From Lactococcus garvieae (GTDB taxonomy: Bacteria > Bacillota > Bacilli > Lactobacillales > Streptococcaceae), in the NCBI RefSeq assembly GCF_016027715.1, contig NZ_CP065691.1, positions 1,335,954 to 1,399,953 of the forward strand: a DNA stretch of 64,000 nt, written 5' to 3'. Below the pieces are notes generated by a model. That model made no database searches and was not told the origin of the DNA. It was given only the letters and a program-made list of their open reading frames with translations. The translations under genes were made by a program, and so were the position numbers. Positions 1 through 64,000 of the stretch are shown here, in pieces. Within the stretch, counting starts at the first letter, position 1; every line of letters begins with the position of its first letter.

Positions 1-149
1 ATTAGTTCATTTGCACCAATGGCAACAATACCATTTTCACGTTTTGCATAGGCAGCTCTTGACTTCCACCCCATCTGTTTAGCAACATCGTCCTGAGTTA
101 AATCTTTAGCAATTCGTTCTGCCTTGATTCTACTTAAATCAATAGTCAT
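1..149 (-). CDS. Cro-type HTH regulator of prophage (partial, runs off left edge)
   Basis: The minus strand reads an ATG at 147-149 preceded by a good ribosome binding site (AAAGGAG), then 49 codons to the window edge. The peptide (MTIDLSRIKAERIAKD, LTQDDVAKQMGWKSRAAYAKRENG) is a helix-turn-helix of the XRE/Cro class. It is transcribed divergently from the repressor at 329 across a shared operator region, the normal place of the first lytic gene in a temperate lactococcal phage. The C terminus is outside the window, so length and subfamily cannot be judged. Cro identity is inferred from position. Confidence 0.75.
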   Translation of the reverse strand, partial: MTIDLSRIKAERIAKDLTQDDVAKQMGWKSRAAYAKRENGIVAIGANEL

Positions 150-173
150 ATATTTTTCTCCTTTCTCTTCATC

Positions 174-288
174 GTTCTTTTTCGAGAACAAAATAATAAT
201 AACATTATCGTTCTCTCTTGTCAACAAAAAAGATATAAAAAAACACAAAAAAATATTTTACATTTACTTCTTGTGCTTTTTTGGGAAC
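174..288. promoter_or_regulatory. Three-site operator region of the prophage switch
   Basis: Three 16-bp copies of GTTCT-N6-AGAAC lie between the divergent cro and cI genes: 174-189 (perfect arms), 210-225 (right arm TCAAC) and 273-288 (GTGCT/GGAAC). The second overlaps the -35 of the leftward promoter, the first lies just downstream of its -10, and the third overlaps the -35 of the rightward promoter. This fits repressor control of the lytic promoter plus autoregulation. The repeats and overlaps are seen directly; the binding protein is inferred. Confidence 0.7.
196..224 (-). promoter_or_regulatory. Leftward (lytic, cro) promoter
   Basis: On the minus strand TTGACA (219-224) and TATTAT (196-201) are separated by 17 bp. 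Transcription would start near 189 and read the Cro-type gene starting at 149. Operator copies overlap both promoter elements. Confidence 0.75.
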
Positions 289-299
289 AATGATATAAT
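271..299 (+). promoter_or_regulatory. Rightward (lysogeny, cI) promoter
   Basis: TTGTGC (271-276) and TATAAT (294-299) are separated by 17 bp, about 30 bp upstream of the repressor ATG. The third operator copy (273-288) covers the -35 and spacer, so the repressor probably controls its own synthesis. Confidence 0.7.
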
Positions 300-328
300 G
301 TTTTTATCAACTTAATAGAGAGAAAAAC

Positions 329-841
329 ATGCGAACAAATGAAGAAATAGTAAAAATACTAATAGATGAAAAAGACAAACAAAATCTTTCCATATCTGAA
401 CTCGCTCGCCGTGTAGATATGGCAAAGTCTGCTGTGTCTAGATATTTTAATTTCACAAGAGAATTTCCTTTGAATCGTGCTGATGACTTCGCTAAAGTTT
501 TAGGGATTTCTACAGAATATCTATTGGGAATATCTAAGGAAGATACAGCCAGTACATCAGAACTTGATTTTCCTATTATAGAAGAAACAGTTGAAACTAT
601 GAAAAAACTTGATGAACCTCGTCAGAAAATTGTGCTTGATACTGCCAAAGAGCAACATAAAGAGCAGGAAGCAGAAAAAGTCTTATCATTAAATCACTAT
701 AAATTATCCGATGAGTACCTTGATGCTCAGATTAATAAAGCCAGCGCTTATGGCGGCGGAGAACTTAGTGATAATGACAAAGAGTTTTTCAAGCGTCTTT
801 TAAAAAATACTCTTCAAGAAAGAATTGACCGTGAGGAGTAA
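329..841 (+). CDS. cI-type prophage repressor (XRE HTH)
   Basis: A 170-residue protein. Residues about 5-67 form an XRE helix-turn-helix (NLSISELARRVDMAKSAVSR; ISTEYLLGI closes the domain). The rest is an acidic, helical C-terminal part of about 100 residues with no S24/LexA peptidase motif, so self-cleavage is not expected. That matches repressors that are removed by an ImmA-type protease, and such a gene follows at 850, only 8 bp downstream. The preceding promoter carries an operator copy in its -35. Role: keeps the lytic promoter off in the lysogen. HTH is certain; cI role is inferred from position and neighbours. Confidence 0.85.
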   Translation: MRTNEEIVKILIDEKDKQNLSISELARRVDMAKSAVSRYFNFTREFPLNRADDFAKVLGISTEYLLGISKEDTASTSELDFPIIEETVETMKKLDEPRQKIVLDTAKEQHKEQEAEKVLSLNHYKLSDEYLDAQINKASAYGGGELSDNDKEFFKRLLKNTLQERIDREE

Positions 842-849
842 AATGATTT

Positions 850-1287
850 ATGGGAAAATTAAGAGAATTGTCTCGTGAACTTGGTGCTGAAATAATATAT
901 TTTAATGCTATCGAAAATGGTGTTGAACTGGAAAGCGACACCAAGGGAGTTTACTTACCGGATGACAATGTTATATATATACGTGATGATCTAACAATAT
1001 ATGAACAAGAAAATGTTATTCTTCATGAACTTGGCCATTGCTATTATGGTCATGTACATTACGATTGCCATTCAAAGGGCTATAGTAGTAAACAGGAAGC
1101 AGAAGCCAATTCATATATGGTAGCCTATAGATTTAAGGAATGGCTTCTAACTTGGGATTTTGCTCCACTTCCCGAGGAATTGAGTGTCCAACGTTTCATG
1201 AATGCTTATCATTTTGAATATAAAGTTGAGCATTTATGTGAGGATATGCTAGAGCAATATAATGCTGAGTATTATGAAACTGTTTAA
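850..1287 (+). CDS. ImmA/IrrE-type metallopeptidase
   Basis: A 145-residue protein with the zinc metallopeptidase motif HELGH at residues 59-63 (H59, E60, H63), flanked by a typical ImmA/IrrE fold segment (DDNVIYIRDDL before; EAEANSYMVAYRF after, with the third ligand region). ImmA proteins of Bacillus mobile elements cleave or inactivate the cognate cI-type repressor after a damage or quorum signal. Here it lies 8 bp behind the repressor and is surely cotranscribed. It ends before a small inverted repeat (AACGTG/CACGTT, 1295-1313) that may attenuate transcription into the lipoprotein gene. Confidence 0.88.
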   Translation: MGKLRELSRELGAEIIYFNAIENGVELESDTKGVYLPDDNVIYIRDDLTIYEQENVILHELGHCYYGHVHYDCHSKGYSSKQEAEANSYMVAYRFKEWLLTWDFAPLPEELSVQRFMNAYHFEYKVEHLCEDMLEQYNAEYYETV

Positions 1288-1334
1288 ATAAAAGAACGTG
1301 CGCTAATCACGTTAAAAGGGTAAGGAGATAATTA

Positions 1335-2129
1335 ATGAAAAAATTGGGATTAATGATAGTTATGCTATTTTCTATTATTGCTTTGAGTGCTTGTTCAAAT
1401 TCTAATAAAACAGCTGAAGAACTACCTAAATCAGAATCTAAAAAGCCAATTCCTAGTGGTTATATAAAAATTTCTGATCCATATTTTAAACCAAAGGAAC
1501 AAGTTCAAGAAGAATTTAATCAATTAGGTCTAAAAGTAAAATTTGTAGTAACTAATTTTGATGAAAAGGCCGAGTCAAATTCAAAAAAAATAATTAAAGG
1601 AATGTGCGATCAGATTAGTTCTCAACCTAATGTAGAATATTTTGATGTTGATGAGTATGATAATCCAGATATTAGCTATTATGCTAAAAAAGGTAGTACC
1701 ATAATTATTGGGTATTCTGACCACGATTATACACCAAAATCAATGAGTAAAAGTGCAACTACCAGTCCTTCTTCCAATATTACCCCTTCAAGTTCTAAAG
1801 AAGATTCACAACCTTCAACAAATAAAGATGCTGGTAAAGTATCCAGAGAATTTCAAAATGCATTATCATCAGCTAATAATTATTTAGATTATTCATCTTT
1901 TTCAAAAGAGGGTTTAAAAGAACAATTAATTTTTGAACAATTTCCTGAAGATGCTGCTCAATATGCAATTGACAATGTAAAAGTTGATTGGAACGAGCAA
2001 GCACTTAAAACTGCGAAATCTTATCTTGATTATTCGTCGTTCTCAAATGCAGACCTTCAAGATCAATTAATCTATGATAAGTTTACCCCCGAGCAAGCTC
2101 AGTACGCTATAAATAATTTACCAGAGTAA
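1335..2129 (+). CDS. Ltp-family lipoprotein, probable superinfection exclusion
   Basis: A 264-residue lipoprotein: signal peptide and lipobox (IIALSAC, lipidated Cys about residue 20). The C terminus holds two repeats of about 45 residues beginning ANNYLDYSSFSKEGLKEQL and AKSYLDYSSFSNADLQDQL, the signature of the host-cell-surface-exposed lipoprotein (Ltp) domain. In phage TP-J34 the Ltp protein blocks DNA entry of related phages. Residues about 40-130 form an extra domain that vaguely recalls PASTA folds and is followed by a Ser/Thr-rich linker; the TP-J34 protein is shorter and lacks it. The gene sits in the lysogeny module, so it would be made in the lysogen. RBS is AAGGAG. Confidence 0.82.
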   Translation: MKKLGLMIVMLFSIIALSACSNSNKTAEELPKSESKKPIPSGYIKISDPYFKPKEQVQEEFNQLGLKVKFVVTNFDEKAESNSKKIIKGMCDQISSQPNVEYFDVDEYDNPDISYYAKKGSTIIIGYSDHDYTPKSMSKSATTSPSSNITPSSSKEDSQPSTNKDAGKVSREFQNALSSANNYLDYSSFSKEGLKEQLIFEQFPEDAAQYAIDNVKVDWNEQALKTAKSYLDYSSFSNADLQDQLIYDKFTPEQAQYAINNLPE

Positions 2130-2140
2130 CTTAAAATAAA

Positions 2141-2179
2141 AAATCCGTCCTAAACTTTGGCGAGTCCCAGGACGGATTT
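2141..2179. terminator. Stem-loop between ltp and the recombinase gene
   Basis: Perfect 11-bp arms AAATCCGTCCT (2141-2151) and AGGACGGATTT (2169-2179) with a 17-nt loop. On the plus strand no U-tract follows the stem; on the minus strand the stem is followed by TTTTTTATTTT, so the intrinsic terminator signature points leftward, against the genes around it. It may be a bidirectional or 3'-end-protecting structure for the ltp mRNA. Confidence 0.7.
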
Positions 2180-2255
2180 AGATCTAGTACAGAAACAACA
2201 CGGCAATCGTGAAGTTTTCTTGTACCATTATAACAAAAAGAAAGGTACAAATACA

Positions 2256-3704
2256 ATGAAAAAAGTAGCAGTGTACGCCCGTGTTTCAACTACCGTACAA
2301 GCTGAAGAGGGTTACTCTATTTCAGAACAAACAGACAAACTTTCCAAATATTGTGAAATAATGGGATGGACAGTCTACAATACTTATACCGATGCCGGAT
2401 TTACTGGGTCAAATATTGAACGTCCTGCAATGCAACAACTCATAAAAGATGCTAAAGAAAGTAAATTTGATACTGTCCTTGTGTATAAGTTAGATCGACT
2501 AAGTCGCTCTCAAAAAGATACATTATTTCTTATTGAGGATGTTTTCAATAAAATTGGAATTGGGTTTGTCAGTCTACAAGAAAAGTTTGATACTACTACT
2601 CCTTTTGGGAAAGCAATGATTGGTATCCTCTCAGTCTTTGCACAGCTTGAACGTGAACAGATTAAAGAGCGTATGGCATTAGGATATGCTGGACGAATAA
2701 AGAGCGGTAAAACGGCTGCTCATAGCATACAGCCATTCGGTTATGATTACAATAAAGAAAAAGGAATATTATCAGCAAATCCACTACAAGCAAGTATAGT
2801 AAAACGTATATTTGAAATGTACCTGGACGGTGTCAGCATCGTTAAAATAGTAAGAATTTTAAATGACGAAGGGCACATTGGTAAAGAGAAACTTTGGGCA
2901 CCAACTACAGTCAGAAGAACCCTTGCAAATCCAGTATATATTGGGTCTCAATTATTTAAAGGTGACCTCTATAAAACAGATAATGATGTCATAATTGACG
3001 AAAAAGTTTATTGGGCTGTACAAGATGAACTAGCAAAAAGGAATAAAAAAGTTAAAGAAGCAAATAATAATCCAAAACCTTTTCAGTCTAAATATATGCT
3101 ATCAGGTATCTTGAAATGTGGAAAGTGTGGAAAACCTCTAATTATTGTTGTGGGTAACAAGAAAAAAGATGGAACTACAAACAATCGTTATCAATGTTAC
3201 TACAGAAAAACAGGAGGGGGGAGCCGTCCTGTTGATTTCAATGAAAATAATGCCTGTGATTCCGGATATTTTCGACAAGATGCTTTAGAGAAGTATGTAA
3301 TAGATTCAATTTCAGAATTACAAATCAATGATCAATTATTAGAAACAGCTGTATCCACTACGGAAGATAGTAACAAAGTAGATACTATGTCATTAAAAAA
3401 AGAACTTGATAGACTTGAAAAAGAATTGGCCAAATATAAAAATATGTATATGATTGATGCAATATCATTGGAAGAGCTTCAAGAACAAACTAAGCAGAAT
3501 ACCCTTAGAAAAAAATCTATCATTAATCAACTTAATCAAGATAAAACTGAGGTAAATAATCTCCGTATCTCTAGAGCAAAAAAACTTCTTTCTTCAAAAA
3601 ACATAAGTGAACTTCCTTATGGTGAACAAAAAATCATGGTAAACACGATTATCAATAAAATTATATGTACCAATGCTGAATATTCTATAATATGGAACTT
3701 CTAA
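2256..3704 (+). CDS. Large serine recombinase (phage integrase)
   Basis: A 482-residue protein from the ATG at 2256. The frame is open back to 2157, but that part lies in the stem-loop and lacks a binding site, whereas 2256 has AAAGG 10 bases upstream. Residues 1-150 are the resolvase catalytic domain (YARVST with nucleophile Ser about residue 10; YKLDRLSRSQKD; QLEREQIKERM). A recombinase domain (about 160-260) follows, then a zinc ribbon (CGKCGKPL ... CYY ... ACDSGYF) and a C-terminal coiled coil. This is the architecture of TP901-1/phiC31 integrases. It is the last gene before host fabZ, so the attachment junction should lie in 3705-3777. Confidence 0.93.
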   Translation: MKKVAVYARVSTTVQAEEGYSISEQTDKLSKYCEIMGWTVYNTYTDAGFTGSNIERPAMQQLIKDAKESKFDTVLVYKLDRLSRSQKDTLFLIEDVFNKIGIGFVSLQEKFDTTTPFGKAMIGILSVFAQLEREQIKERMALGYAGRIKSGKTAAHSIQPFGYDYNKEKGILSANPLQASIVKRIFEMYLDGVSIVKIVRILNDEGHIGKEKLWAPTTVRRTLANPVYIGSQLFKGDLYKTDNDVIIDEKVYWAVQDELAKRNKKVKEANNNPKPFQSKYMLSGILKCGKCGKPLIIVVGNKKKDGTTNNRYQCYYRKTGGGSRPVDFNENNACDSGYFRQDALEKYVIDSISELQINDQLLETAVSTTEDSNKVDTMSLKKELDRLEKELAKYKNMYMIDAISLEELQEQTKQNTLRKKSIINQLNQDKTEVNNLRISRAKKLLSSKNISELPYGEQKIMVNTIINKIICTNAEYSIIWNF

Positions 3705-3777
3705 TGTTTTTATACATAAAACAATAAAAATAGTGATATAATAAGATAGTACAAATAAAAAATGAGGTACTATTAAT
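3705..3777 (+). promoter_or_regulatory. fabZ leader: promoter, hairpin, probable att junction
   Basis: TATAAT at 3737-3742 gives a -10 about 35 bp before the fabZ ATG; no good -35 is visible. Directly after it ATAGTAC (3746-3752) and GTACTAT (3767-3773) can pair around a 14-nt loop, partly covering the GAGG ribosome binding site (3764-3767). As the recombinase gene ends at 3704, the element's attachment junction must be about here, so this promoter may be element-derived. Serine integrases use very short cores, so the exact point cannot be read from one end. Confidence 0.5.
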
Positions 3778-4236
3778 ATGACAAATTCAAAGTATGCACT
3801 CTCAGCAACAGAAGTTATGGAAGTTATTCCTAATCGCTATCCAATTATGTTTATCGATTATGTTGACGAAATTTCAGAAAACAAGATTCTTGCTACAAAA
3901 AATGTAACAATCAATGAAGAAGTTTTCAATGGACATTTCCCTGGTAACCCGACCTTCCCTGGTGTTTTGATTTTGGAGAGTTTAGCACAAGCTGGCTCTA
4001 TCTTGATTCTCAAAAAAGAAGAATTTCAAGGTAAAATGGCCTATATCGGAGCTATTGATAAAGCAAAATTCCGTCAAAAGGTTGTACCTGGTGATGTTAT
4101 GAAATTAGAATTTGAAATTACAAAATTCCGTGGTAAAGTTGGTAAAGCAGACGCTGCTGCTTATGTCGATGGCAAAAAAGTAACAACTTGTGAGTTCACT
4201 TTCATCGTTGATGAAGCTGCTGAACAAGAGAAATAA
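3778..4236 (+). CDS. fabZ: 3-hydroxyacyl-ACP dehydratase FabZ
   Basis: A 152-residue protein of normal FabZ length. It dehydrates 3-hydroxyacyl-ACP to trans-2-enoyl-ACP in type II fatty acid elongation, in the cytoplasm. The hot-dog fold signature is clear: GHFPGNPTFPG with catalytic His53, and LESLAQAG with Glu67. It stands alone here between a phage recombinase and a convergent regulator; a partner such as fabI, if present, would have been separated by the integrated element or lies elsewhere. It ends at a convergent bidirectional terminator. Confidence 0.93.
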   Translation: MTNSKYALSATEVMEVIPNRYPIMFIDYVDEISENKILATKNVTINEEVFNGHFPGNPTFPGVLILESLAQAGSILILKKEEFQGKMAYIGAIDKAKFRQKVVPGDVMKLEFEITKFRGKVGKADAAAYVDGKKVTTCEFTFIVDEAAEQEK

Positions 4237-4248
4237 AAAAGAGCAATC

Positions 4249-4280
4249 AAAAAGCCTCCTTGCTAGATAGGATGTTTTTT
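4249..4280. terminator. Bidirectional terminator between fabZ and rpiR-type gene
   Basis: AAAAAGCCTCCT (4249-4260) pairs with AGGATGTTTTTT (4269-4280) with one mismatch and one GU pair around an 8-nt loop. There is an A-tract on one side and a T-tract on the other, so it can stop both convergent transcripts. Confidence 0.8.
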
Positions 4281-4289
4281 AATATTCAT

Positions 4290-5045
4290 TTACTTATACT
4301 TTATTTTTCCCATGTTCCGATAGACCACATAACTGTCAGATAAAATGCGGGCGTTCATCTGTAAAGACATGCGACTTGCTGTATCTACACTTTCGATTTC
4401 TAATTTTTTTAAGGGACTTTCGTGAGAAAGCATCGTTAAATCTGAAATTTGCTCTAGGGTACTGCCCAAACCACTGCTTAAAAGTAATATCTTACTCCCT
4501 TTTGATTTTGCTAATCTTACTGCATTTACGAGACTTGGTGTTTCACCACTTTGTGAAATAACTAAGATCACATCCCTACTTGTAGACTGTTTAGAAAAAT
4601 ATAGTAACAAGTCATCATCATCAATATTAAAGCACGAACGATTTAAAAGATTAAATTTTCGAACCAGATAATTGGCGATTGGTGTTGTTGATCCCAAAGC
4701 AAAGATATAAAGGTGCTCTGCCCTATGAAGAATTGTAACCATCTCCTCAACAAGTTCTGCCGACAATAAATCAATTGTTTTTAGAACTTCTTCTAAATTT
4801 TTATTAATTACAGCATTAATATCATCGGAAAAGTTACCAACTCTTCTTGTTACTTTATTTTTGGTCAAGCTCCGATATTCAGAATAGCCAGAGTACCCTT
4901 TTTTCTTTAAAGTACGGATAATACTAGATGTTGACACATGCATGAGCTTTGCAAGCTCGGTGATATTCATTTTAAGATTCTCAGGGTTATTTATCAAATA
5001 GCTATAAATATACTGTTCAGTATGAGTCAATTTTTCTTTTTTCAT
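4290..5045 (-). CDS. RpiR/MurR-family transcriptional regulator
   Basis: A 251-residue protein. N-terminal HTH of the RpiR type at about residues 1-75 (LTHTEQYIYSYLINNP; NITELAKLMHVSTSSIIRTLKKKGYSGYSEY) and a SIS sugar-phosphate isomerase-like domain at about 105-240 (LYIFALGSTTPIANYLVRKF; VILVISQSGETPSLVNAVRLAKSKGSKILLL). Such proteins sense phosphosugars and regulate PTS and amino-sugar operons. It is the distal member of the sugar locus but has its own promoter (5086-5114). The likely targets are the palindromes at 10227-10241 and 10820-10830; that is inference. RBS is AAGGGAT. Confidence 0.88.
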   Translation of the reverse strand: MKKEKLTHTEQYIYSYLINNPENLKMNITELAKLMHVSTSSIIRTLKKKGYSGYSEYRSLTKNKVTRRVGNFSDDINAVINKNLEEVLKTIDLLSAELVEEMVTILHRAEHLYIFALGSTTPIANYLVRKFNLLNRSCFNIDDDDLLLYFSKQSTSRDVILVISQSGETPSLVNAVRLAKSKGSKILLLSSGLGSTLEQISDLTMLSHESPLKKLEIESVDTASRMSLQMNARILSDSYVVYRNMGKIKYK

Positions 5046-5085
5046 GGTAATCCCTTCGCGCTTATCCCTTATCTAGCTTAATTCT

Positions 5086-5114
5086 ATTGTAACTAAAAAC
5101 TATTACTCACACAA
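5086..5114 (-). promoter_or_regulatory. Promoter of the RpiR-type regulator
   Basis: Minus strand TTGTGT (5109-5114) and TACAAT (5086-5091) with a 17-bp spacer, about 40 bp upstream of the regulator ATG. Confidence 0.6.
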
Positions 5115-5148
5115 ATGTTAAAAAGGAACAAGCTAAATCCTAAGGCTT

Positions 5149-6321
5149 CTATTGATGCACTTCTGACTCTTTACTTTTAGTAGTTAGCTTATTATAGAAT
5201 ATTACTACAAATCCAAATGCAAAAATGCTAATAAACAGATAACTCATCAGAATTCCGCGAACACCAATGTAATCTATTGTGGAAGCATAGAGTTGTGCCA
5301 GTACTACCCCTGCCAGGTTCGCTATAAACATATAACGCATAGTTAGTGTCCCCATGATTTTTTCGCTTAGATGGGATTTTAGAATTGTTAGAACTCCAAC
5401 ATAAAGAAAAGCAAAATTTACACCATGTAAGAGATAGGTGGCGATAAAAGTCAATGCATTAGGACTCATCAAGGCTAGTGCCCATCGCAAAATGGAAGCC
5501 AAAAAGCCAACTATGAGGATTCTCTGTGCTCCCACTTTACGTATCCAAGCATCCACTACATAAAAAGCCGAAACTTCGGACACACAAGAACCGAGAAAAA
5601 CTGCAATACTTACGTAAAGTGTAACTTGTTGCAAAGGCAAGGAGAATTGCTCACGCAGATAGCCATTAAAGAGATATCCGAAAGATCCAGGTAAAGTCGT
5701 TATCAAGGCACAAGCAAGAATCAATAAGGTTGCTTGGAAAGGAATTTTAACTTTCGAACGACTTATATTTTGTAGATTTCTAGTTTTTGAAAAGGGAGCT
5801 TTGAGTTGTAAAAATAACAAGATTAGATTGATCCCTGCTGACAAAATCATTAAGGCGGAAATATCAAAGCCTAGTAGTAAAATACCGCTCACAATAAAGC
5901 CGCTGGTCGCATAGCCCAATGAACCAAACATACGAAATTTTCCAAAATCCAACCCTTTACGATTCACTTCCTCTAAGACGGAGCTTTCATAAAAAATATC
6001 GCATCCCACTGCTCCTATTTGATAAATCATGAAAGCCATCACAAAAATAGTGGGCTCATTTACGATAAAAAGTAGTAATGAAAGTACAATGCGCACTACT
6101 AAGGTACAACATATCACAAAATTACGCCACTTTCCCTGCTTCAAAAGTTTACCATAAAGAAAAAGTGAGCCTATAACGATAAGTTGTACTAAGGTCAGCA
6201 CTTGTAAGCTCACTGAAGTCCCGACATTTTTTACTAGCATCAACGGTTCATATTGAAAAATCCACATTGCTGTTAGCACTGAATACATATAGAGTTGAAT
6301 ACGATATATTATATTTGTCAC
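5149..6321 (-). CDS. MFS transporter (sugar or nucleoside symporter-like)
   Basis: A 390-residue protein with about 12 membrane helices in two six-helix halves and the GKFRMFGSLGYATSGFIVSG segment common to the LacY/nucleoside-symporter-like (MFS_1-like) group. It starts with GTG at 6319-6321, with AAAGG eight bases upstream; no ATG is close. It lies between the terminator of the PTS operon (6386-6431) and the RpiR gene, so it is probably made from its own weak promoter. Substrate unknown; context suggests uptake of a related sugar or export of a by-product. Confidence 0.8.
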   Translation of the reverse strand: MTNIIYRIQLYMYSVLTAMWIFQYEPLMLVKNVGTSVSLQVLTLVQLIVIGSLFLYGKLLKQGKWRNFVICCTLVVRIVLSLLLFIVNEPTIFVMAFMIYQIGAVGCDIFYESSVLEEVNRKGLDFGKFRMFGSLGYATSGFIVSGILLLGFDISALMILSAGINLILLFLQLKAPFSKTRNLQNISRSKVKIPFQATLLILACALITTLPGSFGYLFNGYLREQFSLPLQQVTLYVSIAVFLGSCVSEVSAFYVVDAWIRKVGAQRILIVGFLASILRWALALMSPNALTFIATYLLHGVNFAFLYVGVLTILKSHLSEKIMGTLTMRYMFIANLAGVVLAQLYASTIDYIGVRGILMSYLFISIFAFGFVVIFYNKLTTKSKESEVHQ

Positions 6322-6385
6322 GTTTTTATACCTTTACGATTAATTTTTTAAGAACATCTTTTTTGAAAATATATCAAATACAAAT

Positions 6386-6431
6386 AAAAATCGCACCAGC
6401 CATTATTGTCTGTATATAGTGTGCGATTTTT
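6386..6431 (-). terminator. Terminator of the PTS operon
   Basis: Perfect 11-bp arms AAAAATCGCAC (6386-6396) and GTGCGATTTTT (6421-6431) with a T-rich run following on the minus strand. It lies just after the EIICB stop and separates the PTS operon from the MFS gene. Confidence 0.85.
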
Positions 6432-6452
6432 ATATTTTAAAAACACTTTCAT

Positions 6453-8063
6453 TTATTGCTGAGAAGACACATTATCGTGATTAGCTACCTTACCACTTCT
6501 CAAATCTTCTACATATTCTTGAAGTGAATCTTTTACGCTCTCGACCCCAAGTCCAACCACAATTTGAATATGCTTTTGCTTATCAACAACCCCAGAAGAG
6601 GGATATTCTTTGAGCTTATTAATGTCAACCTTGCTTTCCTCATAAACATCTAATCTCAGTCTTGTGAAGCAGTTATAAATATTTTCAATATTATCCACAC
6701 CACCAAGTCCGGCAATAATCAGGTCTAAGTTCTCATTTTTTTCGACTACTGCTGTTTCATTGGTTGATGTTGTAGATTTTTTTGTTTTAAAACTATTAAT
6801 TTTTTCTTTTACTTCTTCCATTTTTTGACGGCCGATGGTAGGAATGTTAAGCTTGATAATCATTGTCTTGAAGACAAAGTACTCAAGCGCAGCCAGTCCT
6901 AGCCCAATAGGAATTAGTAACCAAGTGTTTGCCAATTCCATCGGTACAGATAATGCGTACATGGTTGTATTAATAATATTTTCAACAAACATTTCAAGTC
7001 CTAAAACATTTGAAATAAATAAGCCAAAACCGTAAACAATCGCATGTGCAAACCAAAGAATTGGTGAAATGAATAAGAACAAGAATTCTAAGGGTTCAGT
7101 AATTCCTGCAAAGGCTGCAGCAAATACTGCTGGGATTACAATTGCTTTAACTTTCTGTTTATTTTCTGGAAGTGAAGTTTTAATAAAGGCTAAAGCAATA
7201 CCGATTGGTAAAGCAATATAACCAAAGTTAACCAAGTAACCAATTGATTCATGAATTGTACTGATCTGATTAATGTTACCAACCTGTGCCAACCAAATAT
7301 TCATAGCACCGTGGTAGCTTTGACCTGCAATTTCTGCTGTTCCACCTAATGGTGTGTAGTAAAGTGGCATCCAGAGTAAGTGGTGCATACCAAATGGTAA
7401 AAGCATACGATTAAGAAAACCATACAGGAAGAAGCCAAATGAACCCATGCCGCTCATAGCATTTACTGCTGCATTTACACCCCCATTGATTGGTGGCCAA
7501 ATATAAGTGACAAGAATTGCAGCAAGAATTGTCACAGCAATAATCAAGACATAAGCAAACTTCGTTCCCTCATAAGGGGAGAGATATTTGTGAAATTTAA
7601 CATCACCAAAACGATTAACAAAGTAACCCACCATGATTCCTAAGGCAATACCTAAGAATACACCCATGTCTGTTACTTGGATACCAAGCACTAAGTTTTG
7701 TCCAGTACCAAATAAACCTTGTTCGCCAGGTTCGGCTAATCTTCCTGTAAAGTCAAGCCAGTAATTATTAGCAAACAAGAAAATCATAAAGGTTGTAATC
7801 CCTAAAATTGCAGCATCAGTTTTCTTTTTCTTAGCCATGGCTGCTGCAATACCGACACAGAAAATAACAGATAATTGACTAATTGCACCATTTGTAATAA
7901 CAGTGAAAATACCTGTCCCAAACTCTTTAATAGCTCCTGGCATAAAGTCCAGTTTTAATACTGCGGCAACTGAAATAATCAGACCAGAAACGGCCATAAA
8001 CATGACAGGCTGAATAATAGCACGTGAGAAGGTTTGTGCTCCTTTTTGAATTTTTTCTTTCAT
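6453..8063 (-). CDS. PTS EIICB permease, glucose/maltose superfamily
   Basis: A 536-residue membrane protein. EIIC of the glucose superfamily (residues about 1-420; FGMHHLLWMPLYYTPLGG and ITEPLEFLFLFISPILW are the hallmark segments) followed by a linker and an EIIB domain with phosphorylatable Cys465 in NCFTRLRLDV. The order and segments are closest to GlvC/MalX-type alpha-glucoside permeases. It lacks an EIIA domain; a glucose-type EIIA is encoded at the head of the operon (10232-10702). It imports and phosphorylates a sugar, presumably a disaccharide later cut by the GH4 enzyme. It is the last gene before the operon terminator. Confidence 0.88.
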   Translation of the reverse strand: MKEKIQKGAQTFSRAIIQPVMFMAVSGLIISVAAVLKLDFMPGAIKEFGTGIFTVITNGAISQLSVIFCVGIAAAMAKKKKTDAAILGITTFMIFLFANNYWLDFTGRLAEPGEQGLFGTGQNLVLGIQVTDMGVFLGIALGIMVGYFVNRFGDVKFHKYLSPYEGTKFAYVLIIAVTILAAILVTYIWPPINGGVNAAVNAMSGMGSFGFFLYGFLNRMLLPFGMHHLLWMPLYYTPLGGTAEIAGQSYHGAMNIWLAQVGNINQISTIHESIGYLVNFGYIALPIGIALAFIKTSLPENKQKVKAIVIPAVFAAAFAGITEPLEFLFLFISPILWFAHAIVYGFGLFISNVLGLEMFVENIINTTMYALSVPMELANTWLLIPIGLGLAALEYFVFKTMIIKLNIPTIGRQKMEEVKEKINSFKTKKSTTSTNETAVVEKNENLDLIIAGLGGVDNIENIYNCFTRLRLDVYEESKVDINKLKEYPSSGVVDKQKHIQIVVGLGVESVKDSLQEYVEDLRSGKVANHDNVSSQQ

Positions 8064-8103
8064 TTATTTTCCTTACTTTTATTTTCTTCAAAAATCTATA
8101 AGT

Positions 8104-8853
8104 TTATTGAAGATCACGATAAGTTCCTAGAGTAATTCCCATTTCGTCAAATAAAATTTTGTACTTTTCTTTCGTTAATTCGCGTACCTGATAAGCACGT
8201 CCTGATGTAAAGCTTGAACGATCTAAAAGTTCCGCATCAACATATCCAGGATGACACATCGCTTCGACACTTCCGAAAGTCAAACAATCATCAATCAGGG
8301 AACGAATTGCCATAGGGCGCCAAATTTCTTTCTCCATCCCTAGGCTATCGAGTGTATGAAAGAAGCGTCGGGTTGTCAATAAGTCATCTGACACCTTATA
8401 ATTACTCCGTACAGGAAGATGGTATTCCCTAGCTAATTTTTCAAAAACTTCCGTCAATGAACCAATACTATTTACATGATGGTGGCTATCTAAATGCGTG
8501 GGTTCAATACCTGCCTGAATGACCTTTTCAATTTGTGATTTCCATTCGAGATAAAGTTCTTCTAAATTAATTTCAAAATCTGCTTCATAGAAGGATAAAT
8601 GATGAAAATTACCTTTTTCATTAACAAGTGATGGAACATCTGTACGAAGTGGGGCTCCACAAGTCAAAACTAAGTGTACACCAATTCCCAAATTAGGATT
8701 TTCTTTCGCAAGTGCTTTAGCATGATCGAAACCAGGCATATTTGCCATCATTGTAGTTGAAGTTAGAATTCCATTGCGATGAGATTCGATGATGCCGTGA
8801 TTAATACCATTACCATATCCAAAATCATCTGCATTAATAATCATTAAAGCCAT
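8104..8853 (-). CDS. ChbG/YdjC-family carbohydrate deacetylase
   Basis: A 249-residue protein with the YdjC/ChbG signatures: NADDFGYGNGINHGI at the N terminus (metal-binding Asp) and THLDSHHHVNSIG (metal-binding histidines) near residue 120. ChbG of E. coli removes one acetyl group from chitobiose-6-phosphate so that a GH4 enzyme can hydrolyse it. Here it lies between a GH4 gene (10 bp upstream) and an EIICB gene in one operon. This suggests that the imported sugar carries an N-acetyl group, although the permease family is not the chitobiose one. ATG is preceded by AAGGAG. Confidence 0.87.
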   Translation of the reverse strand: MALMIINADDFGYGNGINHGIIESHRNGILTSTTMMANMPGFDHAKALAKENPNLGIGVHLVLTCGAPLRTDVPSLVNEKGNFHHLSFYEADFEINLEELYLEWKSQIEKVIQAGIEPTHLDSHHHVNSIGSLTEVFEKLAREYHLPVRSNYKVSDDLLTTRRFFHTLDSLGMEKEIWRPMAIRSLIDDCLTFGSVEAMCHPGYVDAELLDRSSFTSGRAYQVRELTKEKYKILFDEMGITLGTYRDLQ

Positions 8854-8863
8854 TGTTTTCTCC

Positions 8864-10174
8864 TTATTTCAGTTCTACCCAATAGTCGCCATTAACCTCG
8901 ATCATTTCATCCAAAACTTTTTTAGCAACGATGGCATTAGGTACTGATTGATTCAATGTAAATGCCTCAAACGCTTTTTGATAGGAATTTTCGAAGAAAG
9001 CATCTACTAATAATTTCTCAGAAGCAACCTGCGCTTCCATTAATCCTTTATGAAAATCTGGAATGTCTTCACGAAGTGAAATCGGTTCAACACCACGCGC
9101 ATTCACATAACAAGGTACTTCAACGACGGCATCTTCACGTAAGTTTGGAATAGCTCCCTTATTTGGAACAATCAACATGAAGCGATCATTTTTATTATGC
9201 AAGATTGAAATCGCAATCTGTACTATATATAAACCATGTCCGCTTCCTTCATAATCAATCGTATCTAAATCACGATTTTCAATAATTTTTGTTGCCGTTT
9301 CTTTGAGCTTTTTCAAGCGGTCATCCATAATTTCATTGGCGCGTGTGTAATTTGGATTAGCTTCTTTCACAATACGGTTATTGTAAAGATAATATTGTAA
9401 ATAGTTATTTGGTAAATGTGTCGGAAAATCTACAGTTAAATCAGCCATGATATCAAAAGCATGTGCCCATGACTCATCTTGGCTTTCGGTATTCAAGCCA
9501 TTTTCGATAATACCTTCAATAATTTCTGGCATAATATCTTTGCCTTGGGAAACATCATAAATTTCCTTATACCAGCCGAAATGATTCAAGCCATAGTATT
9601 GAGAAATAAAGTTGGTACGATTAAGCCCAAAAGTATCTTCCAAAACTTCTTCAATACCTATAGTCATATCACATGCATTAACGATTTTAATATTTGGAAA
9701 TTTTCTGCGAACAGATTCAGCAACGATAGACTCTGGGTTAGTATAATTCAGAATCCAAGCATCTGGTGCATAATCTTGAATGTGTTGAACCATTGCTAGA
9801 AAGCTTTTCATTGAACGCATTCCATAAGCAAAACCGCCCAAACCACATGTTTCTTGACCAACTAGACCATGCTTGAGTGGAATCTTTTCATCGGTTTCAC
9901 GCATTTCCATACCACCCGCACGAATTTGTGAAAAAACAAAATTGACACCTTCGAAAGCTACTTTTGGATCTTGTGTGACAACTAATTTTGTATCCAAATT
10001 ATTTTTTTCAAGTAAAAATTGAATAATAACTCCCATATCAGCATTGCGCACCTCATCAATATCATACAAGCGAATTTCCCCAATAGGAAATTCTTTCTCA
10101 TATTTAAGTGCTGTTAGTAGAATTCCAGGTGTATAACCGCTTCCCGCTCCCGCGATTGTAATAATATTTTTCAT
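8864..10174 (-). CDS. GH4 6-phospho-glycosidase (NAD- and metal-dependent)
   Basis: A 436-residue glycoside hydrolase family 4 enzyme. The N terminus is a Rossmann fold (ITIAGAGSGYTPGILL). The active-site segment reads NACDMTIG (Cys168-Asp169-Met170) and the metal His is in GLNHFGW (His198). In GH4, a CDM motif goes with 6-phospho-alpha-glucosidases such as GlvA, while beta-enzymes carry CNVP; the residue after Met is Thr rather than the usual Pro. These enzymes need NAD+ and Mn2+ and cut phosphorylated disaccharides in the cytoplasm. Operon partners are EIIA, ChbG and EIICB. The substrate is uncertain. A palindrome and a candidate extended -10 lie directly upstream. Confidence 0.88.
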   Translation of the reverse strand: MKNIITIAGAGSGYTPGILLTALKYEKEFPIGEIRLYDIDEVRNADMGVIIQFLLEKNNLDTKLVVTQDPKVAFEGVNFVFSQIRAGGMEMRETDEKIPLKHGLVGQETCGLGGFAYGMRSMKSFLAMVQHIQDYAPDAWILNYTNPESIVAESVRRKFPNIKIVNACDMTIGIEEVLEDTFGLNRTNFISQYYGLNHFGWYKEIYDVSQGKDIMPEIIEGIIENGLNTESQDESWAHAFDIMADLTVDFPTHLPNNYLQYYLYNNRIVKEANPNYTRANEIMDDRLKKLKETATKIIENRDLDTIDYEGSGHGLYIVQIAISILHNKNDRFMLIVPNKGAIPNLREDAVVEVPCYVNARGVEPISLREDIPDFHKGLMEAQVASEKLLVDAFFENSYQKAFEAFTLNQSVPNAIVAKKVLDEMIEVNGDYWVELK

Positions 10175-10204
10175 TTTTTTCCTCTCTTTTTAGCCTATTA
10201 AGAC

Positions 10205-10241
10205 TTTATATCATTTCTCTTGAACCCAGTATTAAATACTG
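10205..10241 (-). promoter_or_regulatory. Palindromic operator with internal promoter before GH4 gene
   Basis: CAGTATTAAATACTG at 10227-10241 is a perfect palindrome that contains the stop codon of the EIIA gene. On the minus strand it overlaps the -35 position of an extended -10 (TG-n-TATAAA, 10205-10210). The 11-bp core GTATTAAATAC recurs at 10820-10830 with matching flanks. Confidence 0.55.
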
Positions 10242-10702
10242 AAAACAGGAGTATTTATTTCCTTATTTAAAACTAATGATGTTTTACCATCAATTTCTGG
10301 CATAATTATCAAGACATCTGTTTGTTTACCTTGCGCTTTAATTGTTTCAAAATCAGCAGTTGCGATGTGGGTGTCTTTAGTTACAGCTTGGCCTTCAGTA
10401 ACATGAAGATCAATGCCCTGTCCTTCCAGTTCAACCGTGTCAAGACCGATATGTACAAGAACACCCAGACCTTTATTGCTTTTAAGCAGTATTGCATGCT
10501 TGGTGGGAAAAATACTTTCTACTGCTCCCTCAACTGGGGAGTAAATATCATTTTCAGTGGGTTGTACGGCAAAACCTGCTCCCATCATTCCTTCTGAAAA
10601 TACAGCATCTTTTACTTCAGACAGTGGAATTATATTACCACTTACAGTTTGGTAGACTTCTGTTTTATTTGAAAATACCGTTTTCAATTGACCAAAAACC
10701 AT
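10232..10702 (-). CDS. PTS EIIA, glucose type (Crr-like)
   Basis: A 156-residue single-domain EIIA of the glucose family. The start at 10702 is chosen because GGAGG stands five bases before its ATG and the family motif begins right after; the longer frame adds 32 residues without support. His84 in VLVHIGLDTV is the phosphorylation site and His69 the second conserved histidine. It takes phosphate from HPr and passes it to the EIIB domain of 6453-8063, which has no EIIA of its own. First gene of the operon. Confidence 0.92.
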   Translation of the reverse strand: MVFGQLKTVFSNKTEVYQTVSGNIIPLSEVKDAVFSEGMMGAGFAVQPTENDIYSPVEGAVESIFPTKHAILLKSNKGLGVLVHIGLDTVELEGQGIDLHVTEGQAVTKDTHIATADFETIKAQGKQTDVLIIMPEIDGKTSLVLNKEINTPVFSI

Positions 10703-10819
10703 TTCATAACCTCCTTTTCTTAATATAATTTTAACAGGACATCTCAGGAAAATTTTACAAAAGCTACAAACATTTAGAAAATATTTCCTAAATAACAAAA
10801 AGAAGATGGTTTGTTCCCT

Positions 10820-10830
10820 GTATTAAATAC
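10820..10830. promoter_or_regulatory. Upstream copy of the palindromic operator
   Basis: GTATTAAATAC, about 118 bp upstream of the EIIA start. The flanks match the copy at 10227-10241 (16 of 19 aligned positions, both preceded by a CCC triplet). Candidate site for the RpiR-type regulator. The region 10703-10819 contains only weak promoter candidates (for example TTGTTA-N16-TAAATG). Confidence 0.5.
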
Positions 10831-10863
10831 TCTTCTACTCTCCTTCAAAGTTAGACAAAATAC

Positions 10864-10902
10864 AAAAAAGATATGACGCCCTAATGGCATCATATCTTTT
10901 TC
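10864..10902 (-). terminator. uvrB terminator
   Basis: AAAAAAGATATGA-C-GCC pairs with GGC-A-TCATATCTTTTT around a 5-nt loop, one internal mismatch. It follows the uvrB stop on the minus strand with a T-tract, and could also work in the other direction. Confidence 0.8.
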
Positions 10903-10931
10903 TTTAATTTAGTTTTCTACTCTAAGCTATT

Positions 10932-12920
10932 TTAATCTAAAGCTTTGATTTCTAAAATCATATCACGCAGTTGTGCAGCAGATTCAAAGTCAAGCGCACC
11001 TGCTGCTTCGGCCATCTCTTTCTCCAGTTTCTTGAGCAATGTTTTACGTTCTTTTTTAGTCATTGCTTCAGCAGAAACCTCTTCAACTTCGCCAGACTCT
11101 GTTCGCTTACTAATAGAGATTAAATCACGGATTTCTTTCTTAATCGTTTGAGGAACTATGCCATGTTTTTCATTATAAGCCATTTGGATCTCACGACGGC
11201 GACTTGTTTCATCCATGGCGCGTTGCATAGACTGTGTAATTTTATCACCATACATGATAACACGACCATTAGAATTACGAGCCGCACGACCAATTGTCTG
11301 AATCAAGCCACGTTCATTACGTAAGAAACCTTCTTTGTCTGCATCCAAAATGGCTACAAGAGATACTTCCGGAACGTCAATCCCTTCCCGTAAAAGGTTA
11401 ATCCCTACTAACACATCAAATACACCAAGACGCAAATCGCGGATAATTTCAGTCCGTTCTAAAGTCTTAATATCACTGTGCATGTATTTAACCTTAACTC
11501 CCATTTCTTTGAAATAAGAGCTTAAGTCCTCTGCCATCTTCTTCGTCAAGGTTGTCACAAAGACACGTTCATTTTTTTCAACACGCGCATTGATTTCTCC
11601 TAAAAGGTCATCAATTTGTCCCATCATTGGTCGAACTTCGACGATCGGATCAAGCAATCCTGTTGGACGGATGATTTGCTCAACTATTGTATCTGTCTGT
11701 TCCATTTCATAATCACCTGGTGTGGCAGATACATACACAATCTGATGGACATGACTTTCAAACTCTTCCCGACGTAACGGACGGTTATCCAAAGCTGATG
11801 GCAGACGGAAACCATAATTTACTAACATATCTTTCCGTGCTCGGTCACCATTATACATCCCTTTGACTTGACCCATCGTCATATGACTTTCATCAATCAT
11901 AATCATAAAATCATCAGGGAAGAAGTCAAGTAAAGTAAATGGTGGTTCTCCTTCGGTACGCCCATCCATATGACGTGAATAGTTTTCGACCCCATTACAG
12001 TAGCCCATCTCCCGAAGCATCTCGATATCATAGTTGGTTCTTTGCTCCAAACGTTGTGCTTCCAAAAGTTTGCCTTCACTTCGAAAAGCTTTCAGCTGCT
12101 CTTGCAATTCAGCTTCGATCTTAGCAATAGACTCTTCCATACGATCATCATTGGTCATAAAGTGAGTCGCGGGGAAAATAGCCAAGTGATCAACCTCGCC
12201 TAAAACCTGACCTGTCAAAGCTTCGATTTCACGTATACGGTCGATTTCATCACCAAAAAATTCTACACGAAAGGCATGCTCATCTCTTGAAGCAGGGAAG
12301 ACTTCCACAACATCCCCTCGCACACGAAAGCGACCACGTTGAAAATCAATATCATTCCGTTCAAACTGAATACCTACTAAGTCATTCAATAATTTATCCC
12401 GAGAAATCTCAAGCCCTGGGCGTAAACTTACTACGCTATCTTGGTATTCTTTAGGAGATCCTAAACCATAAATACATGAAACAGAGGCCACTACAATGAC
12501 ATCATTACGTTCTAAAAGTGAACTTGTCGCACTATGGCGGAGCTTATCAATCTCATCATTCACGGAACTGTCTTTTTCAATGTAAGTGTCTGAGGATGGT
12601 ACATAAGCTTCTGGTTGATAGTAATCATAATAGCTGACAAAGTATTCCACAGCGTTATTCGGGAAAAACTCTTTAAACTCACTATAAAGCTGTCCCGCAA
12701 GCGTTTTATTATGCGCCATAACCAAGGTTGGTTTATTCGTCCGCGCAATAACTTGACTCATGGTGTAGGTCTTACCTGTACCTGTAGCTCCACGTAAAAT
12801 TTGAGCTTTTTCTCCATTTTCAATATTCTCTACAAGCGTTTCAATAGCTTCACCTTGATCTCCTGCTGGTTCGTATTTACTGACCAGATCAAACTTATTA
12901 TTTGTTATACGTTCTATCAT
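10932..12920 (-). CDS. uvrB: Excinuclease ABC subunit B
   Basis: A 662-residue protein, full UvrB length. Walker A GATGTGKT at residues 44-51, the beta-hairpin segment [12 protein letters not shown] near 97, helicase motifs ([26 protein letters not shown]) and a C-terminal UVR domain ([26 protein letters not shown]) that contacts UvrC. It verifies damage and loads UvrC in nucleotide excision repair. Its first four bases overlap the end of the NUDIX gene (ATGA-type overlap), so the two are translationally coupled. Confidence 0.97.
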
Positions 12921-13372
12921 TTTATTTCCTTAAATTCTTTCTTAAAATAAGTCAAAGCTTTGCGATAAACTTCTGACTTAAAACTAAATCTGTTGAAATC
13001 AATCTCAGCAAAAGGGAAAGCCTTATAACTGATAAACTCCGGATGACTCGTTTTCATATTGAGAACAGCATCTGGATGTAACCTAACAAGAAAATATTGC
13101 TGCTCTTGTCCTTTGTAGCTCCATGCGTGAAATGTCACCCCGTCTGGAAAATCATAACGTAACAATTCTGGATATTTTCCAACAATATCAAAATCAGTCG
13201 TACCAATTTCCTCTTCCAGCTCTCTAACTACTGCCTGCTCAGCATTTTCTCCCTTTTCAATTCCGCCTTGCGGAAAGCCCCAAATTTGGGGCAAATCTGC
13301 ACGTTGAAAAAGTAAAATTTCATTTTCCGCATTCAAAATGATTGCTGCTGTATTTTTTCTATAAGTTTTCAT
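12917..13372 (-). CDS. NUDIX hydrolase (RppH-like)
   Basis: A 151-residue protein from the ATG at 13372; the 44 codons upstream in frame are hydrophobic, lack a ribosome binding site, and cross the def promoter region. The Nudix box is complete: G36 to G57 in [22 protein letters not shown], with the metal-binding RELEEE core. The context around it (WGFPQGG) is that of RNA pyrophosphohydrolases and (di)nucleoside polyphosphatases. It overlaps uvrB by 4 bp. The exact substrate cannot be read from the sequence. Confidence 0.85.
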
Positions 13373-13431
13373 TTCTGCCCCCTTATAAGCTTTCTCTTTA
13401 ATCAATTTTAACATTTTTGGTAGAAAATTTA

Positions 13432-13440
13432 TGCTATAAT
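13432..13440 (+). promoter_or_regulatory. Extended -10 promoter of def
   Basis: TG-C-TATAAT: TG at 13432-13433 and TATAAT at 13435-13440, about 38 bp before the def ATG; the -35 region is weak. AAGGA precedes the start. Confidence 0.65.
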
Positions 13441-13478
13441 TAACTAATAGTAATAATATATCAAGGAAGTAAAAAAAA

Positions 13479-14105
13479 ATGTCTGTACAAGAAAACTTAA
13501 TCAAAGCAAGTCATATGATTAGCATGGACGATATCGTTCGTGAAGGAAATGAAACACTTCGGACAGTTGCTGATGAAGTCAGCTTGCCACTGTCTGATGA
13601 AGATATCATTTTAGGCGAAAAAATGATGGAATTTCTTCGAAATTCCCAAAATCCTGCTATTGCAGAAAAAATGCAGCTACGTCCAGGTGTCGGTCTAGCT
13701 GCTAACCAGCTCGATATTGCTAAAAAGATTATCGCTGTACTTATTCCTAACGATCCTGAAATGGACGAAGACGGTAATGAGATTGCCCCAAAAGAAGCTT
13801 ATAAAATGGCAGAAATCATGTATAATGCTAAAGTCGTGAGCCATTCTGTTCAAGATGCAGCCATCGAATCAGGAGAAGGTTGTCTTTCTGTTGACCGTGA
13901 AGTGCCTGGCTTAGTTATCCGTCACGCGCGTGTAACAGTAGAGTACTACGATAAAAACAATGAAAAACACAAAATCCGTCTGAAAGATTTCCCTTCAATG
14001 TGTGTACAACATGAAATCGATCATACAAATGGTATCATGTTCTACGATCACATTGATGAGAAAGAACCTTGGGCTATTAAAGACGGCCTTCTGATTGTCC
14101 AATAA
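13479..14105 (+). CDS. def: Peptide deformylase
   Basis: A 208-residue type II deformylase as found in Gram-positives. The three motifs are all present: [10 protein letters not shown] (from residue 70), EGCLSVDR with metal ligand Cys135, and QHEIDH with His178, Glu179 and His182. It removes the formyl group from nascent proteins. Transcribed divergently from the NUDIX/uvrB pair and closed by a hairpin at 14116-14147. Confidence 0.96.
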
Positions 14106-14115
14106 ATTTTCAAGC

Positions 14116-14147
14116 AAAAAGAATAAGCCAAAAGCTTACTCTTTTTT
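14116..14147. terminator. Terminator between def and the convergent membrane gene
   Basis: AAAAAGAATAAGC (14116-14128) pairs with GCTTACTCTTTTT (14134-14146) with one mismatch and a 5-nt loop; A- and T-tracts make it usable from both sides. It overlaps the stop of the minus-strand gene. Confidence 0.75.
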
Positions 14148-14391
14148 ATTTTAATAATTTTTCAAGCTGTCTTTTCCTTATCCGGTAGTCCTGAAGAGTA
14201 AGGAAAATTGTAATGAAGAGGTAGATGATGTAAACAAAGAAAACATATGATGGCATAGCGATTACTATCACACATCCACTAATTGGACCAATAAAATAAT
14301 TATTGACTTGGTTAAAGGTAGTGTATTTTGAAGAAGTTTCTTGATCATATTTCCGAGCCATATCTTCTTCATTTAAAATTTTCCAGAGCAT
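14146..14391 (-). CDS. Small two-helix membrane protein, unknown
   Basis: An 81-residue protein not recognised. A polar N terminus of about 28 residues is followed by two membrane helices (NYFIGPISGCVIVIAMPSYV; FFVYIIYLFITIFLTL) and a basic tail (QDYRIRKRQLEKLLK), which suggests a cytoplasmic C terminus. It begins 2 bp after the secreted protein gene at 14394, so the two form an operon. The pairing of a secreted protein with a small basic membrane protein resembles toxin/immunity pairs, but no family match supports this. Confidence 0.6.
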   Translation of the reverse strand: MLWKILNEEDMARKYDQETSSKYTTFNQVNNYFIGPISGCVIVIAMPSYVFFVYIIYLFITIFLTLQDYRIRKRQLEKLLK

Positions 14392-14393
14392 AA

Positions 14394-14996
14394 TTACTGA
14401 TTTCCAGAGCCTCTAGGAATCCATGCACGGGAATAAAAAACTTTTCCATGAATAATCGCATTTGCCCTAATCATATTTACAGTCGCCCTTATCATACCAC
14501 GTGTAAACATAAATAAATTACCAGAAAAAGCAGACATAGCTGCGGAAAGGACGTTTATACCTGACTGTGCATATTTTATAGCTTGCAACATACTCTTTGA
14601 AAGATAAAGATTATAATTTCCATTTTTACGATTGCCATACCATACTATTTTCGTCACTCCAGTTCCTCTCTGAAACATTATCTTTTTAATCTCCGTAGAA
14701 ACCTTATAACCTGACTTTTCTAATATTCGTACTAAATCTGCATCTGAAATCATTGCTGTTTCCTGATTACCTTCTTGTTTAGTAATCATTACTTCATTCA
14801 TCTGTTGGTGAAATTCTTTCAGCTTTTCTGCTTCAGAACCTAAAAATAGGGCTTCATTATTTTCATTTGTCTCATTCTCTACTATTGTGTAAGCTTCTGC
14901 TCCAACCTTTATAGAAAAAATAGGATAAACTCCTGAGAATAGCAGTAAGATAAGTACAAATACTAATACTATTTTTTTTAAATACTTATTTAACAT
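14394..14996 (-). CDS. Secreted protein of unknown function
   Basis: A 200-residue protein with a clear signal peptide (KKIVLVFVLILLLFSGVY, cleavage probably after VGAEA near residue 35). The mature part has a charged region (KLKEFHQQMNEVM), a segment with TKIVWYGNRKNGNYNLYLSKS, and a C-terminal amphipathic stretch rich in Ala, Ser and Met (INVLSAAMSAFSGNLFMF) ending in Arg and Gly. RBS AAGGAG. A promoter TTGTTT-N16-TATAAA lies on the minus strand about 90 bp upstream. No family recognised. The small, cationic, membrane-seeking C terminus would fit an antimicrobial or adhesin-like protein; this is speculation. Confidence 0.65.
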   Translation of the reverse strand: MLNKYLKKIVLVFVLILLLFSGVYPIFSIKVGAEAYTIVENETNENNEALFLGSEAEKLKEFHQQMNEVMITKQEGNQETAMISDADLVRILEKSGYKVSTEIKKIMFQRGTGVTKIVWYGNRKNGNYNLYLSKSMLQAIKYAQSGINVLSAAMSAFSGNLFMFTRGMIRATVNMIRANAIIHGKVFYSRAWIPRGSGNQ

Positions 14997-15116
14997 ATTT
15001 TCTCCTTTCTTAATAAGAAATTTTCATTAAAATAACTCAACATTTCCCCTCATTTCACCATAATAAATTCCTTTTTATATAAGTATTAGTACGAAAAACA
15101 AATACAATATTCACAA

Positions 15117-15150
15117 AAAAAAATAAAGGTTGAATAACCTTTATTTTTTT
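15117..15150 (-). terminator. clpE terminator
   Basis: AAAAAAATAAAGGTT (15117-15131) and AACCTTTATTTTTTT (15136-15150) form a perfect stem with a GAAT/ATTC loop, directly after the clpE stop. It is symmetric and may act in both directions. Confidence 0.88.
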
Positions 15151-15176
15151 GTCTTTCTAGAAACATACTAAACTAA

Positions 15177-17429
15177 TTATTCTTCATCCGGTTCTTCTAA
15201 AGCCTTAGTTTGTTTCTCTTCTTTCTTTACTTCTTCAGGCTTATTCACAATAACAATTTTGTCATCAACCAAGTCTGCAAGTAACTCTTTATATTCTGGA
15301 TGTTCGATATAGAAATCAGCAATAGCATCTTCAATATTATCCTGAATAGTACGACGAAGTGGACGTGCTCCCATCTTCGGATCGTAACCAAGGTCCACAA
15401 GTTTTTCCTTGGCTGCTTGGGTAACATCTAAATGAATATCATTTTGACTGATTTGAGCATTCACTTCATCAAGCATAAGGTCGACAATCTTAAGAAGATT
15501 TTCTTTACTTAAAGCTGAGAACTCGATGATCGCATCAAAGCGGTTCATAAACTCTGGGCTAAAGAAGTTATCTAATTCCCCTAGGACCGAATTTGTACGC
15601 CCTTCACGCGCTGCACCAAATCCAACATTTGCTTCTACTTTACCTGTGCCTGCATTTGAAGTCATAATGATAATGGCATCTTTAAAGGAAACTGTACGGC
15701 CTTGCGCATCAGTCAAACGGCCATCATCAAGAATTTGTAAGAACATGTGCATAACATCGGGGTGAGCTTTTTCAATTTCATCCAGCAGAATCAAACTATA
15801 TGGGTTGCGACGTACGCGCTCAGTCAATTGACCAGCTTCTTCATAGCCAACATAGCCCGGAGGAGCACCAATCAATTTGGCCACACTATGTTTTTCCATA
15901 TATTCCGACATATCAAAACGAATCATACTGTCCGCCGAACCAAAGAGTTCATGGGCAAGCTGTTTTGCAAGCTCAGTCTTACCGACACCAGTAGGACCAA
16001 CAAAGAGGAAAGAACCAATTGGACGATTTGGTTTACCAAGCCCAACACGGGAGCGACGAACAGCTTTAGAAATTTTGTCAATAGCTTCATCTTGCCCGAT
16101 AACATGATTCTTTAAATCTTCAGCTAGATTAATCAGTTGTGTTTGTTCTTTTTCTTTCAGATCTCCCACTGGAATATGCGTTTTCTCTTCAACAATCGCT
16201 TCAATATCTTTTTCAGTGATATTGGGCATTTCAGTATCTGAAATTTCATGATTTTGGAGTTCCCGTAATTTAGCAATCTGATCACGGAAATGCGCTGCTT
16301 TCTCAAAGTCTTCACGTTGCATCGCATCATTTTTTTGAGATTCTGCTTGTTCAATTCGTTTCTTTATATCTTCTGGATCAACGAATTTAAGTGTAAGGTT
16401 CTTTTTAGAACCTGCTTCGTCAAGCAAGTCAATCGCTTTATCTGGCAAGAAACGGTCTTGAATATAACGATTAGACAGATTGGCTGCAGCTAATATAGCT
16501 TCGTCTGAATACTTCACATGATGATAATCTTCATAACGTTTTTGAATACCACGCAAAATAGTAATCGTTTCATCAACTGAAGGCTCATCTACTTTAACCG
16601 GCTGCATCCGACGCTCTAAGGCTGCATCTTTTTCAATAATTCTGTACTCATTTAGTGTAGTTGCACCGACAAGTTGAAGTTCACCACGCGCCAAAGCTGG
16701 TTTAAGAATATTACCGGCATCCATATTTCCTTCGCCCGCTGAACCTGCTCCAACGATTTCATGAATTTCATCAATGAAGAGAATTACATCATCACGTTTA
16801 CGAATTTCTTCCATCAGCTTTTGCATACGTTCTTCAAACTGCCCACGCACACCTGTACCTTGAACTAAGCTAACTACATCAAGACGAATAACTTCTTTAT
16901 TTTGCAGTTTTTGTGGAACATCTCCGTCAACAATTTGCTGAGCTAGTCCCTCTACTACTGCGGTTTTCCCAACACCAGGTTCCCCGATAAGAACAGGGTT
17001 ATTTTTTGTACGACGGTTCAAAATTTCAATAACACGGGTAATTTCGGAATCCCGGCCAATAACTGGATCAATTTCTCCACGGCGTGCTGCATCTGTAATA
17101 TTAACGCCAAATTCTTCTAAGAGTCCTTTAGGAGCTTGTCCTCCCCGAGGATTCTGTGGTCCACCAGGACCTCTACCGCCTGCTTGAGTTGGCGGTGTCA
17201 TTGGACGTCCTTGATCATTGCCATGTAAGGCTTGGAAAATATCAGGAAATGGATTGAAAGGATCATCATTATTAGAAATATTTGTAGCCCCAGCAAATAA
17301 GCTTTCTTGACCACCTGATTTCATAATTTGATAACAGTTTTGGCATAAATCAACTTGCTTGCGCTGACCATTCACATTGGTGTAAAGGTGAATTGTCGCT
17401 TCATTTATTTTACAATTTTGGCAGAGCAT
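15177..17429 (-). CDS. clpE: ATP-dependent Clp protease ATPase ClpE
   Basis: A 750-residue Hsp100 protein. The N-terminal zinc finger (Cys3, Cys6, Cys29, Cys32) is the mark of ClpE. Two AAA modules follow with Walker A motifs GEPGVGKT and GPTGVGKT, separated by a UVR-type coiled coil ([18 protein letters not shown]). It unfolds substrates for ClpP and is part of the heat and stress response. A CtsR operator with a consensus promoter lies upstream (17513-17570). RBS is AAAGGAGG. Confidence 0.96.
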
Positions 17430-17512
17430 TTCGTCCTCCTTTGTGGTTACATCTTTTCTTTATTTTAACTTATTTTTTTAGAATTAAAAACTCAAATCTG
17501 ATCATCTTCAAG

Positions 17513-17570
17513 TTTGACCTTTTTTGACCTTTAATAATTTTTATTATATCACTTCTATAAAAATTATCAA
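17513..17570 (-). promoter_or_regulatory. clpE promoter with CtsR operator
   Basis: Minus strand: TTGATA (17565-17570), 16-bp spacer, TATAAT (17543-17548), then the direct repeat GGTCAAA-AAA-GGTCAAA (17513-17529) just downstream of the start point. This is the CtsR heptad repeat, so clpE should be repressed until heat or other protein stress. Confidence 0.93.
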
Positions 17571-17601
17571 ATCTTTTGTACTATGATAATTTACTTTAAT
17601 T

Positions 17602-17629
17602 CAAAAAACTCCCGACATTTGTCGAGAGT
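17602..17629 (-). terminator. rpoD terminator
   Basis: Minus strand ACTCTCGAC (17629-17621) pairs with GTCGGGAGT (17616-17608) with one GU pair around a 4-nt loop, followed by six T. Confidence 0.85.
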
Positions 17630-17639
17630 ATTCTTATTC

Positions 17640-19022
17640 TTACATAAAATCACGCAATGGTTTGCTACGACGTGGGTGACGCAATTTTTTAATTGCTTTC
17701 GCTTCGATTTGGCGAATACGTTCACGTGTTACCTTAAATTGTTTACCAACATCTTCGAGGGTATGCATACGTCCATCATCGAGTCCAAAACGCATACGTA
17801 GTACATTTTCTTCGCGGTCTGTCAATGTATCCATAACTTCATCAAGTTGCTCACGTAGCAAGATTCGGTTCGTATAGTCTACTGGACTTTCAATTACATC
17901 ATCTTCAATGAAATCACCAAGATGTGAATCGTCTTCCTCACCGATAGGTGTTTCCAAAGATACAGGCTCTTGAGCAATTTTTAAGACTTCACGCACTTTA
18001 TCAGGTGTCATGTGTAACTCTTTACCAATTTCTTCTGGCAATGGGTCACGTCCTAACTCTTGCAAGAGATTACGTTGGACCCGGATCAATTTGTTGATTG
18101 TTTCCACCATGTGTACTGGGATACGAATTGTACGTGCTTGGTCAGCAATGGCACGTGTAATTGCTTGGCGAATCCACCATGTCGCGTAAGTTGAAAATTT
18201 AAACCCTTTAGTGTGGTCAAATTTATCAACAGCCTTCATCAAGCCCATATTTCCTTCTTGAATCAAATCTAAGAATTGCATACCACGGCCTGAGTAACGT
18301 TTTGCGATTGAAACAACCAAACGTAAGTTGGCTTCAGCCAGCATTTGTTTTGCAAACTCTGCTTCTTCACCACCAGCAACAATCGCCTCAGCAAGTTTTG
18401 TTTCTTCTTCAAGTGAAATCAGCGGATAACGTCCAATTTCCTTGAGGTACATGCGTACAGGATCATCGATACGGACATTTGTTACGATTTCATCCATTGC
18501 ATTATCATCAAGCTTCTCTTCTTCTTCAGCTTGTAATGCCAATGGACTAGGATTACCATCTTTATCTACGATTGAAATTCCTGCATCTTGGATTTGTTGG
18601 AGTAAATCTTCAATAGCCTCTGCTTCCAAACCAAACTTAACCACGAGCTCATCAGTGATCTCATCATCCAAAGCTTCTTCAAGAGGTTTGCGTTTAGTGA
18701 TATAAGCTGCTACCGCTTTATCAAAAGCTTTACTATCAAAAGTATCTGAATCTTTAATATCTATCTTTTTAGCAGCTTTTTCTTTAACAGAAGTTACATT
18801 TTTAGAGCCTTTTTCTTTAAGCTCATTCACATCAACTTTTTCAACAATAATAGGTTTAAAGTCCATTGCTGCAAGGATTTTTGCTTCTTCAGCTTCAAAA
18901 ACTGAACTTGAATGAGATTTAACTGCCATGCCAAGTTCTTGTGCTTTTGCGATTAAAGCTTTATTAGTAATTCCAGTTTCTTTTGCAATTTGACTGATTC
19001 TTTTTTTATTATTACTTGCCAA
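17640..19022 (-). CDS. rpoD: Primary sigma factor RpoD with IF2_N-like N-terminal extension
   Basis: The housekeeping sigma-70 factor. Regions 1.2 to 4.2 are intact ([52 protein letters not shown] at the C-terminal HTH). I take the TTG at 19022 as start because AGGAGG lies six bases before it; the longer TTG start at 19037 would put the binding site inside the gene. This gives 460 residues, against about 340-375 in many relatives. The extra part, residues about 7-50 ([18 protein letters not shown] ... [17 protein letters not shown]), resembles the IF2_N domain of translation initiation factor IF-2. A region 1.1-like segment (about 95-155) follows. It lies 36 bp behind dnaG, the usual order. 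Confidence 0.93.
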
Positions 19023-19058
19023 TTTAATCCTCCTCAATGAACAATATAAGTAAATAGC

Positions 19059-20942
19059 TTATATTTTTTTCTTCTGATTAATTATTTGGATAGTGAGCTC
19101 AAGCTCACGCTCCTTGTTTCCCGTTTTTCGGGCATTTTCTAGTTGCTTTTGCAGTTCGCTGAACTTTATTTGTTCCATTTCCTTGGCAAAAACGGCTACC
19201 AAATCTTCAAGTTCTTGACTACTAGTCTCGTCTGGTAAATCTAAACTTAAGATTTGATAAAATATATTTTTTTCTTCAGCATCCAAGGATCCGCTTAGAT
19301 GAGAAGGGTCGATTTCATCAAAGCTCATGGCTTCAAGAATAATTTTATCAAAAAGATTTTGATAGCGCTGATGGACAAAGCGAAACGTCTCATCCTCCGC
19401 AAACCGCTGGAGAACATTCTGATGGTAAATCATCCGATTTAAAAGTTGCTCCTCCGCACGTTCACTTCTAGAAAGATGCGAAATTTTTTGTTGTACAGGA
19501 CTTAATTCCTCCAGCTTCTGAGGAAAACTTTCAAAATAGTTTTGATCCGTAGCTATTAATCCTGGATCAGGATAATAAGAAAACTGCTCTTCATTATAGC
19601 TACCGAAATCTTCATCAAAATTACCCGCTTCTGCACTTGATTTAAGGACGTTTTCACGCTTTAAATTGACAGATTGCTCTACTTGATTATACTCGAAATC
19701 AGGCAAAATCTCAACTAATTTTCTTATAAATGCATCTTGAGCAGTAATCGAGGAAACCCTTGCAATTACTGGTGCCATTTGCTCAATAAAATCCAGTTGA
19801 TTCTGTAAATTTGAAAGGTTGTCGGGTTTAAGATAATCAATCAAAAATTCTGTCGGCTGTATCCGGGCATTTTCCATCAAATTAGCTAATGACTCAGCAG
19901 AATACTTTTTACTATAGTCATCGGGATCAAGTCCCTCTGGAACACGAACTATCTGCGTTTTATCCTCGCCAATTAGATCAATAGCTTTATAAATCGCATT
20001 TTGTCCAGCATTATCACCATCGTAGATGAGAACATAGTTATTTGCTATTTTTCGCAAACGGCTGATATGCTTCTCAGTCAAAGCTGTTCCCATAGTAGCT
20101 ACGACATTAAATATTCCCGATTTGTAAGCCGCTATTACATCCATAAAGCCTTCCATCAAATAGACTTCACGCGTTTTGGATATTACAGGTTTTGCTCGAT
20201 CTAAATTATATAACTCATAGGACTTATCGAATATACTTGTAGCACTGGTATTAATATACTTTGCCTTACTTGTATCGTTCTCCTGCCATTTACGTCCCGA
20301 AAAACCAACCACATGTCCGTATTCATTCTTCAGAGGAAACATGATTCTATTTTGAAAGGCATCAAATACCTTATTGCTTGAAAAATGAAATAGACCTGAA
20401 TTCGCTTGAACAGCTTCCTCAAACTTTCCTGAAAGATTTTTGAAGATAAAATCATTTTCATCAGGTGCCAAACCAATATTAAATTGCTTTATTATCTCTG
20501 CTGTAATGCCACGTTTTTCTAAATAAAGTCGTGCTTTTTCTCCAATCTCCGTAGAGGTAAGAACGATATTATAAAGTCGTGCAGCTTGATTATTTATCTC
20601 ATAAAGAAGAGCATTTGGATTATCCTTTTCATCTGAGTCAAAACTCTCAAGATTTAAGGTAATCCCTGCAAAACTCGCCACTTCCTTTACTGCATCGACA
20701 AAACCAACTTGCTTGTAGTCTTTTATAAATTCAATCGCATCCCCAGATTTCCCACAACCAAAGCAATGATAAAAACCCTTGCTAGCATTGACATTAAAGC
20801 TCGGTGTTTTTTCCCCATGAAATGGGCAAAGTCCCAAGTAGTTTTTCCCTGACTTGGTTAGAGGTACATACTGTGAAATTAAATCTGCAATATTTACCTG
20901 ACTCTTAATTTCAGTTACTTCTTCATTAGTAAGAAAAGCCAT
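19059..20942 (-). CDS. dnaG: DNA primase
   Basis: A 627-residue primase. Start at 20942 (MAFLTNEEVTEIKSQ) follows GAGGAGG; the frame is open 13 codons further but without support. CHC2 zinc finger at about residues 38-63 (CPFHGEKTPSFNV ... HCFGCG), the catalytic core with Toprim (VYLMEGFMDVIAAYKSG; YDGDNAGQNA) and a divergent C-terminal helicase-binding domain. It makes RNA primers at the replication fork. It heads the dnaG-rpoD unit, right behind the terminator of the tRNA cluster. Confidence 0.96.
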   Translation of the reverse strand: MAFLTNEEVTEIKSQVNIADLISQYVPLTKSGKNYLGLCPFHGEKTPSFNVNASKGFYHCFGCGKSGDAIEFIKDYKQVGFVDAVKEVASFAGITLNLESFDSDEKDNPNALLYEINNQAARLYNIVLTSTEIGEKARLYLEKRGITAEIIKQFNIGLAPDENDFIFKNLSGKFEEAVQANSGLFHFSSNKVFDAFQNRIMFPLKNEYGHVVGFSGRKWQENDTSKAKYINTSATSIFDKSYELYNLDRAKPVISKTREVYLMEGFMDVIAAYKSGIFNVVATMGTALTEKHISRLRKIANNYVLIYDGDNAGQNAIYKAIDLIGEDKTQIVRVPEGLDPDDYSKKYSAESLANLMENARIQPTEFLIDYLKPDNLSNLQNQLDFIEQMAPVIARVSSITAQDAFIRKLVEILPDFEYNQVEQSVNLKRENVLKSSAEAGNFDEDFGSYNEEQFSYYPDPGLIATDQNYFESFPQKLEELSPVQQKISHLSRSERAEEQLLNRMIYHQNVLQRFAEDETFRFVHQRYQNLFDKIILEAMSFDEIDPSHLSGSLDAEEKNIFYQILSLDLPDETSSQELEDLVAVFAKEMEQIKFSELQKQLENARKTGNKERELELTIQIINQKKKI

Positions 20943-20986
20943 AGTACCTCCTCTCATCGAATAGCACTCTATACAAAGCATAAAAA

Positions 20987-21008
20987 ACGACTATTCAACA
21001 ATAGTCGT
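20987..21008 (-). terminator. Terminator of the rRNA-tRNA operon
   Basis: ACGACTATT and AATAGTCGT (20987-20995, 21000-21008) with a 4-nt loop, followed on the minus strand by TTTTTT. It comes directly after the last tRNA gene. Confidence 0.85.
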
Positions 21009-21016
21009 TGTACGGA

Positions 21017-21104
21017 AGGGGAGTAAGGGATTCGAACCCTCGCGCCGGTTTCCCGACCTAACGATTTAGCAAACCGTCCTCTTCAGCCTCTTGAGTAACT
21101 CCCC
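21017..21104 (-). tRNA. tRNA-Ser(GCT)
   Basis: Cloverleaf with a long variable arm and anticodon loop TTGCTAA, anticodon GCT. Acceptor GGGGAGT pairs with ACTCCCC. CCA is not encoded. Last gene of the tRNA tail. Confidence 0.93.
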
Positions 21105-21142
21105 ACCAGTTATTCACAATATATAGATATTATAAACATCTA

Positions 21143-21216
21143 TGGGAACACGAGGATTTGAACCTCGGACCCCTGCGTTATCAACACAGTGCTCTAACCA
21201 ACTGAGCTATGCTCCC
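21143..21216 (-). tRNA. tRNA-Ile(GAT)
   Basis: Anticodon loop TTGATAA, anticodon GAT. Acceptor GGGAGCA pairs with TGTTCCC. Normal cloverleaf, no encoded CCA. Confidence 0.94.
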
Positions 21217-21253
21217 TAAGTTTTAAAATTTTACTAAATTAATAGTCAAATTA

Positions 21254-21324
21254 AGCGGGTGATGAGAATCGAACTCACAACATCAGCTTGGAAGGCTGAG
21301 GTTTTACCACTAAACTACACCCGC
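21254..21324 (-). tRNA. tRNA-Gly(TCC)
   Basis: Anticodon loop CTTCCAA, anticodon TCC. Acceptor GCGGGTG pairs with CACCCGC. Confidence 0.94.
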
Positions 21325-21327
21325 AAA

Positions 21328-21400
21328 TGGCGCGAGACGGAATCGAACCGCCGACACATGGAGCTTCAATCCATTGCTCTACCAACTGAGCTACCGAGCC
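21328..21400 (-). tRNA. tRNA-Phe(GAA)
   Basis: Anticodon loop TTGAAGC, anticodon GAA. The acceptor stem has GGCTCGG against TCGCGCC: the fourth pair is a U-C mismatch and the seventh a G-U. The rest of the cloverleaf is regular. Confidence 0.9.
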
Positions 21401-21407
21401 AAAGGAA

Positions 21408-21497
21408 AGGAGGATGTGGGATTCGAACCCACGCACGGTTTTACCCGCCTGACGGTTTTCAAGACCGTTCCCTTCAGCCGGACTTGGGTAATCCTCC
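21408..21497 (-). tRNA. tRNA-Ser(TGA)
   Basis: Long variable arm, anticodon loop CTTGAAA, anticodon TGA. Acceptor GGAGGAT pairs with ATCCTCC. Confidence 0.93.
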
Positions 21498-21502
21498 AAA
21501 AG

Positions 21503-21576
21503 TGGATCTTGTTGGATTCGAACCAACGACCGCTCGGTTATGAGCCGAGAGCTCTAACCAACTGAGCTAAAGATCC
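21503..21576 (-). tRNA. tRNA with CAT anticodon, probably Ile2 (lysidine)
   Basis: Anticodon loop CTCATAA, anticodon CAT. The body (GGATCTTTAGCTCAG start, AAGATCC acceptor end) resembles the Bacillus minor isoleucine tRNA rather than an elongator or initiator Met tRNA; it would need TilS modification to read AUA. A Met assignment cannot be excluded by eye. Confidence 0.75.
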
Positions 21577-21592
21577 AGCTGTAAAAATATAA

Positions 21593-21666
21593 TAGCGGCG
21601 AAGGGGATCGAACCCCCGACCTCTCGGGTATGAACCGAACGCTCTAGCCAGCTGAGCTACACCGCC
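21593..21666 (-). tRNA. tRNA-Met(CAT), elongator
   Basis: Anticodon CAT in a TTCATAC loop. The acceptor GGCGGTG with a terminal G-U pair and the whole body match the Bacillus elongator Met tRNA closely. It lacks the C1-A72 mismatch and three-GC stem of initiator tRNA. Confidence 0.85.
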
Positions 21667-21694
21667 AAAAATTTCTGATAGAAATATCTATCAA

Positions 21695-21768
21695 TCGGGA
21701 AGACAGGATTCGAACCTGCGACACCTTGGTCCCAAACCAAGTACTCTACCAAGCTGAGCTACTTCCCG
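21695..21768 (-). tRNA. tRNA-Pro(TGG)
   Basis: Anticodon loop TTTGGGA, anticodon TGG. Acceptor CGGGAAG pairs with CTTCCCG. Confidence 0.94.
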
Positions 21769-21810
21769 AGATAAAGTTTATTATCATCATGATTTCTAAT
21801 TAGAAATCAA

Positions 21811-21884
21811 TGCACCCGGCAGGATTCGAACCTGCAACCGCCTGATTCGTAGTCAGGTACTCTATCCAGTTGAGCCACGGGTGC
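21811..21884 (-). tRNA. tRNA-Arg(ACG)
   Basis: Anticodon loop CTACGAA, anticodon ACG (read as inosine after TadA). Acceptor GCACCCG pairs with CGGGTGC. Confidence 0.94.
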
Positions 21885-21900
21885 ATATATTAAATTGTAA

Positions 21901-21972
21901 AGCGAACGACGAGATTCGAACTCGCGACCCCAACCATGGCAAGGTTGTGTTCTACCCCTGAACTACGTTCGC
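21901..21972 (-). tRNA. tRNA-Gly(GCC)
   Basis: Anticodon loop TTGCCAT, anticodon GCC. Acceptor GCGAACG pairs with CGTTCGC. Confidence 0.94.
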
Positions 21973-22022
21973 AACGCTTGAAATCCTTTAGCTGTACCCG
22001 AAGGTCCGAACAGTTAAAGTAA

Positions 22023-22095
22023 TGCCGACTACATGATTCGAACACGCGACCCTCTGATTACAAATCAGATGCTCTACCAACTGAGCTAAGTCGGC
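22023..22095 (-). tRNA. tRNA-Thr(TGT)
   Basis: Anticodon loop TTTGTAA, anticodon TGT. Acceptor GCCGACT pairs with AGTCGGC. Confidence 0.94.
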
Positions 22096-22106
22096 TATAA
22101 AAGAAA

Positions 22107-22188
22107 TGCGGATGAAGGGACTTGAACCCCCACGCCCTAAAGCACTAGAACCTAAATCTAGCGTGTCTGCCAATTTCACCACATCCGC
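22107..22188 (-). tRNA. tRNA-Leu(TAG)
   Basis: Long variable arm, anticodon TAG in a TTTAGG loop. Acceptor GCGGATG pairs with CATCCGC. Confidence 0.93.
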
Positions 22189-22234
22189 TTGACAAGTTCT
22201 TTTACGCTTTATACCTCAACCTAATGTTAAAGTA

Positions 22235-22307
22235 TGACCCGTGCTGGGCTCGAACCAGCGACCCTTTGATTAAAAGTCAAATGCTCTACCAACTGAGCTA
22301 ACGAGTC
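22235..22307 (-). tRNA. tRNA-Lys(TTT)
   Basis: Anticodon loop CTTTTAA, anticodon TTT. Acceptor GACTCGT pairs with ACGGGTC with one G-U pair. Confidence 0.94.
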
Positions 22308-22345
22308 TATTTCTTCTATTTCCTTTCAAGTATCTCTACTTGAAA

Positions 22346-22418
22346 CGGTTCCGACGGGAATCGAACCCGCGATCTTCGCCGTGACAGGGCGACGTGATAA
22401 CCGCTACACTACGGAACC
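22346..22418 (-). tRNA. tRNA-Asp(GTC)
   Basis: Anticodon loop CTGTCAC, anticodon GTC. Acceptor GGTTCCG pairs with CGGAACC; discriminator G. Confidence 0.94.
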
Positions 22419-22420
22419 TA

Positions 22421-22493
22421 TGGGAGTTAACGGGATCGAACCGCTGACCCTCTGCTTGTAAGGCAGATGCTCTCCCAGCTGAGCTAAACTCCC
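22421..22493 (-). tRNA. tRNA-Val(TAC)
   Basis: Anticodon loop CTTACAA, anticodon TAC. Acceptor GGGAGTT pairs with AACTCCC. First tRNA after 5S rRNA, the usual lactococcal/streptococcal order. Confidence 0.94.
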
Positions 22494-22500
22494 AATCACT

Positions 22501-22613
22501 TGGCATTTACCATATCTCACAGGGGGCAACCCCCAACTACTTCCGGCGTAATAGGACTTAACTTCTGTGTTCGACATGGGAACAGGTGTATCTCCTATGC
22601 AATGAATACCAAA
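22501..22613 (-). rRNA. rrf: 5S ribosomal RNA
   Basis: Contains the conserved 5S core (AGGAGATACACCTGTTCCCAT and GAACACAGAAGTTAAG on the minus strand) and closing helix GGTATTCA/TGGTAAATGCCA-type ends. The termini are set by helix pairing and may be off by a few bases. Confidence 0.93.
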
Positions 22614-22639
22614 TCATGGTCTGAATGTATTGAACACTC

Positions 22640-22655
22640 AAAACTAAATAACAAT
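22640..22655 (-). other. 23S processing stem, 3' half
   Basis: The 16-base stretch here is complementary to 25698-25713 on the other side of 23S rRNA (AAAACTAAATAACAAT against its complement). The long stem brings the two ends of the 23S precursor together, the usual RNase III substrate. Confidence 0.7.
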
Positions 22656-22698
22656 CTCACAATAAATATGTAAAGCTGAACTCATAAGTTCTATTCTT

Positions 22699-25600
<2,902 letters not shown>

Positions 25601-25697
25601 ATTAAAACAAGTATAAGTTTTTTCGAACTATTTAAAATAATTCGCAGCTTTACAGAAATGTTTAAAACATTTCTCGGTTTATTTATCGTTATAAGAT

Positions 25698-25713
25698 ATT
25701 GTTATTTAGTTTT
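25698..25713 (-). other. 23S processing stem, 5' half
   Basis: Complementary to 22640-22655; forms the precursor 23S stem for RNase III. Confidence 0.7.
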
Positions 25714-25767
25714 CAATGATCAATTCCTATTTTTACGTCTTCGTTGACAAGATACTTCCGTATCTTA

Positions 25768-25840
25768 TGGAGCCTAGCGGGATCGAACCGCTGACCTCCT
25801 GCGTGCAAAGCAGGCGCTCTCCCAGCTGAGCTAAGGCCCC
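25768..25840 (-). tRNA. tRNA-Ala(TGC) in the 16S-23S spacer
   Basis: Anticodon loop TTTGCAC, anticodon TGC. Acceptor GGGGCCT pairs with AGGCTCC with a G-U pair. Sole tRNA in the 16S-23S spacer, as in most lactococcal rRNA operons. Confidence 0.95.
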
Positions 25841-25904
25841 TTCTCTCAACGCAATCTTCTCTATCTTGCATCAAAAGACTGCTTGTATGGTCTTTATAGA
25901 CCCC

Positions 25905-25925
25905 TCAAAACTGAATAAAGTAGAA
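25905..25925 (-). other. 16S processing stem, 3' half
   Basis: TCAAAACTGAATAAAGTAGAA on the plus strand is the inverted match of 27595-27616 upstream of 16S. The two flanks of the 16S precursor pair here for RNase III cleavage. Confidence 0.7.
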
Positions 25926-25944
25926 CAACATCTTTTTTTATATT

Positions 25945-27501
<1,557 letters not shown>

Positions 27502-27594
27502 TTAGTTCACAAATGAACTGGCTGTGTTTTTGTTTTGTCTTTCATTATTGAATTGACAGTTGGTATACAAGAAGTTCCCTTCTCGCATATAGTC

Positions 27595-27616
27595 ATTCTA
27601 CTTTATTCAGTTTTCA
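27595..27616 (-). other. 16S processing stem, 5' half
   Basis: Complementary to 25905-25925; leader side of the 16S precursor stem. Confidence 0.7.
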
Positions 27617-27665
27617 AAGGTCTATCGCTCTCTCAAGAGATGTGCTCTCTCGCGACAACTATTAT

Positions 27666-27694
27666 ATTCTATCAAACTACCTCCCAGCTGTCAA
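27666..27694 (-). promoter_or_regulatory. rrnP: rRNA operon promoter
   Basis: Minus strand TTGACA (27689-27694), 17-bp spacer, TAGAAT (27666-27671), about 165 bp upstream of 16S. A GC-rich CGCGAGAGAG stretch follows downstream. This single promoter should drive the rRNAs and all 15 downstream tRNAs. Confidence 0.8.
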
Positions 27695-27774
27695 GAATAA
27701 ACTGTGAATTTTTACCTTTTTTTTCGCCTACGTTCGGAAAACCCCGCCGTTGTCAGCTTCTTTAACGCTAAAAA

Positions 27775-27796
27775 AAACAATCCTTTTGGATTGTTT
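27775..27796 (-). terminator. mnmG terminator
   Basis: AAACAATCC and GGATTGTTT (27775-27783, 27788-27796) with a 4-nt loop and a T8 run on the minus strand, right after the mnmG stop and before the rRNA promoter. Confidence 0.88.
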
Positions 27797-27804
27797 GGAC
27801 TATT

Positions 27805-29679
27805 TTATCTTTTTCCTTCAAGATAAACCATCAAAATAGAAATATCTGCAGGATTTACACCAGAAATACGACTGGCTTGGCCTAAAGTTTCTGGATTAAT
27901 CTTCTTGAATTTTTGGCGTGCTTCCGTAGCAATACTGTCAAGAGCGTCCCAGTTCATATTTTTAGGAATCCGTTTCGCTTCTAAACGGTGCATTTTTTCT
28001 ACTTGCTCTTTCGCTTTTTTGATATAGCCTTCATAAGTAACTTCTGTTTCAATAAGCTCAATTACTGTACGATCTATCTCTACGGGTGCTGCACCAACAA
28101 AGTTGATTACGTCCGCATACTTAACTTCTGGGCGTTTTAAAAATTCGACACCGGTCAATGCATCTTTAATTGGACCAAATCCCATCATTCCTAGTTTTTC
28201 TTGAGTTTCAGCTAAAGGTTTGAGTTTTTCCTTGTTAAGACGTGTGATTTCTGCTTGATAAGAAGACATTTTTTCTTGATAAGCATTCCAGCGTTCATCA
28301 TCAACAAGGCCTATTTCACGACCGATATTTGTTAAGCGCGTATCTGCATTGTCATGTCGTAAAATTAGGCGATATTCTGCACGGGAAGTCAACAAACGAT
28401 AAGGTTCAAGTGTTCCTTTTGTTACAAGGTCGTCAATCATTACCCCAATATAGGCATCACTGCGCTTAAGAATAAGTTCTTCTTTGCCTTGAACTTTAAG
28501 ACTCGCGTTCATCCCCGCAACTAAACCTTGCCCTGCTGCTTCTTCATAACCCGAAGTCCCATTTGTCTGTCCAGCAGTAAACAATCCCGAAATTAGTTTT
28601 GTTTCTAATGTTGGACGAAGCTGGTGTGGAAGAACTACATCGTATTCAATCGCATAACCTGTACGCATCATTTTTGCTTCTTCAAGTCCAGGAATAGAAC
28701 GAACTAAATCAAACTGTACATCTTCTGGCAAGCTCGTTGATAAACCTTGAATATAGACTTCTTCTGTATTACGCCCTTCTGGTTCTAAGAAAAGTTGATG
28801 GCGTGGTTTGTCAGCAAATCTTACTACTTTATCTTCTATAGAAGGACAATAACGAGGTCCAACTCCCTTTACAATTCCAGAAAACATTGGCGCTCGATGC
28901 AAATTCTCTTGAATAATTTCATGGCTGGTTTTACTTGTATAAGTTAACCAACAAGGGATTTGGTCTTTAAGGTAGTCTTCATCTTTCGATAAGAAGCTAA
29001 AGTGATTTGGTTTCTCATCTCCAGGTTGTATCTCGGTTGCATCATAGTTAATGCTTGAAGAGAGCACACGTGGAGGTGTTCCTGTTTTGAAACGACCAAT
29101 TTCAAATCCTAAGTTACGTAAATTATCAGCTAAACTAACTGAGGCAAGTGAGTTGTTTGGTCCAGAAGAATATTTAAGTTCCCCAATGATAATTTCCCCA
29201 CGCAAGGCGGTACCAGTTGTCACGATTACTGCTTCTGCGGCATATTTTGCTCCTGTCGTAACCTTTACTCCTGTTACTTTCTCAGCTTCCACCAGAATCT
29301 CCTCAACCATCGCTTGGCGCAAAGTAAGGTTTTCTTGGTTTTCTATAGTATGCTTCATTTCTTGAGAATAAAGGGCTTTGTCTGCTTGGGCACGGAGCGC
29401 ACGAACTGCGGGCCCCTTACCGGTATTTAGCATTTTCATCTGGATGTAAGTTTTATCAATATTACGTCCCATTTCTCCGCCTAAGGCATCTATCTCCCTC
29501 ACCACGATTCCTTTCGCAGAACCACCAATAGAAGGGTTACAAGGCATAAAAGCAACCATGTCGAGATTTATTGTTAATAAAAGTGTTTTGGTCCCCATGC
29601 GAGCTGAAGCTAGAGCTGCTTCTACCCCGGCATGACCTGCACCAATCACTATAACATCATATTTTTCTTGAAATTCCAT
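27805..29679 (-). CDS. mnmG: tRNA uridine-5-carboxymethylaminomethyl modification enzyme MnmG
   Basis: A 624-residue FAD enzyme (GidA). The N-terminal FAD motif [17 protein letters not shown] and the conserved PCNPSIGG and [12 protein letters not shown] segments are present; the C terminus ([23 protein letters not shown]) is the MnmE/tRNA-binding helical domain. With MnmE it modifies wobble U34 of several tRNAs. A candidate promoter TTGAAA-N17-TAAAAT lies about 100 bp upstream, inside the terminator-like region of the preceding gene. Confidence 0.97.
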
Positions 29680-29835
29680 AATTTCTCCATTTTTTTACAA
29701 AACAAAAAGCCAAAGCTAGTGAAAAATACATGCCAAAAAGCACATATCTTCCCGAGCCTTGACCATCGAGTTTTATGATAGACCTATTTTAACTCTTTTC
29801 AAAAATTTTTTCAAGAGTATTTTCCTCAATATCAA

Positions 29836-30372
29836 TTAAAGCATTATTTCCGTGTCCCGATACAATACTAAAGAATGAAGTTCTTCTGCTGTACGTACTG
29901 AACCTTCAGGGAGAATGCGATCCTTTTCTTTGGAAGTTGGATCATGTGTGCCAGAATAATCAATATCACCATTTTCTAATTTTACTGGAATCACGGAGCC
30001 CTTGGGATATATCTCAAATCTTGAACCATTTTCCGGAGCAATTCCTTCGAGATACATCCATAGATAAACCTGACCCGTTTGATCGTTCACTCCGCCATAT
30101 TGAAGATAGAAGTCCCGCTTTTGCTTGGTCACTGTATTTTCTAAGATACTCGCCTTACGGTTATCAATGTCACTTTTTGAATTCACCCAATCTCCATGAA
30201 TCGTCTCAAAATTTCCTAATTTAATCTGTTCAATATCGATTGTCTTCGTATGCGTAATAGTTTTCTCAATCGTAGGAGCAGCAGCTGGTCGTGGGGTTTG
30301 ACGAACTGCAAAAATCAAGAGGACTGCTGTAAGAATAAGAACAATATCAGTTATAAGCAAAAGTTTTTTCAC
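29836..30372 (-). CDS. Membrane-anchored protein, DUF6287-like
   Basis: A 178-residue protein with an N-terminal membrane anchor (LLLITDIVLILTAVLLIFAV) and an extracellular part. The segment IDIEQIKLGNFETIHGDWVNSKSD resembles the DUF6287 domain of Lactobacillales surface proteins; I am only moderately sure of that. Translation starts at GTG (30370-30372) after GGGAGG six bases upstream. Function unknown. It stands alone between the DUF1033 gene terminator and mnmG. Confidence 0.65.
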   Translation of the reverse strand: MKKLLLITDIVLILTAVLLIFAVRQTPRPAAAPTIEKTITHTKTIDIEQIKLGNFETIHGDWVNSKSDIDNRKASILENTVTKQKRDFYLQYGGVNDQTGQVYLWMYLEGIAPENGSRFEIYPKGSVIPVKLENGDIDYSGTHDPTSKEKDRILPEGSVRTAEELHSLVLYRDTEIML

Positions 30373-30471
30373 ACTGAGCCTCCCTTCCTTCGGATTAGAA
30401 TTTAATTATAAAATAATTATAACAAAATAAACCCAAAGTCAATAATGTTTTGCTTTAACTTATGTTTAGAT

Positions 30472-30508
30472 AAAAAGACATTTAAAGGATATCCTTTAAA
30501 TGTCTTTT
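30472..30508. terminator. Strong terminator after the DUF1033 gene
   Basis: A perfect 19-bp arm palindrome: AAAAAGACATTTAAAGGAT and its complement with essentially no loop beyond the centre (30472-30490, 30491-30508), A- and T-tracts on both sides. On the minus strand it follows the gene at 30515. Confidence 0.85.
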
Positions 30509-30514
30509 TTCTGA

Positions 30515-30886
30515 TTACTCTTTATCCCAAAACTTGTTACAGAATTTAGGAGGTAATTCTCCAGATGATTTGCCATAAGCCCAGCGTTTTTTTTCGGCTG
30601 GAAGCACATGCCAATCTTCTAAAAGCATCAAGCTTTGATAGCGCTGAAGATATCCTGCACACTCTTCACACCAGATTTCATCTCCGTTTCTCCAGAATGC
30701 TGCGAGCATATCATCTTGGCTCTTAAACTCTTTATAGCTTTTGGCCATTTTTAGCCATTCACTCTTATATTTTTTCAAAGCTTGATAGAAGTCTTCGTAT
30801 TCATCTACTGATTCAATATCTTTTTGCCAATCTTCAAAAAACCACCATGGTTCGTCGTAGCCTGACATTGTAATTACTCTATACAT
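30515..30886 (-). CDS. DUF1033 family protein
   Basis: A 123-residue acidic, Trp-rich protein (EPWWFFEDWQKDI; CEECAGYLQRYQS; PPKFCNKFW) of the DUF1033 family found in lactococci and streptococci, of normal length. Function unknown; in relatives it often lies near competence genes, but no such gene is close here. The binding site before its ATG is weak (AGAG). Confidence 0.75.
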   Translation of the reverse strand: MYRVITMSGYDEPWWFFEDWQKDIESVDEYEDFYQALKKYKSEWLKMAKSYKEFKSQDDMLAAFWRNGDEIWCEECAGYLQRYQSLMLLEDWHVLPAEKKRWAYGKSSGELPPKFCNKFWDKE

Positions 30887-30970
30887 ATTTCTTGCCTAGC
30901 TTCTTTTTTTAATATACATCTCTTGATATGTATTGTAACTAAAAAAGAGACTTTTGAGAAATATTTTGAA

Positions 30971-31372
30971 CTATTTTGCAGATATGTCCGCATTTTTAAG
31001 ACAAAATTCCGCAAAACTATTTAAACGCTCTGTCTTTTCAGTCAAGTGTAAAAAGCCCACAACTGCCTCAAAACCTGTCGATATTCGATAAGTTACGACA
31101 TCTGTATTTTTAGCGGTAGTCTTCGAGTGAGCATTTCGCCCACGCTTAAAATAGTTCATCTCTTCTTCAGTAAGAAAGTTTTCTTCTTCCATCTTACGAA
31201 TCAAAGCAGCCTGTGCTTTTGCTGATACATACTTGGTGGCCTGACGTTGTAGCTCTCCAGGCTTTGTAAGGCCTTTACTTAGTAAATAATCTCTTACAAA
31301 AACCTCGTAAACTGCATCTCCAATATAAGCCAATGCAACACCATTCAGTAATTCTGCATCTTTCTTATTCAC
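30971..31372 (-). CDS. mrnC: Mini-ribonuclease III
   Basis: A 133-residue RNase III-like catalytic domain without dsRNA-binding domain ([22 protein letters not shown] and the GRNAHSKT segment). It matures 23S rRNA precursor ends. It starts with GTG (31370-31372) within the end of cysS, an 8-bp overlap, with AGGTGG upstream; cysE-cysS-mrnC is thus one operon, the normal Firmicutes order. Confidence 0.95.
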
Positions 31373-32717
31373 GGTGCCACCTCACACCTTGGGTTGTATC
31401 TTCTAAAATAATACCTTGACTCTTTAAATCATCACGAATTTTATCAGCCTGTGCAAAATCACGCGCAGCACGAGCTTCTTCTCTCGCTTCAATTAATTTT
31501 TCAATATCATCATCAAGTTGCTTCACTTCTGAGTCAAACTGGACGCCTAAAATCAAAAGCACATCGTCAAAGAATGCTTTAACTTCGGGACCGCCATTGC
31601 CTTTGTTCACCCAGCTAATGAAATCATAAAAGACCGTCAGACCATTTGCAATATTAAAATCTTCATCCATAGCTGCTTCAAAGTCTGCTTTATATTTACC
31701 AAGCACTTCAAGGTCACTGCTATCAGAAACATCAAGATTTCGATAAGCATTCTCAATCTTCTTCACATTATTTTCCGCATCCTGAACCGCTTCATCTGTG
31801 AAATTAACTGGACGACGATAATGTGTTGTAGCCAAGAAAAAGCGAAGTACTGTTGGATTCACAACTTCTAGCATTTCATGAACAGTTTTAAAATTTCCTA
31901 GTGACTTAGACATTTTTTCACCACTCACGTTAACAAAACCGTTATGCATCCAATAATTGACGAATTTCTTCCCAGTTTTTGCTTCCGATTGAGCTATTTC
32001 ATTTGTATGATGGGGAAATTCTAAGTCTGCTCCACCAGCATGGATATCCAGAGTATCTCCCAAGAGATCGCTACTCATTACAGAGCATTCAATGTGCCAG
32101 CCTGGACGTCCTTCGCCCCATGGGCTCTTCCAAGAAACTTCACCATCTTTTGCTGCTTTCCATAAGGCAAAATCAGCTGAACTTTCTTTACGTGATGTTT
32201 CCTCATCTGTGCGACCAGATGCGCCTTCTAGCAACTCTTCTAAATTTTTGTTAGCGAGTTTTGCATATCCTTCTGATTTTGATACACGGAAATAAACATC
32301 CCCTTCTGATTCGTATGCAAAGCCTTTTGCTATTAACTCTTGAATAAACTCAATCATTTTGTCAATATACTCTGTAGCACGAGGATTCGCACTGGCTCGC
32401 TTCACATTCAGTGCATCAATGTCTTGGTAAAAGGCGGAAATATACTTGTCTGAAAGTTCTTGAGCTGTCATGTGTTCTTGCGCAGCTCCCTTGATAATCT
32501 TATCATCAACATCTGTAAAGTTAGAGACATAGTTTACTTCAAAACCACGGTATTCCATGTATCTGCGCACCAGGTCAAAAGCAACAACAGATCGAGCATT
32601 TCCTATATGGATATAGTTATACACTGTCGGCCCACACACATACATTTTTATTTTATTTTTCTCGAGGGGATGAAACTCCTCGATTTTTCTGGTCATCGTG
32701 TTATAGATGTGAAGCAT
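31365..32717 (-). CDS. cysS: Cysteinyl-tRNA synthetase
   Basis: A 450-residue class I synthetase: HIGN signature ([16 protein letters not shown]), zinc site ([24 protein letters not shown]) and KMSKSLGN loop. It charges tRNA-Cys. The ATG at 32717 lies 17 bp inside the end of cysE with GGAGG eight bases upstream, so translation is coupled. Confidence 0.97.
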
Positions 32718-33300
32718 GATAGCTGGCCTCCCTTTTTTCTTCTATCGTCGAAATTTTATCTGAATCTTTTTGTCCCTTAACCCGTACCACCTTAGCTGGA
32801 ATTCCAACAACAGTAACATCAGAGGGGACATCGCTTACAACAACTGCCCCCGCACCTACTTTGGCATTTTCACCAATTTCGATCGGACCCAGTAGTTGTG
32901 AGTGCGCTGAAATCAAAGCACCTTGACGTACCGTAGGATGCCGTTTTCCTTTATCTTTACCTGTTCCCCCTAAGGTAACTCCATGGTAAAGTTTCACATT
33001 GGTTTCCACAATGGCTGTTTCTCCGATGACCAAGCCTGAGCCGTGGTCAATAAAGACACCATGAGCAATTTTTGCTCCCGGATGAATTTCTATCTGAGTC
33101 CAAAATCGCCAAAATTGTGAATTCATTCTGGCCCAAAGTTTAAAGTTATGTTTCCAAAGCCAGTGACTGAAACGATGCGCAGCCAGTGCTTTTACTCCTG
33201 GATAGGTTAAGAGAACTTCTAGCCCTGTTCGTGCAGCAGGGTCATTTTCCTTTGTGACACGGATGGCTTCCTGCCAAAAGCCTCTCTTTTTATTTTTCAT
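32701..33300 (-). CDS. cysE: Serine O-acetyltransferase
   Basis: A 199-residue enzyme making O-acetylserine for cysteine synthesis. The N-terminal helical part (TGLEVLLTYPGVKALAAHRFSHWLW) is followed by the left-handed beta-helix of hexapeptide repeats (IHPGAKIAHGVFIDHGSGLVIGE; GVTLGGTGKD). It is shorter at the C terminus than the E. coli enzyme, as usual in Gram-positives. There is no ribosome binding site before its ATG; an extended -10 (TG-C-TATAAT, 33309-33314) ends eight bases upstream, which predicts a leaderless mRNA. Confidence 0.93.
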   Translation of the reverse strand: MKNKKRGFWQEAIRVTKENDPAARTGLEVLLTYPGVKALAAHRFSHWLWKHNFKLWARMNSQFWRFWTQIEIHPGAKIAHGVFIDHGSGLVIGETAIVETNVKLYHGVTLGGTGKDKGKRHPTVRQGALISAHSQLLGPIEIGENAKVGAGAVVVSDVPSDVTVVGIPAKVVRVKGQKDSDKISTIEEKREASYHASHL

Positions 33301-33308
33301 ATTTATTT

Positions 33309-33317
33309 ATTATAGCA
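33309..33317 (-). promoter_or_regulatory. cysE promoter (predicts leaderless mRNA)
   Basis: Minus strand TG-C-TATAAT with TATAAT at 33309-33314, eight bases before the cysE ATG (33298-33300). The start point should fall about 2 bases from the ATG. The -35 is weak (GCGCTT). Confidence 0.65.
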
Positions 33318-33331
33318 AAAATCTATAGGAA

Positions 33332-33353
33332 AAGCGCATTGCACTGCGCCTTA
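33332..33353 (-). terminator. pnp terminator
   Basis: Minus strand AAGGCGCA and TGCGCTTT pair (one GU) around a 6-nt loop, followed by a short T-run; it lies between the pnp stop and the cysE promoter. Confidence 0.65.
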
Positions 33354-33361
33354 CTCTTTTA

Positions 33362-35650
33362 TTATTCAGGTCTTGTCGTTGACAACTCTGGAAATTCTTC
33401 ATCTACACCGGGAGCTTTACGTTCACGACGTTCAAACGGATGCTCTTTTGTTTTGCCGTCTTTTCCTTTATCGTAAGGACGACGGCCGTTACCCGCATTC
33501 CCATTACGACGTTCACGTGGTTTATGCTCTGGTTCGACATAGTCTTTTGGTTTTTCGACCAATGCACGCATAGAAGCGTCGACACGTCCTTTATCATCAA
33601 TTTTTGTAATTTTGACTTTGACTGTATCTCCAAGTTTCACAACATCTTCAACTCTATTTGTACGCTGCCATGCCATTTCTGAAATATGTACCATCGCATC
33701 CGTACGTCCGAAAAGATGTACGAAAGCTCCAAATTTTTCAATGCGAACAACTTTGGCCTCGTAAACATCACCTACCTTAGCTTCACGTACAAGCTCTGCA
33801 ATAATTTCCTTGGCATGATCAATGGCAGCTTGATCAGATGAAAAGATAGAACAAAGGCCGTCTTCATCAATATCAATTTTCACCCCGGTTTCTTCGATAA
33901 TCTTATCTATCGTTTCGCCACCTTTACCGATAACAATCTTAATCTTGTCTGTATCAATCTTAATCGTATCAATTTTAGGAGCAGAAGGTGCAAGTGTAGC
34001 ACGTGGTTCCGCAATTGTCGCTTCAATCACATCTAAAATTTCCAAACGTGCACGTTTAGCTTGAGCGAGCGCCTCTGCCAAAATCTCTGCTGTGATTCCT
34101 GAAATTTTAATATCCATTTGTAGGGCTGTAATGCCTTCTCGTGTTCCAGCAACCTTGAAGTCCATATCACCAAAATGGTCTTCAAGTCCTTGAATATCTG
34201 TCAAAATAGAATAATTTGCACCATCTGAAATGAGTCCCATCGCGATGCCGGCTACAGGAGCTTTGATAGGTACACCTCCAGCCATTAAGGCTAAAGTACC
34301 CGCACAAATTGAAGCTTGTGATGAGGAACCGTTTGATTCCAAAACTTCTGCAACTAAACGAATCGCATAAGGAAATTCCTCCAAAGAGGGCATTACTTGC
34401 TCCAAAGCCCGCTCCCCTAAAGCACCATGCCCAATTTCACGACGGCCAGGCGCTCCATAGCGGCCCGTTTCTCCTACTGAATACTGCGGGAAGTTATAAT
34501 GATGCATGAAGCGTTTTTTATATTCCAAATCTAAACCGTCTATAGTTTGAGCTTCTCTCATCGGAGCCAAAGTCAAAGTTGACAAAGCTTGAGTCTGCCC
34601 CCGAGTAAAGAGAGCAGAACCATGGGTAATAGTATTAGGCGTGAAATCAATCTCTGCTGCTAAAGGACGAATCTCATCTACTTTACGACCATCAGGACGG
34701 ACTTTATCTTCTGTAATCAAGCGACGGACTTCTGTATGTTCCATACCCTCAAGAATTTCGGATACGTCACGCATAATGCGTGAAAATTCTTCATGATCAG
34801 CGTACTTCTCTTCATATTCTTCCTTGACGCGATCTTTCACTGCTACTGTTGCAGCTTCACGAGCAAGTTTTTCTTCCACTTGTACAGCTGCTTGCAAGTC
34901 TTTATTATAGGCAGCAATGATTTCGGCTTTAAGCTCTTCATCCACTCGAAGAAGCTCCACTTCTACTTTCTCTTTGCCTACTTGCGCTACGATTTCATTT
35001 TGGAACGCAATCAACTCTTTGACTGCTGCATGCCCTGCAAGCAGTGCCTCCAGCATGATCGCTTCTGACAATTCTTTGGCACCAGACTCTACCATGTTAA
35101 TGGCATCAATATTACCTGCTACTGCAAGTTCTAAGTCAGAGGCCTCTGCTTGGGCTACATCTGGATTAATCACGATTTCGCCATCCACATAGCCTACTTC
35201 AACACCTGCTATAGGACCATCAAAGGGTATATCAGAAATAGCAAGGGCTAGTGAACTACCAAACATCGCCGCCATACGCCCACTCGCATTTTCATCGTAG
35301 GAAAGAACAGTATTAATAACCTGAACATCATTGCGGAATCCTTCGGCAAACATTGGGCGAATAGGGCGGTCAATTAAGCGTGCAGTTAATGTAGCATAAG
35401 TCGAGGGGCGTGCTTCACGTTTGTTAAAACCACCCGGGAACTTACCTGCGGCATACATTTTTTCTTCATAGTTGACTTGCAGTGGGAAAAAATCTCCTGC
35501 TGCCTTTTTCTTTGACATGGTTGCTGCAGTAAGTACCGTTGTATCACCATAACGAACGACAACAGCTCCATTAGCTTGTTTGGCAACTTGACCTGTTTCA
35601 ACCACAAGGCTACGTCCTGCAAAATTCATTTTGAAAGTTTTTTTTGTCAT
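33362..35650 (-). CDS. pnp: Polynucleotide phosphorylase
   Basis: A 762-residue PNPase from the ATG at 35650 ([15 protein letters not shown]); GGGAGAG precedes it and the 16 codons further upstream are unsupported. Two RNase PH-like domains, then KH ([20 protein letters not shown]) and S1 ([21 protein letters not shown]), then a long basic-acidic tail ([20 protein letters not shown]). 3'-5' phosphorolytic RNA decay. Promoter with TATAAT at 35755-35760 leaves a 5' leader of about 100 bases, which in other bacteria carries the autoregulatory structure. Confidence 0.97.
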
Positions 35651-35904
35651 TTTCTCTCCCACTTTTTGAGGCTTTTTATGCTTCAACCTTCTATCCAAAA
35701 ATCAATTTTCTTTTAGCAAGTCAACTCATTTTTGCATAGAACAGCACTGTGCCTATTATACTATATTTTCTAGTATAAAAAAAGCTTGATAAAACCAGTG
35801 CCTATGGCTTTTGTAAACTTATCTCTTGCAAAAAGAATGCGCTTGCTTTACTCAAGTTTTAAGCCCGCTCGCAAGAGAGAGGACGGAAGTCTTTAAAATA
35901 GTGC

Positions 35905-35910
35905 TATAAT
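35905..35910 (+). promoter_or_regulatory. -10 of the flippase-like gene
   Basis: TATAAT with an upstream TG-C (extended -10), 39 bases before the ATG at 35950. No strong -35. Confidence 0.5.
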
Positions 35911-35949
35911 TAAAGTGATTTTTAAATATTAATTGAAAAGGAAAATTCG

Positions 35950-37470
35950 ATGCGAGTCGTTAACTCATTACGAAATTCATCTTTTACTATTATTCAAAAA
36001 ATAATTGGCATGATTCTCGGTTTTGTAACCCGGACAGCCTTTATCTATACGCTAGGTATCAGTTACCAAGGACTAAATGGATTGTTTACTAGTATTCTTT
36101 CTATGCTCTCCATTGCGGAATTAGGTATTGGTAGTGCTATTGTGTTTAATATGTATCGCTATATTGCTGAAAATGATACAGAGACTATGAAGTCTCTCAT
36201 GCATTTTTATCGGACAGCCTACCGTATCGTTGCCGTTATTGTAACTGTTCTGGGTCTCTTATTGTTACCTTTCTTGAACTTTTTTAGTTCTTATCAAGGT
36301 ATCAACGATAATGTCTTCATTATTTATTTGCTCTTTTTAGCTAATAGTGTAGCTGGGTATCTTTTTAGTTACAAGCGCAGTATTTTGTATGCTGACCAAA
36401 AGAATTATATTGTGAACATTTTTGACACACTTTACACTCTCGTTGTCAATATTGCTTATATCATTGTCCTTTTTGTTTTCAAAAGCTTTATCCTTTATCT
36501 TATCTCAGCTTTAGTCCTCTCAATCGTTGAAAATATTTTAATTCAAGCTTTTGCTGACAAACGCTATCCCTGGTTAAAAGAAAAAAATATCCGCAAGCTG
36601 GAACCGGAAATCTTACATCGATTCAAAAAGCAAATTTATGGTATGTTTTATCATAATATTGGTACCTTCGTTGTCATGGGTTCAGATAGCTTAGTCATTA
36701 CAAAGTTTCTAGGTTTAACAACGATGGGGTTATACTCTAACTATAGCTTAATCACTGGTAACCTTTCCGGGCTTTTAATGGCAGCACTCGGTGGTTTAAC
36801 CGCCAGCATCGGAAATCTCCTGACTGAAAAAGATACAAAAAAATCCTTTGAGGTTTATAAAAATTTAAGTTTTGCTACTTTCTGGATTTTTACAGCTGTA
36901 TCTGCTGCACTCCTCCTTGTTATGCAGCCCTTCATCATTGTCTGGCTCGGGGAAAAATTCATATTAAGCTTTCCGATTTTAGTGATGATTGTCCTTAATT
37001 TTTATATCTTAGGAATGCGCAAACCAATTCGTCTTTTCCAAGATGCGTCAGGTATTTTCTACGAAAATCGACATATCCCAGTTATCGGTGCTGTCCTTAA
37101 TCTAGGCCTTTCACTCCTCTTTGTAACTTTTATGGGACTGACAGGTGTGCTTCTTGGAACCTTTTTAAGTACTCTTATCTTATATGGTTATAGTTTCCCT
37201 AAATATATCTATTCTCCGCTTTTTGATCGTCCTATTTCTGATTATATTATTGAACAGATAAAATATCTTGCTGTTTTTGGTTTAATCTTGGTTTTGAGTA
37301 GCTTATCTATTCTATTATTAACTCTTTTTACAAATCATTGGTTAGTTTTCTTCCTTAGCTTGATTGTAGCACTCCTCTTACCTAATGGTTTACTTCTACT
37401 TATCTATCATCGTAAACCTGAATTTCAATATTTTAAGAGTCTCATGCTCCGCTTGATTAAACATAATTAA
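35950..37470 (+). CDS. Polysaccharide flippase-like membrane protein
   Basis: A 506-residue protein with about 12-14 membrane helices, of the oligosaccharide flippase (Wzx/RfbX, MATE-like) type: the N-terminal RNSSFTIIQKIIGMILGFVTRTAFIY and the YADQKNYIVNIFDTLYTLV segment are typical. It probably moves lipid-linked repeat units across the membrane. It stands alone on the plus strand opposite a minus-strand set of glycan genes that ends at the shared terminator 37498-37530. No polymerase gene is visible nearby. Confidence 0.82.
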   Translation: MRVVNSLRNSSFTIIQKIIGMILGFVTRTAFIYTLGISYQGLNGLFTSILSMLSIAELGIGSAIVFNMYRYIAENDTETMKSLMHFYRTAYRIVAVIVTVLGLLLLPFLNFFSSYQGINDNVFIIYLLFLANSVAGYLFSYKRSILYADQKNYIVNIFDTLYTLVVNIAYIIVLFVFKSFILYLISALVLSIVENILIQAFADKRYPWLKEKNIRKLEPEILHRFKKQIYGMFYHNIGTFVVMGSDSLVITKFLGLTTMGLYSNYSLITGNLSGLLMAALGGLTASIGNLLTEKDTKKSFEVYKNLSFATFWIFTAVSAALLLVMQPFIIVWLGEKFILSFPILVMIVLNFYILGMRKPIRLFQDASGIFYENRHIPVIGAVLNLGLSLLFVTFMGLTGVLLGTFLSTLILYGYSFPKYIYSPLFDRPISDYIIEQIKYLAVFGLILVLSSLSILLLTLFTNHWLVFFLSLIVALLLPNGLLLLIYHRKPEFQYFKSLMLRLIKHN

Positions 37471-37497
37471 GGTAAACCAAATCCTCTACTTTCTCAA

Positions 37498-37530
37498 AAA
37501 AAATCATATCAATAATTGATATGATTTTTT
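37498..37530. terminator. Bidirectional terminator
   Basis: AAAAAATCATATCAA (37498-37512) and TTGATATGATTTTTT (37516-37530) around a 3-nt loop, between convergent glycan genes. Confidence 0.88.
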
Positions 37531-37535
37531 ATATT

Positions 37536-38789
37536 TCAGACATCTAATTTGTAGTACTTTTTCAAAAGTTCATAATATGGGAGTGGCAGCTTCACAAGTC
37601 TTTTTAAAAAGGCTACTTTCCAACTCTTATTAAAATCTCTCATCAAGTCCTTGGGTCTAAAGAGATAAGCAAAAGCATTTTTCGGCGCGGCCAAAGAATA
37701 TATCTCTCCTTCATTCTCCAACGTTAAGCTTCCTAGTGCTTTAGCTTCCGCTTGAGTAGGGGTCTTAATGACTGCCTCAAAACCACTAAACCAAAAGATT
37801 GCATCTTTCTTGTCCCAATAAGGGCTATCCTCTGGCAAATCTGACGCAAAATTTTCGACAAATGCTAAAGCACCAGCTTGGATAGCCAAAAGATTCCGCT
37901 GATCGGGACTTCCCACATCATGTAAAAATTCTTCCAGCAGAGGTACTATACGGTCTTCTTTCTTTTTGAATCCAATACAAGATCCTTCCTGAGGCTGAAA
38001 AAGCCGCTCAAAGATCGGAAAGCTCAAGCCCATAAATTTATAGTAAGCCTGACCATGATGGGTATCGAACAAATAGCCCTTGCTTTGAGTTAAGCCACTC
38101 TCCGATTTTTTGGGGAGTATGCCTGTATAATAGCCTGTCACACTCTTTATACTGAGTTCAGCTTTTAATTCAAAAAGGGCTTTTTGTAAAGTGCCATGCC
38201 ACCCGATGTCAAAAAGAGCGACATCTCCTTGGATGGCTTCTTGCTTAAAATAAGCCTGTAAAAGCGTAGCTTCTTGTCGGCTATTTTGAACAATTTTTGG
38301 AAATAGTGCTTCTAATACACCACGCGCCTCTTGATGTTTTAAAAGCTCTTCTGAATCATTAAATACTATATTGAGTAAGGGTTCTGGTAAACCGTCCAAA
38401 TCTTTATTTGTTAAGCCTAATTTCTTTAAAGCTTTCCCAAAGCTGGTTTTGAGGTAAGGATATTTTTCAAAAAGTTCCTTAGGACTTTGGCAATTTACCA
38501 AAGTTGGCACAGCAAAGCTCCGACGCGAAGCATAGATGTAACTACTCTTTATTTTTTCTTGATATTTGTCATTACCTGAAAACAGGAGGTCAAATGCTTT
38601 CTTGACCATGTAGCCATCTCGTGCTAAAAATAAAATTCTGTTCAAATTATTTTTTCTAAGATCTTGGTAAAGCCAAGTGCTTAGCCCAAAAAGATATGGA
38701 CCAAAAGCGCGATAGCCAAATTTGTAGTATTCATCATCCTGATGATCTAAATGTCGAGCAATATATTTTTCTAAATAATGATCGTACAC
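37536..38789 (-). CDS. HAD-superfamily-like protein of glycan loci (COG5610-like)
   Basis: A 417-residue protein starting with GTG (38787-38789) behind AAGGA. The segment NRILFLARDGYMVKKAFDLL and YIYASRRSFAVPTL match the predicted HAD-like hydrolases (COG5610) that recur in capsule and teichoic acid gene clusters. The usual HAD DxD motif is not seen in its normal form (LARDGYM is closest), so catalysis is uncertain. It is the last gene of a three-gene minus-strand operon with a GT2 transferase and a LicD protein. Confidence 0.65.
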   Translation of the reverse strand: MYDHYLEKYIARHLDHQDDEYYKFGYRAFGPYLFGLSTWLYQDLRKNNLNRILFLARDGYMVKKAFDLLFSGNDKYQEKIKSSYIYASRRSFAVPTLVNCQSPKELFEKYPYLKTSFGKALKKLGLTNKDLDGLPEPLLNIVFNDSEELLKHQEARGVLEALFPKIVQNSRQEATLLQAYFKQEAIQGDVALFDIGWHGTLQKALFELKAELSIKSVTGYYTGILPKKSESGLTQSKGYLFDTHHGQAYYKFMGLSFPIFERLFQPQEGSCIGFKKKEDRIVPLLEEFLHDVGSPDQRNLLAIQAGALAFVENFASDLPEDSPYWDKKDAIFWFSGFEAVIKTPTQAEAKALGSLTLENEGEIYSLAAPKNAFAYLFRPKDLMRDFNKSWKVAFLKRLVKLPLPYYELLKKYYKLDV

Positions 38790-38804
38790 TGAAAATCCTT
38801 CTCT

Positions 38805-39755
38805 CTACTTTTTAAAAGCAAATATGACATCACGTAAACGACCACTCATTCCTCCATAAAACTTCCAGTCGCTAAATATCTGGGTGAACACACCCCAAAA
38901 CTTATTATCACGTGCCATGGCATGACGTTTTACATAAAAGTCATAATATGCTTTTACTTGAGGTGCATACTGCGATCCACGCATTTGTAAAACTTGATAC
39001 ATGACATCATAAAATCCAACGAACTTATAAAGCTCTTCCACATGAACCTGCTTTGGTGAGCTTAAAGTCAATAGTTTATCACCGGTGGCATTGCGATCAT
39101 GAAGTAGATGTGTCCCCACTATTTCGTTGAGGTTATAGCCTGTCTCTGTTAAACTAGAAAGCGCCGCAACCAGTACATCATGGGTAATATTATATTCTGG
39201 CTTCCAATATTTGACGATATCAGCAATAAACGAACGACGCATAGCTACGACCCATCCTACACGATAAGAAGAATAACCAAAACGGGGTGGATATTTTGAA
39301 AATGCTTGTTCCTTATTAAACTCAAAATACTTAAACCAACGTGGTAAATCTGCAACTTCTTCTGAAATTTTTTCAACTTGGATATCTGCAGAAAGCAACT
39401 CCATCTCAGGATGTGCTTCCATAACCTGTACTTGATGCTTATTCTTGTCTAAATGCCAAATATTGTCTTGATCGGAAAAGAAAGCAATATCGATATCATA
39501 ATCAAGAGTATCCACTAAAAGTTGTCGAAAATTTAAACGCCAACCTATGTTTTTCTCGTTTATCTTGATTATCCAATTTTCTAGAGCATATTGTTCAATA
39601 TAAGACTTCAAAAAGCTCACTGTATTATCGGTAGAGCGATCATCTCGGAAAAGTACAAAGTCTGGTTTCAGTTCTTGCTCCCGAATTGTATCCAGTTGTT
39701 TTTTTAATAATTTTTCGCCATTATAAGTGGCAACAAGTACAGCAGTTGTGGTCAT
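38805..39755 (-). CDS. Family 2 glycosyltransferase (rhamnosyltransferase-like)
   Basis: A 316-residue GT-A fold enzyme: TTAVLVATYNGEKLLKKQLDTI at the N terminus, then FRDDRSTDNT and FFSDQDNIWH (nucleotide-sugar and metal-binding Asp). The SDQDNIW form is typical for alpha-1,3-rhamnosyl-type transferases of streptococcal rhamnose polymers. It overlaps the LicD gene by 4 bp. It probably adds a side residue to a cell wall polysaccharide; the sugar is not known. Confidence 0.85.
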   Translation of the reverse strand: MTTTAVLVATYNGEKLLKKQLDTIREQELKPDFVLFRDDRSTDNTVSFLKSYIEQYALENWIIKINEKNIGWRLNFRQLLVDTLDYDIDIAFFSDQDNIWHLDKNKHQVQVMEAHPEMELLSADIQVEKISEEVADLPRWFKYFEFNKEQAFSKYPPRFGYSSYRVGWVVAMRRSFIADIVKYWKPEYNITHDVLVAALSSLTETGYNLNEIVGTHLLHDRNATGDKLLTLSSPKQVHVEELYKFVGFYDVMYQVLQMRGSQYAPQVKAYYDFYVKRHAMARDNKFWGVFTQIFSDWKFYGGMSGRLRDVIFAFKK

Positions 39756-40582
39756 TTCTCATCTTTCCAATACCAGTGGTAATAACTATGGTTACGAACA
39801 GCCTTTTTCTTTGGGGGATTACGCCATAATCCATAAAGCTCCGTCAAATAGATATCATGATTTTTGATTTTTTTCAACTTTAAATTTTCAAAGTCAATAT
39901 CTTCATATTCTGTAAAAATTGCCTTGTCAAAGTAAGCCGTTCTCTTTGGGGGTGACCAAACAAAATTACAGAACTTTTGATTTTGATCATTGTATTTTTG
40001 CATGAGCAAATCAACTTTCTCCGCTAAGCTTCTGCTTCGTCCACGATAACGTAGATGATAAGGGAGCCATAGAAGAGTCTTCGCTATAAAGTAGAGACGT
40101 TTCTCAGAGCTAGCATACGACAAACCGTTGGGTGCTGAAGAAACAAGCTGCGTTACTGCTGTGCGTACTTTTTTCTTAAATCTTTCCCCTTCACGTTTGT
40201 CTTCAGGTAAGCTATCCAGAGGAAAAATATCGATAAAAAGGCCGGTACCTTTATTTAAAGTGTCTAACTCACTTACAAAGTAAGTACGATTATCATACAA
40301 TTTAGCAAACGGTAAATAAGCAGTGTGATTTTTGTAATACAAGAGTGTAAAATGCTCAGGTAAGTCATCCATAAGAGCCGTCATTAAGCGCTCATAGTTA
40401 GGACGTGTCAACATCATATCTATATCATCATCCCAAGGAATATACCCCTTATATTTGACCGAACCAAGAAGGGTTCCAGCACCGATAGAATAGTCTATCC
40501 CTTGCTCACGGCAAATCTTGTCAATATAAGACATGAGTTCTAGTTGAATCTCACGCTGCTCATTTTTTGTTATTTCTTTCAT
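39752..40582 (-). CDS. LicD-family phosphotransferase
   Basis: A 276-residue protein from the ATG at 40582 (MKEITKNEQREIQLELM); AAGGAT lies eight bases upstream. The LicD motifs are clear: YSIGAGTLLGSVKYKGYIPWDDDIDMMLTRP. LicD proteins transfer phosphocholine or glycerol-phosphate-type groups to teichoic acids and wall polysaccharides. First gene of the operon with the GT2 and COG5610-like genes. No choline uptake or activation genes are visible in the window, so the donor group is open. Confidence 0.88.
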   Translation of the reverse strand: MKEITKNEQREIQLELMSYIDKICREQGIDYSIGAGTLLGSVKYKGYIPWDDDIDMMLTRPNYERLMTALMDDLPEHFTLLYYKNHTAYLPFAKLYDNRTYFVSELDTLNKGTGLFIDIFPLDSLPEDKREGERFKKKVRTAVTQLVSSAPNGLSYASSEKRLYFIAKTLLWLPYHLRYRGRSRSLAEKVDLLMQKYNDQNQKFCNFVWSPPKRTAYFDKAIFTEYEDIDFENLKLKKIKNHDIYLTELYGLWRNPPKKKAVRNHSYYHWYWKDEK

Positions 40583-40682
40583 TTCCCATATCCTTAGTAG
40601 CATTTTGATGCTATATAACATCTAAGTATAGCAAAATTATGATTCTTCCTCAATATCCGACTTACTTATGTTAGGCATATGT

Positions 40683-40688
40683 TATAAT
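40683..40688 (+). promoter_or_regulatory. -10 of the plus-strand glycosyltransferase gene
   Basis: TATAAT 33 bases before the ATG at 40722, with AAAGGA as binding site. It faces away from the LicD operon. Confidence 0.5.
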
Positions 40689-40721
40689 ATTTAAACAATA
40701 CTAATTTTTTAAAGGACTCAA

Positions 40722-41636
40722 ATGAAGCTTTCTGCCCTTATTACTCCTGCTGCTAAAAAAATACTCCTGTTTGAAACACGCGCTAACTACAAAAGAAGAC
40801 AACATCAAAAAATTTTAAATCAGCTCAAAAACAAACCTTCGACACAGGAAAAAATTTCTATCTTGCTTCCCATTTATAATGCACAGCACAGTTTAGAAAA
40901 ATGCCTCGATAGTATTCTAAATCAGACATATCAAAATTTCGAAATTATCTGTGTGGATGACGCCTCCACAGATCGTTCTTTAATGATTGTCAAAGACTAT
41001 CTAAATAGGGATTCTCGTATTCACCTTATTGATAAAGCTCAGAACCAAGGTTCTTCTTTTGCTCGGCGTGATGCCCTAAAAAAAGCAAAAGGCACTTATG
41101 TTCTTTGTATTGACAGTGATGATTGGATTGAACCTACTATGCTTGAAGACTTGTATCATTTCGCACAACAAGATCCCTCTTACGATATGGTCTACTGTGA
41201 TTACTACAAAAATGGGACAATCATGCACGCACCAAAAATTTTAGAAGAAAATCAATCACTGAAGCGTATTAAAGGACGAAGCTTTGCCTTTGGCAATATG
41301 CTCTGGAATCGTTTAGTAAAAAAAGAAGTTTTTGATCAAGTGACTTTTCAAGCTGAAAGTATGGGAGAAGATGTTTATATCAACACGCAGCTTTACTTCT
41401 TTTCTCATAAGATTGCCTATTTATGTAAACCGCTCTATCATTATAATCAGTTCAGTAACACTGACAGTATTTCGGATCGTCCTAGCCTTATCAACATCTT
41501 AGACATGGAAGCAAACTACCAACATATGCAAGATTTCTTGTCTGAAAAGTTTGGTTCCCATACTTTCTTCGAGCGAGCCTTTGAAAAAAAAGCAAGAATG
41601 ATTGAAGCCGCTAAAAAGAAAATTCATACCCAATGA
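40722..41636 (+). CDS. Family 2 glycosyltransferase
   Basis: A 304-residue enzyme: after an unusual 45-residue basic N terminus comes the GT2 core (KISILLPIYNAQHSLEKCLDSIL; CVDDASTDRSL; LCIDSDDWIEP). The DSDDW motif is the metal/donor site. It is divergent from the LicD operon and likely adds a sugar to the same polysaccharide. Its TGA is followed at once by a strong terminator. Confidence 0.88.
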   Translation: MKLSALITPAAKKILLFETRANYKRRQHQKILNQLKNKPSTQEKISILLPIYNAQHSLEKCLDSILNQTYQNFEIICVDDASTDRSLMIVKDYLNRDSRIHLIDKAQNQGSSFARRDALKKAKGTYVLCIDSDDWIEPTMLEDLYHFAQQDPSYDMVYCDYYKNGTIMHAPKILEENQSLKRIKGRSFAFGNMLWNRLVKKEVFDQVTFQAESMGEDVYINTQLYFFSHKIAYLCKPLYHYNQFSNTDSISDRPSLINILDMEANYQHMQDFLSEKFGSHTFFERAFEKKARMIEAAKKKIHTQ

Positions 41637-41670
41637 AAAAACTAGCCTCCAAATTAGGAGGCTAGTTTTT
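41637..41670. terminator. Bidirectional terminator between GT2 gene and ABC operon
   Basis: AAAAACTAGCCTCC (41637-41650) and GGAGGCTAGTTTTT (41657-41670), perfect 14-bp stem, 6-nt loop. Confidence 0.92.
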
Positions 41671-41716
41671 ATAGATTTTGCGCCCAAAAGTATTTTTAAT
41701 AGCATCTGTTAAAATT

Positions 41717-42496
41717 TTAACTCTTCTTTTTCTCCTCAATTTTTTGCCAAAATGTATGTTTCTTCAGCATGTAATCTAAAACATCTGTCTGGTAGAGTTG
41801 TATCAAAAAATCTCTTGTGAGTATTTCTTCGGCTTTTCCATGAGATAAGACTTTACCTTCTTTCAATACCAAAATATTTTCCGAGAAAGAAAGTGCTAAA
41901 TTAATATCATGAAAAACAGCAATCACTGTTTTTTCTTGGTCTAAATATTTATCTAGATAGCGTAACATTTCCAACTGATAATATATATCTAAATGGTTAT
42001 TTGGCTCATCTAATAAAATGATATCAGGATTTTGTAAAAGGGTGCGAGCAAAAAACACCCGCTGTAATTGTCCTCCTGAAAGGGTAGAAAGCTGTCTCTT
42101 TCTTATTTCGTACAGGTTGAGTTCCTTCATCACCTGTAGAACGCGCTCTTTATCTTCTCGCCCCGCCACAGCCATGAATCTTTTTCGTAGCTGAGTATAG
42201 AGCCCCATCATTAAGGTTTCATAAACTGTGTAGGAAAAATATAGGGTCGGATTTTGCGACAAAAGGGCAACTTTTTCTGCACGTTCAAGTCTCTTAAAAG
42301 AGGAAAGTGATCGGTTATTAAACTTGATTTGGCCTTGATGTTCTATTAGACCAAGAATACCCTTTAAGAGAGTTGTTTTCCCGCTACCATTGGGCCCAAT
42401 AATTGCGAGCCGTTGGCCAGTTTCTACTGAAAAATTTATTTCTTGGAGTACTTTTTTATTATCATAAGCAACTGCTAAATTTTTTATTTCTAACAT
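41717..42496 (-). CDS. ABC importer ATPase (FecE/BtuD class)
   Basis: A 259-residue ATPase from the ATG at 42496 (MLEIKNLAVAYDNKK); AAAGGA lies upstream and the longer frame is inside the permease gene. Walker A GPNGSGKT at residues 34-41, signature LSGGQLQRV and Walker B ILLDEPNNHLDI. It powers the importer formed with 42498-43517 and 43495-44436. Typical for iron-siderophore, haem or cobalamin uptake. Confidence 0.93.
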   Translation of the reverse strand: MLEIKNLAVAYDNKKVLQEINFSVETGQRLAIIGPNGSGKTTLLKGILGLIEHQGQIKFNNRSLSSFKRLERAEKVALLSQNPTLYFSYTVYETLMMGLYTQLRKRFMAVAGREDKERVLQVMKELNLYEIRKRQLSTLSGGQLQRVFFARTLLQNPDIILLDEPNNHLDIYYQLEMLRYLDKYLDQEKTVIAVFHDINLALSFSENILVLKEGKVLSHGKAEEILTRDFLIQLYQTDVLDYMLKKHTFWQKIEEKKKS

Positions 42497-42497
42497 A

Positions 42498-43517
42498 TCA
42501 TTCTTTTCCTTTTCTAAAGAAAATATAGCAGAAAAATGGTGCCCCAACCAGAGCGGTTACAGCTCCTATAGGAACTTCTCTTGGAGAAAGAACACTTCTA
42601 GCTAGCGTATCTGCAACTACACAAAGTAGTCCTCCTAGAAGGGCTGAGCTAGGTAAAACCCATTTGTGTGTAGAGCCAAAGAGGCGGCGAGCCATATGGG
42701 GTGCGATCAGATCAATAAAACCGATAACTCCTGTCATAGCTACACTAACGCCAGTTAATAAAGTCGATAGACTAATTAAAATCCACTTCGTTCGTCTCAC
42801 TTCCACACCTTGGCTCAAGGCGAATTCATCCCCAAAACTTAAAATATCCATTTCTCTGTGAAAATAAAGTAAGAAAAAGAAACTGAATAATAATATAACA
42901 AAAAGAAGCTGCACATTAGACCAAGAAGCTCCAGAAAAGCTTCCCAGCTGCCAAAAAATAATGCGTTGCATATAATCTGGTGAAAAAGTCATGAGCATCG
43001 TTAAAAAAGAATTGATAAACAAGGAGAAAACCATCCCTACAAGGATAATTGTCTGATTATCCATCGCTTTAGAAAAGCGTTGAGCGAGAATTAAAACTAA
43101 GAACACTGTTATCAGTCCAAAGACAAAGCCACCCGCACTCATTGCAAGAGCAGGTGTCATGAGACTAAGTCCGGACATCATTACAATAGAAGCCCCCAAA
43201 GATGCCCCAGAAGAAACGCCTAGAGTATAAGAGGAGGCCAGAGGATTTTGCAATAGAGATTGCATTACGGTTCCACTGGCTCCAAGTGCTAAACCAGTCA
43301 AAAAACTGAGCAATACACGAGGTATTCGCACCTCAACAAGAATGCTTTTCAAAAGCGGAGATACATTTTCCGCTCCTCCTGTCCCTATTCTCATCAAGTC
43401 CCCTAAAGATATTGGTGCACTTCCCATACTGACACTAACCACTATTACAAATAAGGATAAAATAAGGAGAAAGAGTATTAAAGCAAACTTTTTTTTACTT
43501 AATATTCTTGAAAACAT
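42498..43517 (-). CDS. ABC importer permease (FecCD class)
   Basis: A 339-residue membrane protein with about ten helices; the FecCD hallmarks GLALGASGTVMQSLLQNPLASSYTLGVSSGASLGA and GVIGFIDLIAPHMARRLFG are present. Probably a homodimer. The ATG overlaps the end of the binding-protein gene by 23 bp with a weak binding site, which suggests translational coupling; it ends one base before the ATPase start. Confidence 0.93.
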   Translation of the reverse strand: MFSRILSKKKFALILFLLILSLFVIVVSVSMGSAPISLGDLMRIGTGGAENVSPLLKSILVEVRIPRVLLSFLTGLALGASGTVMQSLLQNPLASSYTLGVSSGASLGASIVMMSGLSLMTPALAMSAGGFVFGLITVFLVLILAQRFSKAMDNQTIILVGMVFSLFINSFLTMLMTFSPDYMQRIIFWQLGSFSGASWSNVQLLFVILLFSFFFLLYFHREMDILSFGDEFALSQGVEVRRTKWILISLSTLLTGVSVAMTGVIGFIDLIAPHMARRLFGSTHKWVLPSSALLGGLLCVVADTLARSVLSPREVPIGAVTALVGAPFFCYIFFRKGKE

Positions 43518-44436
43518 CTGGATATACCACTTTTGCCATTTCTTTCATTGCTTGGACGACATGATGATTAGGTAGGGAACTTCTCTCATTGTCTATTGCA
43601 TAAACGTCCTTGTTTTTCACTGCTTTCACTTCCGCCCAACTTTTCATTTGAAGAATATCATCCACTGGATGAGGGATATAATTAACATTCGTTAGAATCA
43701 CATCGGGATTGGACATAATAGCAGCTTCTTCGGACACTTTGATTGATCCTGTTTCTTTTGCCATGACATTAGTAGCTCCGATGTCCTCAATCATCTCATT
43801 AATAAAGGTTTCTTTTCCCATGCTATAAATTTCTGGAGAGGCAGCAATTTGAAATAATACAGATTTTCGGTTCGTTATTGATTCTGCTTGTTTTTTTATA
43901 TCTGCAATCTCTTTCTCCATTTGAGAGACGATTTTTTCCCCACTTGCTTTTTGATCTAAGCTTGTGGCAACAAGTTTGATATTGCTCTCAATCTCCGCCA
44001 GACTCTTTTCTGAAGGTAACACAATAACTTTTGTCCCTTTTTCTTGAATTTTCTTTATCGCATCTGAAGATTGGAACATCGTCAGATCTGTTACAAATAA
44101 TAGCTCTGGTTTTAGCGCCAATATTTTTTCCAGATCCAAACTCATAATATCTGTTTGGTCTAGCTTATCTAATCCCTTAACATACTTGGGACTTTGGCTG
44201 TCCACCGCAATCAACTTCTTTTTCTGTCCAAGTTCATCAATCACTTGTGTAACCGCTGGCGAGAGTGAAACAACTCGGCTGACATCTTTGGGGATAGTTA
44301 TCTTTTCACCTTGGGGCGTTGTAACAGTTATTTCTGCTGTCGTTGCTTCTTTTATATCTCGTGTATTTTTAGCACAAGCGGATAAACTTAATGCTAGAAT
44401 CAGTAGTGTGATTGATTTAAATATTTTATTTTTCAT
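43495..44436 (-). CDS. ABC importer substrate-binding lipoprotein
   Basis: A 313-residue class III binding protein (BtuF/FhuD-like) with signal peptide and lipobox LSLSAC (Cys about 21). RVVSLSPAVTQVIDELGQKKKLIAVD and the KPELLFVTDL segment are typical. Ligand may be a siderophore, haem or cobalamin; no motif decides it. First gene of the operon. An inverted repeat (44518-44533) overlapping the likely -35 suggests a metal- or ligand-responsive repressor. Confidence 0.88.
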   Translation of the reverse strand: MKNKIFKSITLLILALSLSACAKNTRDIKEATTAEITVTTPQGEKITIPKDVSRVVSLSPAVTQVIDELGQKKKLIAVDSQSPKYVKGLDKLDQTDIMSLDLEKILALKPELLFVTDLTMFQSSDAIKKIQEKGTKVIVLPSEKSLAEIESNIKLVATSLDQKASGEKIVSQMEKEIADIKKQAESITNRKSVLFQIAASPEIYSMGKETFINEMIEDIGATNVMAKETGSIKVSEEAAIMSNPDVILTNVNYIPHPVDDILQMKSWAEVKAVKNKDVYAIDNERSSLPNHHVVQAMKEMAKVVYPDVFKNIK

Positions 44437-44517
44437 TCTTTCCTTCCTTACTCCGTGGCTTATACTGATTGTGATTGTACTTTTATAACTTTATATTTTT
44501 ATAATTCTTACCTATCT

Positions 44518-44533
44518 CTTGTCTAATTACAAG
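44518..44533. promoter_or_regulatory. Candidate operator of the ABC importer operon
   Basis: CTTGT and ACAAG arms around a 6-bp spacer. On the minus strand TAGACA inside the repeat, a 16-bp spacer and TATAAA make the best promoter about 80 bp upstream of the lipoprotein gene. The repeat does not match the Fur, ZitR or AdcR boxes I know. Confidence 0.45.
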
Positions 44534-44595
44534 TCTTATTTTACCATGCTTCGTATCAACTTCTCATAACCTAATACTTCAATCAAACCATCAAA

Positions 44596-44622
44596 AAACA
44601 AGCTGAATTTTTCAACTCGTTT
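44596..44622. terminator. Terminator after the interrupted glycosyltransferase
   Basis: AAACAAGCTGAA and TTCAACTCGTTT form a 12-bp stem with two GU pairs and a 3-nt loop, T-tracts on both sides. Confidence 0.75.
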
Positions 44623-44629
44623 TTTTATT

Positions 44630-45757
44630 TTATAATTCAAGAAATGCTGTTTCAAATTCATCTGCAGTATTTTCCCAAGTGAAGTTTTGCAAGACTCGCT
44701 CTGAAACTTTGTTTTGCATATTCACACATTTTTGGGGATGAGTAATTAGATCACGTAATGCTTCAATTAATGCTGCTTCATCATTTTCTACAATATAGCC
44801 GTAGGTTTCATCTGGTAAAAGCTCTTTGGCACCTCCCACATTAGTGGTAATTATGGCATTTTTTAGAAGTGCTGCTTCTAAAAGAGCTGTAGAAAAACCT
44901 TCAATTTTTGACAAAAGTACAAAAATATCTGATTCATTATTCATCTGCATTACACGTTCATGAGAAACTTGACCTAAAAAGATAATGTTTTTTTGGTTAT
45001 ACTGTGACATCATTTCACTATAAATTGGCCCGTCCCCAGCTATGGTAAGCTCCAAGTTATCATATTCCTGTGATAATTTAGAAAAAGCAGATAAAAGTGT
45101 TTCCACACCTTTAAACTTAGCCTGTAGACGGCCCGCATAGCTGATTCTTATTTTACCATCAGATTTCTTTTATTGATAATATTTTAAAAAATCACTACTA
45201 TCTATGGCATTATATAAAACTCCCTTAGACTCTATCCCAAACTCTACTAACCAGTTTGCTGCTTCTTGCGATACACCATAGAAGATTCTTGAATTTCTCT
45301 TCACTTTGGCTATTAATAGACGTTCAATACAATGCAAAATTCTATCAAATAATTTATTATTTACTGTAAGATAAGTAGTACCGTGCTCAATAACAATTGC
45401 TTGTTTCCCTTTCTCTTTGGCTAGTGTTGCTCCTAGCAGAGAAGGCAGTTGAAACCGTGTATTAATAACATAGTAATCGATATCTTCTTCTTTAATTTCT
45501 TTTAATAATTTTTGATAAAGGATGTTCTTTTTAAGGAATGGATAACGCCTTTTACCAAAATCATAAATAGGCAGTCGGTATATTTTAATTCCTTCATCTA
45601 TAGATTCATAAGATAATGTTTCAGAATGCTTGGAAGTGACAATGATCACTCGATAACCTCGTGCTATCAACTTTTTTGCTATATTATAAGTATATCTTTC
45701 TATTCCACCGAAAAAAGGAACATAAAAACCACTAAAAAAAGCGACTGTTCGCGTCAT
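44630..45757 (-). pseudogene. GT4 glycosyltransferase interrupted by one in-frame TAA
   Basis: Two neighbouring pieces lie in the same reading frame: 45757-45170 (TVAFFSGFYVPFFGGIERYTYNIAKKL, the GT4 acceptor-binding half) and 45106-44630 (GDGPIYSEMM; IEGFSTALLEAALL, the donor-binding half). Between them the frame reads DFLKYYQ-stop-KKSDGKIRISYAGRLQAKF, which continues the normal GT4 order without a gap. Only the TAA at 45170-45172 breaks it; the likely ancestor codon is GAA, CAA or AAA. The joined protein would have 375 residues. The second half could restart at GTG 45106 but lacks a good binding site. Start ATG has GAGGAGG upstream. Confidence 0.85.
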
Positions 45758-45852
45758 TTCGCCTCCTCATTGAAACTCTAAAATCTAGCTTCGTTACTCC
45801 TCTGAGAAGGTATGGCTTTGATTTCAAGTAAAGTATATTTAAGTTAGTTCTT

Positions 45853-45858
45853 ATTATA
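45853..45858 (-). promoter_or_regulatory. -10 of the interrupted glycosyltransferase gene
   Basis: Minus strand TG-C-TATAAT (extended -10); 17 bp further upstream TTCACG, inside the palindrome 45873-45894. Confidence 0.5.
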
Positions 45859-45872
45859 GCACAATCTTATTT

Positions 45873-45894
45873 TTACGTGAACCCTTTCACGTAA
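45873..45894. promoter_or_regulatory. Palindrome between the divergent GT4 and prs genes
   Basis: TTACGTGAA and TTCACGTAA separated by CCCT, perfect 9-bp arms. It covers the presumed -35 of the leftward promoter. Candidate operator or cruciform. Confidence 0.45.
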
Positions 45895-45920
45895 GTGGTG
45901 CTATGAAATCCCCCACAAAT

Positions 45921-45949
45921 TTGGTAGAATAGACATATCATATTATAAT
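45921..45949 (+). promoter_or_regulatory. Candidate prs promoter
   Basis: TTGGTA (45921-45926), 17 bp, TATAAT (45944-45949). The start point would fall near 45956, downstream of the AGGAG at 45950-45954; so either the binding site is not transcribed from here or another promoter is used. Confidence 0.45.
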
Positions 45950-45961
45950 AGGAGAAAAACT

Positions 45962-46927
45962 GTGACTTATTCTGACGCACAACTTAAACTTTTTTCACTG
46001 AACTCAAATCCGGAGTTAGCTGATAAGATCAGCAAAATTATGGATGTACCATTGGGGAAAGTAACTTCAAAACAATTTTCTGATGGAGAAATCATGATTA
46101 ATATGGAAGAGAGTGTTCGTAATCGTGATGTGTATATTATCCAGTCAACAAGTTGTCCAGTCAATGATAATATTTGGGAATTATTGATTATGATTGATGC
46201 TTGCGTCCGTGCCTCTGCACACTCTGTCAATATCGTTATGCCATACTTTGGATATGCACGTCAAGACCGTACTGCTTCAAGTCGTGAACCTATCACTGCT
46301 AAACTTGTCGCTGATATGCTTGTAAAGGCTGGTGCTGATCGTCTATTGACTTTAGATATTCATGCAGTTCAAGTTCAAGGTTTCTTTGATATTCCTGTGG
46401 ATAACCTCTTTACTGTTCCACTATTTGCAGAATATTACATGAAGCAAGGATTATTTGGTGATGATGTTGTTGTTGTTGCGCCAAAAAATTCTGGTATCAA
46501 ACGTGCGCGTAGCCTTGCTGAATATTTAGAATCTCCTATTGCTATCGTTGACTATGAAGATGATGACGCAAAACGTGAAAATGGCTACATCATTGGGAAT
46601 GTCGAAGGTAAAAAAGTTATCTTGATTGACGATATCTTAAATACAGGTGTAACTTTCTCAAACGCAGCATCTGTTGTGCGTGAAGCGGGGGCAGATGACG
46701 TCTATGCTGTAGCAAGTCACGGTTTATTTACAAATACAGCTGCTGATTTACTCGAAAACTCTGGTATCTGCGAGGTATTAATCACAGACTCTGTTGCAAC
46801 TAAAAACCGTAAACCGGCCAATGCAAAATACTTGAGTGTAGATAAACATTTGGCTGATGCGATTCTTCGTATTCATGAAGGTCGTCCAGTATCACCACTC
46901 TTCAAATTTGATAAAAACCAAGATTAA
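45962..46927 (+). CDS. prs: Ribose-phosphate pyrophosphokinase
   Basis: A 321-residue PRPP synthetase starting with GTG behind AGGAG. The catalytic flap region [22 protein letters not shown], the metal-binding histidine segment [14 protein letters not shown] and the PRPP-binding loop [14 protein letters not shown] are all present. It makes PRPP for nucleotide, His and Trp synthesis. In streptococci prs is followed by a cysteine desulfurase gene and a DUF1831 gene; here that order is broken by about 2.6 kb of inserted genes. Confidence 0.96.
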
Positions 46928-46939
46928 TTATATATCTAT

Positions 46940-46967
46940 AAAAAAGCGACCCTTAGTCGCTTTTTTT
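46940..46967. terminator. prs terminator
   Basis: AAAAAAGCGAC (46940-46950) and GTCGCTTTTTT (46956-46966) with loop CCTTA; serves both convergent genes. Confidence 0.9.
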
Positions 46968-47313
46968 ATTTCAAGTGCTTTAGGGCTGTTTTAGGAACTT
47001 CATATCGCGTTCTCTCTTTCCAACTTACCACTCCTTTTTTCCTATCATATAAAACTTCTAGATAGACCTCGCTTTTTAATTTCTCTCTAGATTTCAGCTC
47101 AATATCTTTCTCTACACCCTTTGAACTGTATCCTTTGACTTTATAAGTATATAGCTCAGCATTTGCTTTACCCTCATCCTTTGAAATTTCAACTTCTTCA
47201 TTCTTTTGAAGAGAAACAAAATAACTGAGATGTCCATGATTAAAGCTGTACCAAAAATATCCGATATCCATAAATAATACACCTACAATAACAAGAAGTA
47301 ATCTTTTTTTCAT
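46966..47313 (-). CDS. YxeA-family secreted protein
   Basis: A 115-residue protein, from the ATG at 47313 (AGGA five bases upstream; an ATG two codons earlier is too close to the binding site). N-terminal membrane/signal helix (LLLVIVGVLFMDIGYFWYSF), then the YxeA-type domain (YTYKVKGYSSKGVEKDIEL; LEVLYDRKKGVVSWKE). Function unknown in all species I know. Promoter TATAAT lies about 40 bp upstream. Confidence 0.7.
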   Translation of the reverse strand: MKKRLLLVIVGVLFMDIGYFWYSFNHGHLSYFVSLQKNEEVEISKDEGKANAELYTYKVKGYSSKGVEKDIELKSREKLKSEVYLEVLYDRKKGVVSWKERTRYEVPKTALKHLK

Positions 47314-47470
47314 TCTCATCCTACACGTTCTATTGGTTTTATTACCTAGAATATTATACTACCTTTAATAAAAAAAATTAATATTTCTGCTCTCAAATAA
47401 GAATTATCTGATTAAAAGATATTTTTTACTGCACCTCCTCCAGTTGTTTCCGAGAGGATTTTACTAAATA

Positions 47471-47773
47471 TTATTTTTCTTCCAATTTTCTTTTTTTATA
47501 CTTTTCAAATTGATCATGAGCATAGTGGTTACCTCCAAGCGCTTCATAATCATCAAATATTCCACTCACCACTTGAAGTCCATAATCATTATTAATGGCT
47601 TGTAATAGCTCCATCCGCTTGATATGCATTTGGATATTTTTGAGCTGACTTTGTTGTTTTTTGGAAAATCGGCGATACAGACCGCTCAAAATTCCCGTCA
47701 CAATAACCAAGGAGGGCCAGTTTTTCAAGAGTGCGGTAAAAAGTAGCCATGTATGTCTAAATATTTCTTCCAT
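47471..47773 (-). CDS. Small membrane protein with phage-type tail
   Basis: A 100-residue protein with one membrane helix near the N terminus (TALLKNWPSLVIVTGILSGLY), a basic middle and the tail DDYEALGGNHYAHDQFEKYKKRK. The YEALGGN-x-Y motif near the end is common in small phage proteins encoded near holin or head genes. It is in the same orientation as the 64-residue gene at 47902 and probably cotranscribed. Function unknown. Confidence 0.55.
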   Translation of the reverse strand: MEEIFRHTWLLFTALLKNWPSLVIVTGILSGLYRRFSKKQQSQLKNIQMHIKRMELLQAINNDYGLQVVSGIFDDYEALGGNHYAHDQFEKYKKRKLEEK

Positions 47774-47901
47774 TTTGAGTACTTCCCTTTCTAATCTAAT
47801 TTAAATAGCCTCCTCTAAATGAGAGAAGATGGCAGGTGTGTAAAAGTATGGCAATATAATTTTGCTAATCTTTAAGTCATCTGACATCTCTTTTATTATT
47901 T

Positions 47902-48096
47902 TTATTCTTCAAAACAATACCAATGTAAAGTATTATCAGAAAATGATTGCCCCTTTTTTCGTGCCTTACGTTCTTTGCTCACTTTTGAATATATATTTGC
48001 TAAGTTTGTATTAAAACGCTCTGCAAGTTCACTAGCCGTACCACAATCTAAGAAGTTATCTCCCTCATAAACGGCATATAATTTATTAACTGACAT
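47902..48096 (-). CDS. Small phage-type regulator candidate
   Basis: A 64-residue protein: LYAVYEGDNFLDCGTASELAERFNTNLANIYSKVSKER is the form of small phage/ICE proteins with a helix-turn-helix (TASELAERFNTNLANIYSKV). GGGGAG precedes the ATG. It is read from the leftward promoter at 48331-48359 through a leader of about 230 bases and would take the Cro place opposite the repressor at 48418. HTH assignment is from the pattern only. Confidence 0.6.
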   Translation of the reverse strand: MSVNKLYAVYEGDNFLDCGTASELAERFNTNLANIYSKVSKERKARKKGQSFSDNTLHWYCFEE

Positions 48097-48192
48097 GTCT
48101 CCCCCTTGCTATTTTAAATACAGTACTTTTACTTTTCCCACTTCTACTTCTTACATACTTTTACAAAGTTATTGTATTTACCCTATTTTCAC

Positions 48193-48221
48193 TTGACACA
48201 TGAGTATCAATAATCTATAAT
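48193..48221 (+). promoter_or_regulatory. Rightward consensus promoter of the second control module
   Basis: TTGACA (48193-48198), 17-bp spacer, TATAAT (48216-48221): perfect consensus. The spacer contains GAGTATCAATAATC, nearly identical to the spacer of the opposing promoter. Transcript runs to the repressor at 48418, through the opposing promoter. Confidence 0.9.
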
Positions 48222-48330
48222 GAAAGCATAGTTAAAAAGCCTATTAAACACGTTAGTTCTCTTGCATGAATCAGCATTTTTTGAGTAATAATGGTTTTCT
48301 TAGGAATAGCAATAAGTCTTTACAAAAACA

Positions 48331-48359
48331 ATTATAGATTATAGATACTATTTTGTCAA
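48331..48359 (-). promoter_or_regulatory. Leftward consensus promoter, facing the previous one
   Basis: Minus strand TTGACA (48354-48359), 17-bp spacer, TATAAT (48331-48336): perfect consensus. Spacer TAGTATCTATAATC repeats the sequence in the rightward promoter. Start points are about 100 bp apart and the two transcripts overlap as antisense leaders (about 48228-48324). Confidence 0.9.
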
Positions 48360-48417
48360 GGGATTGAGTATCTTTTTTCTACAACGTTTTAAGAACTCAC
48401 TCGAAAGGTTTATATCA

Positions 48418-48762
48418 TTGGATTTATACGAAAAAATAAAAGCGCTCGCAGCGCAGAAACATATTTCTATTCGACAGCTGGAAGAAAAAGTTGGAATTGC
48501 AAATGGTACGATTAGACAATGGGGCCGAAAAAATCCTGGCGTGAATAATGTAAAGTTAGTAGCTGACTTTTTCCACGTCACTGTGGACTACTTATTAGGT
48601 AGTGAAGAAAAACCTTCTCTCAAAGAACCGATTGACCTTGCCGATTTGGTAGATGAAAATAAGGTCGATTGGGACGAGTGGGTTTCTTTTGACGGAAAGC
48701 CTCTTACCGATGAAGTTAAGACCGCTTTAAAACTTATCTTGGGTAAACGTCTGGAAGACTGA
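48418..48762 (+). CDS. XRE-family repressor of the second control module
   Basis: A 114-residue protein. I choose the TTG at 48418 as start (AAAGG nine bases upstream; DLYEKIKALAAQKHISIRQLEEKVG follows); the frame opens at another TTG (48364) that lies beside the leftward promoter and lacks a site. HTH at residues about 3-60, then an acidic tail (DLADLVDENKVDWDEWVSFDGKPL) typical for phage and ICE repressors. No peptidase domain. Followed 11 bp later by an ImmA-like gene. Confidence 0.8.
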   Translation: MDLYEKIKALAAQKHISIRQLEEKVGIANGTIRQWGRKNPGVNNVKLVADFFHVTVDYLLGSEEKPSLKEPIDLADLVDENKVDWDEWVSFDGKPLTDEVKTALKLILGKRLED

Positions 48763-48773
48763 CTGGAGGCTCT

Positions 48774-49364
48774 ATGGACGAACAGGAATTGATAGAGCGT
48801 CTAATTTACGAGATTGAAGCATATGGAATTGAAGTCATAGGGGACAACTATTTTCCATTGGATGCTCTTACACATAACAGAAAAAAGATTACGATTTTCA
48901 ATCCCACGACGATTAAAGCTTTCAAATTATGCCATGAATTAATGCATATTAAAAACAATGACAGTTATCGGTTGGGTGAGTGCGACACCACAAGCCCTCA
49001 AGAAAAGAGAACTAATAGAGAAGCTATTCTGTTTCTTTGGGATATTTTCATATCGGAAGGGGGCGATTTTAATAACTTTCAAAAGTTTATTGAAATCTCG
49101 GGTTGCCCTTGTGATACATCTTTCACTCTTTTATGCAAAGTAAATGAACAAGCAATAAAAGAATTAAATAAGCCAGAAAAGAAGGCAAGAGATTTTAGCA
49201 ATATGTCTTTAAAAGAATGTGTCATAGACTTTATTAGTCACTTTGATGTAATCGAGCAAATCAACACTTATCAATTTCTTGAAGCTTATAGCCTTTCTTA
49301 CGATAACTATGACGATGCTGTAAGGCTTTTTAAATCAATGCTGAAATTAGATTATATACATTAA
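48774..49364 (+). CDS. ImmA/IrrE-like metallopeptidase
   Basis: A 196-residue protein with zinc motif HELMH at residues 54-58 (H54, E55, H58) in KAFKLCHELMHIKNN. The N-terminal part matches ImmA; the C-terminal 100 residues are helical and of unknown role, which makes it longer than the prophage ImmA at 850. GGAGG precedes the ATG. It probably removes the repressor encoded just upstream. Confidence 0.82.
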   Translation: MDEQELIERLIYEIEAYGIEVIGDNYFPLDALTHNRKKITIFNPTTIKAFKLCHELMHIKNNDSYRLGECDTTSPQEKRTNREAILFLWDIFISEGGDFNNFQKFIEISGCPCDTSFTLLCKVNEQAIKELNKPEKKARDFSNMSLKECVIDFISHFDVIEQINTYQFLEAYSLSYDNYDDAVRLFKSMLKLDYIH

Positions 49365-49594
49365 GAAGTTAGATTACTAATATAAGTCTATACCTTTAAT
49401 AGATGATGTGCTAAGATTACAGACAAAAAATATAAAACATGATAAGATAGATACAATTGGGATTTAACAAGGTTATACTCCAAAATGTATATTCTGTAAG
49501 TACTCAACTACGCCGAGTAGAATATGGAAGATAACTTCTTGTAATCCCCTTTATAGAAATCGTTTAGAAGTTACTCGAAAGAGAGGAAAAGACA
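49365..49594. other. Gap between the control module and nifS
   Basis: About 230 bp without a gene. It is AT-rich, contains a short inverted repeat TACTC/GAGTA (near 49499-49518), no terminator and no convincing promoter. The right border of the insertion between prs and nifS must lie here. Confidence 0.5.
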
Positions 49595-50713
49595 ATTATA
49601 TATCTAGATAATGCTGCGACCACGCCTTTATTACCAGAAGTTGTTGAAGTTATGACGGATGTGCTCATCAATAACTTTGGTAATCCTTCTAGTACCCATA
49701 ACTTTGGCCGCCAAGCAAGCCAAATCGTGCGTCAAGCGCGTGAAACAGTAGCCAAAGCCCTTAAAGTATCACCTGCTACAATTACTTTTACTTCTGGCGG
49801 GAGTGAATCAAACTCAACCGCCTTAGTCGGTTATGCTTTAGCAAATCGTCACAAAGGAAATCATATTATTACAACAGCCTTGGAGCATCCTTCAGTACTG
49901 AATGCTCTAAAATATTTACAAGAGCGACATGGGTTTGAAATTACGTTCGTACAGCCACAATCAAACGGTGCTTTCCCTGCGCAACTTATTGAGGATGCAC
50001 TTCGTGAAGATACAATCCTTGTCTCAATGATGATGGCAAATAACGAAACTGGACAATTACTTCCCATCAAAGAAGTTGGACAACTTTTAGACAATCATCA
50101 AGCCGTATTTCATGTTGATTCTGTACAAACAATGGGGAAAATACCTGTATTTCCTGAAGAATTAAAAATTGATTTTCTTTCAGCCAGTGGGCATAAATTT
50201 CATGGTCCTAAAGGTGTTGGTTTTCTTTACCATCGTTCTGGTCTCCGTTTTGATAGCATCATTCACGGCGGTGAGCAAGAAGAAAAACGACGTGCTGGTA
50301 CTGAAAATCTCCATTCACTGATGGGTATGGCCAAGGCTTTACAAATCGCTACTGAAAACATGAGCAAAAATTATGCACATGTTGAAATGCTGAAGGAGCT
50401 TCTTCTTGAAGAACTTTCAGATATCAATTTTTATAAACATGAATTCGGCCCATCGATGCCCCACGTCATTAATCTTGGGTTTCCAGAAAAAAATCATGAT
50501 CTACTTCTGACTAAACTTGATTTAGCTGGTGTTGCCATCTCAACTGGTTCGGCTTGTACTGCTGGAACAGTAGATCCTTCTCACGTGCTTGAAGCTGTTT
50601 ATGGAAGTCAATCACCAAAACTCAAAGAAAACATTCGTGTTTCCTTTTCAGAACTCAACACTGAAGACGACGTTCGTACTTTTGTTCAAACCTTAAAAGA
50701 AAGGGCATTATAA
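49595..50713 (+). CDS. Cysteine desulfurase (IscS/NifS-like) with noncanonical start
   Basis: A 372-residue PLP enzyme if read from ATT at 49595. The conserved N terminus IIYLDNAATTPLLPE lies upstream of the first ATG (49652) and downstream of an in-frame TAG (49565-49567), with no ATG, GTG or TTG between. GAGAGGA stands 6-8 bases before the ATT, so an AUU (or AUA) start is the simplest reading. PLP lysine in SASGHKFHGPKG (about Lys201) and the catalytic loop STGSACTAG (Cys about 325) are intact. It supplies sulfur for Fe-S clusters or thio-tRNA. The DUF1831 gene follows after 2 bp. Confidence 0.85.
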   Translation: MIYLDNAATTPLLPEVVEVMTDVLINNFGNPSSTHNFGRQASQIVRQARETVAKALKVSPATITFTSGGSESNSTALVGYALANRHKGNHIITTALEHPSVLNALKYLQERHGFEITFVQPQSNGAFPAQLIEDALREDTILVSMMMANNETGQLLPIKEVGQLLDNHQAVFHVDSVQTMGKIPVFPEELKIDFLSASGHKFHGPKGVGFLYHRSGLRFDSIIHGGEQEEKRRAGTENLHSLMGMAKALQIATENMSKNYAHVEMLKELLLEELSDINFYKHEFGPSMPHVINLGFPEKNHDLLLTKLDLAGVAISTGSACTAGTVDPSHVLEAVYGSQSPKLKENIRVSFSELNTEDDVRTFVQTLKERAL

Positions 50714-50715
50714 TT

Positions 50716-51060
50716 ATGGCTTTTATCACTGAAAAACAACTTGATGGCTGCAAATACATCTATAAATTGTCACCAAATATAAAAAAATTCACTCTTAAAG
50801 ATACAACATTTATTCAAAATAATGTCGGAAATTTTGAATTCAAACGTATGCTTGAAGAGGTTCCAAACTCTGGCCAAGGCTTTCTACTTAAGATTATCAT
50901 CAATCCTGATTTGACTGGTTTTAAGATGTCTATTACTGATAAATCCGGTTTACGCAATGTCAATATTTTTAAAAATGCGAATGAGATTATTCAGGATAAA
51001 TTTTACTTCCAAATGGATACTTTTGTTGATCGGGATGTGTTTATAAAAAGCGAAAAATAA
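50716..51060 (+). CDS. DUF1831 family protein
   Basis: A 114-residue protein (FITEKQLDGCKYIYKLSPNIKKFTLKDTTF at the N terminus) of the DUF1831 family, found behind the cysteine desulfurase gene in lactococci and streptococci. It begins 2 bp after the desulfurase stop, so the two are cotranscribed. Function unknown; a role in sulfur transfer is suggested only by the neighbourhood. Confidence 0.8.
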   Translation: MAFITEKQLDGCKYIYKLSPNIKKFTLKDTTFIQNNVGNFEFKRMLEEVPNSGQGFLLKIIINPDLTGFKMSITDKSGLRNVNIFKNANEIIQDKFYFQMDTFVDRDVFIKSEK

Positions 51061-51086
51061 AAACTCTCTAAGAGAGTTTTTATTTA
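51057..51086. terminator. Terminator of the nifS-DUF1831 unit
   Basis: AAATAAAAACTCT and AGAGTTTTTATTT around a short loop; the stop codon lies in the left arm. Confidence 0.8.
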
Positions 51087-51115
51087 TTCCTTCTTCACTA
51101 TTACCATAAAAAAAA

Positions 51116-51140
51116 TCTAACCCACGGGTTAGAATTTTTT
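51116..51140 (-). terminator. tuf terminator
   Basis: TCTAACCC and GGGTTAGA pair (51116-51123, 51126-51133), effectively with a CACG loop; a T-tract follows on the minus strand. Confidence 0.8.
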
Positions 51141-51152
51141 ATTCTTTACGAA

Positions 51153-52340
51153 TTATTTTTTGATTTCAGCTACGATACCTGAACCAACAGTACGTCCACC
51201 TTCACGGATAGAGAAAGTAGTTCCTTGTTCGATGGCAACTGGGTGGATAAGTTCTACGTCGATGTGAACGTTATCACCAGGCATTACCATTTCAGTACCT
51301 TCTGGAAGTTTAACTGAACCAGTAACGTCAGTTGTGTGGAAGTAGAATTGAGGACGGTAGTTGTCGAAGAATGGAGTGTGACGTCCGCCTTCTTCTTTGC
51401 TCAATACGTAAACTTCACCTTCAAACATTGTGTGTGGAGTGATTGAACCTGGTTTAGCGATAACTTGACCACGTTCGATTTCGTCACGTTGAACACCACG
51501 GAGGAGTACACCAACGTTATCGCCGGCAAGACCTTCGTCAAGTGTTTTACGGAACATTTCGATACCAGTAACGATAGCTTTTTTAGTGTCTTCTTTAATA
51601 CCAACGATTTCGATTTCGTCGTTGACTTTAACAGTACCACGTTCGATACGACCTGAAGCAACTGTACCACGACCAGTGATTGAGAATACGTCTTCGACTG
51701 GAAGCAACAATGGTTTGTCAGTGTCACGTTCTGGAGTTGGGATGTATTCGTCAACGATGTCCATAAGTTCTTCAACTTTAGCAACCCATTGAGGTTCACC
51801 GTTCAAAGCACCAAGAGCTGAACCAGCTACTACTGGAGTATCGTCACCTGGGAAGTCATATTCTGACAAGAGGTCACGTACTTCCATTTCAACGAGTTCC
51901 ATAAGTTCTTCGTCATCAACGAGGTCAGCTTTGTTAAGGAATACGATAAGGTATTTAACACCAACTTGACGTGAAAGCAAGATGTGTTCACGTGTTTGTG
52001 GCATTGGTCCATCAGTTGCAGCAACTACGAGGATCGCACCGTCCATTTGGGCAGCACCAGTGATCATGTTTTTAACGTAGTCCGCGTGACCTGGGGCATC
52101 GATGTGGGCATAGTGACGTTTGTCAGTTTCGTACTCGATGTGAGCAGTGTTGATAGTGATACCACGTTCGCGTTCTTCTGGAGCAGCATCGATAGATGCG
52201 AAATCAGTCGCTTTAGAGTAACCTTTGTCAGACAATACTTTAGAGATTGCAGCTGAGAGGGTAGTTTTACCATGGTCAACGTGTCCGATAGTACCAATAT
52301 TTACGTGCGGTTTGCTACGGTCGTAAACTTCTTTAGCCAT
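51153..52340 (-). CDS. tuf: Elongation factor Tu
   Basis: A 395-residue EF-Tu from the ATG at 52340 ([27 protein letters not shown]); AAAGGAG precedes it and the longer frame runs through the promoter. GTP-binding motifs [16 protein letters not shown] and [11 protein letters not shown] are intact. It delivers aminoacyl-tRNA to the ribosome. Strong codon bias. Promoter at 52417-52445; the leader of about 70 bases contains a hairpin (GTAGT-AAC-ACTAC). Confidence 0.98.
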
Positions 52341-52416
52341 TTTAAAATGTCTCCTTTGAGAAAAAATATATTTTTTATAGGTAGTAGTGTTACTACACAA
52401 ACTACCGTTCCTTAAC

Positions 52417-52445
52417 ATTATACTGGATTTTCCCTGTAAATGCAA
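52417..52445 (-). promoter_or_regulatory. tuf promoter
   Basis: Minus strand TTGCAT (52440-52445), 17 bp, TATAAT (52417-52422). Confidence 0.8.
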
Positions 52446-52523
52446 ACTTTATTGCTATTTATCTAGCTTTTTTTGGCCATTCGTAGTAAAATAAATAAAA
52501 AATAGTAAAGGAGAAATAAGGGT

Positions 52524-52706
52524 ATGGGACTGACTTTTAGAAAACGTGATGATTTTGATAAGATGATGGATGATTTAGGTGTATCTACTGAGGATGTAAA
52601 TACAGATAAGACTTCTACTACACTCAAGAAGCAAGAAGATCCTTTTGCAAAATTTCTAGAAAAAAAAGATACTTCAAGAGAAAATAAAGCTGATACTCGT
52701 AAATAG
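52524..52706 (+). CDS. Small SPJ_0845-like protein
   Basis: A 60-residue charged protein (GLTFRKRDDFDKMMDDLGVSTED; DPFAKFLEKKD) resembling the small conserved streptococcal SPJ_0845 family. AAGGAG upstream. No function known. It is followed by the DUF4044 gene on the same strand. Confidence 0.65.
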   Translation: MGLTFRKRDDFDKMMDDLGVSTEDVNTDKTSTTLKKQEDPFAKFLEKKDTSRENKADTRK

Positions 52707-52771
52707 AGTGACATTTTGCTTCTTTCTTGCTAGAATAGAGTCAAGAAATAATATTATAAATAGAGGAAATT

Positions 52772-52888
52772 ATGGCTTACAAAAAGAAACAAAAATCAAC
52801 TTTTCAAAAAGTGACAATGGTGGTTGTCGTAGCAATGCTTTTACTTATTGTCTTTAGCTCATTGGCTATGGCATTATCCGCTTTTTAA
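52772..52888 (+). CDS. DUF4044-like small membrane protein
   Basis: A 38-residue protein: basic N terminus (MAYKKKQKSTFQKVT) and one membrane helix (MVVVVAMLLLIVFSSLAMAL). This is the layout of DUF4044 proteins, common in Lactobacillales. GAGGA precedes the ATG. A terminator (52918-52951) follows. Confidence 0.75.
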   Translation: MAYKKKQKSTFQKVTMVVVVAMLLLIVFSSLAMALSAF

Positions 52889-52917
52889 AAATCGGCGACA
52901 CACAGTTTGATATAAAC

Positions 52918-52953
52918 AAAATAATAAAACCTGGCTATGCCAGGTTTTATTAT
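52918..52953. terminator. Bidirectional terminator before ileS end
   Basis: AATAATAAAACCTGGC and GCCAGGTTTTATTATT around TAT; perfect stem, between the DUF4044 gene and ileS. Confidence 0.9.
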
Positions 52954-52954
52954 T

Positions 52955-55741
52955 TTATTCAAAACCAACTGTTAAAACTTCAGGGAATTCATTTTTAACG
53001 ATTTCCGCACAGTTCGCACATAGATTTTTAAGATTTTCATTTTCTTCTTGACCAACTGTTTCATCTGTACGGCGGCAACGTTCACAAACTTGACCAGCGG
53101 CTGCTTCTACCAGAATTGCAACATCATCAAATTTAACTGCGTTTTCAGGTGCTACACCCGTAGATACAGAGAAATCAGAAACAATAAGAAGTTGTGCAAT
53201 GTTTTCATCAAGACTTACAAGTAGACTTGATACTACTTCGTTAGGATAAACCGTTACTTTTGCTTCAAGGGATTTACCGATTAACTTAGCTTCTCGTGCT
53301 TCTTCAAGTGCCTTAAGTACCTTGTCCCGGAAATCAAGGAAAGCTTCCCATTCTCCCAGTAATTCTTCTGATGCAGTAAAGATTTTAGCTTCAGGCATTT
53401 CTGCTAGATACGCAAATTTTTCTTCCTCAGCTTCAAGATATGACCAGATTTCTTCTGCTGTGTGTGGGATGATAGGAACCAAGAGCTTTGTCAAACCAGC
53501 AAGCATTGTATACATTACAGTTTGCATAGAACGACGATCTGCAGAATTGGCTGCTTCAATATAAACAACATCTTTTGCAAAGTCAAGGTAGAAAGCTGAC
53601 AAATCATTTGTGAGGAAATTGATGATTTGCTTATACACACTCATGAAATTATAAGAATCATAAGCTTCACGTACTGATTTCACGAGCTCATTAAACTTCA
53701 CTAGCATATATTTATCTACGCTACGGAGTTTTTCATATGAAACTGTGTCTCTATTTTTATCAAAGTCCGAAGTGTTAGCGATCAAGAAACGCATTGTATT
53801 GCGGATTTTACGGTAAACTTCTGAAACTTGATTAAGAATTTCCATTGAAACACGGACATCTGCTTCTGTATCAACAGAGGCTACCCAAAGTCGAAGAATA
53901 TCAGCTCCTAATTTTCCTGTAACATCTGATGGTAAGATGGTATTTCCAATTGATTTAGACATTTTACGGCCTTTTCCATCAAGTACAAAACCTTGTGAAA
54001 GTACAGCCTTATATGGAGAAATACCATTAACTGCCACGGAAGTTGTGATTGATGAGTTAAACCAGCCACGGTATTGGTCCGAACCTTCCAAATAAAGATC
54101 CGCTGGATAAGAGAGATAGTCGCGTTCATTCAGGACGCCATTCCATGATGAACCCGAATCAAACCAGACATCCATAATGTCTTTTTCTTTAGTAAATTCA
54201 CCATTTGGTGAACCTGGATGAGTAAACCCTTCAGGCAAGAGGTCTTTTGCTTCACGTTCTACCCAAGCTTTTGACCCATGTTCTGCAAAAAGATTGGCAA
54301 CATGTTCAATCGTCTCAGGTGTGATAATCGCTTCCCCATTTTCTGCATAGAAGATCGGAAGTGGAACACCCCAAGCGCGCTGACGAGAAATAACCCAGTC
54401 TCCGCGATCACGTACCATATTATAAAGACGTGTTTTACCCCAAGGAATAATCCAGTCTACTTGTTCAATTTCACGCAAAATGTTTTCACGGAAATCATCA
54501 ATTGAAGCAAACCACTGTGGAGTTGCACGGAAAATAACTGGTTTTTTTGTACGCCAATCATGAGGATAGCTGTGTGTGAAGAAGTCAAGTTTAAGCAAAG
54601 CTCCTTTCTCTTCTAGCCACTTACTTACAACTTTATTTCCTTCATCATAGAAAATACCTTCCAAACCAGGAGCTTCATCAGTATAATAACCACGGTTATC
54701 CACAGGAGAGAGAACTTCAAGCTTGTACTTACGACTGAAGAAATAGTCATCTTCCCCATGACCAGGTGCACTATGAACAAGTCCTGTACCTGAATCAAGA
54801 GTTACATAATCCCCATTCATTACTAATGATTCACGGTCGTAAAATGGATGCTGTGCTGTCATCATATCCATTTCGGAACCTTTAACCGTTTGGAGAACAG
54901 TAGGATTTTCCCATTCCAAAGTTTCTGCTACTTTGCTGAGCATTTCAGATGCAACAACGAACTTGCGTTCTCCCACTTCAACTACTGAATATTCATAATC
55001 TGGATGTACAAAGATTCCCATATTAGCAGGAAGTGTCCAAGGTGTTGTGGTCCAGATAACAAACTCTGCATCTTCTGGCAAAACTCCTTTAACATCTTTG
55101 GCTTTAAAAGCTACAAAGATTGATGCCGAACGTACGTCTTGATACTCAATTTCCGCTTCCGCCAATGAGCTTTCTGATGATGGTGACCAATAGATTGGTT
55201 TTTGTCCTTTGTAGATATAGCCTTTTTCAGCCATTTTCCCAAATACGCGAATTTGTGCAGCCTCATATTCTGGCAAGAGGGTCATATAAGGGCGATCCCA
55301 ATCTGCTAATACACCCAAGGATTTGAAATCTGTACGTTGCATATCTACTTGTTTGAGGGCATATTTACGGCATTCTTCGAGGTAATCCAACATATCCATC
55401 TCTTTACGGTTCATACCTGCTTTTGAGAGTTGCTGTTCGATTGGTAAGCCATGTGTATCCCAACCTGGTACATATGGAGCACGGAAACCAGACATTGATT
55501 TATAACGTACAATAATATCTTTAGAGATTTTATTTAGTGCATGACCTACATGAATGTTACCGTTCGCATATGGAGGTCCATCATGTAGCATGAAGGAAGG
55601 CTTCCCTTCATTAAGTTCTTGACGTGCTTCATACAACTTCGCATCTGACCATTCTTTTTGCCAACCGGATTCTTTATTAGGCAATCCTGCACGCATTGGG
55701 AAAGCTGTTTTCCCTAAGTTTAATGTATCTTTGATTTTCAT
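52955..55741 (-). CDS. ileS: Isoleucyl-tRNA synthetase
   Basis: A 928-residue class I synthetase: HVGH signature ([15 protein letters not shown]), KMSKSIGN loop, the editing domain, and a C-terminal zinc site (CERCRRTDE ... LCANCAEIV). It charges tRNA-Ile. Controlled by a T-box leader upstream (55842-56045). It ends the division cluster, the usual place in streptococci and lactococci. Confidence 0.98.
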
Positions 55742-55841
55742 AGTTTATACCTTTCTTTTAATGCTTTGAGTTACAAATAAATAAGTAACCACAAGTGACT
55801 GGGTTCCTTGTATATTTTCTTTCTAATTTTTTAAATAAAAA

Positions 55842-56045
55842 GAAGAAAAACAAAAAACGGCCTTCGAAAAAGGACGAAAGACCGTGGTACCACCTTAATT
55901 TTTTCCACTAGTAAATTTAGTGAAAACTCTTATGTACGTAACGTGTACAGCGTTTAAACTTACTTTATTCAGTTTAAAATATTCTAGGTGATAAGCCGAA
56001 AAACAGGGAAGGCGAGACTCTCATCAACACTCACTTGCTGTAAAT
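55842..56045 (-). promoter_or_regulatory. T-box riboswitch of ileS
   Basis: The T-box sequence AAGGTGGTACCACGG is on the minus strand at 55882-55896. It is followed by a terminator stem (55852-55885, ACGG...CCGTTTTTT) that competes with the antiterminator. The upstream 150 bases can fold as stem I. The specifier triplet is not certain; ATC at 55992-55990 fits isoleucine. Uncharged tRNA-Ile would allow readthrough into ileS. Confidence 0.93.
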
Positions 56046-56076
56046 ATATTTTTCTTTTCTTGTCCTAAATTTATTT

Positions 56077-56919
56077 TTATTTATTTTCTGTTGTTTCTAC
56101 TTCTGGAACTTCTGTTTGCAATTCCGGAAAAACTGGATAAGGCTTTGTTTCATCAACTGAATCTTCCGTCTCTTCTGAGGGAAATTCGGGTTTTTCCTCT
56201 TCCACCTCCGCAACTGGAGTAACAGCTTCTTCTACAACTTGTGGTTCTTCCACTGCTGGTTCTGGCTGAGATGTTTCAACAGTCTCAGAACTTGTATCTT
56301 TTTCAATATTTTCAGTATCTGTCACTTCTTGTTGTGTCACATTTCCTGATAATGATGTATCACTCAATTGCATATCCACAATTTCTTGAAGCTTTTCTTC
56401 TGGATTTGTAATATGTGAGGATGTAGATTCTAACGTATCTTGCCAATCTTCGGAATGAATACTTGCTAACTGAGCTTCAATAATTGAAGTCATACGTTGA
56501 TGGTAAAGACGCATCTTACGTTTTAAATCATCTGTATCACGTACCAAACGACGGGCGTCATCAGAAGCTTGATTAAGAATCGTTCCTGCTTCTTTTTTAG
56601 CAGCTTCAATGATTAATTGACCTTTTTGGCTTGCTTCTGCAATGATACTGTTTGACTCGCTTTGTGCTTGAACACGCAAATTATCTGCTGCATCTTGTGC
56701 CACAACAATTGACTTGTTCAATGAATCTTTCATATCATCAAAATATCTTACACGTTCACGTAATGATTTGAGTTCACGATCTTGTTCTTTAATTTTCTGC
56801 GCAAACTCATCATAATCACGAACAATAATGTCTAAAAACTCTTCAATTTCGTGTTTGCTATAACCACGCATTTGCGTGTTAAATGTTTTATTTTGAACAT
56901 CTAAACTATTCAATGCCAT
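56077..56919 (-). CDS. divIVA: Cell division protein DivIVA
   Basis: A 280-residue coiled-coil protein from the ATG at 56919 (MALNSLDVQNKTFNTQMRGYSKHEIEEFLDIIVRDY); GGAGG stands before it, while the longer TTG reading would start inside that site. N-terminal membrane-binding DivIVA domain, long coiled coil (about 35-165), then a low-complexity Glu/Pro/Val/Thr tail longer than usual. It marks septum and poles by membrane curvature. Last gene of the sepF-yggT-ylmH-divIVA series. Confidence 0.95.
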   Translation of the reverse strand: MALNSLDVQNKTFNTQMRGYSKHEIEEFLDIIVRDYDEFAQKIKEQDRELKSLRERVRYFDDMKDSLNKSIVVAQDAADNLRVQAQSESNSIIAEASQKGQLIIEAAKKEAGTILNQASDDARRLVRDTDDLKRKMRLYHQRMTSIIEAQLASIHSEDWQDTLESTSSHITNPEEKLQEIVDMQLSDTSLSGNVTQQEVTDTENIEKDTSSETVETSQPEPAVEEPQVVEEAVTPVAEVEEEKPEFPSEETEDSVDETKPYPVFPELQTEVPEVETTENK

Positions 56920-56945
56920 AAGTACCTCCAACCTCTTAAGAGACT

Positions 56946-57743
56946 CTATTTTTTCTTATGATTCTTAGTAATTTCACATTCGACTTTCTGCTTACCTTTT
57001 TTTGTCTCACCTAAAAGTCTTAGAATTTTGATGCGACCAAGGCCGCGGACACTGATTAAATCACCCTGTCCCACGGGAAAATCTTTTTTATCAATTTCAA
57101 GGTAATTTAACTTTACCTTTCTTGATTGTAACATATTTACGGCAATATTGCGAGAAATTTCGAAAGTGCTTGCAACGATTTTATCAATGCGCAAACTAGA
57201 GACGAGAACAACTTTTACAATCGATGTAGCTTCCGTTTTAATAAGCTCTGTAAAAGGTTTTTCTACAAATTGGACTGTCGCTGAACCTATTTTTTCAATA
57301 TTTTTCTGAAAAATTTCAAGCAGGTGTCTCGACACAAAAATTTGTGCTCTTTCATCATTTAAAACGATATCGCCAATCTCTGTTCGACGGATTCCTGTTT
57401 GTCCTAAAAAACTACCAAGTATTTGCGAATGTTTGAGATGATAGTACTTATTTGCATAAGAAATTTCTAATAAAACCAAATCAAAATCGTCAATATTTAA
57501 ATGATAAAATTCTGGAGCCAAAATAATTTTAGTCAATTCGGTTTCTGCAATATCTTGAGTAGAAAAAATCTGAAGTTCCCGCTTATTTGCTAAAGATTCG
57601 AGAATTTCGACTTCTCTAGGATTTAGAAAATAAGTAGTAACTACAGAATAATTGTTTTCCACGCTATCAATCCAGTCTAAGACTCGATCAATAAATTGTT
57701 TTTCATCAGGATGAAAATGCTGATATATATTTTCTTGACTCAT
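56946..57743 (-). CDS. ylmH: YlmH family RNA-binding protein
   Basis: A 265-residue protein with a C-terminal S4 domain (IDKIVASTFEISRNIAVNMLQSRKVKLNYLEID) behind a YlmH-type N-terminal part (FIDRVLDWIDSVENNYSVVTTYFLNPREVEIL). In Bacillus it acts in ribosome quality control. It overlaps yggT by 4 bp. Confidence 0.92.
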   Translation of the reverse strand: MSQENIYQHFHPDEKQFIDRVLDWIDSVENNYSVVTTYFLNPREVEILESLANKRELQIFSTQDIAETELTKIILAPEFYHLNIDDFDLVLLEISYANKYYHLKHSQILGSFLGQTGIRRTEIGDIVLNDERAQIFVSRHLLEIFQKNIEKIGSATVQFVEKPFTELIKTEATSIVKVVLVSSLRIDKIVASTFEISRNIAVNMLQSRKVKLNYLEIDKKDFPVGQGDLISVRGLGRIKILRLLGETKKGKQKVECEITKNHKKK

Positions 57744-57985
57744 AGCAAGCGCAAGAGAATTTGTTGGATGACTTGCAGAGCTATTACACCAAGTACAATA
57801 GTAAAATCTAGTCCTGCAAAGCGCAATGGAATACCTTCAAATAAGCTGAGGTATGGTCTTGAGATTTTGACAATAAAACGGCCTACTGCTGTATTATAGA
57901 GACTTGGTACCCAACTCATCAAGGCATATGCTACCAAGACCCATGTGTAAAGTCCAATTAGTCGTATTAAAATATATATAATCAT
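57740..57985 (-). CDS. ylmG: YggT family membrane protein
   Basis: An 81-residue protein with two membrane helices (IRLIGLYTWVLVAYALMSWV; FAGLDFTIVLGVIALQVIQQ) and the PYLSLFEGIPLRFAGLDF motif of the YggT/YlmG family. Part of the division cluster; role in membrane or nucleoid organisation in relatives. Confidence 0.92.
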   Translation of the reverse strand: MIIYILIRLIGLYTWVLVAYALMSWVPSLYNTAVGRFIVKISRPYLSLFEGIPLRFAGLDFTIVLGVIALQVIQQILLRLL

Positions 57986-57991
57986 AGTTTT

Positions 57992-58573
57992 TTAAATATC
58001 GAAGTTTTCAAAGTTTTGTCCCGCCAAGATACTTAATTCTTGGGAAGCATCAACTGTGATATTCGCCGGGGTGAGTAAGAAAATTTGTCCGCCAACATTT
58101 TGAACATCACCATCAAGTGTGAAAACTACTCCCGTCAAAAAGTCGATTGAACGGCGAGCTTGATTGTCTGGCATAAACTTGAAGTTTACCAAAACTGACT
58201 CTCCATTTTTTACGATACGGGCAGATTCCATAATATCAGAATATGCACGTGGCTCTTTGATTGCAATAACTTGTCCGGCACTTGTTGTGGCTTGATTCAT
58301 CATAGGTTTTTGAACTTTTTTCTCTGTTGTTTTAGTGTTATTTGTGGGTGAAGAAAATGACATAGGACGTTTACCAGCTGGTTTAGCTTGCGCTCTTTCC
58401 TGTTGCTGAACTGGGCGACTTGTCCCTGTTGTTTTCTTTTCTGTATTATTTACTGTTGAAGATTTTTGCGGTTGCGCTTGTGGCTTTTGTGCCGCTACAA
58501 CGGGCTCATCATATTCATCATCGTCCTCTTCGAAAAATCTCTTTAATTTATCAAATTGGTCTTTTAAGGCCAT
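57992..58573 (-). CDS. sepF: Cell division protein SepF
   Basis: A 193-residue protein from the ATG at 58573 (MALKDQFDKLKRFF), with GGAGGGAAG upstream. N-terminal amphipathic membrane helix, a long Gln/Pro/Lys-rich linker, and the SepF domain (IMESARIVKNGESVLVNFKF; RRSIDFLTGVVFTLDG). It ties FtsZ filaments to the membrane beside FtsA. Confidence 0.95.
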   Translation of the reverse strand: MALKDQFDKLKRFFEEDDDEYDEPVVAAQKPQAQPQKSSTVNNTEKKTTGTSRPVQQQERAQAKPAGKRPMSFSSPTNNTKTTEKKVQKPMMNQATTSAGQVIAIKEPRAYSDIMESARIVKNGESVLVNFKFMPDNQARRSIDFLTGVVFTLDGDVQNVGGQIFLLTPANITVDASQELSILAGQNFENFDI

Positions 58574-58613
58574 ACTTCCCTCCGTTATCAATGCTTAAGA
58601 TTTTATACAAACT

Positions 58614-59285
58614 TTATTCAAAGAAAGCTGTACCAATTCGAACAAAAGTTGCCCCTTGTTGAATTGCTCTTGTATAATCACGACTCATTCCCATACTCAA
58701 TTCAGTACACGGAATATTAGAAATCCCCTGAGCCGCAATGTCGACTTGCAATTGCTTCATCGAAGCGAAAATGTTATCCAATTGCTCATCATCAGCATCA
58801 ATTGGTGCCATAGTCATTAAACCGACAATGTTCACATTTTTTAAGTGTGAAATTTCTTCTAAAGCTTCATTTATGGCTTCAGGAGCAAAACCATGTTTGC
58901 TCTCTTCACCAGAAATGTTAACTTCCAAGAAGCATTGGATTCGATGTTCTGCACGTTTCTCGATCTCTTTGGCAAGTTTTAAGGAATCTAAAGCGTGGAA
59001 ATAATCCACTAAATTAACGACATCTTTGACTTTTCTACGTTGTAGATTACCAATCAGATGCCAAGTAATATTTTTGTCCTTCAAAGCTTTATATTTTTCA
59101 AGAAACAAATCTGTACGATTTTCTGCTAAGTGGTGAATACCCGCTTCAACTACCTGAGTTGCTTTTGCAACGTCAACATACTTGGTAACGGCGATTACCT
59201 GAACCTCTTGATTTGAATAAGGAGATGTGGCTTTCGCCACATCTACCTTGTTCAAAATATTTTTAACATTTTCTGCTATACCCAT
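58614..59285 (-). CDS. yggS: YggS family PLP homeostasis protein
   Basis: A 223-residue PLP-binding TIM-barrel-like protein (VIAVTKYVDVAKATQVVEAG with the PLP lysine; HLIGNLQRRKVKDVV; LSMGMSRDYTRAI). It balances vitamin B6 and keto acid pools. The A of its ATG is the last base of the ftsZ stop, so translation is coupled. Confidence 0.95.
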   Translation of the reverse strand: MGIAENVKNILNKVDVAKATSPYSNQEVQVIAVTKYVDVAKATQVVEAGIHHLAENRTDLFLEKYKALKDKNITWHLIGNLQRRKVKDVVNLVDYFHALDSLKLAKEIEKRAEHRIQCFLEVNISGEESKHGFAPEAINEALEEISHLKNVNIVGLMTMAPIDADDEQLDNIFASMKQLQVDIAAQGISNIPCTELSMGMSRDYTRAIQQGATFVRIGTAFFE

Positions 59286-60553
59286 TATTTACGGAAAAAT
59301 GGTGGTGTATCGATATCTTCATCTGTTGATGGAATACCTGAGAAGCTTGTTACATTTGATGAATTTTCGCGATTTTGATTTCCATTTTGACGCGGTGACG
59401 CATCACGACGAAGATCCCAATCACCAAAAGCTGATCCTGAATTTTGTGAAGGAGCTTGTTGACCTTGTGAAGGTTGTGTAGGACGAGGTGCTGGTGTTGA
59501 CGCTTGTTTCATTGAATTATGTTGAAAGCTAGGTTGTTGACGACGTGGTTCTTCTGCAACGGGAGTTGCAGGTGATCCTAAGTACTCATCAGCTGCATCA
59601 CGTGAAACACCAGTTGCCACTACTGTAACACGAATTTCGTCACTGAGTGAGTCATCAATAGATGTTCCCAACAAAATGTTAACATCGTTACCAGCGGCTT
59701 GAATAACAATCTCTGAAGCATCTTGTGCTTCAATAAGACTCATATCCATACCACCTGTAACATTAAGAAGAACATTTTCAGCACCTTCAATTGTTGTTTC
59801 AAGCAATGGTGAATAAATAGCTTTACGAGTTGCTTCGATGACACGATCTTCACCAGTTGCAACTCCGATACCCATAAGGGCATCACCTTTATTTGCCATA
59901 ACTGTCTTAACATCGGCAAAGTCAAGGTTAATCATTCCTGGATTGGTAATCAAGTCTGTTACACCTTGCACACCTTGGCGAAGGACATTGTCTGCTTCAC
60001 GTAATGCTTCTGTTAAAGGTGTTTTCTTGTCTACAATTTCAAGCAAGTTGTTATTTGAAATGATAAGTAGTGTATCAACATTCGCACGAAGGTCTTCGAT
60101 ACCTTCTGTTGCAAAATAGCTACGTTTTGATCCTTCAAAACCAAATGGACGTGTAACAACAGCTACTGTTAAAGCGCCAATTTCTTTAGCAATTTGTGCG
60201 ATGACTGGTGCAGCACCTGTACCAGTACCACCACCCATACCGGCAGTGATGAAGACCATATCTGCACCTTCAAAAGATTGGGCAATAGTTTCTGCTGATT
60301 CCTCAGCTGCACGACGACCAACTTCTGGTTGGGCACCAGCACCAAGACCACGTGTCAATTTAGGGCCAAGTTGGATTACTGTATCAGCTTTTGAGCTACG
60401 TAGAGCTTGTACGTCAGTGTTAGCTACGATGAATTCAACGCCTGAAACGCCTTCTTCAATCATACGGTTGACTGCGTTTCCGCCACCGCCACCAACACCG
60501 ATAACTTTAATTACAGCGCCTTGAGCGATTTCTGTATCAAATGAAAATTCCAT
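59285..60553 (-). CDS. ftsZ: Cell division protein FtsZ
   Basis: A 422-residue tubulin homologue. GTP-binding loops [15 protein letters not shown] and [13 protein letters not shown], the synergy loop [11 protein letters not shown], a Gln/Pro/Ser linker and a C-terminal partner peptide (IDTPPFFRK). Polymerises into the Z-ring. Confidence 0.98.
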
Positions 60554-60581
60554 GTTTTTATTTCTCCGTTATTAAGTCGTT

Positions 60582-61946
60582 TTAATCAAAAAGGTTTGAG
60601 AACATGTTGCGCATGCGATCTACAACACCTTCTTTTTCTTCTTCAGGTTCAGCTGCTGGTTGAGCAACGGGACGAGCAGGAGCTTCTGTTTGGTAGAGGT
60701 TACTTGCTTCATCATAGTCCGTAGGGGCAGTAGATTGAAGAACAGGTTCTTCGTATTGTGTAGAAGGAGCCACATAAGTGCTATCACTTGCAATGGCTTG
60801 TGTTACGAGACGATCAATATCTGTACGCTCACCAACATAATTGACAACACTGATAACCTGAGCAAAGGCTGGGTTACGCAAGCCCATTTCACTTGGAACG
60901 AAAAGACGAGTATTCATGCCAATGATTTTAGTAGCAAGATTAACTGTCCCTGGCATCGCCGCAGCACCACCAAGTAGAACTACCCCTCCTGGATAATCCA
61001 AGGAGCGATTGTTTTCCAAATCTGATTTAACACGACTAAAAATTTGTGTTAAGCGTGCTTCAATAATTTGTGACAGGTAATATTCTGTGATTTCTTCGGG
61101 ATCTACTTGACCAACTACATCAACTGGGAAATATTCTTCCTGGCTCGCACGTTCTGTGCTGGCTTCACCATAATTCAGTTTTAAATCTTCTGCATCGCTT
61201 AAAGAAGTATTTAAAACGGTAGAAATATCACGCGTTACATAATCGCCACCTTCTGGACTTGTATGCGCAAATTTTAATTGTTGATCGCGTACTGCAGACA
61301 CTGTTGTTTGTCCTGCTCCGAGATCAATCATAACTGTACCAAACTCACGTTCACCTTCTGAAAGAACATAGTGTGACATAGCAAGTGGTGCGATGACAAG
61401 ATTTTCTACAAGCAAGCCTGCACGTTCAACTACCTTACGGATATTATGTACAAGAGTTTTTGGACCTGTGTAAATGATACCACGCATACCTAAACGCACA
61501 CCGAACATGCCACGAGGGTCAGAAATACCTGTAAAATCATCCACTGTAAACTCAGTTGTCTCTACAGAAATAATTTCACGTTCCGGAACAACACCACGCA
61601 TCAGCGCATTTTGCACTGTTTGCATCACGTCATCTTCTGTAATTTCTTTTGAAGTCCCGATGATGGGTACCATACCTTGGCAGTTTTCCATTTCGAGCTG
61701 GTTTGCAGGAATACTGACATTGATTCTGTCAATTGTAATCCCCGCACGTTCTTCGGCCGCGTTGACAGCTTTACGCAAAGCTGTTGCGACCTTTTCAATA
61801 TCTACAATAATTCCATTTTTTAGGCCATCAGATTTTGCATTTCCAACACCAATTATATTCATTTCATCTGAGACGTACTCGGCTACCAGCACCTTGATGG
61901 TGTTTGTACCGATGTCAACGCCTGTATAAAGTCCACTTTTTAGCAT
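60582..61946 (-). CDS. ftsA: Cell division protein FtsA
   Basis: A 454-residue actin-like protein from the ATG at 61946 (MLKSGLYTGVDIGTNTIKVL), with AGGAAAGGGG upstream; a GTG 21 bases earlier would sit in front of the site. Phosphate-binding loops GVDIGTNTIK and GTVMIDLGAGQTTV, the 1C domain, and a C-terminal membrane-targeting helix (VDRMRNMFSNLFD). Promoter TTGTTT-N16-TAAAAT at 62015-62042. Confidence 0.97.
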   Translation of the reverse strand: MLKSGLYTGVDIGTNTIKVLVAEYVSDEMNIIGVGNAKSDGLKNGIIVDIEKVATALRKAVNAAEERAGITIDRINVSIPANQLEMENCQGMVPIIGTSKEITEDDVMQTVQNALMRGVVPEREIISVETTEFTVDDFTGISDPRGMFGVRLGMRGIIYTGPKTLVHNIRKVVERAGLLVENLVIAPLAMSHYVLSEGEREFGTVMIDLGAGQTTVSAVRDQQLKFAHTSPEGGDYVTRDISTVLNTSLSDAEDLKLNYGEASTERASQEEYFPVDVVGQVDPEEITEYYLSQIIEARLTQIFSRVKSDLENNRSLDYPGGVVLLGGAAAMPGTVNLATKIIGMNTRLFVPSEMGLRNPAFAQVISVVNYVGERTDIDRLVTQAIASDSTYVAPSTQYEEPVLQSTAPTDYDEASNLYQTEAPARPVAQPAAEPEEEKEGVVDRMRNMFSNLFD

Positions 61947-62014
61947 AAAAGCGACCCCTTTCCTCACATATCACAATTCATATTTTCAATTTATCGAGTT
62001 TACACTCACCTTAT

Positions 62015-62060
62015 ATTTTAACACAAAATCACAGTAAAACAAGAGTTCAACTGTGATTTT
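62015..62060 (-). promoter_or_regulatory. degV terminator hairpin and ftsA promoter
   Basis: AAAATCACAGT and ACTGTGATTTT (62025-62035, 62050-62060) form a stem behind degV. Within it, on the minus strand, TTGTTT (62037-62042), 16 bp and TAAAAT (62015-62020) make the best ftsA promoter. Confidence 0.55.
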
Positions 62061-62066
62061 TTTACA

Positions 62067-62942
62067 TTATGCTCTATTTTTTTCTGCAATCGAAAAAATC
62101 GCCAGAGTACCAGACCCTGTATGCGTTACAATCGTTGGACTCAAAGGACGAACGTCAACTCTGTCAACAAGTTTTCGCTCAAGGATTAAAGCTTTAGCCT
62201 CTTGTGCTATAGCATCACTTCCAGAGTAAGCAACAATTACACGAGGATAAGTCATGTCCATTCCTTCTAATGTCATGTCAACTAGAGTTTTCACTGCTTT
62301 CTTCTTACCACGAACTTTCGACATCTGTGTCAACTTGCCTTCTTTGTCTACAGTAAGCAATGGTTTAATATTAGCCATAGTCCCAACCATAGCAACGGCT
62401 TTAGGTATCCGTCCACCACGTGCCAAGTGGTTTAAATCATCAACCATAAATAAGCTTTTCACGCGGAGGATTAGGCTCTCAAAAATGGGCAAAGCTTCAG
62501 ATAATTTTTTGCCTGAATCCCGAAGATTTACCATCTCTTGTACCAGATACCCTTCTCCTGAAGCTGCTGCTAGAGTGTCAACTATCGTAATTTTAGCTTC
62601 TGGAAACTGTTCGAGAACCATATCTCGGGCAATAATCGCAGATTGATAAGTGCCTGACAAGCCTGATGAAAAAGCCAGATAAACGATTTCTTCTTCTGGA
62701 GTTTGAGTGACGTATTTTTTGAATAATTCCGTAAATTGTCCTGAGTTAATTTGCGAGGTTTGAACCGTCTTCCCCGCTTTGATTTCACTTAAAAGAAGAT
62801 TGTTATCTAAAGCATCTTCACCCACAGTGGGATAAGTTTGGTCCCCAATAGTAACAGTCATACCCAAAACAGCTACATCATTTTTTTCCAAATACTCTGC
62901 ACTCAAATCCGCTGTCGAATCTGTAATAATACGAAAAGTCAT
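62067..62942 (-). CDS. DegV family fatty-acid-binding protein
   Basis: A 291-residue protein from the ATG at 62942 (MTFRIITDSTADLSAEYL), with AAAGGGG upstream. DegV fold; the FSSGLSGTYQSA loop and the ARGGRIPKAVAMVG segment are typical. Binds fatty acids (FakB-like) for phosphorylation by FakA, or a related lipid role. It lies 10 bp behind rlmB. Confidence 0.9.
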   Translation of the reverse strand: MTFRIITDSTADLSAEYLEKNDVAVLGMTVTIGDQTYPTVGEDALDNNLLLSEIKAGKTVQTSQINSGQFTELFKKYVTQTPEEEIVYLAFSSGLSGTYQSAIIARDMVLEQFPEAKITIVDTLAAASGEGYLVQEMVNLRDSGKKLSEALPIFESLILRVKSLFMVDDLNHLARGGRIPKAVAMVGTMANIKPLLTVDKEGKLTQMSKVRGKKKAVKTLVDMTLEGMDMTYPRVIVAYSGSDAIAQEAKALILERKLVDRVDVRPLSPTIVTHTGSGTLAIFSIAEKNRA

Positions 62943-62952
62943 TATTGCCCCT

Positions 62953-63681
62953 TTACATCTTGTTTCTAAAAATTTCATACATTAATACGCTTGCTGCGAC
63001 ACTTGCATTTAAACTTTGAACATGCCCCACCATTGGTATAGTAATCATCTCATCCACTTGCTTTTTAAGATTTTGTCCGATACCTTTGCCTTCATTTCCA
63101 ATAATCAAAGCAATCTTACCCGAAGTGTTCCACTTGGAATAAGTTGTTCCATCCATATCTGTGCCAAAAGTCCAAAAGCCAGCTTCTTTTAATTTGTCCA
63201 AAGTTTGTGAAAGATTAGTCACACGTACTACTGGAACGTGCTGAAGTGCTCCGGTACTTGCTTTAACAGCTGTTGGTGTGATACCCACTGAGCGGTGTTT
63301 CGGTATGATGATGGCATCGACTCCTGTAGCATCCGCAGTACGTGCGATTGACCCAAGATTATGAGGGTCTGTTAATTCATCTAAAATCAAGACTGTTGCA
63401 GCTTCTTTATCCGCTATTTTTGCCAAAATAGTAGATAATTCTTCATAAGCAAATTCGGCCACACGCGCAACAAAGCCTTGATGTACACCATCTTCCGACA
63501 TTTTGTTTAACTCTGACTTAGGCGTCCAAGAGATATTTACTTTCTTTTTTCGTGCCAGTTCTTTGATTTTTTCAACATTCTTTCCTCTTAGTTTTTCTTC
63601 AACATAGAGCTTATTTACTACTCCCGCATTAAGAGATTCTGTCACAGCATGTAAGCCGTAGATAATATCCGTATTTTCCAT
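62953..63681 (-). CDS. rlmB: 23S rRNA (guanosine-2'-O-)-methyltransferase RlmB
   Basis: A 242-residue SpoU/TrmH methyltransferase: substrate-binding N domain (IYGLHAVTESLNAG) and the knotted domain (LDELTDPHNLGSIARTADATG; LIIGNEGKGIG; MVGHVQSLNASVAASVLMYE). I start it at ATG 63681; the longer frame begins inside the pepC terminator. No ribosome binding site precedes the ATG, but TG-C-TATAAT ends six bases upstream, so a leaderless mRNA is predicted. Confidence 0.92.
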   Translation of the reverse strand: MENTDIIYGLHAVTESLNAGVVNKLYVEEKLRGKNVEKIKELARKKKVNISWTPKSELNKMSEDGVHQGFVARVAEFAYEELSTILAKIADKEAATVLILDELTDPHNLGSIARTADATGVDAIIIPKHRSVGITPTAVKASTGALQHVPVVRVTNLSQTLDKLKEAGFWTFGTDMDGTTYSKWNTSGKIALIIGNEGKGIGQNLKKQVDEMITIPMVGHVQSLNASVAASVLMYEIFRNKM

Positions 63682-63687
63682 AATAAT

Positions 63688-63696
63688 ATTATAGCA
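63688..63696 (-). promoter_or_regulatory. rlmB promoter (predicts leaderless mRNA)
   Basis: Minus strand TG-C-TATAAT with TATAAT at 63688-63693; six bases separate it from the ATG (63679-63681). A normal start point falls on or next to the A of ATG. Confidence 0.7.
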
Positions 63697-63723
63697 AAAA
63701 AAGATGCCCAGTTGGGACATCTT
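63694..63723 (-). terminator. pepC terminator
   Basis: Minus strand AAGATG-T-CCC and GGG-CATCTT pair (63714-63723, 63701-63709), followed by a T-run that runs straight into the rlmB promoter. Confidence 0.8.
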
Positions 63724-63729
63724 CCATCT

Positions 63730-64000
63730 TTAAGCCAAAGCACCCATCGGATCCCACGGCAACAATACTTGGGGTTCTGAATTATAAGCAGCAAGTTCTT
63801 CCGCTGTGAGTAAGTCTTTACGTACAACGATTTGGTAAGTGTATTCATCCATCCAAGCGTCGGAAGCAACAAAATATCCTTCTTTACCGACATCTTTCCC
63901 CCAAGAATTTTCCACTTTCCACTTTGTAGGTTCTCCATTTTGATCCAAGTCTACTCCTGTCAAAACCATCGCATGCGTCATCAGAGACTCTGCATAATCT
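63730..64000 (-). CDS. pepC: Aminopeptidase C (partial, C-terminal part)
   Basis: The last 89 residues or so of PepC, a cytoplasmic cysteine aminopeptidase of the bleomycin hydrolase family. THAMVLTGVDLD carries the catalytic His and WKVENSWG the Asn. The C terminus WDPMGALA is the conserved auto-inhibitory tail that makes it an aminopeptidase. The rest lies outside the window. Confidence 0.93.
   Translation of the reverse strand, partial: DYAESLMTHAMVLTGVDLDQNGEPTKWKVENSWGKDVGKEGYFVASDAWMDEYTYQIVVRKDLLTAEELAAYNSEPQVLLPWDPMGALA

Follow-up and report, generated by a model that had tools for sequence, protein, structure and literature searches.

The window analysed here, 64,000 nucleotides of the Lactococcus garvieae contig NZ_CP065691.1, contains a small block of phage-type genes on either side of two predicted promoters that face each other. 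To the right, on the forward strand, lies a gene with a TTG start for a phage repressor of 114 amino acids (48418..48762, +), which matched HTH_3 and PF06543 (Lac_bphage_repr), the latter with an E-value of 8.2e-28 and 96.6 bits at a cut-off of 21. A structure model of the protein had a mean pLDDT of 76.5; residues 1-60 were helical and confidently predicted, the C-terminal part was uncertain. The model supports a helical DNA-binding domain at the N-terminus, with the C-terminal part less certain. The adjoining gene in the same orientation (48774..49364, +) is predicted to code for a metalloprotease of 196 amino acids with the HExxH sequence HELMH, noted by eye, and a match to phrog_87 (E 9.5e-28); a match to Pfam M78 (0.098) stayed under the cut-off. 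Its position corresponds to that of ImmA in the ImmR/ImmA type of ICEBs1, where an HTH repressor also stands beside a metalloprotease gene. To the left the first gene (47902..48096, -), which we call KLYAVY after its sequence, encodes 64 amino acids and partially matched phrog_803 (E 1.1e-9), with no match in Pfam, to any HTH-type PHROG or, at 1e-5, in the phage collection. It is followed by a phage-type gene for 100 amino acids (47471..47773, -; phrog_6453), possibly read from the same leftward promoter, and by a YxeA/DUF1093 gene. Pfam and PHROG returned no HTH family for these three leftward genes, and neither an integrase nor a replication gene was seen among the open reading frames of the element by eye or with Pfam and PHROG.

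The promoters are of the sigma-70 type with 17-nt spacers and were scored as consensus matches. P+ (48193..48221, +) points towards the repressor gene and would be the lysogenic promoter, while P- (48331..48359, -; read from 48359 to 48331) points leftwards towards 48096 and would serve the lytic side. Both match TTGACA-N17-TATAAT in 12/12 positions, in agreement with the initial annotation, which had described two perfect promoters facing each other. The exact sequence occurs 18 times in the genome of 2.11 Mb, nine times per strand (0 and 1 for the reversed pattern as a control), and P+ and P- are the only two sites less than 1 kb apart. With nine sites per strand, simple arithmetic puts the chance expectation of facing pairs less than 300 bp apart at about 0.01, and 4000 shuffles of the 300-nt upstream region yielded no facing 12/12 pair. 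Assuming a start about 7 nt downstream of each -10 element, transcription would begin near 48228 (+) and 48323 (-), about 96 bp apart, and the leaders would be antisense to each other over about 96 nt (48228..48323); this accords with the approximately 100 bp and antisense leaders proposed initially. The -10 ends are 109 nt apart, and a predicted leader of 190 nt separates the start of P+ from the repressor gene. From this geometry transcriptional interference between P+ and P- is plausible. The promoter arms, 48189-48221 and 48331-48363, are 85% complementary over 33 nt. We considered an RNA hairpin between them and rejected it: neither predicted transcript holds both arms, the + leader appeared unstructured, and a search of Rfam over 46900-49700 gave no family at gathering score.

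The spacers of P+ and P- are CATGAGTATCAATAATC and AAATAGTATCTATAATC. Their joint pattern, AGTATCNATAATCTATAAT, was found with up to 3 mismatches at two places only in the 64-kb window, and these were the two promoter spacers; 0.10 occurrences were expected by chance and two were reached in 1/100 shuffles. The initial annotation had called the spacers nearly identical, which is correct; it had overlooked that the common site extends into the -10 element and that a third copy exists. From pattern search and co-variation (see below) we designated putative operators O1 inside P+ (AGTATCAATAATCTAT; 48203..48218, +) and O2 inside P- (AGTATCTATAATCTAT; 48334..48349, -). The putative third operator, O3 (AGTATCTTTTTTCTAC; 48367..48382, +), agrees in 12/16 positions and is located 7 nt outside the -35 element of P-, where it was first noticed in an alignment of ten loci. 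Taken alone O3 of the window is weak, with 10/43 foreign operators matching this upstream region equally well; as a candidate operator it gains support from its position and from co-variation across the family. The facing layout with a predicted site common to both promoters is supported as an architecture.

The probable extent of the element is 46928..49415. This segment is absent from the interval between prs and a class-V aminotransferase gene, which we read from its sequence as a cysteine desulfurase gene, in genomes G002 and G003 of the same genus, whose flanks align to 46927 and again from 49416. Because some 840 nt of different sequence occupy this place in both genomes, the interval is not a clean empty site. 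A related small block is located elsewhere in G002 and G003, between a tRNA pseudouridine synthase gene and tRNA-Arg, and their relatives of KLYAVY, 79% identical, adjoin the same kind of switch. We took the block in the window for a prophage remnant; its repressor side is intact and P- retains three small genes. The related block (L070:7287-8947 and L183:4484-6141) combines a KLYAVY gene for 64 or 71 amino acids, facing promoters, repressor and protease, with no visible integrase. Its location is the same in the two Lactococcus genomes, whereas the block of the window is inserted elsewhere. Such a block is possibly a captured immunity module. A second and more broken relative is present in the same genome at about 437 kb (L014, G000:C2:435570-438608), where what is left is the C-terminal fragment of a protease and a short stretch that matches the P+ leader, and the repressor search gave no match.

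Repressor and protease have open frames in which pN is far lower than pS; for the repressor versus PLg-TB25 the values were 0.058 and 0.74, in a comparison that leaves out the G003 repressor rows and the KLYAVY rows of the window. The low ratio shows constraint on both proteins, which may have acted in active phages before capture or after it. A search of a plasmid collection for relatives gave no match. A defence system was tried as an explanation and dropped, as PADLOC reported weak matches for the repressor only (capH 1.6e-6, PDC-M69A 2.3e-5, RmrA 1e-4) and none for the other six proteins. The capH hit concerns CapH of CBASS defence, an HTH protein paired with a metalloprotease.

At the DNA level 22 phage records matched the region, with PLg-TB25 (PMC5431838) as the best. 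The same repressor family, preceded by facing promoters at similar offsets, is found in the rap region of TPW22 (AF066865), in PLg-TB25, Dub35A, 98202-98204 and PLgT-1, and Rap of TPW22 is about 73% identical to the repressor of the window. The depositors of AF066865 annotated the same two promoters by their -35 and -10 signals. Relative to the repressor start these are at -232 to -203 and -88 to -59, and the offsets in the window are nearly the same with -225 to -196 for P+ and -87 to -58 for P-. Thus the window has a PF06543 repressor and promoter offsets close to those of TPW22. Yet the relatives of the TPW22 kind are phages, with an integrase annotated in the stretches of TPW22, Dub35A, PLgT-1 and 98202, whereas the window holds a remnant; furthermore phrog_15440 comes first on the lytic side of TPW22 and PLg-TB25, whereas the window has other leftward genes.

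To look at the layout in other relatives we collected clusters by repressor similarity with tblastn, not by PF06543, and scanned the upstream DNA for pairs with at least 10/12 matches in each promoter. A usable repressor start was present in 383/432 loci; two were dropped because of a short upstream region, and 289 distinct upstreams gave a set of 133 clusters. Facing pairs were found in 104/133 clusters (40 shuffles: mean 0.3, maximum 2) and back-to-back pairs in 13/133 (mean 1.1, maximum 3). At this threshold 29 clusters were without a facing pair, and by eye the repressors of 10 of these look unrelated. A first set, from which 11 of 52 clusters had been left out by eye as other repressor types, an exclusion not applied to the 133 clusters, had facing pairs in 37/41 (100 shuffles: mean 0.07, maximum 2). 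PF06543 itself gave hits in 14 of 335 family genomes searched. As a control we used relatives of TP901-1 CI and r1t Rro with 97/107 loci usable: at 10/12 matches, 2/39 were facing and 14/39 back-to-back, at 9/12 the numbers were 4/39 and 31/39. Seven named phages, hand-picked from listings and also contained in the 133 clusters, all had the facing layout (PH10, P9, 315.1, PLE2, Listeria LM 4-11-1, VEsP-1 and Spoks; hosts Streptococcus for three, Lactobacillus, Listeria, Enterococcus and Psychrobacillus), while TP901-1 and r1t were not facing in the same comparison. In the 104 clusters the gap between the -10 ends had a median of 119 (IQR 110-123), and the predicted starts were a median of 105 apart. 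P- was the better promoter in 30, equal to P+ in 54 and worse in 20 of them, and a strong/weak asymmetry of the promoters was not convincing. As judged from predicted promoters the facing layout is a conserved trait among relatives of this repressor.

The site in the spacers was then compared across the family. O1 and O2 were more similar within a locus (13.76/19) than between loci (9.63; 104 clusters), and the sum of own O1-O2 similarities was 1431 with a maximum of 1073 in 20000 permutations. The distance between operators followed the distance between repressor HTHs with a Mantel r of 0.37 (0/2000 permutations) in 44 loci, a set in which two mirror-image clusters had been dropped, the seven named phages added and pairs found in 44/46 loci. 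Examples of the site are GTATCAATA in the window and TPW22, CGGTCAAATAATC in Bacchus, GTAGAAAAAGTTC in L048 and TATACTAATAAGC in L. petauri. Because it agrees within a locus and changes between repressors, the spacer site behaves as an operator would, and because it co-varies with the repressor HTH the adjacent HTH repressor is likely to be its binder.

The best third copy was positioned 0-12 nt outside the -35 element of P- in 74/104 clusters, with about 4% expected by position, and in 71 of those 74 at 5-9 nt. This slot was specific for the operator of its own locus (own 11.93, foreign 9.36; 0/10000 permutations). Among the 74 clusters that scored 12 or more in the O3 slot (35 nt), 69 had the centres of O2 and O3 31-35 bp apart, close to three turns of DNA. 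The O3 sites were weakly palindromic (0.55 versus 0.51 in shuffled sequence; 74 sites). Because a smaller excess for the own operator was also seen outside P+ (10.17 versus 9.73; 0/10000 permutations), O3 is perhaps not the sole extra site, and a fourth may exist in some loci. Two slots between the promoters showed no co-variation with the operator in the 104 clusters (4548 and 4181/10000 permutations), while in the earlier 44 loci they had a slight excess (190 and 69/5000). Looping between O1 and O2 was considered as well; it is not indicated, because their distance is variable without a helical phase (R 0.20).

On the lytic side we inspected ten first leftward genes, from nine phages and the L. 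petauri block. Five had a Pfam HTH_3 hit at E<=0.1, four of them above the curated cut-off. The gene of P9 matched a DNA-binding PHROG; those of TPW22 and PLg-TB25 belong to phrog_15440 and have no HTH match. In loci L109 and L146 a paralogue of the repressor is located on the other side of the facing promoters at mirrored distances. With paralogous HTH proteins on both sides in this arrangement, the switch of L109 and L146 looks nearly symmetric. Because of these paralogues and the HTH_3 hits, some members of the family may have a second regulator acting on the same sites. The window has neither an HTH leftward gene nor phrog_15440, and therefore there is no evidence of bistability at this locus, although the missing HTH match is not decisive because the first lytic gene of TPW22 and PLg-TB25 has none, either. 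The analysis gave no support to the compact bistable switch envisaged by the initial annotation, as it showed a probable remnant with no integrase seen and three leftward genes devoid of HTH matches.

In coliphages P2 and 186 lytic and lysogenic promoters face each other as they do in the window. According to PMC7498355, promoters of this type are face-to-face at 40-60 bp, primary repressor operators are placed over the lytic promoter and the sites of Apl/Cox are distinct. The window differs by the approximately 96 bp between its predicted starts and by one putative operator in both promoters plus O3. Thus the resemblance to 186 and P2 drawn in the initial annotation extends to the facing promoters, not to their spacing or to the single site in both. 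Its view that such a layout sets the locus apart from lactococcal phages was wrong, as many lactococcal phages have it and AF066865 records it for TPW22. The divergent layout it attributed to lactococcal phages applies to TP901-1 and r1t and is not general among them. These two lactococcal phages with small immunity regions (CI/MOR and Rro/Tec, respectively) have back-to-back promoters, unlike the facing ones of the window. For TP901-1, PMC7250872 describes back-to-back promoters and three CI operators; the window likewise has three putative operator copies, but no back-to-back promoters around a central one.

Gram-positive elements with facing promoters had been described before: convergent cases are on record for Clostridium clostridioforme prophages and for ICESt1/ICESt3. 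For the former, the ImmR/ImmA-type phi5 and phi12, a prediction gave convergent promoters, and interference as in 186 was suggested (PMC11318856); an HTH repressor stands beside a metalloprotease gene as in the window, the section that describes them names no operators, and the comparison made here is one of layout. In the arp2-Pcr region of ICESt1/ICESt3 the promoters were mapped by 5'RACE, with a start 7 nt after the -10 box, and Parp2 was called convergent by the authors (PMC3234194). These are conjugative elements in which the protease gene does not adjoin arp2, and the comparison with the window is again one of layout. Our searches of open-access PMC papers brought up neither a family-wide description nor a fixed three-site facing switch.

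We incline to the view that a distinct third class of lysis-lysogeny switch operates in many temperate phages of lactic acid bacteria and of related Firmicutes; in it the promoters face each other, both contain the same spacer site and a third site lies behind the lytic promoter at a fixed distance of about three turns. While the geometry remained nearly fixed, the operator would have evolved with each repressor, and the class would be neither TP901-1-like, i.e. back-to-back, nor P2/186-like, i.e. facing with separate operators. In gene maps a facing layout looks no different from a divergent one, since the genes diverge in both. Should the class prove real, some streptococcal, lactococcal, enterococcal and listerial prophages have immunity regions that are regarded as "divergent" but are actually facing. 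Immunity groups would then be readable from DNA, because the spacers of the promoters would give the operator, and dozens of natural variants that share one geometry but differ in operator would lend themselves to tests of the part played by transcriptional interference.

The locus itself is probably a chromosomal remnant of a temperate phage related to TPW22 and PLg-TB25 in kind, namely its immunity region, with a repressor acting on three operator copies and facing P+ and P-. We infer that P+ makes the repressor, which would bind O1 in P+, O2 in P- and O3 outside the -35 element of P-. A repressor dimer at O2, aided by cooperation with O3 about three DNA turns away, would close P-, while occupancy of O1 would limit the synthesis of the repressor itself. 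Upon induction the repressor level would drop, probably via the neighbouring ImmA-like protease, and P- would then fire across P+, which would bring transcriptional interference and a leader antisense to the repressor message. A second HTH protein seems to be encoded by the first lytic gene of some complete phages.

Possibly, though we think it unlikely, one promoter, most probably P+, still works at the locus and P- is a leftover, which would reduce the region to an autoregulated immunity gene without a switch. The element with no integrase or replication gene seen among its open reading frames (by eye, Pfam, PHROG) and the more broken remnant at 437 kb in the same genome, with its leader piece and protease fragment, would fit such decay. 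Yet P- and O2 have kept every consensus base, and the 64-aa gene downstream of P- has kept 79% identity to the corresponding genes of G002 and G003. The open repressor and protease frames with pN far below pS also speak against decay, although that history may be one of active phages. Quite improbable, in our opinion, is a spacer site bound mainly by a Cro-like HTH protein of the lytic side instead of the adjacent repressor. The HTH_3 hits in 5/10 first leftward genes, the DNA-binding PHROG of P9 and the mirrored paralogues of L109 and L146 agree with this idea, but the operator sequence follows the HTH of the repressor, the only HTH that the comparison covered, and TPW22 and PLg-TB25 keep the sites without an HTH match in their first lytic gene. 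Moreover, both proteins could bind.

A function at the RNA level, with pairing of the antisense leaders or a stem as the conserved entity, has very little in its favor beyond the predicted overlap of about 96 nt. O1 and O2 would never occur together in one transcript, the + leader folds no better than shuffled sequence (z 0.45), Rfam has no family in 46900-49700, and co-variation with the operator in the slots between the promoters is missing in 104 clusters and slight in 44 loci. Finally, chance could in principle supply promoter-like words and a repeat in AT-rich DNA, and all our scores are consensus matches. We give this practically no credence: 0/4000 upstream shuffles, the layout in 104/133 clusters and the co-variation tests oppose it as regards the sequence pattern, as distinct from promoter activity.

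Two other parts of the window deserve mention. Positions 1-3704 contain the end of another mobile element with a gene for a 170-aa HTH_3 protein followed by an M78-type metallopeptidase gene, a lipoprotein-like gene (by eye) and a serine recombinase. In a scan of 1-1500 a promoter with 11/12 matches was detected on the minus strand at 224-196, and no plus-strand site appeared near 174-299 at 9/12. A glycosyltransferase gene at 44630-45757 (-) is split into two open reading frames, 45170-45757 for the N-terminal and 44630-45106 for the C-terminal part, as if the gene were broken.
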